From: Acidimicrobiales bacterium
GTDB taxonomy: Bacteria; Actinomycetota; Acidimicrobiia; Acidimicrobiales; SZUA-35
DNA: 36,811 nucleotides
Reading direction: 5' to 3'
Assembly (NCBI GenBank): GCA_020629695.1
Contig: JAHDCV010000021.1
Coordinates: forward strand, 23,923 to 60,733
Part shown: positions 1 through 36,811 of the stretch, piece by piece
How positions within the stretch are numbered: position 1 is the stretch's first letter
How the letters are laid out: the number at the start of each line of letters is the position of its first letter
Notes under the pieces: model-generated
Told to the model about the DNA's origin: nothing
Databases searched by the model: none
Seen by the model: the letters and a program-made list of their open reading frames with translations, nothing else
Program-made: the position numbers and the translations under genes

Positions 1-53
1 CCACCGCTCCCTCTCCCACCGCATCGGCCGTCCCGAACCCGACCGTCGCCTCG

Positions 54-1301
54 GTGATCGACGCCATCACCGCCTCACCGTCGCCCTACCACGCCGTCGA
101 GACCGCCCGAGCCCGACTGCGCGCCGCCGGCTTCGTCGAGTGTGATCTCACCGAGGACCTGCCCGACGGTCCGTCCCGGGGGTTCGCGGCCTCCGACGGT
201 GCGCTCGTCGCCTGGGCGGATCCCGCCGAGGACGCGGCGACCACGGGCTTCCGGATCGTCGGTGCCCACACCGACTCCCCCAACCTCCGGGTGGGATCGG
301 TGCCCGATGTCGGAGCGGCCGGCGTTCGCCAGGTCGGCATCGAGGTGTACGGAGGCGTGCTCGCGAACTCCTGGCTCGATCGCGACCTCGGGCTCTCCGG
401 GCGGCTCGTCCTGGCGGACGGCTCGATGCCCCTCGTCCGCATCGACGAGCCGTGGTTCCGGGTGCCGCAGCTGGCCATCCATCTCGATCGGGAGATCCGC
501 GGCGATGGTCTGAAGCTCGATCCGGCCCTGCATCTCACGCCCACCTTCGGCGCCGGTGAACCCGAGGAGGGGGCGTTGATCGGCGCCGTGGCCGCGGCGG
601 CCGACGTCGACCCCGGAGCGGTCCGCTCCTGGGATCTGATGTTCCACGACCTGCAGGCCCCGGCGCTGGTCGGCCCCGCGGCGGAGCAGCTGGCCTCGGC
701 CAGGATCGACAACCAGGTCTCGTGCTTCGCCGCGCTCGAGGCGATCGTCGCCGCCGACGTCGCCCGACTCGCCGGCACGGCCGTCCTGGTGCTCTCCGAC
801 CACGAAGAGGTCGGCTCCTCCTCGGCGACCGGTGCCGGTGGCGCCATGTTGGAACACCTCTTGGAACGGCTGTCGGCGGCGGCGGGCGTCGACCGCGTCG
901 GCCATCTGCGACGACTCGCCGCGTCGGTCGTCGTGTCGGCCGACGGCGCCCATGCGACCCATCCGAACTACGAGGCCAAGCACCGGCCGGAGCATCCGAT
1001 CCGGATGAACGGCGGTGTCGTCATCAAGCGCAACGCCAACCAGCGCTATGCGACCGACGGCCGAGCCGAGGCATTCGCTCGACGGGCGATCGAGTCGGCC
1101 GGGGTCGAGGCGCAGGTGTACGTGCATCGCAACGACCTGCCGTGTGGGTCCACGATCGGTCCGATCACCGCGACCCGCCTCGGTGTGCCGACGGTCGACC
1201 TCGGGGTCGCCCAGCTCGCCATGCACTCGGCCCGGGAGGTCTGCGGAGCCCACGACATCGCGGATCTGGCCGCGGTCGTCGGCGCCGCGTTCACGGTGTG
1301 A
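54..1301 (+). CDS. apeB: M18 family aminopeptidase
   Basis: Zinc-dependent aminopeptidase of the M18 (aspartyl aminopeptidase/ApeB) family, expected to be a cytosolic enzyme trimming N-terminal residues from peptides. Family signatures are visible in order: the N-terminal ASPSPYHAV, the metal-binding GAHTDSPNLRV around residue 70, SDHEEVGSSSATGAG around 250, and a C-terminal AMHSAREVCG with the last metal-binding His. The length of 415 residues is close to the usual 420-430. The start is uncertain: only about six residues precede ASPSPYHAV from the GTG at 54, whereas relatives have 10-15. The frame is open to the window edge with no other start codon, so the gene may begin before base 1. Family assignment is firm; substrate specificity is not visible. 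Confidence 0.9.
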   Translation: MIDAITASPSPYHAVETARARLRAAGFVECDLTEDLPDGPSRGFAASDGALVAWADPAEDAATTGFRIVGAHTDSPNLRVGSVPDVGAAGVRQVGIEVYGGVLANSWLDRDLGLSGRLVLADGSMPLVRIDEPWFRVPQLAIHLDREIRGDGLKLDPALHLTPTFGAGEPEEGALIGAVAAAADVDPGAVRSWDLMFHDLQAPALVGPAAEQLASARIDNQVSCFAALEAIVAADVARLAGTAVLVLSDHEEVGSSSATGAGGAMLEHLLERLSAAAGVDRVGHLRRLAASVVVSADGAHATHPNYEAKHRPEHPIRMNGGVVIKRNANQRYATDGRAEAFARRAIESAGVEAQVYVHRNDLPCGSTIGPITATRLGVPTVDLGVAQLAMHSAREVCGAHDIADLAAVVGAAFTV

Positions 1302-1337
1302 TCCCGGTGTGACGCCTTACCAGATGGTCGAGGGTCG

Positions 1338-1367
1338 TTGCAGTCGGCTGAACCCCCCAGTTAGCGT
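1338..1367 (+). promoter_or_regulatory. Promoter of hppA (-35 and -10)
   Basis: TTGCAG at 1338-1343 and TAGCGT at 1362-1367 are separated by 18 bases, a normal -35/-10 arrangement. Transcription would start near 1374, giving hppA a leader of about 98 bases, unlike most genes here, which look leaderless. Confidence 0.5.
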
Positions 1368-1471
1368 GCACCGGTCGCTTCCGCGTGTCGCGCTCGCTCG
1401 GGCGTTGCGTGCCGGACGAGCACGAAGCGCGGACGACTTCCACTCGACAACCCCCTGATGAGGACCCCGAC

Positions 1472-3574
<2,103 letters not shown>

Positions 3575-3610
3575 TCCGGTCCTGATCCGACGCTCCACCC
3601 GGAGCGACCT

Positions 3611-3641
3611 CGAGAGCCCGGCCCCGGTGGCCGGGCTCTCG
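3611..3641 (+). terminator. Terminator hairpin after hppA
   Basis: A perfect 13-bp inverted repeat (arms 3611-3623 and 3629-3641, loop CCGGT) lies 37 bases after the hppA stop and before the EVE gene promoter. No run of T follows, as is common for hairpin terminators in GC-rich actinobacteria. Confidence 0.75.
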
Positions 3642-3659
3642 CCGTTCTGGGGGGCTCGG

Positions 3660-3671
3660 TAACGTGGATCC
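3660..3671 (+). promoter_or_regulatory. Leaderless promoter, EVE gene
   Basis: TAACGT (3660-3665) ends six bases before the GTG at 3672, placing the transcription start at the start codon. Confidence 0.6.
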
Positions 3672-4133
3672 GTGCGCCACTGGTTGATGAAGTCCGAACC
3701 CGACGCCTACTCGATCGACGACCTCGCTCGCGACGGGGTCGAACCCTGGGACGGGATCCGGAACTACCAGGCACGCAATCTCATGCGGGACGAGATGTCC
3801 GTCGGCGATCGGGTGCTCTTCTACCACTCGAACGCGAAGCCGCCCGGCGTCGTCGGCATCGCCGAGATCGCCTCGTCGGCCTACCCCGATCCGACCCAGT
3901 TCGACCCCGACTCCGCGTACTTCGACGACTCGTCGTCCCCGGACGATCCACGGTGGCTGCTGGTCGACGTGCGGTACGTGTCGCACCTGGAGCGGATCGT
4001 CGGCCTCCCCGAGATCAAGGACGATCCGGCCCTCGCCGACATGGTCCTCGTGAAGCGGTCCCGACTGTCGGTGCAACCCGTGAGCGCCGAGGAGTTCGAC
4101 CACATCGTCGCCCTCGGTGGCTCGGTCGCTTGA
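3672..4133 (+). CDS. EVE domain protein
   Basis: Single EVE domain of 153 residues, the usual size for free-standing bacterial members. EVE is related to PUA and YTH folds and is thought to bind modified bases in nucleic acid. The N-terminal HWLMKSEPDAYSIDDL, then WDGIRNYQARNLMRDEM and VGDRVLFYHSN, are the hallmark segments; PPGVVGIAEI and the later aspartate-rich PRWLLVDVRYV complete the fold. The GTG at 3672 fits both the domain boundary and the TAACGT hexamer six bases upstream. The next gene has its own hexamer just after this stop, so the two need not be one transcript. The natural ligand cannot be read from the sequence. Confidence 0.9.
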   Translation: MRHWLMKSEPDAYSIDDLARDGVEPWDGIRNYQARNLMRDEMSVGDRVLFYHSNAKPPGVVGIAEIASSAYPDPTQFDPDSAYFDDSSSPDDPRWLLVDVRYVSHLERIVGLPEIKDDPALADMVLVKRSRLSVQPVSAEEFDHIVALGGSVA

Positions 4134-4149
4134 CGTCGTCGCGTCGTGC

Positions 4150-4161
4150 GACACTGAGCCG
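4150..4161 (+). promoter_or_regulatory. Leaderless promoter, GDH-like gene
   Basis: GACACT (4150-4155) ends six bases before the GTG at 4162. It supports this start over the in-frame ATG at 4117, which would overlap the upstream gene. Confidence 0.45.
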
Positions 4162-5160
4162 GTGCCGCTCCGCAAACTGACCACCACCGATGCCTTCGTC
4201 GTCACCGACCTGGCCGACGCTCCCGCCGCCGGCGTCGTCCGGCGGGGTCGCAAGATCCTCCAGTCGTCGGCGAAAGACCTCGCCCGTTCGGCGACGTACA
4301 CCTTCGCGATCCACGGCATCGAGCGTGGCGGCGCCTCGGCCGGTATCAACGCCGAGGGCGACGCGGCCGGCGCCTCCGCCGACGCGTTCGTGGCCGAGCT
4401 CGCCGACGACGTGGCCGGCGGAGTGCTCGAACTGACCGCGGGCAAGGGCATCGGGGCGGAGGAGCTCGCCGGTCTCGCCGAACGATCTCCGGCCGGTGCG
4501 CTGAGCGGTTCCACCGACGCCATCGTGCGATCGGTCATGGCCGGCCTGTGTGTCGGTCTCGACACGACGGATCTGGCCGGCGTCTCCGTGGCGATCGACG
4601 GTTGGGAGACCGGACCGGTCCCGGCGGCCCTCGTCGACGCACTCGTGGGTGTCGGCGCCGAGATCTCCGCCATCGGTGCGGCGAACGGTGTCATCGCCGG
4701 TGGGTCACTCGATCTGGACGCCCTGCGCGCCGGCACCATGCCCGATCCGGCGTCGCTGGCGAAGCCGTGGACCCTCTGGGGCGCCGGTGTCGATGCGATC
4801 CTCACCGGAGCGAAGCCCGGCGGCATGAATCACCAGGGCGCCGAGATGGTGCGGGCGAAGGCCGTGGTGCCCTACGCCCCGATCCCGGTCAGTACGAAGG
4901 CCTATGCCGTGCTCCGGCGGGCCGGTGTCGTGCTGGTGCCCGACTTCGCCTCGGCCGGTGGCGGGCTGGTGGCTGCGACCCTCGAAGGCGACGACGCCAC
5001 GGTGCTGGCGGAGGTCGACCGGACCACCGTCGAGGCGCTCGCCGCCGCTGCGGCCGACCACCCGGACCAGGACCTGTTCATGGCGGCCTGCATCCGGGCC
5101 GAGGCCTTCCTCGCCACCTGGCAGGAGCGCCTGCCGTTCGGTCGCCCCCTCGCCGCCTGA
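4162..5160 (+). CDS. Glu/Leu/Phe/Val dehydrogenase-like protein, catalytic residues lost
   Basis: The 332-residue protein follows the layout of the amino acid dehydrogenase family: an N-terminal dimerisation/substrate domain and a C-terminal Rossmann domain. The C-terminal part is the clearest: DAILTGAKPGGMNHQGAEMV, then a strand with KAVVPYAPIPVS and VLVPDFASAGGGLVAA, matching the family's 'VVPDILANAGGV' region. Key positions differ, however. The catalytic-lysine segment GG(G/A)KGGI reads GGASAGI, the PDVGT aspartate segment reads GKGIGAE, and the dinucleotide loop GxGNVG reads GWETGP. It may therefore be a non-catalytic or repurposed member; the role is unknown. GTG 4162 is preferred; an ATG at 4117 would add 15 residues and overlap the EVE gene. 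Confidence 0.7.
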   Translation: MPLRKLTTTDAFVVTDLADAPAAGVVRRGRKILQSSAKDLARSATYTFAIHGIERGGASAGINAEGDAAGASADAFVAELADDVAGGVLELTAGKGIGAEELAGLAERSPAGALSGSTDAIVRSVMAGLCVGLDTTDLAGVSVAIDGWETGPVPAALVDALVGVGAEISAIGAANGVIAGGSLDLDALRAGTMPDPASLAKPWTLWGAGVDAILTGAKPGGMNHQGAEMVRAKAVVPYAPIPVSTKAYAVLRRAGVVLVPDFASAGGGLVAATLEGDDATVLAEVDRTTVEALAAAAADHPDQDLFMAACIRAEAFLATWQERLPFGRPLAA

Positions 5161-5314
5161 GCGCACCGTCAACCTCCGCCGTACGGGCACCTCGTCACGC
5201 GCTGGCGCCTGTGTCGCTCCGAGGGATCCGCAACGGCGGGTCGTGCGTGCCGATGGAGCAACGAGGTGATCGGGGCGGACCCGGATGGTCGAGCGGGGAT
5301 GCCCGGGCCGTGGC

Positions 5315-6499
5315 TCAGGCGGTGCGGTCGGCGCCGGTCAGGAGCACGAGTGAGCGTCCGATCGCGACGTCGGGTGACGCGGGTGTCCGGCGTTCGGTCA
5401 ACCAGCCGGCGAGCCCCGCGGCGCCGGTGGCGTCCGGTGCCGGGCCGCTGGGCTGCCCGTTGCTCGATCGGTCCGCCAGCGCCCGGCGGGCGAGGTCGGT
5501 GGCCTCCACGAAGACGTCCTCGTCGACCAGGACGGGCCAGCCGTCAGTCGCCCGCTGGTGGGCGTACACGGTTCGCCAGTCGTAGGTGACGTCGTCGAGG
5601 ATGCCGCTGGCCACCGAAGCCGGTGTCCCCGGCCAGGGTTCCATCGCCCACGCGACGTCATCGCTCAGAGGGTCGGGGTCCGCTCCCCCGGCGGTCAGCC
5701 GGGTGACGGCCGCCGCATAGGGATGGGCCGATCGAGGTTGCACGGGATGGACTCGTGGGAGCCGGGCGTCGGCACCGAGCCCTCGACCCAGTCCGTCCAT
5801 CACCGCGGTCGCCAGCGCGCCGCCGCCGATCTGGATGAACACGTCGTCGGCGTGGTCGCCGGCGTCAGCCAGTTGTTCCGCGAGTTCGAGTCCGAGCGTC
5901 CGACAGCCGTCGATGGTGTCGGGGCGGACGGTGCCCTGCACGGTGAAGGCGACCGCACCGTCGTCGAGCGCGATCTCGAGATCCCGCATACAGGGGTCGC
6001 CCGCTTCACCCGCCGCCCGGTGGCTGAAGGTCACGTGGGCGCCGAGCTGCTCGAGCCGGGTCAGCACGCCGGGGCTGGCGTCGACGGGCACGTAGACATC
6101 GAGCTCCCGACCGAAGGCCGAGGCGACGGTCGCCGCGCCGACCGCGGCGTTGCCGCACGACGCGATCGCCCATCGTCCCGTGTCGAGGGGTGACCCGGCC
6201 CGCTCCCGCAGCACCTGGCGGAGCAGGAGGCCGAACAGATGGCGGGCCTTGTGGCTGCCGCCGACCCCTCCGGTCTCCACCTTGGCGAGTACCGCAGCGC
6301 CGTCGAGGGTCAGCTGGACGAGCGGTCCGGACCGGAACCCATGCCCGTCGCCGGCCGGATCGTCGGCCACGGCGGCATCGAGCTCCCGGATCACGGCGAC
6401 CACCTCGGCATCGGACAATCCGAGGCCGAGCGCCTCGGCGTGCAGGTCCAGATGGTGGCGGTGACGCTCGAAGGTCGACGGAACGCTTCCGTTGCTCAC
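5315..6499 (-). CDS. PLP-dependent enzyme, threonine dehydratase/synthase-like fold
   Basis: Fold-type II pyridoxal-phosphate enzyme of 394 residues. GGSHKARH contains the probable Schiff-base lysine (Lys84). SCGNAAVGAATVASAFG is the substrate/Asn loop, and QIGGGALATAVMDGLG is the glycine-rich phosphate-binding loop. These are typical of threonine dehydratase, threonine synthase and cysteine synthase relatives. The substrate cannot be assigned: the rest of the protein diverges and there is no ACT domain. The start is set at the GTG at 6499 because TAGCGT ends seven bases upstream on this strand; the frame continues to a TTG at 6565, but that would overlap the divergent metallopeptidase start. 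It shares a divergent promoter region with that gene. Confidence 0.75.
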   Translation of the reverse strand: MSNGSVPSTFERHRHHLDLHAEALGLGLSDAEVVAVIRELDAAVADDPAGDGHGFRSGPLVQLTLDGAAVLAKVETGGVGGSHKARHLFGLLLRQVLRERAGSPLDTGRWAIASCGNAAVGAATVASAFGRELDVYVPVDASPGVLTRLEQLGAHVTFSHRAAGEAGDPCMRDLEIALDDGAVAFTVQGTVRPDTIDGCRTLGLELAEQLADAGDHADDVFIQIGGGALATAVMDGLGRGLGADARLPRVHPVQPRSAHPYAAAVTRLTAGGADPDPLSDDVAWAMEPWPGTPASVASGILDDVTYDWRTVYAHQRATDGWPVLVDEDVFVEATDLARRALADRSSNGQPSGPAPDATGAAGLAGWLTERRTPASPDVAIGRSLVLLTGADRTA

Positions 6500-6512
6500 C
6501 TTGCCGACGCTA
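6500..6512 (-). promoter_or_regulatory. Leaderless promoter, PLP enzyme
   Basis: On the minus strand TAGCGT (6512-6507) ends seven bases before the GTG at 6499. Confidence 0.5.
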
Positions 6513-6522
6513 CCGCTGTCGC

Positions 6523-6528
6523 TAACCT
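6523..6528 (+). promoter_or_regulatory. -10 hexamer of the zinc metallopeptidase gene
   Basis: TAACCT lies 29 bases before the ATG at 6558. The short leader holds a purine-rich GAGAGGG that could act as ribosome binding site, so this gene appears leadered, unlike its divergent neighbour. Confidence 0.4.
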
Positions 6529-6557
6529 CACCACGGGCGACCGAGAGGGCAAGTGAC

Positions 6558-7571
6558 ATGGTCAAGTACTCCGACGATCAGGCAGAGAAGGGTCTCAAGT
6601 ACGTTCGAGACCGTCGTGGGCGCCGCAGCAGCGGTGGTGGGAGCAGCTTCCCCGGCCTCGGTGGTGGCTCGACCGGTGGCGGCATGCAGCGTCGTCGCGG
6701 CGGGACCGCGGCGAAAGGTGCAGGCGGCCTCGGCGTCATGGGCATCATCCTCATCTTCGTGCTCCAGGCCTGCCTCGGCGGTGGAGGCGGCAGCGGGTTC
6801 AACATCGATCCCAGCGCCTTCGAGTCCTTCGACACCCAGAGCGGCGCCGTCGAGACCGGGAACAGCAGTGGCGCCGAACTCTCGCTGGACGACTTCAGTG
6901 AGCGGGAGCAGGAGATGCTCGCGGTCCACAGCGACCTGATCGACACCTGGACCGAACTGTTCGAGCAGGCGGGAGCCGACTTCCGTCCTGCCGGCCTCCA
7001 GTTCATCGACGCCCGGGTCCAGACCGGCTGCGGTGTGGCCGGACCCGAGGTCGGACCGTTCTACTGCCCGGCCCCGAACGACGAGAACGTGTATCTCGAT
7101 CCGAACTTCTTCGACGTGCTCGCGCAGCGCTTCGGCGCCGCCGGCGACTTCGCGATCGCCTACGTGCAGGCCCACGAGGTCGGCCACCACATCCAGGCGA
7201 TCACCGGCATCTCGGCCCAGGTCCAGCAGGAGCAGGCCCGCCTCGGCACCGTCGAACGCAACGAACTCGGTGTGCGACTCGAACTGCAGGCGGACTGCCT
7301 GGCTGGCGTCTGGGGCTTCCACGTCAACAACCGCACGACGATCGTCGAGGGTGTCGTGCTCGAGCGCGGTGACATCGAAGAGGGCCTGCGAGCGGCTGCC
7401 GCCGTCGGCGACGACAGCATCCAGTCCTCGTCCGGTCAGAGCATCAACCAGGAGAGCTGGACCCACGGCTCGTCGGAGGCCCGCCAGGAGTGGTTCCTGG
7501 AGGGATTCAACACCGGCGACCCCAACGCCTGCGACACCTTCAGCGTGTCCCGGGCCGACATCGGCCTCTGA
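6558..7571 (+). CDS. YpfJ-type neutral zinc metallopeptidase
   Basis: Putative membrane-anchored zinc peptidase of the YpfJ/pfam04228 family, 337 residues. The N-terminus is hydrophilic and glycine-rich (GGGSSFPGLGGGSTGGG), as in relatives. It is followed by one membrane helix (GLGVMGIILIFVLQACL, about residues 56-72) and an extracytoplasmic catalytic domain. The zincin motif HEVGHHIQ begins at about residue 206, and ELQADCLAGVW supplies the third ligand region. FYCPAPNDENVYLDPNFF is a conserved family block. Cys pairs in the domain may form disulfides. The ATG at 6558 fits the family N-terminus (KYSDDQAEKGLKYVRDRRG). The substrate is not known for the family. Confidence 0.92.
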   Translation: MVKYSDDQAEKGLKYVRDRRGRRSSGGGSSFPGLGGGSTGGGMQRRRGGTAAKGAGGLGVMGIILIFVLQACLGGGGGSGFNIDPSAFESFDTQSGAVETGNSSGAELSLDDFSEREQEMLAVHSDLIDTWTELFEQAGADFRPAGLQFIDARVQTGCGVAGPEVGPFYCPAPNDENVYLDPNFFDVLAQRFGAAGDFAIAYVQAHEVGHHIQAITGISAQVQQEQARLGTVERNELGVRLELQADCLAGVWGFHVNNRTTIVEGVVLERGDIEEGLRAAAAVGDDSIQSSSGQSINQESWTHGSSEARQEWFLEGFNTGDPNACDTFSVSRADIGL

Positions 7572-7577
7572 CCCGGC

Positions 7578-7592
7578 GCCGGCCGAGCCGGC
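7578..7592 (+). terminator. Weak hairpin after the metallopeptidase gene
   Basis: GCCGGC-CGA-GCCGGC forms a 6-bp stem seven bases after the stop, with no T run. It could attenuate or terminate transcription. Confidence 0.3.
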
Positions 7593-7618
7593 AGGAGAAC
7601 CCACCTCACCGAGAGTGG

Positions 7619-7632
7619 TACGTTCCGACGTC
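7619..7632 (+). promoter_or_regulatory. Near-leaderless promoter, DUF4214 protein
   Basis: TACGTT (7619-7624) ends eight bases before the ATG at 7633. Confidence 0.5.
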
Positions 7633-9375
7633 ATGTGGGCATGGGTGAAGAGGTTCGTTGCACGAGTCGGCGGTGTCGCGCTGGCGCTGTCGATCGTGTC
7701 GGTCGCCGGTCTGTCGTCACCGCCGCTGGCCGCGGCCGAGGACGAGCAGGATTGTCGCGCCCCGATCCGCTACGACGACCCCCGGATCTGGTCGTTCTCG
7801 TTCACTGAGCTGTTTCCGTGGGACGTCTCGTTCGATTGGACGGAGGCCGCACGTCGTCCCGATGGCGACATCACCGTGGCATCGGTCCTCGTGAGCTACG
7901 GCGAGCACGCGACTCGCAGCCTGGTCACCGCCATCCTCGGCCCCGGCGGAGAACTCCGCTCCTGGCATCTCGTGGCCAGTGCCGCGGACCGCGCCGACCT
8001 CTGGTTCGACCTCCACCCCGACCGGATCGATGTCACCGAGACCGACGGCATCGGCTTCGTCGAGGTGCGCTCGTTCGGCCATGACGGCACGGAGCGACTC
8101 CTCGGTGGCGCCCCCGCCCTCCGGCTGGATGCAATCGGGACGATCGAACGTGTCGAGCGGATGGGTGCCCGGACGATCGTGGCGGCCATCGATCCGGAAG
8201 GCTCGTTGAGGATCGGGCGGATCGACACCGAAGCCGGCAGCGCGTCATGGGGGCCACCTCTCGACCTCGACCCCTTCCGGCTCGCGTTCCTCCCGACGGG
8301 CGGAATGGTGGCGCTCGTCGGAACCGACGCCGTGTTCCTCGACGATGCCGGCGGGATCGACACAACACGCGGTGACGGCGGAACCCTCACCACGGGGATC
8401 GGCGAGGGCTATCTCAGCGTCGTCGGTCCCGAGATCCACGTCGTCGACGTCGTGGGCCGTGCGGCGCTTCCACATGAGCCGACCTTCGAAGGCGACGTGT
8501 TCCGCGTTCGGAGGTTCACCTTCGACGGGGTGCCGATCGGCGAAAACACGGGCTTCTGGTGGGAGGTGTTCTCCGGTGACGGGTTCGACGATGACGAGCG
8601 AGACACGATCCGGATCGACGACATCGAGATGGCCGCCACCTACGGTGGGATCGGGCCGGTCGCGCAGTTCGTCGATCTGTCCCGGCCGATGCGTGATCGG
8701 TATGCGGACGACATCGTCCGTCTGTATGTCGCCGTCCTCGGTCGGGCGCCCGACGCGGCGGGTGCGTCGTTCTGGGCCGATCGCCGTCGAGACGGCGTCC
8801 GTCGTGACGACGTCGTCCGGGCATTGCTCCGATCGGAGGAGTTCACCTCCGGGCCCGATCGGCCACTCGCCGACAGGCTGTTTCCGACGCTCGACGAGCT
8901 TCCGTCCGGTACGTCGCGAGAGGAACTCGCCATCTGGTTCCGGCTCGGGAGGGATCCGGTGGACGTGGTGCTCGAGCAGAGTTCGACGCAGACGTTCGCG
9001 CAACACACCGACACCGAACTGGGCGGGTCGAACTGGGCGGCGGAGGAGTTGGAGCGGCTCTATCTCGCAGCGTTCGGACGTTTCCCCGATCAGGCGGGTC
9101 TCTGCTACTGGCTCGGCGTCGAGCTCGACCACGGTCGCTACGAGATCCTCGGCGGCTTCATCGAGAGTGCCGAGTGGCAACGGGCCTACGCCGGTCTCGG
9201 ACGCGAGCAGACGGTGCGACAGATGTATCGAAACATCCTGGGCCGGGAGCCGGATGACGCCGGCGTCGCATACTGGCTGGAGTTGTGGTCCTACGACGAT
9301 GCCGAAGGGCTCCGCTGGGTGCTCGACGGCATCGCCCAGAGCGAGGAGATGCAGATCCTCACGGCGTCGGGCTGA
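7633..9375 (+). CDS. Exported protein with C-terminal DUF4214 repeats
   Basis: Predicted secreted protein of 580 residues. A signal peptide is visible (basic MWAWVKRFVARVG, hydrophobic VALALSIVSVAGLSS, then PPLAAAEDEQ as a likely cleavage region). Residues 40-345 look like a beta-rich domain of unrecognised family with repeated strand/turn units. The C-terminal part carries DUF4214-type units: IVRLYVAVLGRAPDAAG near residue 358, LERLYLAAFGRFPDQAG near 472, and VRQMYRNILGREPDDAG near 527, each with the 'LY..LGR.PD..G..YW' pattern. DUF4214 is common in large exported and surface-layer proteins; its function is not established. The ATG at 7633 is chosen from the signal peptide and the hexamer; the frame is open far upstream inside the previous gene. 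The last 17 bases overlap the convergent acyltransferase gene. Confidence 0.85.
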   Translation: MWAWVKRFVARVGGVALALSIVSVAGLSSPPLAAAEDEQDCRAPIRYDDPRIWSFSFTELFPWDVSFDWTEAARRPDGDITVASVLVSYGEHATRSLVTAILGPGGELRSWHLVASAADRADLWFDLHPDRIDVTETDGIGFVEVRSFGHDGTERLLGGAPALRLDAIGTIERVERMGARTIVAAIDPEGSLRIGRIDTEAGSASWGPPLDLDPFRLAFLPTGGMVALVGTDAVFLDDAGGIDTTRGDGGTLTTGIGEGYLSVVGPEIHVVDVVGRAALPHEPTFEGDVFRVRRFTFDGVPIGENTGFWWEVFSGDGFDDDERDTIRIDDIEMAATYGGIGPVAQFVDLSRPMRDRYADDIVRLYVAVLGRAPDAAGASFWADRRRDGVRRDDVVRALLRSEEFTSGPDRPLADRLFPTLDELPSGTSREELAIWFRLGRDPVDVVLEQSSTQTFAQHTDTELGGSNWAAEELERLYLAAFGRFPDQAGLCYWLGVELDHGRYEILGGFIESAEWQRAYAGLGREQTVRQMYRNILGREPDDAGVAYWLELWSYDDAEGLRWVLDGIAQSEEMQILTASG

Positions 9376-9997
9376 TCACCCTGGCCGGTGCGCCGGCGGC
9401 GACGCAGCCGTCGGGCAGGTCGCTCGTGACCACGGAGTTCGCGCCGACGGTGACCCGACGCCCGATGGTGACGCCGGGGGTCACCACGACGTTCGTGCCG
9501 AGCCACGACTCGGCGCCGATCCGTACGGCCGATTCCGGCACGAGCTGCCGGCCGATCGGAAGGTCGGGGTCGGCGTTGGAGTGGTTCTGATCCGTGACGT
9601 ACACGTTGGGTCCGAAGTACACGTCGGGCTCGATCACGATCGAGAGGTGGGCGACCAGCGAGGTGTTCCGGCCGATGAGGCAGCGGTCACCGATCACGAG
9701 GATCTCGTCGGAGATGAGTGGCTGCTCGGGGTGCATGCCGGCGGACAACGAGACGCGTGGTCCGATGAGGCAGCCTTCCCCGATCCGGATCGCCCGTTCG
9801 CCGTAGAGGGCGGCGGGAGGAAAGCAGATGATGGAGCCGGCGCCGAACTCCGCGAATCGCGTCGCACGTCTGGTGTCGGCGTGGATGGCCGCGCGGCGGG
9901 TCCACCACTCCGACGCTTCGAGTGCGATGTCGCCCAGCGACCAGCCGCCGAGTCTGCGCCCGACGAACGACGGACCGTTCTGTTCGGGACGCATCAC
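9359..9997 (-). CDS. Hexapeptide-repeat acyltransferase (LbH fold)
   Basis: Left-handed beta-helix acyltransferase of 212 residues, similar in layout to maltose O-acetyltransferase/WcaF-type proteins that transfer acetyl groups to sugars. Hexapeptide repeats run through most of the protein: RIGEGCLIGPRVSLSAG, VIGDRCLIGRNTSLVAH, RIGAESWLGTNVVVTPGV and TIGRRVTVGANSVVTSDL, ending in the typical AAGAPARVI. DQNHSNAD holds the probable catalytic His. GTG at 9997 and ATG at 9994 are adjacent; the GTG lies eight bases after a TACGGT hexamer. The acceptor is unknown, and no glycan-biosynthesis cluster surrounds it. Confidence 0.88.
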   Translation of the reverse strand: MMRPEQNGPSFVGRRLGGWSLGDIALEASEWWTRRAAIHADTRRATRFAEFGAGSIICFPPAALYGERAIRIGEGCLIGPRVSLSAGMHPEQPLISDEILVIGDRCLIGRNTSLVAHLSIVIEPDVYFGPNVYVTDQNHSNADPDLPIGRQLVPESAVRIGAESWLGTNVVVTPGVTIGRRVTVGANSVVTSDLPDGCVAAGAPARVISPTP

Positions 9998-10011
9998 GAT
10001 CGGACACCGTA
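9998..10011 (-). promoter_or_regulatory. Near-leaderless promoter, acyltransferase
   Basis: Minus-strand TACGGT (10011-10006) ends eight bases before the GTG at 9997. Confidence 0.5.
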
Positions 10012-10030
10012 GTCAGACCCGGTGACCTTC

Positions 10031-10050
10031 GTCGGTCGGTCGGTCGGTCG
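10031..10050. repeat. GTCG tetranucleotide repeat (5 copies)
   Basis: Five perfect tandem copies of GTCG sit immediately beyond the psuG stop codon, between psuG and the acyltransferase promoter. It is short and may simply reflect base composition. Confidence 0.6.
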
Positions 10051-10965
10051 TCAGTCGGCGCCGGGAACCATCGCCGCCAGCCGTACGGCGATCTCGGCCG
10101 CGACGCGGGCGTTGTTCTCGGCGAGGGCGAGATTCGCCGGCACGCTCTGCCCTTCGGTCACGCGACCGAGTGCGGCCAGCACGACGGGGGTGACCTCGTT
10201 CCCGGTGGCTTCGCTGTCGGCCAGCTCGGCCAGGGCGACATCGACGGCGGCGGAGATCTCGTCGAACGGAATCGCCTGATCGGCGGGTACGGGAGCGACC
10301 ACCAGGATGCCGCCACCGCCGAGTGCCCAATGGGCTCGAGCGATACGCGCGACCTCGTCGGCGGTGTCGACCCGGTGGGGTACGGGCAACCCGGAGGACT
10401 GTGCATGGAAGGCGGGGAACGTGTCGGTCTGCCAGCCGAGGACCGGCACCGATCGGGTCTCGAGGTATTCGAGGGTCCTGGGCAGGTCGAGGAACACCTT
10501 GGCTCCCGCCGAGACGGTGATGACCCGGTGCGCGGCGATGGCGTCCAGATCGGCCGAGATGTCGCCGGTGTCCGACACGCCTCGATGCACACCCCCGATG
10601 CCCCCGGTCGCGAACACCTCGATTCCGGCGGCATCGGCCAGTTGCAGGGCGGCCGAGACGGTCGTGGCGCCGTAGCTCCAGCGGTGGCCGATGGCCACGG
10701 AGAGGTCCCGGGCGGCGGCTTTTCGAGCGGGGCCGCAGATCGTCTCGTACTGGTCGGGCTCGACACCGATGCGGGCTTCGCCGTCGATGACCGCGGTGAG
10801 CGCGGTCTCGGCGCCCCAGCTCGTGACCGCCTGGAGGCAGCGACGCAGGGCCTGGGCGTTGGCCGGCGACGGCAGGCCGAGATGGGAGAAGATCGTCGAC
10901 TCGAGGGCGACGACCCCCTTGCGGTCGGCGATGGCCGATTCGACTCTCGGAGCAACGTTCAACAT
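10051..10965 (-). CDS. psuG: Pseudouridine-5'-phosphate glycosidase
   Basis: PsuG reversibly splits pseudouridine 5'-phosphate into uracil and ribose 5-phosphate, a step in pseudouridine salvage. The 304-residue product has the family blocks VALESTIFSHLGLPSPANAQ near the N-terminus, the central FATGGIGGVHRGVSDTGDIS, then SAGAKVFLDLPRTLEYLET, LGWQTDTFPAFH and the C-terminal LAENNARVAAEIA. The ATG at 10965 is preferred because it shares one base with the upstream stop (TGATG), a typical translational-coupling arrangement; an in-frame start at 10980 would overlap more. No pseudouridine kinase (PsuK) gene is adjacent, although PsuG needs phosphorylated substrate. The gene is coupled instead to the S51-like fusion protein. 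Confidence 0.94.
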   Translation of the reverse strand: MLNVAPRVESAIADRKGVVALESTIFSHLGLPSPANAQALRRCLQAVTSWGAETALTAVIDGEARIGVEPDQYETICGPARKAAARDLSVAIGHRWSYGATTVSAALQLADAAGIEVFATGGIGGVHRGVSDTGDISADLDAIAAHRVITVSAGAKVFLDLPRTLEYLETRSVPVLGWQTDTFPAFHAQSSGLPVPHRVDTADEVARIARAHWALGGGGILVVAPVPADQAIPFDEISAAVDVALAELADSEATGNEVTPVVLAALGRVTEGQSVPANLALAENNARVAAEIAVRLAAMVPGAD

Positions 10966-12263
10966 CAGAGCAACACCCATTCCACCCCGTCGGGTGTGTC
11001 GCGGACTTCGATCGACGCCGCCGCCAGTTCGTCGCGGATGACGTCGGACAGGTCATAGCGCTTCTCGGCCCGGACCACACCCCGGAGGTTGAGGATCGCG
11101 GTCACGACGGGGTCGAGCGTCTCGCGTGGATCGACCAGGCCGTCGGTGGCCGCGGCACCGAGACGGACGATCATCGCCCGTAACGCAGCCCGCGCCCGAT
11201 CGTCGGCATCGGACTGGTTCGTGTCGGCGGACCAGTCGACGATCGCCTGCTCGCAGGCGAGCACCGCGGCGACCGCGGCGTCGGCGTCCCGGGCGGTGAT
11301 CGCCGCGTCGAACGCCGCCTCGGCTCGGGCGACGTCGGCATCGAGCGACGCGGCGTCGGCGCGGTCGCCGGCCGTCGCGCCGTCGGGCGCTCCCGCCGCC
11401 GTGCTCGCGGGATCCGCTCCGGTGCCGACCGCCGGGTCGGGTTCGAGACCGCCCACGTCGCCCCGGCGGAGCACGTCGATCGCAACGGTCTCGCCCGCAG
11501 GGATCACACGGGACACACCGAGTCGCCGGATCGTGAGACCGCCCTTGCCGAACACCTCCGCGGTGTCGGCGTCGAGATCGAGCAACACCCCGGTGTGCTC
11601 GTCGACGCCGAGCACGAACTCGTCGTCGGAGAGCTGGGCTTCGAGCATGGCGAGCCGCGTCTCACCGAGATAACAGAACCGTGTGTCGTGCGTCTGGCCC
11701 TCGTTGTTGTCGTAGTGCGGGATCACCGCCACCGGCAGACCGATCTCACCCAACACATCCATGCCCTCGAGCCAGACGGGCTCGGCACCGACCTTGTAGA
11801 TCTCGTACACCGGAACCGTGCGACGTCCGAGCGTCAGCGCGGCTGCGGACGAGAACACGACCGCTCCACCCTCTCGCAGCCGGCTCCGCAGAACGTCGGG
11901 CACCGAGGTCGGGGCCCATTGACGGAGGGCGAACGTCGGCGAGCCCGGGCCGGCGAACACGAGGTCGGCCGATCGGATCCGCGCGAGCGCCTGCTCGATG
12001 GCGACCGTGTCGCCGTCGTCGGATCGACGGAGCCCGGCGGCCGCCATCGGTCGACCGATGGATTGATCGAAGTACTGGAGCGTCTTCTCGGTCAACTCGC
12101 CGTGGTTCTCCTGGAATCCGAACGGCGTGTCGAGCATCACGGCATCGACCGGACCGCCGTCGTTCACGGCGTCGAAGATCCGGCGGTGCGGCTTGATCAT
12201 GGGGGGCGCGGTCTCGCCGGAGCCCATGATCACGAGGAGCCGAGCGCGAGGGGATGCAGTCAT
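10965..12263 (-). CDS. S51-peptidase-like protein with CysRS-like C-terminal tail
   Basis: Two-part protein of 432 residues. Residues 1-270 resemble the class I glutamine-amidotransferase-like S51 peptidases (dipeptidase E/cyanophycinase). LLVIMGSGETAPPM opens the fold, LVFAGPGSPT is at about 101-110, VVFSSAAALTLG at about 135-146 gives the nucleophile-elbow position (Ser138/139, not the usual GxSAGA), and VIPHYDNNEG holds a candidate His. An Ala/Asp-rich linker follows. The last 80 or so residues, with LDPVVTAILNLRGVVRAEKR and LSDVIRDELAAASIEVRDT, look like the C-terminal end of cysteinyl-tRNA synthetase. The ATG at 12263 fits the domain start; an in-frame ATG lies 12 codons earlier. psuG begins on the last base of its stop codon. 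Function unknown. Confidence 0.78.
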   Translation of the reverse strand: MTASPRARLLVIMGSGETAPPMIKPHRRIFDAVNDGGPVDAVMLDTPFGFQENHGELTEKTLQYFDQSIGRPMAAAGLRRSDDGDTVAIEQALARIRSADLVFAGPGSPTFALRQWAPTSVPDVLRSRLREGGAVVFSSAAALTLGRRTVPVYEIYKVGAEPVWLEGMDVLGEIGLPVAVIPHYDNNEGQTHDTRFCYLGETRLAMLEAQLSDDEFVLGVDEHTGVLLDLDADTAEVFGKGGLTIRRLGVSRVIPAGETVAIDVLRRGDVGGLEPDPAVGTGADPASTAAGAPDGATAGDRADAASLDADVARAEAAFDAAITARDADAAVAAVLACEQAIVDWSADTNQSDADDRARAALRAMIVRLGAAATDGLVDPRETLDPVVTAILNLRGVVRAEKRYDLSDVIRDELAAASIEVRDTPDGVEWVLL

Positions 12264-12351
12264 CGGAGGAGTCACCTCGGGGGAACGAGCGGGGCCCACA
12301 GCCTGCCCGATCCGGGCCGGGTTGGGACGAGTCGGCTCGTCGATCGTCGGA

Positions 12352-14052
12352 TCAGCTGGAACAGCTCAGGGTCGAACATCCGGGGGCGTCCCGGGCCCAG
12401 TCCGGACGCAGCCCGGCGTAGTGCTCCAGGCCGTCGCGCTCGACGAACGGGTCACGCACGACGTCGAACAGTGTCCGGAGCGGCTCCTCGTCCCCACGGG
12501 TCGCCGCATCGATGGCCTCCTGCGAGAGCCAGTTGCGCAGGAGGTAGATCGGATTGACGGCGTCGGCGGCGGCAGCCCGCTCGGCCGGGTCCCGGGCGTC
12601 GGCCACGACGCGTGCGGCGAACCGCTCCAGCCAGTTCCGCCAGTCCCCCACGAGCTCGTCGGTGAGCGTGTCGGGCCGGTAGAAGACGGTGGTCTCCAGT
12701 TCCGCCCAGAGGCGGTCGACACCGTCGGCTGGGGTGAGGTCGGCGTGGCCGAGCGCCCGGAACGTCCGGGTGAAGTCGGTCTCGACACGGGGCAGCAGCG
12801 TCCAGAGGTCGGCGAACAGCGGATCCTCGGCCGTCAGGGTTCCCGGACTGTTGCCGCTCGTGGTCGGTTCGGCGTCGTCGGGCACGGTGACGGCGTCGAC
12901 CGAGACGCCGAGCTTGGCGCCCATGGCCGACAACCAACTCGACGAGTAGGTCGAGAAGTAGGAGTCGAGCGCCTCCTGGAGCGGTTCCACCCCGTCCATC
13001 AGCGGCACGAGGGCCGATGCGAAACGGGCGAGGTTCCAACCCGCGACCCGGGGCTGGTTGCCGTACCGATATCGGCGCTGCCCGAAGTCGGTCGTGTTCG
13101 GCGTCCAGTCGAGGTCGACGTCGTCCAGGAAGCCATAGGGCCCGTAGTCGATCGTGACGCCGAGCACCGAGAGGTTGTCGGTGTTCATGACCCCGTGCAC
13201 GAAACCGACCCGCATCCAATCGGCCATGAGGCGGGCCGTCCGGTCGACGACGGTCTGGACGAACGCCGCGATCTGGCTCGGACCGACGGTCCCGTCCGGG
13301 CCGACGAGGTCGGGGTAGCTGTGACGGATCGTGGTCGCGACGAGCGAGCCCAGCAGGTCGATGTCGCCGCGCGACGTCGGCAGCTCGAAGGTGCCGAGGC
13401 GGACGAAGCTCGGGGCGACCCGGCACACGATCGCGCCGGGCTCGGGTGCGGCGTTGCCGTCGTAGAACATGTCGCGGACGACGGCGTCGCCGGTCGTGAC
13501 GAGGCTCAACGCCCGCGTCGTCGGTACGCCGAGGTGATGCATGGCTTCGGAGCAGAGGAACTCCCGGATCGAGGAGCGCAACACGGCCCGACCGTCGGCG
13601 CGACGCGAGTACGGCGTCGGCCCGGCGCCCTTGAGCTGGAGCGTCTGATGGTGGCCCGAGGTGTCGACCACCTCGCCGAGGGCGATGGCCCGTCCGTCGC
13701 CGAGTTGGCCGGCCCAGTTCCCGAACTGGTGGCCGCCGTAGTTCATCGCGAACGGATCCATGCCGTCGGCGACCCGGTTGCCGGCCAGCGCCGACAGCGC
13801 GGGCTCGTCGGCGAGCGCCGACGGGTCGAGCCCGAGGTCTGCGGCGACGGCGTCACTGGCCAACAGCAGGGCTGGTTCGGCGACCGACGTCGGGCGGGTT
13901 CGGGTGAAGGCCGCCCCTTCGACCTGACGGGGAAGGATCGGTGCATCGAGCGCGTCGATCGGGTCGGCGGGGAGATCCCGGGTGAAGCGATTGTCCCAGT
14001 CGAGTTCGCCGAGGTCGCGCACGGCGGAGGCGGAGGTCGAAGCGGCGGTCAT
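12352..14052 (-). CDS. selO: SelO/YdiU family protein AMPylase
   Basis: SelO proteins have a kinase-like fold and transfer AMP to Ser/Thr/Tyr of target proteins, with a proposed redox-stress role. The 566-residue product carries MNYGGHQFGNWAGQLGDGRA near residue 103, LQLKGAGPTPYSRRADGRAV, SSIREFLCSEAMHHLGVPTT, and the metal/catalytic region GVMNTDNLSVLG followed by DYGPYGFLD, all diagnostic. The protein ends in CSTLSCSS: Cys occupies the place where animal SelO has selenocysteine near the C-terminus. The length is normal for the bacterial proteins. The ATG at 14052 is six bases after a minus-strand CAGGCT hexamer. It stands alone, divergent from the desaturase gene. In Part 2 it is compared with the UGA-containing gene 4.7 kb away. 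Confidence 0.95.
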   Translation of the reverse strand: MTAASTSASAVRDLGELDWDNRFTRDLPADPIDALDAPILPRQVEGAAFTRTRPTSVAEPALLLASDAVAADLGLDPSALADEPALSALAGNRVADGMDPFAMNYGGHQFGNWAGQLGDGRAIALGEVVDTSGHHQTLQLKGAGPTPYSRRADGRAVLRSSIREFLCSEAMHHLGVPTTRALSLVTTGDAVVRDMFYDGNAAPEPGAIVCRVAPSFVRLGTFELPTSRGDIDLLGSLVATTIRHSYPDLVGPDGTVGPSQIAAFVQTVVDRTARLMADWMRVGFVHGVMNTDNLSVLGVTIDYGPYGFLDDVDLDWTPNTTDFGQRRYRYGNQPRVAGWNLARFASALVPLMDGVEPLQEALDSYFSTYSSSWLSAMGAKLGVSVDAVTVPDDAEPTTSGNSPGTLTAEDPLFADLWTLLPRVETDFTRTFRALGHADLTPADGVDRLWAELETTVFYRPDTLTDELVGDWRNWLERFAARVVADARDPAERAAAADAVNPIYLLRNWLSQEAIDAATRGDEEPLRTLFDVVRDPFVERDGLEHYAGLRPDWARDAPGCSTLSCSS

Positions 14053-14064
14053 GGACAGAGCCTG
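14053..14064 (-). promoter_or_regulatory. Leaderless promoter, selO
   Basis: Minus-strand CAGGCT (14064-14059) ends six bases before the ATG at 14052. Confidence 0.45.
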
Positions 14065-14126
14065 CCACCCTCGACCGGTTCCTCGCGAGCCCGGAGCGCA
14101 GTTGCCGCCACCCCGGGTCGGTCATC

Positions 14127-14139
14127 TACGTTGTCCGGC
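14127..14139 (+). promoter_or_regulatory. Leaderless promoter, desaturase-like gene
   Basis: TACGTT (14127-14132) ends seven bases before the ATG at 14140. Confidence 0.55.
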
Positions 14140-15156
14140 ATGGTCGACCCAACCGGATCCGCGATGGCGACGATGGTGCCTGCCGACGCCGACCTGCCCG
14201 ACGTGCTCCCGACCGACCGTCTCGGGCCGACCGCGGTGCCGGTCCGGGACCTCCGGGCGGAGCTGCGCCGGATCCCGAACGCCCGGAACGTGTTGACGGT
14301 CATCGGTGCGTTCCTGCAGTCGTTCGGTGTCGTGATCGCCGCCGGGGTGATCCACACCTGGTGGGCCTATCTCGCCGCCTTCGTCCTCATGACCCGCGGC
14401 CACGCCGGGCTGAACATCCTCGGCCACGAGGCCGCACACCGTCTCCTGTTCCGCGACCAGCGTTGGAACGATCTGGTCGGGCGGATGTTGTCGTATCCGA
14501 CGATGCAGGCGCTGATGGCCTATCGACGGAGCCACTTCACCCACCATCGGGACGAGATGGGCCCGGAGGAACCCGATGCCGGGTTGTACGGCGGCTATCC
14601 GATTCCCGCCGACTCGTGGCGTCGGAAGCTGCGGCGTGACCTGACCGGGGTGTCGGGCTGGAAGAACCTGAAGGGGGTCTGGTTCGCCGCCACGGTCAAG
14701 AAGCGCACCGAAGCGCGGATCATCATCGCCGTGCAGCTCGTGTTCGTCGGCGTGACCGTCGCCGTCGGGCGGCCGCTCGTCTACGTCGTCTGGCTCGCGT
14801 CGTGGATGACACTGTGGAAGTTCTCGAACCGGCTTCGTGCGATCGCGGAACACGGCGGCATGGAACGCTCGAAGGACCGTCGCCGCACGACCCACGTGAT
14901 CCGCCAGTCACGGCTCGCCCGCTACTGGATGGTGCCGTATCACACCGGTTGGCATCTGGCTCACCACGTCGACATGGGCGTGCCCTGGCGGAATCTGCCG
15001 GCGCTGCACGACGAGCTCGTCGCGTCGGGATGGGTCACGCCGGCGATCGAGTATCCGAGCTATCGGGCGTTCTGGCGAGCCTGCTCGGCCGGTGCTCCGC
15101 GGGTTCGCGTGGACGATCCGGATCATCCGACGGGCAACAGCTACCTCGGGGTCTGA
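14140..15156 (+). CDS. Membrane fatty acid desaturase/hydroxylase-like protein
   Basis: Membrane di-iron enzyme of the fatty acid desaturase superfamily, 338 residues. The three histidine boxes are present: GHEAAH near residue 105, HFTHH near 136, and HLAHH near 274, with a further conserved AEHGGM before the last box. Two hydrophobic hairpins flank them (VIGAFLQSFGVVIAAGVIH with WWAYLAAFVLM, and IIIAVQLVFVGVTVAVG with LVYVVWLASWM). The substrate may be an acyl chain, a carotenoid or another lipid; the sequence does not decide. The ATG at 14140 follows a TACGTT hexamer by seven bases. The frame is open for another 2 kb upstream, but that stretch lies antisense to selO and is not coding. Confidence 0.88.
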   Translation: MVDPTGSAMATMVPADADLPDVLPTDRLGPTAVPVRDLRAELRRIPNARNVLTVIGAFLQSFGVVIAAGVIHTWWAYLAAFVLMTRGHAGLNILGHEAAHRLLFRDQRWNDLVGRMLSYPTMQALMAYRRSHFTHHRDEMGPEEPDAGLYGGYPIPADSWRRKLRRDLTGVSGWKNLKGVWFAATVKKRTEARIIIAVQLVFVGVTVAVGRPLVYVVWLASWMTLWKFSNRLRAIAEHGGMERSKDRRRTTHVIRQSRLARYWMVPYHTGWHLAHHVDMGVPWRNLPALHDELVASGWVTPAIEYPSYRAFWRACSAGAPRVRVDDPDHPTGNSYLGV

Positions 15157-15185
15157 CCCTCCCGCCGGCGGCGGTGGCGCCTGCC

Positions 15186-15197
15186 TAGGCTGCGCCG
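15186..15197 (+). promoter_or_regulatory. Leaderless promoter, membrane protein
   Basis: TAGGCT (15186-15191) ends six bases before the GTG at 15198. Confidence 0.6.
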
Positions 15198-17141
15198 GTG
15201 ATGCAGGGCACCGATCCGAGCGGGCGATCGTCACGCATCGCCCCGGCCGTGTTGGCCGTGCTGGCTGCTCTGGCGCCGGCCGTCGGGCATCTGACCCGCC
15301 GCTTCGAACCCAACAACGTGGCGGATGCCGACCACCTGCTCCTCGTGGAGCTGTTCGCCGACCTCGGCGCCGGCGGCACGCTGTCGCAGTGGTACCTGCC
15401 CTACTCCGGCTACCTCGTGCCGGACTGGCTCTTCTACGGCGCCGCGACCGTGGTCACCCCGAACGTGATCGGCCGGTTGGCGGTGGTCGCGTTCCTGCAG
15501 ACGACGGTCTTCGTCGTTGCCGTCTGGCTGCTCGGCGATCACCTCGACGGGGCGCGGGGTCGCAACGGTGCCCTCGTGGCGGCCGCCGTCACCGTGCTGG
15601 CGGCGATCGCCGACCTCCGGCCGGCGGTGTTCCTCGCGACGATGTTCATCCACACCGGTACGTACGCCGCGTCGTTGCTCGCACTCTGGCTCCTGCTCCG
15701 ACATCTCGGGTCGGCCGACCGACGGGCCATGGCCGTCTCGGCGCTGCTGACGCTCGCGATCTGTGCGTCGGATCGGCTGTTCGTCGTCTGGTTCCTGGTC
15801 CCGGCGACGGTCGCCCTGGTCGGACTCGAACTGCTCGGCCGATGTCGTCCGTCGCGGCGCACGCTCGAGTGGCTCGGCGCACACGTGGCCGCGTCGGTGC
15901 TGTCGATCCCGCTGGCGGGTCTGGTGCGGGGCCGGCCGACGGTCTACGACGTCGGGCTGGGTTTCGAGGGAGTCGCCGACGGGGTCTCGAGCCTCCGCCT
16001 GGCGCTGGTCGAAGCAGCGGTCGACGGGTGGTGGCTCATCGGTGCCGCCGCGCTGGCCTGGGGTGTGCTCGTGATCCGTTGGGCCATCCGGTGGTGGCCG
16101 TCGGCGCGGCATCCGACCGCGGCACCACGCGAAACCGACGGCCCCACGGCCGGTCGTGATGTCGAGTCGCTCGTGGCGGTGTTCGCCGTCGGTGCCGCGG
16201 CCGCAACGCTGCTCGCGCAGTTCCTGCTCACGGGGATCGAACCCCATGTCCGCTACAACGGCCCGCTCCTGATCACACCGCTGCTGCTCGTCGGGGCGCT
16301 GCATGGCCGGGCGCTGAACCGGATCCGTGCCGTGCCGGTGTCGATCGGGGTGTTGGCCGTCGTGCTGGTCACGGGGCTGCCCCGATTCGACGTCGATCGA
16401 CCTCCGCCGGTCGTCGCCTGCATCGACGGCCTCGTCACCCCGTCGGGATCGACCGTCGGCATCGCGTCCTACTGGGATGCCAGACAGGTCAACGTGTTCG
16501 GTGGTGAGCTCCGCGCCGCCGGCTACTCGTTCGCGCTCGTGCCCGACCGCGTCAACGTGTCGGCCTCCGGGTTCGTCGACCGGTACGACTACGTCGTGAG
16601 CAACGACGACATCCCGGTCGGTCAGATCGATCTGGCCGAGGTCGAACGACGCCATGGTGCACCACGGGCGACCCAGCGCTGCGGGCCGTTCGAGGTCTGG
16701 GACTACGGCCCGGGCGGGCTCGACCTCGCACCGCTCCGATCGCCCGGCGACCGGCGGACCTACGAGGGTTGCGAGCTGCGGAGCACGATCGGCGCGGTCG
16801 ACGACGAGACCTGCGATCTCGTGGCGACCGCCGGTGCCGACGGCTTCGTCGCCTTTGGGCCCTACCTCGGAGTTCGCCCCGGTCGGTACACGATCGAACT
16901 CGAGCTGGAGACCTCGGTCGCCGGTACCGCCGTCTGGGACGTGGCGATCACGACCGGGACGGCCCGCACCCAGGTGGTGGCCGAGGGACCGGTGCCAGCG
17001 GCGGCGACGCCGGGGACCGTGTCGACCGACATCACGTTCGACGCCGAGCTCTCGGACTACGGACTGCTCGAGGTCCGCGTCGTGTCGAACGGTGGTGGTG
17101 CGGTGCGGGTGTCGGGGCTGACCGTCACCCGGCTGGACTGA
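15198..17141 (+). CDS. Large polytopic membrane protein of unknown function
   Basis: A 647-residue protein not matched to a named family. Roughly the first 400 residues hold about ten hydrophobic segments, starting with IAPAVLAVLAALAPAVG and including VVAFLQTTVFVVAVWLLG and ALLTLAICASDRLFVVWFLV. The overall look recalls multi-pass GT-C-type or other cell-envelope polymer proteins, but no diagnostic motif was found. The C-terminal 240 residues are hydrophilic and probably outside the membrane, with a few Cys residues and a beta-rich end. GTG 15198 is directly followed by ATG 15201; the GTG is six bases after TAGGCT. The 3' end overlaps the convergent nagA by 17 bases. Confidence 0.75.
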   Translation: MMQGTDPSGRSSRIAPAVLAVLAALAPAVGHLTRRFEPNNVADADHLLLVELFADLGAGGTLSQWYLPYSGYLVPDWLFYGAATVVTPNVIGRLAVVAFLQTTVFVVAVWLLGDHLDGARGRNGALVAAAVTVLAAIADLRPAVFLATMFIHTGTYAASLLALWLLLRHLGSADRRAMAVSALLTLAICASDRLFVVWFLVPATVALVGLELLGRCRPSRRTLEWLGAHVAASVLSIPLAGLVRGRPTVYDVGLGFEGVADGVSSLRLALVEAAVDGWWLIGAAALAWGVLVIRWAIRWWPSARHPTAAPRETDGPTAGRDVESLVAVFAVGAAAATLLAQFLLTGIEPHVRYNGPLLITPLLLVGALHGRALNRIRAVPVSIGVLAVVLVTGLPRFDVDRPPPVVACIDGLVTPSGSTVGIASYWDARQVNVFGGELRAAGYSFALVPDRVNVSASGFVDRYDYVVSNDDIPVGQIDLAEVERRHGAPRATQRCGPFEVWDYGPGGLDLAPLRSPGDRRTYEGCELRSTIGAVDDETCDLVATAGADGFVAFGPYLGVRPGRYTIELELETSVAGTAVWDVAITTGTARTQVVAEGPVPAAATPGTVSTDITFDAELSDYGLLEVRVVSNGGGAVRVSGLTVTRLD

Positions 17142-18261
17142 GCGCCGCGATCCGAGCGGCGTCCGGATGCCCGTCGTCGAGATGGGCGAGGCGGCCGGCC
17201 ACCCAGGTCGCGACGACCCGTGTCCCGGGCCGGGCTTCGGGATCCCACACGACGACGTCGGCTCGACGGCCGGCTTCCAGACGGCCACGGTCGGCGAGGC
17301 CGAGCAACCGGGCCGGCGTCTCGGTCATGGCGGCGACGAGGTCGCCGAAGGTCCCGGAACCGTCGTCGCTTCGGTCGGCGAGCACCCGATCCAACATCGC
17401 CGTCGCTCCGGCCAGGGTCCCGTCGTCGAGGTGGGCGCCGGTCACGGCCGTCCCCGGCACGCCTGCGGACGCGACGGCGTCAGAGACGATCGCGACCCGC
17501 CCGGACGCGGCGCGCAATGCCAACCGGATCGTGTCGAGATGGGTGTGGACGCCGTCGGCGATCAGGCCGACGGTGAGTCGGTCGTCGGTGAGCGCGACCC
17601 CGATCGGACCGGGATCGCGATGATGGAACCCCCGCATCGCGTTCCCGAGATGGGTCACCATCGACGCACCGGCGTCAACGGCTTCGGTGGTGGCGACGGT
17701 GTCGGCGTCGGTGTGGCCGATCGAGACGACGACGTCGTCGGCCCGCAGTGTCTCGATCGCCCCGAGCGCACCGTTCAGTTCCGGGGCGAGGGTGACCAGG
17801 GCGACCCCGTCGGCTCGGCGCCACTCCCCGACCAGGTCGGGGTCGATCTCACGCCGCCAGGTCGCCGGATGCGCCCCGAGGCGTTTCTCCGACAGGAACG
17901 GTCCTTCCAGGTGCCAACCGACGGGATCGGCCCGGGGTCGCTCCGAAGGTGCGTGCATCGCGCCGCGCCACGCCGCCAGCGCGGCGGCGAGTCGATCGGT
18001 CGGTCCGGTGATCAGCGTCGGGCACCAGGTCGTGACACCGACGGACGGCAGGCGCTCGGCGATGTGGCCGAGCCCGTCGGGGTCGCGTTGGAGGTCGACA
18101 CCGAACGCACCGTTCAACTGGAGATCGACGAACCCCGGGAGGAACCGCAGGCCGTCGAAACCCTCCGTCGGCGCCCGACCGAGTCGGCCCGTGTCCGGGC
18201 CGAGGAGCGGTCCGACGAGCTCGACGCTGACGCCGACACCGTCGGTGACCGCGAGGTTCAG
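17125..18261 (-). CDS. nagA: N-acetylglucosamine-6-phosphate deacetylase, probable CTG start
   Basis: NagA removes the acetyl group from GlcNAc-6-phosphate in amino sugar and cell-wall recycling. Family blocks are PGFVDLQLNGAFG, WHLEGPFLSEKRLGAH (metal-binding Glu), VVSIGHTDADT and MVTHLGNAMRGFHHRDPG (His ligands), and AIVSDAVASAG (catalytic Asp). The PGFVDLQLNG block must be inside the protein, yet no in-frame ATG or GTG precedes it; the first usual start, a TTG at 18117, falls within this block. In frame 48 codons upstream is CTG at 18261, overlapping the flavodoxin stop as CTGA, the same geometry as an ATGA coupling. Starting there gives 378 residues, the normal NagA size. Function is firm; the start is inference. 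Confidence 0.85.
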   Translation of the reverse strand: MNLAVTDGVGVSVELVGPLLGPDTGRLGRAPTEGFDGLRFLPGFVDLQLNGAFGVDLQRDPDGLGHIAERLPSVGVTTWCPTLITGPTDRLAAALAAWRGAMHAPSERPRADPVGWHLEGPFLSEKRLGAHPATWRREIDPDLVGEWRRADGVALVTLAPELNGALGAIETLRADDVVVSIGHTDADTVATTEAVDAGASMVTHLGNAMRGFHHRDPGPIGVALTDDRLTVGLIADGVHTHLDTIRLALRAASGRVAIVSDAVASAGVPGTAVTGAHLDDGTLAGATAMLDRVLADRSDDGSGTFGDLVAAMTETPARLLGLADRGRLEAGRRADVVVWDPEARPGTRVVATWVAGRLAHLDDGHPDAARIAALSPAG

Positions 18262-18683
18262 CTCGACTCCATGGCACCCATGAGGCGACCCACGAGCTCC
18301 TCGGCGCCTTCTCGCAGCTCGGTGCGCTTGATCGCGTAGCCGCCGATCACGTCACCGCCGCGCTTGGTGATGATCTTGTCGAACTTGCTGAGCGTCTTGC
18401 CGGGGTCGTGGGCGTAGGTGCAGAAGATGGCCGTCTTCTTGCCGTCGATCACGGGCATCTTCAGGAAGTTCATCTCACCGGCCGGGCCCATGCCGAACAG
18501 GAAGAGGCCGTGGGTCCACGTGCCGATGATCAGCAGGTCGGCGTCGGACACGGCCTGCAGGTCGACCTGGGTCGTGGGCGACGCCGAGGCCGTCACGCCG
18601 TGGGCCTCGAGCGCTTCGACGATGGCCTGGGCCGCTCGTGCGGTGTTGCCCGTCTTCGATTCGTAGATGACCGCTGCTCGCAT
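18258..18683 (-). CDS. Flavodoxin-like protein
   Basis: Flavodoxin-fold protein of 141 residues, probably FMN-binding. The N-terminal VIYESKTGNTARAAQAI is the phosphate-binding loop. LLIIGTWTHGLFLFGMGPAG and AIFCTYAHDPGKTL mark the later loops that surround the isoalloxazine ring. It could carry electrons or act as a flavodoxin/nitric-oxide-synthase domain-like partner; the partner is unknown. The ATG at 18683 has AGGA 7-10 bases upstream. It is co-oriented with nagA, whose likely CTG start overlaps this stop. It is divergent from the selenoprotein gene, with 81 bases between the two starts. Confidence 0.85.
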   Translation of the reverse strand: MRAAVIYESKTGNTARAAQAIVEALEAHGVTASASPTTQVDLQAVSDADLLIIGTWTHGLFLFGMGPAGEMNFLKMPVIDGKKTAIFCTYAHDPGKTLSKFDKIITKRGGDVIGGYAIKRTELREGAEELVGRLMGAMESS

Positions 18684-18738
18684 CGTGTCGTCCTGGGGGT
18701 CGTTCGTCGTCGTGGTCGGCCGATGGCTCCGGATGGAT

Positions 18739-18750
18739 GACCGATCGGTC
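18739..18750. promoter_or_regulatory. Palindrome next to the selenoprotein -10
   Basis: GACCGATCGGTC is a perfect 12-bp palindrome ending two bases before the TAGGGT hexamer, in the flavodoxin/selenoprotein divergent region. ATGACCGATC recurs at 18737 and 18765, 28 bases apart. This is a candidate operator; no regulator is known. Confidence 0.35.
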
Positions 18751-18752
18751 GC

Positions 18753-18764
18753 TAGGGTCAGCGT
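18753..18764 (+). promoter_or_regulatory. Leaderless promoter, selenoprotein gene
   Basis: TAGGGT (18753-18758) ends six bases before the ATG at 18765, exactly as in the other leaderless genes here. It independently supports translation beginning upstream of the in-frame TGA. Confidence 0.6.
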
Positions 18765-19040
18765 ATGACCGATCACCGCTACCGGATCTCGATCACCTAC
18801 TGCGTGCCTTGAAACTACTCGGAGCGCGCCGTGAGCGCGACGACCGAGCTGCTGAGCAACTATCAGCACGTCATCGAGGACCTCACCCTCGTGACCGGGG
18901 GGAAGGGTGTGTTCGACATCGTCGTCGACGGCACCACGATCTATTCGAAGCACGAGACGGGGCGTCACATCGCCGACGGCGAGGCGCTGCAGCTGTTCAC
19001 CGACCTCGTCGGACCCGACGTTCCCCGCTACGGCACCTGA
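18765..19040 (+). CDS. SelW/SelT/SelH-type (Rdx) selenoprotein, UGA = Sec16
   Basis: Small thioredoxin-like Rdx protein of 91 residues if the TGA at 18810-18812 is read as selenocysteine. The N-terminal half is MTDHRYRISITYCVP, then Sec, then NYSERAVSATTELLSNYQ. This places Cys13 and Sec16 in the CxxU redox motif directly after the first beta strand, as in SelW-family proteins. Downstream, VTGGKGVFDIVVDGTTIYSK and HIADGEALQLFTDLVGP are the remaining family blocks and stay in the same frame. A hairpin resembling a bacterial SECIS lies just after the UGA. Without readthrough the products would be a 15-residue peptide and a headless 70-residue fragment from the GTG at 18831. The role is probably thiol redox; substrates are unknown. 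Standard gene callers would miss or truncate it. Confidence 0.85.
18818..18848 (+). promoter_or_regulatory. Candidate bacterial SECIS hairpin
   Basis: The lower stem is CTCGG (18818-18822) with CCGAG (18844-18848). The upper stem is CGCGC (18825-18829) with GCGCG (18835-18839). The apical loop is CGTGA, containing the GU typically needed for SelB binding. The loop begins 17 bases after the UGA, within the range described for bacterial SECIS elements. Confidence 0.65.
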
Positions 19041-19113
19041 GGCCCCGGGCGTCGGCCGACGGTGGCCGATCGACCGGGACCCCGGCCGGCGTCTCACCCA
19101 TCGGAGTTGCTTC

Positions 19114-19935
19114 ATGAGGATCGATGTCGACGATCCACTCGACCCGCGGATCGAGGTCTACCAGGGGTTACGCGACCACGTCCTGCGGCGCCGCCGTGAG
19201 GGACCGGGCGGCGACATGGCCGGCGTCTTCGTCGCCGAGGGTGACCTCGTGGTCGAGCGGGCCGTGGCGGCGGGGTATCAGCTCGTGTCGGTGTTGATCG
19301 ACGGAAAGCGGACGCGCTCGCTGCCCGCTGCCGTGGGTGACGACATCCCGGTCTTCGCCGCCGGTCCGGACGTGCTCCAGCGCATCACGGGGTATCACCT
19401 CCACCGCGGCATGCTCGCCTGCTTCGTGAGAAAGCACGTGCCCGACCCCGCTGAGATCCTCCCGTCGCTGCGGTCGATCGTGGTGTGTGAGGGCGTGCAG
19501 AACCCGACCAACCTCGGCGTGATCATCCGCTGCGCCGCGGGCCTCGACATCGACGGACTCCTGTTGGACCCGACGACCGCCGACCCGCTCTATCGGCGCG
19601 CCGGTCGGGTCTCCATGGGCGAGGCGTTCAAGCTCCCTCACGCTCGCCTGCCGGCGCTGCCCGACGGGCTCGACGTCATCCACGAGCACGGATTCACGAC
19701 GCTGGCCTTGACCCCCGCCGACGATTCGGTGGACATCGGAACCCTGCGGTTCGATCCCGAGGAGCGGGTCGCGATCCTGCTCGGTTCGGAGGGCCCGGGC
19801 CTCAGCGACGAAACCATGGCGGCCGTCCACCACCGAGTCGCCATTCCGATGACCGGCACGGTCGATTCGTTGAACGTGGGAGTCGCCGCCGGGATCGCGT
19901 TCTTCGCTCTGCGCCACGCCCGCCGAGCGAGCTGA
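19114..19935 (+). CDS. SpoU/TrmH family RNA 2'-O-methyltransferase
   Basis: SPOUT-class methyltransferase of 273 residues that would add a 2'-O-methyl group to rRNA or tRNA using S-adenosylmethionine. The three knot motifs are seen: NPTNLGVIIRCAAG near residue 130, AILLGSEGPGLSDE near 223, and IPMTGTVDSLNVGVAAGIAF near 247. The N-terminal region (VFVAEGDLVVERAVAAGYQL) matches the SpoU substrate-binding domain with the E-G-x-x-x-V-E pattern. The exact target is not readable. ATG 19114 has GGAG about seven bases upstream and no -10 hexamer at leaderless distance, so the gene is probably co-transcribed with the selenoprotein gene 73 bases upstream. It is convergent with the DUF2470 gene. Confidence 0.9.
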   Translation: MRIDVDDPLDPRIEVYQGLRDHVLRRRREGPGGDMAGVFVAEGDLVVERAVAAGYQLVSVLIDGKRTRSLPAAVGDDIPVFAAGPDVLQRITGYHLHRGMLACFVRKHVPDPAEILPSLRSIVVCEGVQNPTNLGVIIRCAAGLDIDGLLLDPTTADPLYRRAGRVSMGEAFKLPHARLPALPDGLDVIHEHGFTTLALTPADDSVDIGTLRFDPEERVAILLGSEGPGLSDETMAAVHHRVAIPMTGTVDSLNVGVAAGIAFFALRHARRAS

Positions 19936-19941
19936 GGTCCG

Positions 19942-20655
19942 TCAGGCCCGGGCCGACGGCGAGGACTTGGCCGCCGACCGGGCGGCGGCGATCGCCGCGT
20001 GCACCTCGCCGGCAGCGTCGATGCGTTCGCTGAACGGCACCCGCCCCCGACCCCGGCGACCGGGTTCCACGACGTCGACGACGAGGCCGTAGCGGTCCAT
20101 GCCGATGAGGGTCGCGTCGGAGCAGCGCCAGCGTCCCGACAACGCGCGGACCATGAGCACCAGGTCGTCCTGCAGCCGTTCGCTCACGTCCTCGATGAGA
20201 TCGGCTTCCAACCCCGACAGCGGGTCGGGCTCGGCGTTGGCGAGGTCCTCCGGCGACAACCAGCGTTCACTTCCGTCGTCGTCGGTCCATCGCACCCGGT
20301 CGGGTTCGACCCGGAACCACGAGAAGTCGATCGACTCGATGCGGTCACGATGATCCGGGTGATGGTCGACGAATCGTTCCGTCAGGTCGTGCTGTTGGAG
20401 TCCCGGAACGGCTCGAAGCCAGCCCTGCAACATCACCCTGCCGTCGACCAGCGTCGCGGCTCGGGCGTCCTGCCACGCCCGCAGCGTGACCGGAGACAGA
20501 TTGGAGATGACGACCACCACCGCACCGGATCCGTCATCGATCATCGGGACCCGCTGGAGGATCGGGATGCCGTCGGCATCCCGAACGGCGACCTCGGCGG
20601 TCAACGAGCCGGCGAGCGCGGTGCGGGCCCGTTCGGGCCAGGTCGGTTCGAGCAT
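19942..20655 (-). CDS. DUF2470/HugZ-like FMN-barrel protein
   Basis: A 237-residue protein with a split-barrel region of the pyridoxamine-phosphate-oxidase type (IPILQRVPMIDDGSGAVVVV, ISNLSPVTLRAWQDARAATL), as in HugZ haem-utilisation proteins. The C-terminal domain is of the DUF2470 type (DATLIGMDRYGLVVDVV, then RVPFSERIDAAGEVHAAI). The HMNxDH signature that starts DUF2470 in haem-binding relatives reads ERLQDDLVL here, so the haem-ligand histidines are absent. It may bind flavin, but a haem role is doubtful. The ATG at 20655 is preferred on domain boundaries; the frame extends further upstream with low-complexity sequence. It is separated by 73 bases from the upstream hydrolase gene. Confidence 0.7.
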   Translation of the reverse strand: MLEPTWPERARTALAGSLTAEVAVRDADGIPILQRVPMIDDGSGAVVVVISNLSPVTLRAWQDARAATLVDGRVMLQGWLRAVPGLQQHDLTERFVDHHPDHRDRIESIDFSWFRVEPDRVRWTDDDGSERWLSPEDLANAEPDPLSGLEADLIEDVSERLQDDLVLMVRALSGRWRCSDATLIGMDRYGLVVDVVEPGRRGRGRVPFSERIDAAGEVHAAIAAARSAAKSSPSARA

Positions 20656-20728
20656 CGACCCAGATGTCGGCACGTCGTCGCCCTGGCTTGACCCCCGATC
20701 CCCGGCGGCCGGCGCCGGAGACCTCCGG

Positions 20729-21514
20729 TCAGCGGGCCTCGGCCCAGAACTCGCGGATGCGGGCGACGAACCCGGCGGGGTCGACCAGGTGCGGGTAGTG
20801 ACCGACGCCGTCGCGGTGCTCCACGACCGCGCCGGGGATCGACCCGGTGACGAAGGTCCGCTCCTCGGGGCCCGGGTCGGCACCGAAGAGGCTCAGATAC
20901 GGCGTCGGCGAGGTCGAGTAGCCCGCGAGGGCGCCGGCCACGACGGCCTCGAGGTCGGCCAGCTCGCTCGTGAGGACGGCCTCCCACACCCCGAGCACGA
21001 CCGATTGATCGGCGCGTCGGGCCGCCTCGACTCTTGCCCACGCGTCGTCATCGAGCGTGCCGCGGAACTGGTCGAACATGCCGCCGATCACGATCCCGAA
21101 CGCGTCGGGGTCCCGCAGCATGGGTTCGACGGCCCGCAGGGTGTCCTGGAACGCACCGAGCTGCAGACTCTGATCGACACAGACCACCGACGAGGCGACG
21201 CCGAGCGCACCCACCGCGCTGGCCACGACACCACCGAGGCTGTGGCCGACCAGGCGGCATCCCATGGCGTCGGCCGCCTCCATGACCGCGATCACGTCGG
21301 TGGCCATCGCCTCCAGGTCGTAGCGCTCCGCCGTGCCCGATCGGCCGTGGCCCCGCAGGTCGAGTGTGATCACCCGTTCCGCGTCGAGCAGCTCCGTCAC
21401 CGGCGCCCAGGAGGCGGACGACTCGGTGATGCCGTGCACCAACACCACCGGTGGCCCGTCGCCGGTCGATTCCCAAGCGATCGTCGTGCCGTCGGAGACC
21501 GTGAGTGTGGACAT
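20729..21514 (-). CDS. Alpha/beta hydrolase
   Basis: Alpha/beta-hydrolase-fold enzyme of 261 residues, single domain without a signal peptide. PPVVLVHGITESSASW contains the oxyanion HG, LDLRGHGRSG follows strand 4, and LVGHSLGG has the nucleophile (Ser92). The likely Asp lies around FGADPGPEE and the catalytic His in VGHYPHL near the end. Peroxidase-, esterase- or haloalkane-like substrates are all possible. ATG 21514 is six bases after a minus-strand CACCAT hexamer. It is divergent from the small conserved gene at 21568. Confidence 0.88.
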   Translation of the reverse strand: MSTLTVSDGTTIAWESTGDGPPVVLVHGITESSASWAPVTELLDAERVITLDLRGHGRSGTAERYDLEAMATDVIAVMEAADAMGCRLVGHSLGGVVASAVGALGVASSVVCVDQSLQLGAFQDTLRAVEPMLRDPDAFGIVIGGMFDQFRGTLDDDAWARVEAARRADQSVVLGVWEAVLTSELADLEAVVAGALAGYSTSPTPYLSLFGADPGPEERTFVTGSIPGAVVEHRDGVGHYPHLVDPAGFVARIREFWAEAR

Positions 21515-21526
21515 GGCCCGATGGTG
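21515..21526 (-). promoter_or_regulatory. Leaderless promoter, hydrolase
   Basis: Minus-strand CACCAT (21526-21521) ends six bases before the ATG at 21514; the hexamer is a weak match. Confidence 0.35.
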
Positions 21527-21555
21527 CCACGCCGCGGTCGGAGACGACAGTTCGC

Positions 21556-21567
21556 TAGGTTGATCGC
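21556..21567 (+). promoter_or_regulatory. Leaderless promoter, small conserved gene
   Basis: TAGGTT (21556-21561) ends six bases before the ATG at 21568. Confidence 0.6.
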
Positions 21568-21930
21568 ATGGTCGAGTTCGACGTGGACCCCGTCTCTTTC
21601 GAGGCGTCGGTCACCATCTCCGGCATGGACATCGTGTGGGCGCTGAGTCGGGGCGACACCCAGCCGCTCGGTCGTATCACCGCGGCCGCCGTGGTCGATC
21701 GGGCGGACGCCCCGTTCATGTGGCGGGCGCCGGGCACCGGGTTGCCCGGGATCATCATGGCCGGGACGTTCCGGCGGAAGGGCCGCAAGGAGTTGTGGTT
21801 CCACCGCAAGGCCGCACGTCTGCTCCGCGTCGAGTTCGACGAGAACGCACGGTTCGACGCCTGGCTGCTGGAGGTCCCCGACCCCGATGCTGCGCTCGCG
21901 TCGCTCGGGCCGGCGCCCTGCTTCCGCTGA
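21568..21930 (+). CDS. Small protein, possibly PH-like, unknown function
   Basis: A 120-residue soluble protein with no signal peptide. It shows a beta-rich pattern: FEASVTISGMDIVWALSRG, then RITAAAVVDRADAPFM, RAPGTGLPGIIMAGTFRRKG, KELWFHRKAARLLRVEFDE and AWLLEVPDPDAALASL. The 'PGTxLPGxIxAGTF' stretch and closing 'V.DP..A...L' helix recall small actinobacterial proteins I have seen described as hypothetical or PH-like; this is a fold impression, not an identification. The start is fixed by TAGGTT six bases upstream. It is convergent with helD, with seven bases between the ends. Confidence 0.75.
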   Translation: MVEFDVDPVSFEASVTISGMDIVWALSRGDTQPLGRITAAAVVDRADAPFMWRAPGTGLPGIIMAGTFRRKGRKELWFHRKAARLLRVEFDENARFDAWLLEVPDPDAALASLGPAPCFR

Positions 21931-21937
21931 CCGGGCC

Positions 21938-24016
21938 TCAGCCGAGCTCGGCGGGAAGGGCTCCGGTCCGGACGATCACCAGCTCCTGCACCGACCGGGT
22001 GAGCGCCACGTAGAGCAGCCGCAACCCGGCCGCTCGATCGTCGGGGACGAGTGCGGCGAACACGGCGGGTTCCACGACGATCGTGGCATCGAACTCGAGT
22101 CCCTTCGCCGTGACCGGGCTGACGAGTGCGATGGCTTCGTCGAGCCCGACCCGTCGGCGCGTGTCGGACACCGTCCGGCCGGTCGCGGTGACCAGGGGGC
22201 CGAGCGCGTCGAGCACCGGATCCTCGGCGACGACACCGATGGTCGCCCGGGTCTGCCCGAGTCGTTCGATCTCACCGACCACCACGTCGAGGAGGTCCTC
22301 CTCGGCGACCTCCAGGTCGACCGCGGGCAGCCCGCGTGCTCGGATCGAGACGGGTGGCGGCACGTCGGGCGCCACCGTGGCGAGCAGCCGGTTGGCATAG
22401 GTCAGGATCGGGCCGGGCACGCGGTAGCCGACGGTCAGGGCCCGCGTCTCGGCCTCGATGCGCCCGCCCGAGACCGCCGCGCCGAGCCGTTCGACGACCA
22501 CGTCCCAGCGGTCGGCCGCACCGGGGGCGGTCGCCTGCGCGAGGTCGCCCAGCACGGTCATCGAACCGTTGCGGGCACGACGCGCGACGACCCGCAGGGC
22601 CATGGCCGACAGATCCTGGGCCTCGTCGACCACGACGTGGCCATAGGTCTGGCGGACGCCGGTGGTGAGCGCGGTCGCCTCGTCGAGCAGCGGGAGGTCG
22701 GCGAGGGTCCACGGTTCCTCGGTGACCTTGCCCGTCGACCGTCGGTGCACGAGGTCCACCACATCGGGGTCGATCAGCCCGTCGGCGGCGCGTCGTCGGG
22801 CGGCCCGGTTGCCGAGCAGTCGGCGTACGAGCGCCGCAGCACCGACCGTCGGCCACAGTCGATCGAGCAGGGCGGTCAGCTCGGGACTCCGGCGCAGCGC
22901 CGCCGTCACCGTCGGTTCCTCGGTCGGATCGGCGCCGCGGGCGAGGGCCTGGCGCCAGCCGTCACGGACGAGGGCGGTCGACAGTGCCGCCCGGCCGGTC
23001 GAGGCGGACACATCCCGTTCGCGGATCTCGTCGACCAGACGGCGCAGTCCGTCCGGCTCGAACACCAGGCGGCGGGAGCCGACGGGGATGGAGACCGGCT
23101 CGTCGGGAACGACCGACATGTCCCGGAGCAGACGTTCCAGCACGCCGGCCATCCGATGATCGCCCTTCACGCGGGCGACCTCCGCGGTGTCGGTGGCTCG
23201 GACGCGGAACGTCGCCTCGAACAGCGACTCGAGCGTCGCTTCGACCACGGCGGTCTCGCCGAGTGACGGCAGGACGGCCGAGATGTATCGCAGGAACACC
23301 CGCGACGGGCCGAGCACGAGGATGCGGTGCTCGACCAGATCGAGCCGATGCTCGAAGAGCAGGAACGCCGCCCGATGCAGCCCGACGGCCGTCTTCCCGG
23401 TGCCCGGACCACCCTGGACGATGACGGCGCGGTCGATCGGGGCCCGGATGATCTCGTCCTGCTCCCCGGCGATCGTGGCCACGATGTCGCGCATCTGGCC
23501 CGAACGGTCGGCCTCGACCTCGGCGAGCACGGGGTCGGCGATCCCCACCGCAGAGCTCGACTCCGGGTCATCCAGGTGCTCGTCGAAGATGGCGAGCAAC
23601 TCGTCGACCTCGGTCGAGAACCGGCGGCGCAACGAGAGCATCATCGGATCGGCCGCGGTCGCCCGGTAGTACGGAATCGCCACGGGCGCCCGCCAGTCGA
23701 TCACGAGCGGGGAGCCGTCGGTGTCCTCGATGTGTCGTCGGCCGACGTACCACTGCTCGGCGTCGCCGAGGGTCGGGTCGTGATCGATCCTGCCGAAACA
23801 GAGCGACGTCTCCCCGACATCCAGCGCCCTCGCCCGCTGGACCGCCTTGTCTGCGACGATGCGGGTGTCGACGCTCTTCTCCGCCGCGGCGCTGGCCTGT
23901 GCGTCGCGCAACACCGAGGCCGCACGGGACCGCATGGCCTGCAGCGCCGCCCGAGCGCGACGGAGTCGGGCCTGCTCGAACTCGTGGTCCGGATGCAATG
24001 TCGAGGGCTCGGACAT
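21938..24016 (-). CDS. helD: HelD-like UvrD/Rep-type helicase
   Basis: Superfamily 1 ATPase of 692 residues with the HelD layout. HelD proteins bind RNA polymerase and help release it from stalled or terminated complexes; in actinobacteria some members are linked to rifampicin tolerance. An N-terminal charged helical arm (EFEQARLRRARAALQAM and on to about residue 90) precedes IDWRAPVAIPYY. Walker A is GGPGTGKTAVGLHRAAF, Walker B VVDEAQDLSAMAL. The later motifs GYRVPGPILTYANRLL, TAKGLEFDATIVVEP and LLYVALTRSVQELVIV are all present. It could be one of several HelD classes; which one is not decided here. The ATG at 24016 follows TACGGT by nine bases on the minus strand. Confidence 0.9.
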   Translation of the reverse strand: MSEPSTLHPDHEFEQARLRRARAALQAMRSRAASVLRDAQASAAAEKSVDTRIVADKAVQRARALDVGETSLCFGRIDHDPTLGDAEQWYVGRRHIEDTDGSPLVIDWRAPVAIPYYRATAADPMMLSLRRRFSTEVDELLAIFDEHLDDPESSSAVGIADPVLAEVEADRSGQMRDIVATIAGEQDEIIRAPIDRAVIVQGGPGTGKTAVGLHRAAFLLFEHRLDLVEHRILVLGPSRVFLRYISAVLPSLGETAVVEATLESLFEATFRVRATDTAEVARVKGDHRMAGVLERLLRDMSVVPDEPVSIPVGSRRLVFEPDGLRRLVDEIRERDVSASTGRAALSTALVRDGWRQALARGADPTEEPTVTAALRRSPELTALLDRLWPTVGAAALVRRLLGNRAARRRAADGLIDPDVVDLVHRRSTGKVTEEPWTLADLPLLDEATALTTGVRQTYGHVVVDEAQDLSAMALRVVARRARNGSMTVLGDLAQATAPGAADRWDVVVERLGAAVSGGRIEAETRALTVGYRVPGPILTYANRLLATVAPDVPPPVSIRARGLPAVDLEVAEEDLLDVVVGEIERLGQTRATIGVVAEDPVLDALGPLVTATGRTVSDTRRRVGLDEAIALVSPVTAKGLEFDATIVVEPAVFAALVPDDRAAGLRLLYVALTRSVQELVIVRTGALPAELG

Positions 24017-24031
24017 GGGCGTTCGACCGTA
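24017..24031 (-). promoter_or_regulatory. Near-leaderless promoter, helD
   Basis: Minus-strand TACGGT (24031-24026) ends nine bases before the ATG at 24016. Confidence 0.45.
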
Positions 24032-24113
24032 GTCGTGACCGGCGATGGGTGCGGCCGGTTTCGCACGGCGGACCAGTGCCACCGGCAACCGGGATCGCGG
24101 CGCCCGACACAGC

Positions 24114-24129
24114 TAGTCTCCAAGCTTCC
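24114..24129 (+). promoter_or_regulatory. Promoter of the epimerase-xylulokinase operon
   Basis: TAGTCT (24114-24119) ends ten bases before the ATG at 24130, leaving a leader of only a few bases. Confidence 0.45.
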
Positions 24130-24924
24130 ATGACCGAGCGATCCACACTGCATGCAGGCGACGTCGAGGTCGTCATCGACCCCGTGGGTTGCCGCATCAT
24201 CTCCTTCGCCCACGGTCGGCACGAGTTGCTCCGCCAGGACGACCCACACGTGCTCAACCACGGCTGGTATCCGATGGTGCCCTATGCCGGACGGGTCGCC
24301 TACGGCGTCGTCCGTCACGACGGCGAGACCCACCATCTCCCGGTCGATGTCGCCGCCCCGCACGCCATCCACGGCATCGGCCACATCTCCACCTGGACCG
24401 TCGCCGGGACCGACCACGAGTCGTGGATCGTCCTCCGCTGCCCGCTCGACGATCGCTGGCCCTTCGGCGGCGTGGCCCGGGCCGACATCGTCGTCCGCCC
24501 CGATGGGCTCGACTGGGCCCTGTCGGTCACGGCCGCCGATCGTTCGATGCCGGTGCAGGTCGGCTGGCACCCCTGGTGGCGCCGCCACATCGGGGGTGGT
24601 GAAGTGCTGTTCGACCTGGACGCGAAGGGCATGTGGCAACGGGGCCCCGATGGCACGACGACCGGGCGTATCCAGCAGGTCACCCGTCCGCCGTGGGACG
24701 ACGCGTTCTCGGGTGTCGCCCAGCCCGTCGTCCTGCGATGGCCCGAGCTGACGCTCGAGATGCGCTCCGACTGTGACACCTGGGTGATCTACTCCGAACC
24801 CGCGGACGCGATCTGCGTCGAGCCGCAGTCGGGCCCGCCCGACTCGTTCCGTCATCGACCGCAGGTCATCCAGCCCGGCGAGACGTTCCGCCGCACGATG
24901 TCGGTCCGATTGGAGCCCCGATGA
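24130..24924 (+). CDS. Aldose 1-epimerase family protein
   Basis: Galactose-mutarotase-fold protein of 264 residues. Aldose 1-epimerases interconvert alpha and beta anomers of sugars. WYPMVPYAGRVAYG (the substrate-binding Arg), HAIHGIGH (candidate catalytic His near residue 80), VQVGWHPWWRRHI (second His) and AICVEPQSGPPDSF (catalytic Glu) are visible. It is closer in length to short YeaD/GalM-like proteins than to full GalM of about 340 residues. The last four bases overlap the xylulokinase start (ATGA), so the two are translationally coupled and probably act on the same sugar. That suggests, but does not prove, xylose or a related pentose. Confidence 0.85.
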   Translation: MTERSTLHAGDVEVVIDPVGCRIISFAHGRHELLRQDDPHVLNHGWYPMVPYAGRVAYGVVRHDGETHHLPVDVAAPHAIHGIGHISTWTVAGTDHESWIVLRCPLDDRWPFGGVARADIVVRPDGLDWALSVTAADRSMPVQVGWHPWWRRHIGGGEVLFDLDAKGMWQRGPDGTTTGRIQQVTRPPWDDAFSGVAQPVVLRWPELTLEMRSDCDTWVIYSEPADAICVEPQSGPPDSFRHRPQVIQPGETFRRTMSVRLEPR

Positions 24925-26465
24925 CCACTCGCGATGCCCACGCGGCCCCCGACGGCCCGGGCACGGCCGGGCCCGAGCGTCCCCTCGTCCTCGGGGTCGA
25001 CTCCTCGACCCAGTCCTGCACGATCGTGGTGGTGGATCCGACCGATGGGGCCGTGCTCGGCCGAGCCTCCGCACCGCATCCTCCGACCGCACCGCCGGTC
25101 TCGGAACAGAGCCCACTCGCCTGGTGGTCCGCCTTCACCGACGCCCTGGCCGGGCTCACCGCACATCTGCCACGCGTCGGGGCGATCAGCGTCGCCGGGC
25201 AACAGCACGGGCTCGTCCTGCTCGACGGGACCGGCGCCCCGCTGCGACCGGCCAAACTCTGGAACGACACGACCTCGGCGCCACAGGCCGACCGGCTCGT
25301 GGCCGAGCTCGGTGCCGCGGGGTGGGCTGCCCGGATCGGCTCCGTTCCGGTGGCGTCGTTCACGATCACCAAGCTCGCCTGGGTGGCCGAACACGAACCC
25401 GAGTTGCTGGACCGTGTGGCGATGGTCCAACTCCCCCACGATCATCTCACGTGGCGGTTGACGGGAAATCACGTGACCGACCGGGGCGACGCCTCGGGTA
25501 CCGGGTGGTGGTCGCCATCGGTCGGCGATCTCGACGAGGAGCTCCTGGACCTCGCCTTGGCCCCGGCCGGGCGTTCGGCGGATCCGGGCTGGTTTCCGCA
25601 CGTGCTCGGCCCGACCGATGCCGCGGGACCGATGGATCGCTATCTGGCGGCGAAGCTCGGGTTCGGCCTCGATGCCGACGTGCTGGTCGCTCCCGGCACC
25701 GGCGACAACATGGCCGGTGCGCTCGGGATCGGCCTCGGTCCCGGCGACGTCGCGATCTCCCTCGGCACCTCCGGCACGGTCTACGCCGCCTCGACCACGC
25801 CGACCGCCGACGTGTCCGGGGCCGTCGCCGGCTTCGCCGATGCGAACGGTGCGTTCCTTCCGCTGGTGTGCACGCTCAACGCGACGAAGGTGCTCGATCG
25901 TATGCGGGACTGGTTCGGCGTCGACCACGACGGGCTCGCCGAGCTGGCCGCGGCGGCGACACCCGGCGCGGGTGGGCTGACGCTCGTGCCGTATCTCGAC
26001 GGAGAACGCACCCCGAACCGCCCCGATGCGCGGGGCATGCTGCTCGGTGTCGGCAACGACACCGGTCGGGCCGAGATCGCCCGGGCGGCGTTCGAGGGGG
26101 TGACGTGTGGACTGCTTGACGGTCTCGACGCCCTCGCCGCCGCCGGAGCCACGGTCGACGGCAGCATCCAGCTCATCGGTGGCGGGGCCCGGAGTCGGTT
26201 CCACGCGCAGACGTTCGCCGACCTCGCCCAACGCCCGGTCACGGTGCCGACCGCCGCCGACGCCGTCGCCGTCGGAGCCGCAGCGCAGGCCGCTGCGGTC
26301 CGCAACGGCGGTGACCCCGCCGCGCTCGCCGCCGGCTGGAGCGCCGAGGGTGGGGTCGAGACGTTCACGCCGCGTCTGGAGGCCGGGACCGCGGCCGCGA
26401 TCCGCGACCGCTATGCCCGGCGGCTCGCCGCCTCGGACGCCGTCGACGCGACGAACGACGCATGA
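24921..26465 (+). CDS. xylB: FGGY sugar kinase, xylulokinase type
   Basis: FGGY-family kinase of 514 residues that phosphorylates a ketose, most likely D-xylulose. The actin-like ATPase phosphate loop LGVDSSTQSCTIVVVD is near residue 24, SVAGQQHGLVLLD near 92 and KLWNDTTSAPQ near 113, as in XylB. VAPGTGDNMAGALG near 255, SLGTSGTVYA (adenosine-side loop) and IQLIGGGARSRFHAQTFADL near the C-terminus complete the kinase signature. Overlaps of four bases occur at both ends: ATGA with the epimerase and ATGA with the unknown gene. No xylose isomerase or transporter is in view, so the sugar source is unclear. Confidence 0.92.
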   Translation: MTTRDAHAAPDGPGTAGPERPLVLGVDSSTQSCTIVVVDPTDGAVLGRASAPHPPTAPPVSEQSPLAWWSAFTDALAGLTAHLPRVGAISVAGQQHGLVLLDGTGAPLRPAKLWNDTTSAPQADRLVAELGAAGWAARIGSVPVASFTITKLAWVAEHEPELLDRVAMVQLPHDHLTWRLTGNHVTDRGDASGTGWWSPSVGDLDEELLDLALAPAGRSADPGWFPHVLGPTDAAGPMDRYLAAKLGFGLDADVLVAPGTGDNMAGALGIGLGPGDVAISLGTSGTVYAASTTPTADVSGAVAGFADANGAFLPLVCTLNATKVLDRMRDWFGVDHDGLAELAAAATPGAGGLTLVPYLDGERTPNRPDARGMLLGVGNDTGRAEIARAAFEGVTCGLLDGLDALAAAGATVDGSIQLIGGGARSRFHAQTFADLAQRPVTVPTAADAVAVGAAAQAAAVRNGGDPAALAAGWSAEGGVETFTPRLEAGTAAAIRDRYARRLAASDAVDATNDA

Positions 26466-27031
26466 GCGGGTTCGACCGGGCGACACCCGAGGAGATCGAG
26501 ATCGCGGCTCGTGTACTCGCCGGGCACCCCGACGACGTGATGGCGGCCGCCGACCTGCTGGACGACGCCGCATCCGCCAACCTCGGCGAGGTGCTCGCCC
26601 AGCTCGCCCGTCGGCGCGCCGTCGATGCCGGCAACCACGACGCGATCATCGCCGAGGCGTTCGAGACGGGGTTCGGGCGAGACGGTCTGGCCCACCTGCC
26701 GTGGGTCGAAGGAGCCGTCATCGTCTGCCCGGGCGGGCTCATCTCGAAGTCGAAGTCCAACCACACCTGCCGGTTCATCTCCGTGGACGACACCTGGGTC
26801 TGGGAGTCCGCGGAGCTGATCGTGGAGACGAAGCGGTCGACCCCGGGGCCGAAGGACGGGTTCCGCGCCGTGGCGCTCGTTCCGATCATCGAAGGCATGG
26901 AGCTCGACGTCGTCTCGGGCAAGGCACGCTCCGGGCAGCACTCGGTCGACAAGGTCGTGTCGTTCGAAGTCCGCAAGGGCCAGCTCCACGAGGTCAGCCA
27001 ACGAACGGTGAAGACGGCCGGCATGAAATGA
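26462..27031 (+). CDS. Unknown protein coupled to xylulokinase
   Basis: A soluble 189-residue protein of no recognised family. The N-terminal third is helical and acidic (PEEIEIAARVLAGHPDDVMA, ADLLDDAASANLGEVLAQL). The rest alternates strands and loops, with LPWVEGAVIVCPGGLISKSK, HTCRFISVDDTWVWESAELI and RAVALVPIIEGMELDVVSG. The ATG overlaps the xylB stop by four bases, so it is likely translated with that gene and belongs to the same operon, although a sugar role is inference from position. No signal peptide or membrane helix is seen. Confidence 0.8.
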   Translation: MSGFDRATPEEIEIAARVLAGHPDDVMAAADLLDDAASANLGEVLAQLARRRAVDAGNHDAIIAEAFETGFGRDGLAHLPWVEGAVIVCPGGLISKSKSNHTCRFISVDDTWVWESAELIVETKRSTPGPKDGFRAVALVPIIEGMELDVVSGKARSGQHSVDKVVSFEVRKGQLHEVSQRTVKTAGMK

Positions 27032-27074
27032 CGCTCGAGTGGCCGGGATGCCACCAATCGTGCGCCTCCGGTGA

Positions 27075-27086
27075 CACACTCTCGCG
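27075..27086 (+). promoter_or_regulatory. Leaderless promoter, DUF4916 gene
   Basis: CACACT (27075-27080) ends six bases before the GTG at 27087. Confidence 0.45.
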
Positions 27087-27629
27087 GTGAGTGATTCGCT
27101 GGACACCCAGACCGATCCCGGATGGTTGGACGACACCGAGATCGCCCTCCATCGAGCCCGCCTCCCGATCGTCTACGTCGACGCCCTCCCGGTGCGGGTG
27201 ACCGCCTCCGGCGAGATCACGCACGTGGGCCTGCTCCTCCGAGCCATGGCGGACGGCACGATCAGCCGAGCCGTGGTGTCGGGGCGTGTGTTGTACGGGG
27301 AGCGGATCCGTGACGCGCTGCTGCGTCATCTCGACAAGGACCTCGGTCCGCTGGCCCTGCCGCGGCTCCCGGTCGATCCGTCGCCGTTCACGGTCGCCGA
27401 GTACTTCCCCGACGCGGCGTTCAGCGGCTTCGTCGATCCGCGGCAACACGCCGTGAGCCTCGCCTACATCGTCCCGGTCGAAGGCGACTGTGCCCCGAGC
27501 CAGGATTCGCTCGACATCGTCTGGGTGACCCCCGACGAAGCGGTCTCGTCGGAGGTCAAGGCCGAGATGACGAGCGGCCAGGACCGATTGGTTCGTCTGG
27601 CACTCGCGTCGGCCGGTTGCCTGCCCTGA
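27087..27629 (+). CDS. DUF4916/Nudix-like protein
   Basis: A 180-residue protein resembling the actinobacterial DUF4916 group, which has a Nudix-like fold. LPIVYVDALPVRVTASGEIT, the VVSGRVLYGERIRDALLRHL stretch in the position of the Nudix helix, and VAEYFPDAAFSGFVDPRQHA followed by VSLAYIVPVEGD are the recognisable blocks. The canonical Nudix box (GX5EX7REUXEEXGU) is not intact, so hydrolase activity is uncertain. The GTG at 27087 is six bases after CACACT. It lies 57 bases after the preceding gene with its own hexamer. Confidence 0.75.
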   Translation: MSDSLDTQTDPGWLDDTEIALHRARLPIVYVDALPVRVTASGEITHVGLLLRAMADGTISRAVVSGRVLYGERIRDALLRHLDKDLGPLALPRLPVDPSPFTVAEYFPDAAFSGFVDPRQHAVSLAYIVPVEGDCAPSQDSLDIVWVTPDEAVSSEVKAEMTSGQDRLVRLALASAGCLP

Positions 27630-27665
27630 TCGGGCCCGAGTCTGGACACCGGCATTCGCGACGGT

Positions 27666-27677
27666 GAGACTCGCGGG
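27666..27677 (+). promoter_or_regulatory. Leaderless promoter, 2OG-oxygenase-like gene
   Basis: GAGACT (27666-27671) ends six bases before the ATG at 27678. Confidence 0.45.
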
Positions 27678-28688
27678 ATGAGTCTCCCGATGCCCGCCGC
27701 GCCGTCGTCGGTGGTTCCGTTCCCCGACGAGTTGCCGCCCGGTTACGCATGGTTGGACGACGAGCCGGCGTTCGACCCGGTTCGGCATCTGGCCCTCACC
27801 GAGCCGGCCGAGATCGTGATGCTCGCCGACCTCGGCTACGAGCCGGACGAGATCGCCACGAAGGCGACCGCCGTGGCGGCGTCGTCGCCGTTCCGGGTTC
27901 TGAGCGACGAGGGCGCCGCGGTCATGCTGAGCGTGGCCCGGCGTCTCCGATCGTTCTGCCGACCGGCCGGCGACCGCATCGAGAACATGGTCCGCGGTGG
28001 CTGCTACCGGTCGCGGTGGCTGGCCGAGCTGTGCCTGTCGCCCGAGGTGAACGACCATCTGGGCCGGATCTACGGCATCGAGGTGGCGCCACACCCGATG
28101 GCGCTGCACCTCGGCCACATGAACTTCGAGCCGTCCCGGATCGAGGTGGCCGTCGACAAGTGGCATCACGACACGTTGCCCCTCGACTACGTGATGATGG
28201 TGACCGACCCGAATGCCACGCCCGGCGGACGGTTCGAGTACTTCCACGGCACCCGTCACGAGGCCGCCGAGTTGAAGGCGGAGGGGCGGACACCTCCGCG
28301 GGAGCGAGTCGTGCAACCGCCGTTCGGTGGCCCGGGGTGGGCGATCGCCCTGCACGGCGACATGGTCGTCCATCGAGGTGGTCCGCTCACCGACCTGGCC
28401 GAACGGATCACGATGGTGAACGGCTACGTCGCCGCCGACACCTCCACCGACGAGCAGTCCCGATCGGCCGACCTGATCGTCGTCGACGATCCGAACGTGC
28501 TCTTCACCGAGTGGGCTCGATTCGCGGCATGGCGGGCCCGGGGCCGACTCGACACGCTCATCGAGGAACTGCCCTTCACCGCCGACGTCGACGACATCAC
28601 CGAGCGGCTCGCCGAGGCGGTGCAAGACGTCGAGCGTGCCGTTGCCGAGATGCGCGCGGGGCGGAAGCCGACCGAGCACTACGAGTGA
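27678..28688 (+). CDS. Fe(II)/2-oxoglutarate oxygenase-like protein
   Basis: A 336-residue protein with the signature of non-haem iron, 2-oxoglutarate-type oxygenases. The metal facial triad is suggested by VDKWHHDTL (His163, Asp165) and DMVVHRGGPL (His232), followed by AERITMVNGYV with an Arg in the place that binds 2-oxoglutarate. The double-stranded beta-helix core lies roughly between residues 130 and 255; the N-terminal 120 residues are helical. The substrate is unknown and no close named family was recognised. The start is set by GAGACT six bases upstream of ATG 27678. Convergent with the PhyH-type gene, 33 bases apart. Confidence 0.65.
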   Translation: MSLPMPAAPSSVVPFPDELPPGYAWLDDEPAFDPVRHLALTEPAEIVMLADLGYEPDEIATKATAVAASSPFRVLSDEGAAVMLSVARRLRSFCRPAGDRIENMVRGGCYRSRWLAELCLSPEVNDHLGRIYGIEVAPHPMALHLGHMNFEPSRIEVAVDKWHHDTLPLDYVMMVTDPNATPGGRFEYFHGTRHEAAELKAEGRTPPRERVVQPPFGGPGWAIALHGDMVVHRGGPLTDLAERITMVNGYVAADTSTDEQSRSADLIVVDDPNVLFTEWARFAAWRARGRLDTLIEELPFTADVDDITERLAEAVQDVERAVAEMRAGRKPTEHYE

Positions 28689-28721
28689 TGGCTCGAGCCG
28701 TGCCCCGACCCGAGCGAGGGT

Positions 28722-29600
28722 TCAGGTCCGGAGACGGTCGCTGACCCACTCGGCGTCGCCCATGGTGCCTCGACCGGCCTGTCGGCCGCGTACGACGTCG
28801 AGGGGATCCCGGAGATCGTCGACGTAGCCGAGGGCGTAGGCGCCCACCCGGAAGCCGAGCAGGCGGAGCAGGTCGTCGTCGAGCTCGTCGATCGTCTCTT
28901 GCGGGATCGTGAGGTATTGGTTCTCCTCTTGACGGAGGAAGCCGACGTTGTACGTCAGATTCATGCCGATCCGGGTCTCGGTCGACGTGTTCGGCCCCCC
29001 GCCGTGGAAGACCGACCCGGTGTAGAGCAGGACCGAACCCTCCGGCATCTCGGCCGGAACAGAGTCCTCGAGTTCGTAGCGGGTCCGGAGCTCACCGTCG
29101 GCACCGGCCCGATGGGAACCGGGCACCACCCGGGTCGCGCCGTTGGCCTCGGTGAAATCGGTCAGCGCCCAGATCGTGTTGCACTGCACCTCGTAGCCGT
29201 CGGGGAACGGGAAGAAGTCGAACGCCCACTGGTCACGATGGATCTGTTGGGCCGGTGAGTCGGGTCCGATCGCGATCGCCTGGGTCAGATGCACCTGGTA
29301 GCTCGTCACGTGGCCGAGCACCACGTCGCAGGTTCCGAGCACCAGTGGATGTCGGAGCGCGGCGCGTGAGGTCGGTGACCGCACCACGAGGCCGCCGGTA
29401 CGGCGTGTGTTGCGGCCGGTGAAGTCGTCGGAACCCGTCGGTGTCAGATCGATGAAGGGGGCCAGTTCATCTCGGATCGTGGTGGTGACCGAGGTGTCGA
29501 CGAGGCGTTCGACGATGCAGGCGCCATCGGCAGCGAGCGCGGCGGCCACATCGGCCGGGTCGAGGTCGGTGGTGCCGTCGAAACGTCGGAGTCGAGCCAT
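28722..29600 (-). CDS. Phytanoyl-CoA dioxygenase (PhyH) family protein
   Basis: Fe(II)/2-oxoglutarate dioxygenase of 292 residues. QQIHRDQWAFDFF gives His121 and Asp123; LLYTGSVFHGGGPNTS gives the distal His199; ETRIGMNLTYNVG gives the 2-oxoglutarate Arg. NGATRVVPGSHR is the family loop before the distal ligand. PhyH-family enzymes hydroxylate acyl-CoAs or many secondary metabolites, so the substrate is open. The conserved start of the protein is at ATG 29600 (MARLRRFDGTTDLD), with GAGAGT five bases upstream on this strand. Confidence 0.88.
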   Translation of the reverse strand: MARLRRFDGTTDLDPADVAAALAADGACIVERLVDTSVTTTIRDELAPFIDLTPTGSDDFTGRNTRRTGGLVVRSPTSRAALRHPLVLGTCDVVLGHVTSYQVHLTQAIAIGPDSPAQQIHRDQWAFDFFPFPDGYEVQCNTIWALTDFTEANGATRVVPGSHRAGADGELRTRYELEDSVPAEMPEGSVLLYTGSVFHGGGPNTSTETRIGMNLTYNVGFLRQEENQYLTIPQETIDELDDDLLRLLGFRVGAYALGYVDDLRDPLDVVRGRQAGRGTMGDAEWVSDRLRT

Positions 29601-29611
29601 GGCCCACTCTC
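29601..29611 (-). promoter_or_regulatory. Leaderless promoter, PhyH gene
   Basis: Minus-strand GAGAGT (29611-29606) ends five bases before the ATG at 29600. Confidence 0.4.
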
Positions 29612-29677
29612 GCACCGGGCATCGCGACGCCGCCAACACCGGCGCGCGTCACCTGACGCGGTCGTCGCCTCAGGCGC

Positions 29678-30349
29678 TCACTGCATCCACCAGGCGAAGT
29701 CGGGATTGGCCCACACGATCAGCGCCGCCACCCCGTTGGTCTGGCGATCCGACATGACGTAGCTGTGGAGGACCGACCAGACCTGGAAGCCGTTGCGGAG
29801 CTGGACCGACAGTGTCGGATCCCAGATCTCCTCGGTCACGACCTTCGTCACGTAGTCGAACGGAGTCATGTAGCGATGGTCGGCGTAGCCGGGCAACACA
29901 CCACCGGCGACGATGCCGCGGAGCTTCGCCCTCCGGACGTAGGCCTTGCGTGCGTTGTAGATCTGCCGAGCGACGCCCTGACCCTGGAAGTCGGGATGCA
30001 CGGCGATGTCGACGCCGTAGTACCAGCGGCCGTCCGGATCGTGGCCCTCCCACTGCTCGCCGAGGATCTCCGCACCGTTGTGCTGAGGATTCTGGAAGTC
30101 GAAGTCGAGCCGGATTCCGGTGCCGAAGCCGACCACGACCGGTTCGACCTCGTCGGCGTCCCCCGACTCCGAGTCGGTGTCGGGCGTGTACTCGGCCACG
30201 ACGCATCCCTCGGAGAAGTGCTCGGCCAGCCAGATGTAGTCGTCCATCTCCGAGCGATCGAGGCCCGAGAGGTTCGGGAAGGCCGTGGCCTCGATGTCGA
30301 AGCAGGCCTCGGCATCGTCGACGTGGAGCTGGCGGATGGTGATCGTCAT
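29678..30349 (-). CDS. GNAT N-acetyltransferase
   Basis: GCN5-related acetyltransferase of 223 residues. The acetyl-CoA-binding motif A is VDIAVHPDFQGQGVARQIYN near residue 117, followed by the helix ARKAYVRRAKLRGIVAGG. TIRQLHVDDAEACFDIEATA is the usual N-terminal strand-helix unit. After the core, QVWSVLHSYVMSD and AALIVWANPDFAWWMQ form a conserved C-terminal extension. The ATG overlaps the CopC stop as ATGA, so the two are translated as a coupled pair; the frame is open further upstream but that reads through the CopC gene. The acceptor is unknown. Confidence 0.88.
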   Translation of the reverse strand: MTITIRQLHVDDAEACFDIEATAFPNLSGLDRSEMDDYIWLAEHFSEGCVVAEYTPDTDSESGDADEVEPVVVGFGTGIRLDFDFQNPQHNGAEILGEQWEGHDPDGRWYYGVDIAVHPDFQGQGVARQIYNARKAYVRRAKLRGIVAGGVLPGYADHRYMTPFDYVTKVVTEEIWDPTLSVQLRNGFQVWSVLHSYVMSDRQTNGVAALIVWANPDFAWWMQ

Positions 30350-30897
30350 GGGGTCGGTTCCGGATCGGGTTCGAGTTCGTCGAGTCGATTGCGGGCTCGT
30401 CGGAGGACGAGGGCGACCAACACGGCGGTGCAGGCGAAGAGCACGGCGCCCGCAGCGACGGTCACCGTAGCGTTTCCACTCTCTCGGGTCGGCACGATCT
30501 CGGGGGGCGTGAGACGCTCCGGGACATCGCCGCCCTCGTCGACGGTGACCGTCCAGGCCCGGGCGTTCCGGTCGCCGTCGGCGGAGACGTAGGCCACGTC
30601 GATCCGGTAGGTGCCCGGGTCGGTCACCGGTTCGACCTCGAAGCGGAGGACGAAGTCTCCGTCGGGACGCCCCGTCGCGCTGCGGATCTCGCCGTCGAGG
30701 TCGCTCACCGTGAGGGTTCCGCTGAGCACCTCCGACCAGAAGATCATGTCGATCGGGCCGAGCGCAGCGACCTCGGCCCGAGGTGCCGGCGACGTCTCGC
30801 GGATCTCGGCGTGCGCGTCGGCGCGCCCAGGCGCCAGGACCACGAGGCCGAGCAGGCACCCCAGGACGGTGATGGCGCGTCTTCGCTGGGGATGCAT
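30346..30897 (-). CDS. CopC-domain copper-binding exported protein
   Basis: A 183-residue exported protein with an N-terminal signal peptide (RRRAITVLGCLLGLVVLAPG, cleavage near ADAHAEI) and a CopC domain. The His right after the cleavage site (HAEIRETSPAPRAEV) is a copper ligand in CopC proteins. PIDMIFWSEVLSGTLTVSDL and VAYVSADGDRNARAWTVTV are the other domain blocks. A C-terminal membrane anchor (VAAGAVLFACTAVLVALVL) and a short charged tail follow. The usual partner CopD is not in view. The ATG at 30897 is seven bases after CAGACT. The downstream GNAT gene overlaps by four bases. Confidence 0.85.
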   Translation of the reverse strand: MHPQRRRAITVLGCLLGLVVLAPGRADAHAEIRETSPAPRAEVAALGPIDMIFWSEVLSGTLTVSDLDGEIRSATGRPDGDFVLRFEVEPVTDPGTYRIDVAYVSADGDRNARAWTVTVDEGGDVPERLTPPEIVPTRESGNATVTVAAGAVLFACTAVLVALVLRRARNRLDELEPDPEPTP

Positions 30898-30910
30898 GGG
30901 TCGGAGTCTG
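30898..30910 (-). promoter_or_regulatory. Leaderless promoter, CopC-GNAT pair
   Basis: Minus-strand CAGACT (30910-30905) ends seven bases before the ATG at 30897. Confidence 0.4.
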
Positions 30911-30953
30911 CCGTCTCCGCTGCGGATCCCTGCGTCGCCGGCGACGGTGTCGA

Positions 30954-30965
30954 TACGGTTCGGCC
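30954..30965 (+). promoter_or_regulatory. Leaderless promoter, S51-like gene
   Basis: TACGGT (30954-30959) ends six bases before the ATG at 30966. Confidence 0.6.
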
Positions 30966-31709
30966 ATGCACGCCACGACGGTTCCCGAGACCCGGCCGGG
31001 GCCACTCGCCCTGGTCGGATCGGGCGAGTTCACCTCGGCCATGCTCGATGTCGACGCCGGACTGCTCGAGGGCCGTCCTCACCGGATGGTGATCATTCCG
31101 ACCGCGGCGGGACAGGAAGGCGCCGGGAGTGTCGGACGATGGCTCGACCTCGGTCGGGCGCACGCGGAGCGGCTCGGGGTCGAACCGGTGGCGCTGGCCG
31201 TCACCGATCGGGCGGGCGCCGAGGACCACGACAACGCCGCCCGGGTGAACGGCGCAGGCCTCGTCTACTTCTCCGGCGGTGACCCCGGGCACCTCTCGGA
31301 CAGCCTGCGGGGCACGGTGTTGCTCGACGCGGTGCTCGACGCCTGGGCCTCGGGCGCGGCGCTCGCCGGGTGTTCGGCCGGTGCCATGGCCCAGGGAACC
31401 TCGACGCTCGCTCCACGTGTCGGTGGGGTCCGGCCCGGGTTCGACACCGTGCCCGATCTGCTGCTGCTCCCCCACTTCGATCGATACCGGATGATGCGCG
31501 GGCGCGCCGCAGAGGCACTCGCCTCGCTGCCCGGCACCACGGCGGTCGGCGTCGACGAGGACACCGCACTCGTGTGGGACGGCGGGAACTGGACGGTTCG
31601 TGGTCGCCGGGCCGCACACGTGCTCGATGCGGCGGCCGAGCCGGTGCGGACCGCTGGCCCCGGCGAGGTGCTCGAGCTCGCCCTCCGACCTCGCCGCCCG
31701 ACCCGCTGA
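30966..31709 (+). CDS. Cyanophycinase-like S51 family peptidase
   Basis: Class I glutamine-amidotransferase-like serine peptidase of 247 residues. PLALVGSGEFTSAM opens the Rossmann-like fold, VYFSGGDPGHL near residue 100 follows, and AGCSAGAMAQG has the nucleophile Ser137 in the canonical G-x-S-A-G elbow. LLLPHFDRYRMM gives the His region. S51 members include cyanophycinase and dipeptidase E; no cyanophycin synthetase is in the window, so the substrate may be another isoaspartyl or small peptide. The ATG at 30966 is six bases after TACGGT. It differs from the other S51-like protein (10965-12263), whose elbow is altered. Confidence 0.88.
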   Translation: MHATTVPETRPGPLALVGSGEFTSAMLDVDAGLLEGRPHRMVIIPTAAGQEGAGSVGRWLDLGRAHAERLGVEPVALAVTDRAGAEDHDNAARVNGAGLVYFSGGDPGHLSDSLRGTVLLDAVLDAWASGAALAGCSAGAMAQGTSTLAPRVGGVRPGFDTVPDLLLLPHFDRYRMMRGRAAEALASLPGTTAVGVDEDTALVWDGGNWTVRGRRAAHVLDAAAEPVRTAGPGEVLELALRPRRPTR

Positions 31710-31724
31710 TCGCGGCGCGATGCC

Positions 31725-31739
31725 GGGTCGAAACGACCC
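31725..31739 (+). terminator. Small hairpin between S51 and DUF1800 genes
   Basis: GGGTCG-AAA-CGACCC forms a 6-bp stem 15 bases after the S51-like stop and 13 bases before the next -10 hexamer. Terminator or operator; weak evidence. Confidence 0.25.
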
Positions 31740-31752
31740 AGGACGTTCGCCC

Positions 31753-31758
31753 TACAGT
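31753..31758 (+). promoter_or_regulatory. -10 hexamer of the DUF1800-DUF1501 operon
   Basis: TACAGT lies 29 bases before the ATG at 31788, so this operon has a short leader rather than a leaderless start. Confidence 0.4.
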
Positions 31759-31787
31759 TTCGGCCCCGAACATGCCGATGCGATGGC

Positions 31788-33080
31788 ATGCCTCTGTCTC
31801 CCGCCGATGCTGCCCTGCTGCTGCGGCGCTCCGGTTTCGGTGCGACGCCGTCCGAGATCGCCGCCCTCACCCCCCTCACATGGGAACAAGCCGTCGACAC
31901 CGTGCTCGACACGAGCGCCAATCCGTCGCCGTCGGTCGGCCTGCCCGACCTGTCGGAGGACCGTGGCTGGTGGAAGCGCTACACCGACATGGTCGGTTTC
32001 TGGACCGATCGAGCGGCCACGATGCCCAACCCGGTCTCGGAGAAGATGGTGCTGTTCTGGCATGGTCTGCTCTGCTCGTCGCTCGACAAGGTGCACAAGC
32101 ACCATCTGATGTTCCGACAGAACCAGGTCTTCCGCTACGACGGCATGGGGAACTGGCGCACGCTGCTCCACCGGATCGCCCTCGACCCGGCGATGCTGAT
32201 CTACCTCGACAACGACGACAACGTCGCCGAGTCGCCGAACGAGAACTGGGCCCGTGAGCTCCTCGAACTGTTCATGCTCGGCGCCGAACACGTCGACCAG
32301 GCGGACGTGGTCGAGTCGGCCCGAGCCTGGACCGGCCACGGCCTGACCGAGGACCTGCGCTACGTCTTCAACCCCGAGGACTACGACGCATCGGACAAGA
32401 CCGTGTTCGGCGTGCGACGCAACTGGTATGGGCCCGAGCTGATCGACCACGTCCTCGACCACACCGAGCTGCGGGTGCTCGCCGCCCGGTTCCTCGCCCG
32501 CCGTCTCTGGTCGTTCTTCGCCCACCCGGACCCCTCGGACTCACTCATCGATGCCCTGGCGGCCGTCGCCATCTCGAACGACTTCGAGATCCGCCCGCTG
32601 CTCCGGTCGATCTTCCTCCGACCCGAGTTCCGCAGCGACACCACCCGGACCGGGCTCGTCCGAGAACCGTTCGACTACGTCGTGTCGGCGATGCGTCAAC
32701 TCGGCGTGACCTCGGCCGAGGCCCGCCCCCAGAACACGCTCGGCGACATGGGTCAGGCCCTGTTCAAGCCGCCGAACGTCGCGGGCTGGAAACAGAACGA
32801 CTACTGGATCTCGTCGGCCAACACGTGGGGCAAGTGGCACTTCGCCTCCGACCTGCGATGGGCGCTGTACAAGCGCGGCGACCTCGAGGGCATCGACAGT
32901 CTGAGTGCTGACGGCTCCGCCCGAGCGGCCCTCGCCCACTTCGGCATCACCGATCCCCAACCCACCACCGTGACCGCCCTCACGGGTCTGATCGAGGGCC
33001 ATCGTGCCAACGATCGCTGGGCCGAGCGTGCCTCGGCCCTCATGTTCCCGCTGCTCACCCCCGACTTCCAGATGGCCTGA
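31788..33080 (+). CDS. DUF1800 family protein
   Basis: A 430-residue protein of the DUF1800 (pfam08811) family, commonly paired with DUF1501 proteins in planctomycetes, proteobacteria and actinobacteria; the function is not established. SPADAALLLRRSGFGATPSE opens the domain, VLFWHGLLCSS and NENWARELLELFMLGAEHV are the central blocks, and KPPNVAGWKQNDYWISSANT is the C-terminal signature. No clear signal peptide is seen on this start; the partner protein has one. The downstream gene begins one base after this stop (TGA C ATG), so they form an operon. Confidence 0.9.
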   Translation: MPLSPADAALLLRRSGFGATPSEIAALTPLTWEQAVDTVLDTSANPSPSVGLPDLSEDRGWWKRYTDMVGFWTDRAATMPNPVSEKMVLFWHGLLCSSLDKVHKHHLMFRQNQVFRYDGMGNWRTLLHRIALDPAMLIYLDNDDNVAESPNENWARELLELFMLGAEHVDQADVVESARAWTGHGLTEDLRYVFNPEDYDASDKTVFGVRRNWYGPELIDHVLDHTELRVLAARFLARRLWSFFAHPDPSDSLIDALAAVAISNDFEIRPLLRSIFLRPEFRSDTTRTGLVREPFDYVVSAMRQLGVTSAEARPQNTLGDMGQALFKPPNVAGWKQNDYWISSANTWGKWHFASDLRWALYKRGDLEGIDSLSADGSARAALAHFGITDPQPTTVTALTGLIEGHRANDRWAERASALMFPLLTPDFQMA

Positions 33081-33081
33081 C

Positions 33082-35094
33082 ATGGATCGATTCGACCCCT
33101 CCACCGACGACGTCTTCGCTGCACTCAGCCGGAGCGACCTCACCTCCGGCCCGGCGATGGACCGGCGCCGATTCCTCCAGGGCGCCGCGGCCACGGGTGC
33201 GGCTGCGGCCATCCCGTTCGGCCTCGCGAACCCGGCCGCCGCCTCCACCGACGGCATCATCCAGCCGCTCGGCAGCCGCGACGGTGTCGCCGTGCTGATC
33301 ACGATGGGCGGTGGCAACGACGGTCTGAACACCGTCGCCCCCATCGGCGACGGGCGTTACCACGACCTCCGCCCGCGCCTGGCGCTCGATCCGAGCGCCG
33401 CGCTGTCGGTCCACGGCGGCCGGGCCTTCCACCCGAATCTGGTCAACCTGAAGGCCCGGTTCGATCAGGGTGACGTCGCCGTGATCGACGGCGTCGGTCA
33501 TCCCGTCCGTGAGCTGTCCCACTTCACCTCGATGGAGCGGTGGATGGTCGGACACTCGAGCGACCGCGGGTCCACCGGCTGGGTGGGGCGCTATCTCGAC
33601 TCCCTCGGGGATGCGTCCGAGCTCGCCGGCGTGACCATCGGCAACGCCGTGCCACTCAACATGATCGGGGCTCGTGCGGCCGCGGTGTCGTTGCCGACCG
33701 GCAAGTGGGCCGTCCCGAAGATCGATCCCACCGACGACATCCGCACACGTGAATACGCGGCGCTCGCCGCACTCGGCAACGGGCCGTCGGGATACGGACC
33801 TCTCGGAGACGCGCTGGCCGCCGCCAACGGTTCGGCCCTGGCACTGGCCACCGCGATCCGTCCCGTCTACGAAGCCGAGCTCCCCGCGGGACCTCTCGTC
33901 GACAAGCTGGAGCTCTGCGCCCGCCTCATCAACGCCAACGTGGGACTCCGTGTGTTGCACGTGAAGTTCGGCGACTTCGATTCCCACTCGGGACAACCCG
34001 AGATGCACGATGCCCGGATGGCCGAGCTCGACGCCGGGATCCAACGCTTCTTCGACGCCCTCGCCTCACCCTGGATCGACCAGGCCGTGGTGCTCTGCCT
34101 GTCGGAGTTCGGCCGCCGGGCGAAAGAGAACCGCTCGCGGGGCACCGACCACGGACGGGCCTCCACGCTGCTGGCCATCGGGCCCGGGGTGAAGGGGGGC
34201 TACCACGGTGAGATGCCCTCGTTGTCCGCCCTCGATCGCAACGGGAATCTCGTGCCGACCGTCGACTTCCGCTCGGTCTACGCCTCGCTGCTCGACACGT
34301 GGCTGGACGGCGACGCCGACGCCGTGCTCGGCGGGAACTACGAACGACTCGATCTCTTCGACCGGCCGGGCGACGTTCCGCCGTCGACGCCACCGGGGCA
34401 GGTCTCCGTGCTCGAGATGCGCGACGAGGTGATCCGGCTCTACCTCGCCTACTTCGGGCGCACTCCGGACAACACCGGTCTGGAGTACTGGGTGTCCCGC
34501 CGTCGCAACGGACTCTCGCTCAACTCGGTGTCCGAGGAGTTCGCCGGGTCCGGCGAGTTCCGCCAGCGGTACGGGGACGTGGACGACCGGGCGTTCGTCG
34601 ACCTCGTCTATCAGAACGTGATGAAGCGCTCCCCCGACCGTGCGGGCGCCGATTACTGGAACGGCGAGCTGTCGAGAGGGATGCGTCGCGGCGACGTGAT
34701 GACCGCGTTCTCGGAATCCGAGGAGTACCGGGGCAAGTCCCGTCCCACCATCGACGACGTGAACGGCAACGGCGCCATCGCCCGGCTGTATCTCGCGTTC
34801 TTCGAACGCCGCCCGGACGACTCGGGCCTCGAGTACTTCCTCGCCCGAGGGTTCACGGCGCGCCAGGTGGCCGACACGTTCGCATCATCCGACGAGTTCC
34901 GTCGCCGCTACGGGACACTCACCGACGGTCAGTTCATCGATCTGGTCTACGAGAACGTCCTGGGGCGACCCGCCGATCGCGACGGTCGGAACTTCTGGCT
35001 GGGTCGACTGGCCGACGGCGCCAGCCGTGGCGAGTTGATGCTCGCCTTCTCCGAGAGCGACGAGTTCGTGAAGGTCACCGGCACGATCCGCTGA
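33082..35094 (+). CDS. DUF1501 Tat-exported protein with four DUF4214 units
   Basis: A 670-residue exported protein. A twin-arginine signal (MDRRRFLQGAAATG around residues 26-39, then a hydrophobic stretch ending ANPAAAS) precedes the DUF1501 domain, which belongs to the alkaline-phosphatase/sulfatase-like superfamily. VAVLITMGGGNDGLNTVAP starts the domain, FGDFDSHSGQPEMHDARMA and LCLSEFGRRAKENRSRGTDH carry the usual Asp/His clusters. After about residue 440 come four DUF4214-type units at about 450, 507, 567 and 620 (for instance IRLYLAYFGRTPDNTGLEYW). Fusion of DUF4214 to a DUF1501 domain is the odd feature. ATG 33082 is one base after the DUF1800 stop; the ATG at 33157, just before the RRR, is an alternative. 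Confidence 0.9.
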   Translation: MDRFDPSTDDVFAALSRSDLTSGPAMDRRRFLQGAAATGAAAAIPFGLANPAAASTDGIIQPLGSRDGVAVLITMGGGNDGLNTVAPIGDGRYHDLRPRLALDPSAALSVHGGRAFHPNLVNLKARFDQGDVAVIDGVGHPVRELSHFTSMERWMVGHSSDRGSTGWVGRYLDSLGDASELAGVTIGNAVPLNMIGARAAAVSLPTGKWAVPKIDPTDDIRTREYAALAALGNGPSGYGPLGDALAAANGSALALATAIRPVYEAELPAGPLVDKLELCARLINANVGLRVLHVKFGDFDSHSGQPEMHDARMAELDAGIQRFFDALASPWIDQAVVLCLSEFGRRAKENRSRGTDHGRASTLLAIGPGVKGGYHGEMPSLSALDRNGNLVPTVDFRSVYASLLDTWLDGDADAVLGGNYERLDLFDRPGDVPPSTPPGQVSVLEMRDEVIRLYLAYFGRTPDNTGLEYWVSRRRNGLSLNSVSEEFAGSGEFRQRYGDVDDRAFVDLVYQNVMKRSPDRAGADYWNGELSRGMRRGDVMTAFSESEEYRGKSRPTIDDVNGNGAIARLYLAFFERRPDDSGLEYFLARGFTARQVADTFASSDEFRRRYGTLTDGQFIDLVYENVLGRPADRDGRNFWLGRLADGASRGELMLAFSESDEFVKVTGTIR

Positions 35095-35103
35095 CGCCGT
35101 CGC

Positions 35104-36327
35104 TCACCGTTTCCAGCGGACGAGTGACCGGTCGATCTCGGTGACGGTGTTGGCGCCGTTGAGCGCCATCGTCCGTTCCACGCCTGCTCGGAGGTCGGCC
35201 AGCAGATGGTCGACACCGGCTTCCCCGGCCGCCCCGAGTGCGTAGAGGTACGCACGGCCGGCCATCACCGCGTCGGCACCCAGTGCGAGGGCCTTGACGA
35301 TGTCGCTCCCCCGACGGATGCCCCCGTCGGCGATGATCGCCGTGCGACCACCGACCGCGTCGACGACCGGCTCGATCAGCTCGGCGATGGCCGGTGCATC
35401 ATCGAGCTGGCGGCCGCCGTGGTTCGACAGGGCGACACCCTCGACTCCGACGTCGACGGCGCGACGTGCGTCGTCGACGGTCTGCACACCCTTCAGCACG
35501 ATCGGGCCGTCCCATCGCGAGCGCAACCAGTCGATGTCGGCCCACGACAACGCCTGATCGAACTGCTCGGCGGTGTAGGCGCCGAGCGACACCGCACTGT
35601 CGCCGCCGTCGCCGACGGCTCGTCCCGCGACGTTCGCGAACGTGATCGGTTCGCTGTTCACGAACTTCCAGGTCCACGCCGGATGGAGCGCCCCGTCGAC
35701 GAACGTGCCGAGGCCGATCTTCGGGGGCAGCGTCATGCCGCGGCGTACGTCGCGTTCGCGACGTCCGAGCACGGCGGTGTCGACCGTGAGCAGCAGCCCT
35801 CGATACCCCGCCGCCGCCGCCCGGTCGATCAGCTCGCCGACCAGGCCCCGGTCTTTCCATGTGTAGACCTGGAACAGGTGCTGGCCCGACGGCGCGGCAT
35901 CCCGGACCTCCTCGATCGTGCGGGTTCCCATCGTCGACAACGAGTACGGCACGCCGGCACGCGCCGCCGCTCGAGCGACGGCGAGCTCGCCGTCGGGATC
36001 GGCGATCCGGGTGAAACCCGTCGGTGCGAGCATCAGCGGGAACGCGCAGTCGAGCCCGAGCACCGAGGTGGACGGATCGATGGTCGAGACGTCCCGCAGC
36101 ACCCGGGGCTGCCATTCGAGGTCGCCGTAGGCGGCGACGTTGGCATGCAGGCTGCGCTCGTCTTCAGCCCCTCCGTCGATGTAGTCGAACACCCCACCGG
36201 GCAGGCGTCGCTTCGCCATCCGGCGCAGATCGTCGACGTTGGCGGCCTTCGCGAGGCGTCGGGCCGTGGCATCGGTCTCGATCGGCTTGAGTTGGATCAC
36301 CGACCGGAGCGTGTCGAGCATGCGCAT
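35104..36327 (-). CDS. lldD: FMN-dependent L-lactate dehydrogenase-like enzyme
   Basis: FMN-dependent alpha-hydroxy-acid dehydrogenase of 407 residues, most like LldD2-type L-lactate dehydrogenases of actinobacteria that feed electrons to the quinone pool. LPGGVFDYIDGGAEDERSL, APTGFTRIADPDGE, SLSTMGTRTIEEV and LLTVDTAVLGRRERDVRRGM are the FMN-barrel blocks. LSNHGGRQLDDAPA holds the catalytic His, and IIADGGIRRGSDIVKALALG the phosphate site. It could act on another 2-hydroxy acid, and mycofactocin-type MftD is a more distant alternative. ATG 36327 is six bases after a minus-strand TAGCGT. The 3' end lies nine bases from the DUF1501 stop. Confidence 0.88.
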   Translation of the reverse strand: MRMLDTLRSVIQLKPIETDATARRLAKAANVDDLRRMAKRRLPGGVFDYIDGGAEDERSLHANVAAYGDLEWQPRVLRDVSTIDPSTSVLGLDCAFPLMLAPTGFTRIADPDGELAVARAAARAGVPYSLSTMGTRTIEEVRDAAPSGQHLFQVYTWKDRGLVGELIDRAAAAGYRGLLLTVDTAVLGRRERDVRRGMTLPPKIGLGTFVDGALHPAWTWKFVNSEPITFANVAGRAVGDGGDSAVSLGAYTAEQFDQALSWADIDWLRSRWDGPIVLKGVQTVDDARRAVDVGVEGVALSNHGGRQLDDAPAIAELIEPVVDAVGGRTAIIADGGIRRGSDIVKALALGADAVMAGRAYLYALGAAGEAGVDHLLADLRAGVERTMALNGANTVTEIDRSLVRWKR

Positions 36328-36339
36328 TCGGTCACGCTA
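36328..36339 (-). promoter_or_regulatory. Leaderless promoter, lldD
   Basis: Minus-strand TAGCGT (36339-36334) ends six bases before the ATG at 36327. Confidence 0.6.
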
Positions 36340-36416
36340 ACAAGCGGCTCGACGCGGCAACGGCGACCACCCGGCAACGCCATCCCCACGACGTAGTCCC
36401 GGAGCGTGGCATGCCC

Positions 36417-36430
36417 TACGCTGCGTGGTC
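36417..36430 (+). promoter_or_regulatory. Near-leaderless promoter, terminal gene
   Basis: TACGCT (36417-36422) ends eight bases before the GTG at 36431. Confidence 0.45.
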
Positions 36431-36811
36431 GTGTGGCGGTTCTTCGGGGGGCTCGCGCTGGTGATGATGATCGCCGGGGTCGTGTTGGTCGTCGTCGCGC
36501 CACGTGAGACGGTCACGCTCGATCCCAGTCTGACCTCGGGCGACGTGCCGACCACGTCGTCGAGCACCACCATCGAGGCGACGGTGGCGAGCGCCACCAC
36601 CTCGAGCACGACACCTCCTCCGACCACGACCCGGACGTCGGTCCCCACGAGTCGGGCCCCAGGTCTGGTGACCTCGACGACCGCGCCACCGCTCGCGACC
36701 CGGCCGGTGCCGTCGCTCAACGGCGGCGATCGACCCCGTGAGGACGAAGGCGCCGCGGCGGTCGAGGCGACGACGGTGGCCTTCGCCGCTCCGGTCCGCT
36801 CGACCACCCGG
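36431..36811 (+). CDS. Membrane-anchored Thr/Ser/Pro-rich protein (partial)
   Basis: The start of a gene that runs off the window; 127 codons are visible with no stop. A single N-terminal hydrophobic segment (FFGGLALVMMIAGVVLVVVA) could be an uncleaved signal anchor. It is followed by a long low-complexity stretch rich in Thr, Ser and Pro (TTSSSTTIEATVASATTSS, TPPPTTTRTSVPTSRAP), typical of extended linkers that hold a domain away from the membrane and may be glycosylated. The functional domain would lie beyond the window. GTG at 36431 is chosen from the TACGCT hexamer eight bases upstream; an in-frame GTG lies six bases earlier. A long open frame on the opposite strand here is a shadow. Confidence 0.6.
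   Translation, partial: MWRFFGGLALVMMIAGVVLVVVAPRETVTLDPSLTSGDVPTTSSSTTIEATVASATTSSTTPPPTTTRTSVPTSRAPGLVTSTTAPPLATRPVPSLNGGDRPREDEGAAAVEATTVAFAAPVRSTTR

Follow-up and report, generated by a model that had tools for sequence, protein, structure and literature searches.

A predicted SelW-like selenoprotein gene with an in-frame UGA codon in an Acidimicrobiales genome

Introduction

In the window (the whole stretch of Acidimicrobiales DNA analyzed here, 36,811 nucleotides long), a short forward-strand reading frame is crossed by a single TGA codon at position 18810, raising the question of whether this codon ends translation or is decoded as selenocysteine (Sec). The initial annotation favored Sec and cited bacterial SelW-like selenoproteins as precedent, and these have indeed long been known and are abundant (PMC1088965, PMC2398784). 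SelW-like proteins with a CxxU motif ranked first in abundance among the selenoproteins of the Sargasso Sea (PMC1088965) and were among the two most widespread selenoproteins in GOS, where 427 Sec forms were counted versus 56 Cys forms (PMC2398784). An earlier listing (PMC1794560) already credited a SelW-like selenoprotein to Symbiobacterium, which it treated as an actinobacterium. The window's SelW is unsurprising to specialists, as few bacterial selenoproteins described so far are as abundant as the CxxU SelW-like proteins. Our literature searches found no dedicated selenoprotein description for this actinobacterial group, to which selW adds a well-supported selenoprotein.

Results

Gene model and family membership

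The selW frame starts with ATG at 18765-18767, crosses the in-frame TGA at 18810-18812, and ends with a terminal TGA at 19038-19040; the start, single TGA, and stop (19038) first assigned to it were correct to the base. Read through, it gives the product MTDHRYRISITYCVPUNYSERAVSATTELLSNYQHVIEDLTLVTGGKGVFDIVVDGTTIYSKHETGRHIADGEALQLFTDLVGPDVPRYGT.

18765..19040, forward strand: predicted selW-like selenoprotein gene, 91 residues with Sec as residue 16, stop codon included (Pfam Rdx, TIGR02174, AlphaFold)
18810..18812, forward strand: in-frame TGA as predicted Sec codon, motif C13-V-P-U16 (TGA in 136/136 readable family loci; TGC/TGT in Cys homologues)

The gene is easily missed because a mechanical listing of open reading frames (ORFs) gives, at this place, only a 69-residue GTG-start fragment past the TGA (18831-19040) and a long antisense extension of the neighboring flavodoxin. 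The flavodoxin frame (window 18258-19115, reverse strand) has no stop between its likely start at 18683 and an upstream ATG at 19115, and thus automatic annotation may stretch the flavodoxin across selW. Standard annotation would likely truncate or overlook the gene.

The readthrough product matched Pfam Rdx (PF10262) with 61.4 bits (1e-16), above the cut-off of 22.6, and TIGR02174 (CXXU_selWTH) with 45 bits, above the cut-off of 34.2. When the whole genome was searched in six frames with the Rdx profile, the sole match was the place of selW, with one TGA inside. C13-V-P-U16 lies after strand 6-13 of a thioredoxin-like fold, where a CxxC/CxxU motif is expected. The AlphaFold model, with Cys substituted for Sec, had a pLDDT of 95.6 and matched the SelW-family crystal structures 2fa8, 2obk, and 3dex with a TM of about 0.8. 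The initial placement of Cys13-Val-Pro-Sec16 past the first strand of an Rdx fold agrees with both the profile match across the TGA and the structural match.

Comparison with known relatives shows where this SelW stands within the family. The Cys-type Rdx proteins SAV_2001 (Streptomyces, PDB 3dex) and Atu0228 (PDB 2fa8) superpose on its fold with a TM of about 0.8, at about 30% identity, and have the redox pair in the same place, but they carry CxxC, for which Sec decoding is unneeded, whereas the window's SelW carries CxxU. The proteins of SelTWH_Campy (NF041051), TIGR02174, and epsilonproteobacterial SelW (PMC4607533) share its domain length, CxxU, a SECIS of 5 to 6 bp, and an invariant loop G. 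It is not, however, a member of the SelTWH_Campy equivalog, which is taxonomically remote and against which it scored 69.8 bits, under the cut-off of 88. The Sargasso Sea and GOS SelW-like selenoproteins (PMC1088965, PMC2398784) likewise have CxxU, belong to the SelW family, and carry a SECIS shortly after the UGA, but they represent a broad metagenomic family, whereas selW has a genomic setting here, an assembled Acidimicrobiales-type genome that also shows its sel genes, promoter, and neighbors.

Conservation of the TGA codon

Of 148 related genomes, 56 have selW in the same frame and likewise crossed by one TGA, a recurrence that greatly exceeds chance. All 56 of these carriers have selA, compared with 98 of the 148 relatives overall (Fisher p 3e-14; the genomes are related, and this value is a guide only). 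Conversely, 42 of the 98 selA-bearing relatives have no selW, and in these Sec decoding is probably sustained by other selenoproteins, at least SelD. Across the fetched family loci, the codon at the Sec position was TGA in 136 of 136 where it could be read. These 136 loci comprise 108 distinct sequences; 80 of the loci come from a named genome collection, and some genomes were fetched twice. Nearly all are Acidimicrobiales or Acidimicrobiia metagenome-assembled genomes (MAGs), with a few labelled Chloroflexi/Anaerolineae or otherwise.

Matches to the Rdx profile across the phylum numbered 40 with a TGA and 17 without one. Twelve of the latter were read, and each has a CxxC motif in which TGC or TGT aligns with the Sec codon. 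The question posed at the outset of what homologues carry at residue 16 thus has a double answer, Sec (TGA) in the family and Cys (TGC/TGT) in these 12 Cys-type homologues, and such Sec/Cys exchange at the UGA position is a mark of selenoproteins. Purifying selection acts on both sides of the codon, with a pN/pS of 0.39 in the codons before the TGA and 0.33 beyond the SECIS. Between the window and a relative of the same genus, 33 of 91 codons differ, with none of the differences falling within codons 16 to 27.

One relative has a distant second Rdx copy (L156, G026:C106; 33% identity) that also runs across a TGA (CLQ-TGA) and may be a second selenoprotein of the family in that genome.

A SECIS hairpin within the coding sequence

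Downstream of the TGA, the sequence folds into a hairpin of the bacterial SECIS type, a feature absent from the initial annotation:

18825..18839, forward strand: bacterial SECIS apical hairpin, 5-bp stem CGCGC/GCGCG with loop CGUGA (covariation, codon-preserving null, single-sequence fold)
18818..18848, forward strand: predicted extension of the SECIS stem in this species, its lower helix formed by CUCGG (18818-18822) and CCGAG (18844-18848) (MFE fold, -16.6 kcal/mol)

The loop has 5 nt with a conserved G at position 2, and 17 nt separate the UGA from the loop. Folded alone, the window's element with its extended stem had a z of -2.46. Bacterial selenoprotein genes characteristically have, just past the UGA, a hairpin whose small apical loop contains a G, and the five pairs and loop G agree with published bacterial SECIS elements, which have 5 to 6 bp and an invariant loop guanosine (PMC4607533; PMC1088965).

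RNAalifold, run on the 123-column alignment, returned a different set of pairs without covariation, which we did not adopt, and for this reason we examined the SECIS by counting its pairs explicitly and by comparing them with a codon-preserving null. Among 40 distinct sequences, 94% of cells were paired, and four of the five pairs had changes on both sides. Doubly changed cells numbered 21, versus 4.7 in shuffles, and the signal was lost when the partner was slid. All five pairs formed in 76 of 108 sequences, versus 5.4 expected (max, 14) under a null in which each protein was kept and recoded synonymously from the family's own codon usage. Under the codon-preserving null, GCC/ACC-GTG at the loop codons was likewise in excess (98 observed, 21 expected). 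Even amino acid changes went in step with the pairing; for instance, RAVSA became HAVSV. The gene thus illustrates clearly, in silico, how paired changes in codons and even in amino acids preserve a SECIS inside coding sequence.

Searched against the whole genome, the SECIS model gave a clear match at the selW site alone (47.3 bits, E 5e-8). The runner-up (E 0.38), after the ordinary TGA stop of an apparent gyrB, was judged to be due to chance. Rfam at gathering thresholds reported no family in the window, the selW SECIS included. In a divergent selW subgroup (L147, L150, L152, L153, and L155), the post-TGA hairpin GCCGUCGGUCU is built differently and falls outside the five-pair model.

A predicted leaderless start

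The start of the gene is preceded by a predicted promoter element:

18753..18758, forward strand: TAGGGT, predicted -10 box (leaderless promoter) whose first T is 12 nt ahead of the ATG (recurs at this position in 81/108 homologues)

Leaderless bacterial genes have a TANNNT whose first T lies about 12 nt before the start codon (PMC3160421). Of 108 homologues, 81 have a TANNNT ending 3 to 9 nt ahead of the start, compared with a mean of 4.7 and at most 10 in shuffles, and few homologues (15 of 108) have a Shine-Dalgarno-like motif. The selW start has the leaderless spacing and no Shine-Dalgarno motif; this spacing and its recurrence support the leaderless promoter that had been proposed for the gene, and its mRNA would begin at or close to ATG 18765. 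A literature search on leaderless selenoprotein mRNAs gave nothing relevant.

Sec machinery and competing readings of the TGA

The assembly holding selW (4.17 Mb, 96.9% complete, 121 contigs) contains all four of the genes, selA, selB, selC, and selD, that the initial annotation had named as those to look for. selA (C25:54601-55731, 400 bits) adjoins selB (C25:53423-54577, 263 bits), and a tRNA-Sec gene (selC) with a UCA anticodon lies at C25:81981-82072 (67.2 bits; gathering score, 47). selD is at C48:57425-58348 (351 bits), and its frame has its own TGA in the active-site motif HGAGUACKLS; when read through, it gives a full SelD by NCBIfam. The genome thus has at least two predicted selenoproteins. 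Unlike selW, selD (L046:1492-2520, own genome, C48) has a Shine-Dalgarno-like GGAGG ahead of its ATG. The gene, the TGA, and the sel genes were found again in independent assemblies.

Readthrough without selenium, by near-cognate decoding or with UGA reassigned, would give the same full-length product, but TGA is an ordinary stop in this genome, selW itself included. Moreover, the genome encodes tRNA-Sec, SelA, SelB, and SelD, a SECIS lies downstream of the codon, and Cys is the alternative residue; we consider this explanation very improbable. Even less credible is that the 69-residue ORF from GTG 18831 is by itself the real gene and the frame upstream of the TGA is fortuitous. Although 18831-19040 is listed as an ordinary ORF, the pre-TGA residues I-x-Y-C-V-P are invariant or nearly so and under purifying selection, GTG 18831 belongs to the SECIS loop with its codon conserved beyond coding need, the -10 box stands ahead of ATG 18765, and the short form would be without the first strand and the active site. 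A sequencing error or pseudogene, in which the TGA would stand for a Cys codon that was miscalled or mutated, fits the Cys-type TGC/TGT homologues in the phylum but is equally implausible. It was already refuted by the recurrence of the TGA in independent assemblies: 56 of 148 relatives share it, as do 136 readable family loci drawn from many projects. Purifying selection also persists past the codon, and the SECIS hairpin is conserved. We considered and rejected all three readings.

We regard it as nearly certain, on sequence grounds, that 18765-19040 of this bacterial genome's window encodes a true SelW-like selenoprotein of the Rdx family and that UGA codon 16 would be decoded as Sec. The complete machinery, the Sec/Cys exchange at residue 16, and the hairpin after the TGA all speak for the decoding predicted initially. 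The gene, the Sec codon, the SECIS, the Sec machinery, and the conservation are evident at this level, and from them we infer Sec insertion in vivo at the selW UGA. SelB carrying Sec-tRNA-Sec would decode the codon under the direction of the SECIS hairpin, and translation would terminate at 19038.

Discussion

The function of SelW-like proteins has long been unclear, and recurrent redox neighbors of selW offer a testable lead. In the window's family, selW is flanked by a divergent flavodoxin on one side and a SpoU/TrmH methylase on the other:

18258..18683, reverse strand: flavodoxin, divergent neighbor and possible redox partner (Pfam Flavodoxin_1 and Flavodoxin_3 above cut-off)
19114..19935, forward strand: SpoU/TrmH-type RNA methylase, downstream neighbor (Pfam SpoU_methylase, 114 bits)

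The flavodoxin is upstream of selW in 45 of 136 loci and has moved downstream in 5. The redox neighborhood varies between families. In other Acidimicrobiia families, co-directional genes for rubrerythrin, a CCG/4Fe-4S protein, and DUF3501 come after selW; this redox cluster recurs at loci L059, L065, L078, L088, L106, L115, L117, L122, L129, and others. In further families of the class, selW is near thiol peroxidase and a gene that we take, by recognition, to be YbaK-like. By association, these neighbors suggest peroxide or thiol redox work.

SelW would be a small protein of the thioredoxin fold that shuttles its C13-x-x-U16 pair between the selenenylsulfide and the selenol/thiol, and it would most likely reduce a thiol or a peroxide-derived substrate. 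Gene neighborhood is the source from which its redox partner and substrate are proposed; the protein may be linked with the flavodoxin beside it, and its relatives' counterparts with rubrerythrin or thiol peroxidase. A literature search on SelW with rubrerythrin gave nothing relevant. As a more specific proposal, which we offer tentatively and think rather unlikely, SelW in Acidimicrobiales-type actinobacteria may be a consistently Sec-using, leaderless-translated thiol/selenol donor in peroxide defense that works with an adjacent partner. This partner would be flavodoxin in the window's family, whereas other families would use either thiol peroxidase or rubrerythrin together with the CCG iron-sulfur protein and DUF3501. 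The SpoU/TrmH methylase, retained beside selW in 53 of 136 loci, is probably a syntenic neighbor with no functional link.

Follow-up and report, generated by a model that had tools for sequence, protein, structure and literature searches.

A conserved hairpin after the in-frame UGA of an acidimicrobial selW gene is very probably a bacterial SECIS element

The window, that is, the whole stretch of DNA that was analysed (36,811 nucleotides from an Acidimicrobiales bacterium), carries on its forward strand a selenoprotein gene of the SelW/Rdx family (18765–19040). It encodes 91 residues with selenocysteine (Sec) at position 16 and ends with the stop codon TGA at 19038–19040. The Sec codon of the CxxU motif is an in-frame UGA (codon 16, 18810–18812, forward strand), and with TGA translated as U the N-terminus reads MTDHRYRISITYCVPU. 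The protein exceeds the cut-offs of two family models, Pfam Rdx (61.4 bits vs 22.6) and NCBIfam TIGR02174 CXXU_selWTH (45.0 bits vs 34.2); the gene has the Rdx domain with CxxU expected of a SelW/Rdx selenoprotein. SelW-like proteins with CxxU are a listed family of bacterial selenoproteins in the covered sections of PMC13188914, PMC2398784 and PMC9312934. The window gene shares with this family (SELENOW-like, Rdx PF10262) the domain, the CxxU motif and the in-frame TGA, and differs in nothing essential. Its nearest named relative, 85% identical, comes from a metagenome-assembled genome of an Acidimicrobiales bacterium. Judging by the family, the protein would have a redox role. A SpoU methylase gene lies downstream, and a flavodoxin-domain gene (18258–18683, reverse strand), a possible redox neighbour, is divergent from selW.

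selW is absent from the standard list of open reading frames because its frame ends at the UGA. Gene finders halt at such codons, and hence the gene would be overlooked or truncated. The absence from the list would also suit a pseudogene whose UGA is a true stop codon or a sequencing error. However, TGA occupies the aligned CxxU position in all 120 homologues that were placed (the window sequence, 10 from the homologue search and 109 from genomes of the order), and the protein is conserved on both sides of it. Within the order all 112 SelW matches, found in 111 of 397 genomes, have the in-frame TGA. The Sec-decoding set selA, selB, selC and selD is complete in the genome of the window: tRNA-Sec (67.2 bits, cut-off 47), SelB (263.1 bits, cut-off 242.25) and SelA (400.0 bits, cut-off 267.9) share one contig, other than that of the window, and SelD (351.1 bits, cut-off 125) has an in-frame TGA of its own. 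SelA is present in 106 of the 111 genomes with SelW vs 141 of the 286 other genomes of the order (Fisher test, 1.4e-20); the five SelW genomes without a SelA match are 73–93% complete. Given the shared TGA, the complete machinery and the strong association with SelA, the probability of a pseudogene is negligible.

Five nucleotides after the UGA begins a structure that the first-pass annotation had described as two stacked stems. On the forward strand, the outer stem pairs CUCGG (18818–18822) with CCGAG (18844–18848), and the inner stem pairs CGCGC (18825–18829) with GCGCG (18835–18839) around the apical loop CGUGA (18830–18834), the start of which is 17 nt downstream of the UGA. The letters, the pairings, the GU-containing loop and the spacing were all exactly as described, and the whole hairpin lies, as had been said, inside the coding sequence (selW, 18765–19040, forward strand). 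Folded alone, positions 18818–18848 form this hairpin with an energy of −15.5 kcal/mol, and the inner stem-loop alone has −6.9 kcal/mol. For the 61-nt segment 18795–18855, which includes upstream sequence, a different structure is preferred, with an energy that does not stand out (z −1.27). At gathering thresholds Rfam gave no match in the window, and ARAGORN found no tRNA there.

The bSECIS model, as set out in the legend of Fig. 2 and the other covered parts of PMC13188914, has a loop of 3–9 nt, an upper stem of 4–16 bp, a G as first or second base of the loop, with G or U after it in most cases, a distance of 16–37 nt from the UGA to the loop, and a minimum free energy of at most −7.5 kcal/mol; the first and last loop bases pair in most members, but this is not obligatory. 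With its 5-nt loop, 5-bp stem, G followed by U and 17-nt spacing, the window hairpin agrees with the published rules on these points, which bears out the earlier assertion that it fits the general rules for bacterial SECIS elements. It differs from most members of the published model in that C and A, at the two ends of its loop, form no pair. The energy limit lies between the values for the conserved stem-loop and for the hairpin with the outer stem (−6.9 and −15.5), the stretch to be folded being left unspecified in the covered parts of the model.

Such agreement is common by chance. The two strands of the window together contain 670 TGA triplets. A hairpin obeying a generic rule (spacing 16–37, loop 3–9 with G as first or second base, no fewer than 5 perfect pairs) follows 50% of them, although only 3 of the 670 (0.45%) are followed by one with the exact geometry seen here (a 5-nt loop at 17 nt and a stem of 5 bp or more). 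Since half of the TGAs in this G+C-rich window are followed by a rule-conforming hairpin, the hairpin as such means little. A fold test against synonymous codons gave p 0.12 for the local hairpin of the window and p 0.033 for the wider region; this test is a weak one when applied to sequences singly, 27% of the 70 reaching p<=0.05. The single sequence barely exceeds chance, and therefore relatives were required and the significance comes from comparative data rather than from the fold of one sequence. The chance level, together with the conservation of the surrounding protein, speaks for the hairpin being a by-product of a conserved protein and a high G+C content, with some other signal directing any recoding.

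For the codon and stem tests, L027 (dropped by hand) and L129 (N) were left out, as were L028–L030, which have no residue aligned to the UGA. Among the 112 matches of the order, the fragment G144 was left out and G010 (L188) was used only in the type and tree counts. Collapsing of duplicates gave 116 sequences, from which 70 representatives with less than 80% nucleotide identity were chosen. In the null model, codons were permuted within a column among sequences sharing the amino acid, so that every protein remained unchanged (500 shuffles). Both the codon and the shuffle tests treat the sequences as independent of the tree.

Among the representatives, 90.3% of the inner-stem cells are paired vs 85.8% in the null (sd 0.6), and the covariation is 0.308 vs 0.234; none of the 500 shuffles reaches either value. 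The same holds for pairing in the 116 sequences (88.1% vs 83.7%, 0/500). Of the individual inner pairs, three (the first, third and fourth) lie above the null; the second (16-28) does not rise above it, and the fifth scarcely varies. RNAalifold, applied to 64 type-A representatives (the type of the window, see below), predicts the five inner pairs only. One coupling can be followed directly (codons are numbered from the UGA): Ser+8 is encoded by AGC in 79 of 82 cases and by AGT in three, and these three are the sole sequences with Thr+6 (ACC), so that G-C is replaced by A-U. If the two codons were independent, the chance of this would be 1.1e-5; the best tree places three separate changes, of which the well-supported branches show one.

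The outer stem behaves differently. Its pairing is at the level of the codon null both in the 70 representatives (54.6% vs 54.5%, 268 of 500 shuffles as high) and in the 116 sequences (55.5% vs 54.6%, 72 of 500), and it was rejected as part of the element. A functional element requiring both stacked stems would profit from the stabilisation of the window hairpin by the outer stem (−15.5 vs −6.9 kcal/mol), but the outermost pair is retained in only 21% and the fifth in 26% of the representatives, and the consensus fold omits this stem; we consider such a requirement improbable. In the sequences compared, the outer stem is a feature of the window that few relatives share. Hence the two stacked stems are true of the window but not of the conserved element, and the compensatory changes that the first-pass annotation had proposed to look for are present, beyond the protein-preserving null, in the inner stem alone. 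Among the relatives with the Sec UGA, structure is thus conserved beyond the protein constraint in the inner stem and not in the outer one.

The expected retention of the hairpin together with the UGA was seen in 139 of 154 Sec rows (redundant rows included). The remaining 15, which fail the rule of four pairs out of five, are L117 and 14 members of the family f35, and those of f35 fold with a one-nucleotide bulge. The loop GU is, as anticipated, retained in nearly all rows; this proves little alone, since GU also begins the conserved Val codon.

Codon use in the 70 representatives was compared with the use for the same amino acids at other sites of the gene, the sequences being taken as independent. 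Deviations are found at codons −3 to −1, +2 to +9 and +12, with little at the remaining positions. Ala+6 is GCC in 65 of 66 cases, Val+7 is GTG in 63 of 70 (25 expected), and Ser+8 is AGC in 45 and AGT in three, never TCN. The bias at Ser+8 alone could be historical, as two steps separate TCN from AGN and Ser+3 has the opposite preference (TCN in 59 of 59), but the residue at +8 also varies between Ser, Arg and Gly, and the second and third codon positions are GC in 102 of 115 sequences. Further, five-codon windows sliding along the gene (43 in total) were compared with their synonymous versions. A strong folding excess (−2.1 kcal/mol, p 8e-11) occurs only at codons +5 to +9. The windows at +4 and +6, which overlap this one, come next (−0.6 kcal/mol), and at +2, +3, +7 and +8 folding is weaker than expectation (+0.4 to +0.6). 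Apart from the stem, in the codons beside the UGA (window positions 18807–18818 and relatives), Pro−1 is CCT in 34 of 63 cases (11.8 expected), and Tyr+2 is TAT in 52 of 70 (16.5 expected).

A by-product of protein conservation and base composition should not show these features: the shuffles preserving the proteins never attain the observed pairing or covariation (0/500), the frozen codons lie mainly at +5 to +9 and right around the UGA, and none of the other windows has a comparable folding excess. As far as sequence comparison goes, the shuffle, codon and folding tests have already largely refuted the by-product explanation, which we regard as very improbable. The protein-preserving null reveals selection on the RNA itself. 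It also delimits the core to 15 nt and corrects the two-stem drawing, so that a guess made from one sequence is now a tested element.

Homologues with Cys in place of Sec were used as a control. Nine were found in the phylum sample, at 31–44% identity; the hairpin rule is obeyed in one of nine, vs 139 of the 154 Sec rows. When the GU condition is ignored, five of nine Cys rows have at least four pairs. As the Cys homologues are few and distant and more than half of them pair without that condition, this control was given little weight.

A second gene of the same genome offers an independent comparison. Thirty SelD loci were fetched; 23 are of the Sec type, three of the Cys type, and four (L195, L209, L215, L217) were not placed by motif. 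All 23 Sec-type selD genes of the order have, after the UGA, a hairpin with the loop [C/G]GUN[G/C]. The bases flanking GUN are G-C in 10, C-G in 9 and unpaired in 4 of the 23, and the swaps arise through His/Val and Gln/Leu exchanges. In the selD of the window's genome (L061) the loop is CGUGU, nearly identical to CGUGA of selW, and in both genes the stem directly flanks the loop. In selD, however, the distance from the UGA to the loop is 32 nt, and a further hairpin lies between them. This tandem arrangement, the second hairpin having the GUN loop, is seen in Sec-type SelD loci (L061, L189–L216), and the first hairpin may shorten the distance from the UGA to the GUN hairpin. The Cys-type loci L192, L200 and L210 have no hairpin like those of the 23 Sec-type genes, but three sequences are too few to weigh. 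selW and selD, two unrelated genes, are presumably read by one SelB.

A known element of this kind, the SECIS of Escherichia coli fdhF, has the loop GGUCU and a bulged U. The window hairpin resembles it in the GU within a 5-nt loop and in a similar distance from the UGA, and differs in the loop sequence (CGUGA) and in having no conserved bulged U in the stem. We consider it very likely that the 5-bp hairpin with the loop CGUGA is the bacterial SECIS of selW, directing Sec at the UGA; as such, the window element belongs to an already known kind. The hairpin, the gene family, the Sec machinery, the selection on RNA beyond the protein and the similar loop in selD are shown by the present data, and from them we infer binding by SelB and incorporation of Sec at selW. 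During translation of selW, SelB carrying Sec-tRNA-Sec would bind the hairpin at the mRNA entry side of the ribosome and deliver Sec to the UGA, 17 nt before the loop; the product would be a SelW/Rdx-family redox protein with CxxU. The core would comprise the inner stem and the xGUxx loop, and the outer stem would be incidental or merely a local aid.

Two forms of the hairpin occur in actinobacterial selW. In type A, to which the window belongs, Ala-Val-Ser/Arg/Gly is encoded by GCC GTG NGC and the loop, 17 nt after the UGA, is mostly CGUGA (CGTGA in 84 of 115 rows; two of the 115 have CGCCA and fit the type poorly). In type B, Ala-Val-Gly-Leu is encoded by GCC GTC GGT CTG (identical in 33 of 36 rows), and the hairpin CCGUC-GGUCU-G[A/G]CGG uses the same codons shifted 4 nt further from the UGA, with the loop at 21 nt. 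The type-B loop is identical to that of E. coli fdhF. Type B was found in ten sequences of the order (L121, L127, L128, L131, L133–L135, L138–L140) and in the majority of Sec homologues from other parts of the phylum (including L148, L150–L158). A tree built with the hairpin codons excluded (72 columns, 160 rows) implies seven switches between A and B in its best version, at least two of them forced by well-supported branches. Only 14 of 157 branches are well supported, most forks being open because 72 columns serve 160 rows. Paired changes on the tree have the same direction in nearly all random pairings, with too few well-supported branches for a sign test. We moderately favour the view that the two registers are mutually exclusive, that the RNA dictates residues +7 to +9, and that a 4-nt shift of the SECIS has taken place on more than one occasion among the lineages. 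The literature covered, which includes few subscription journals, yielded no description of a two-register SECIS in selW or of the GGUCU type there. The presence of both registers in one family amounts to a natural experiment, with regard both to the features that SelB recognises and to the influence of an RNA element on the protein in whose coding sequence it lies.

Several minor observations concern these types. TAT at Tyr+2 is found in 92 of 115 type-A rows and 5 of 36 type-B rows; as a bulged-U signal it was rejected, its position mismatching the E. coli bulge. The Cys homologue L159 (G431), with the motif CWEC, has CGTC-GACCT-GACG in the type-B register, possibly a SECIS remnant.

In 12 of the 15 f35 SelW genes, all from genus g45, the motif is UxxU (TGA GTT CCT TGA; L075, L078, L090, L098, L099, L105, L107, L109, L111, L114, L115, L116), so that two UGAs 9 nt apart precede one hairpin. 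SelW with UxxU is known from amphioxus and an alga according to the covered part of PMC7539508, whereas the prokaryotic tables covered list SelW solely as CxxU and give UxxU for other families only; the f35 genes differ from bacterial SelW-like proteins in this respect. An extra Cys soon after the SK motif is present in all 12 UxxU genes vs 6 of 106 other distinct rows, two of these six being without the SK motif.
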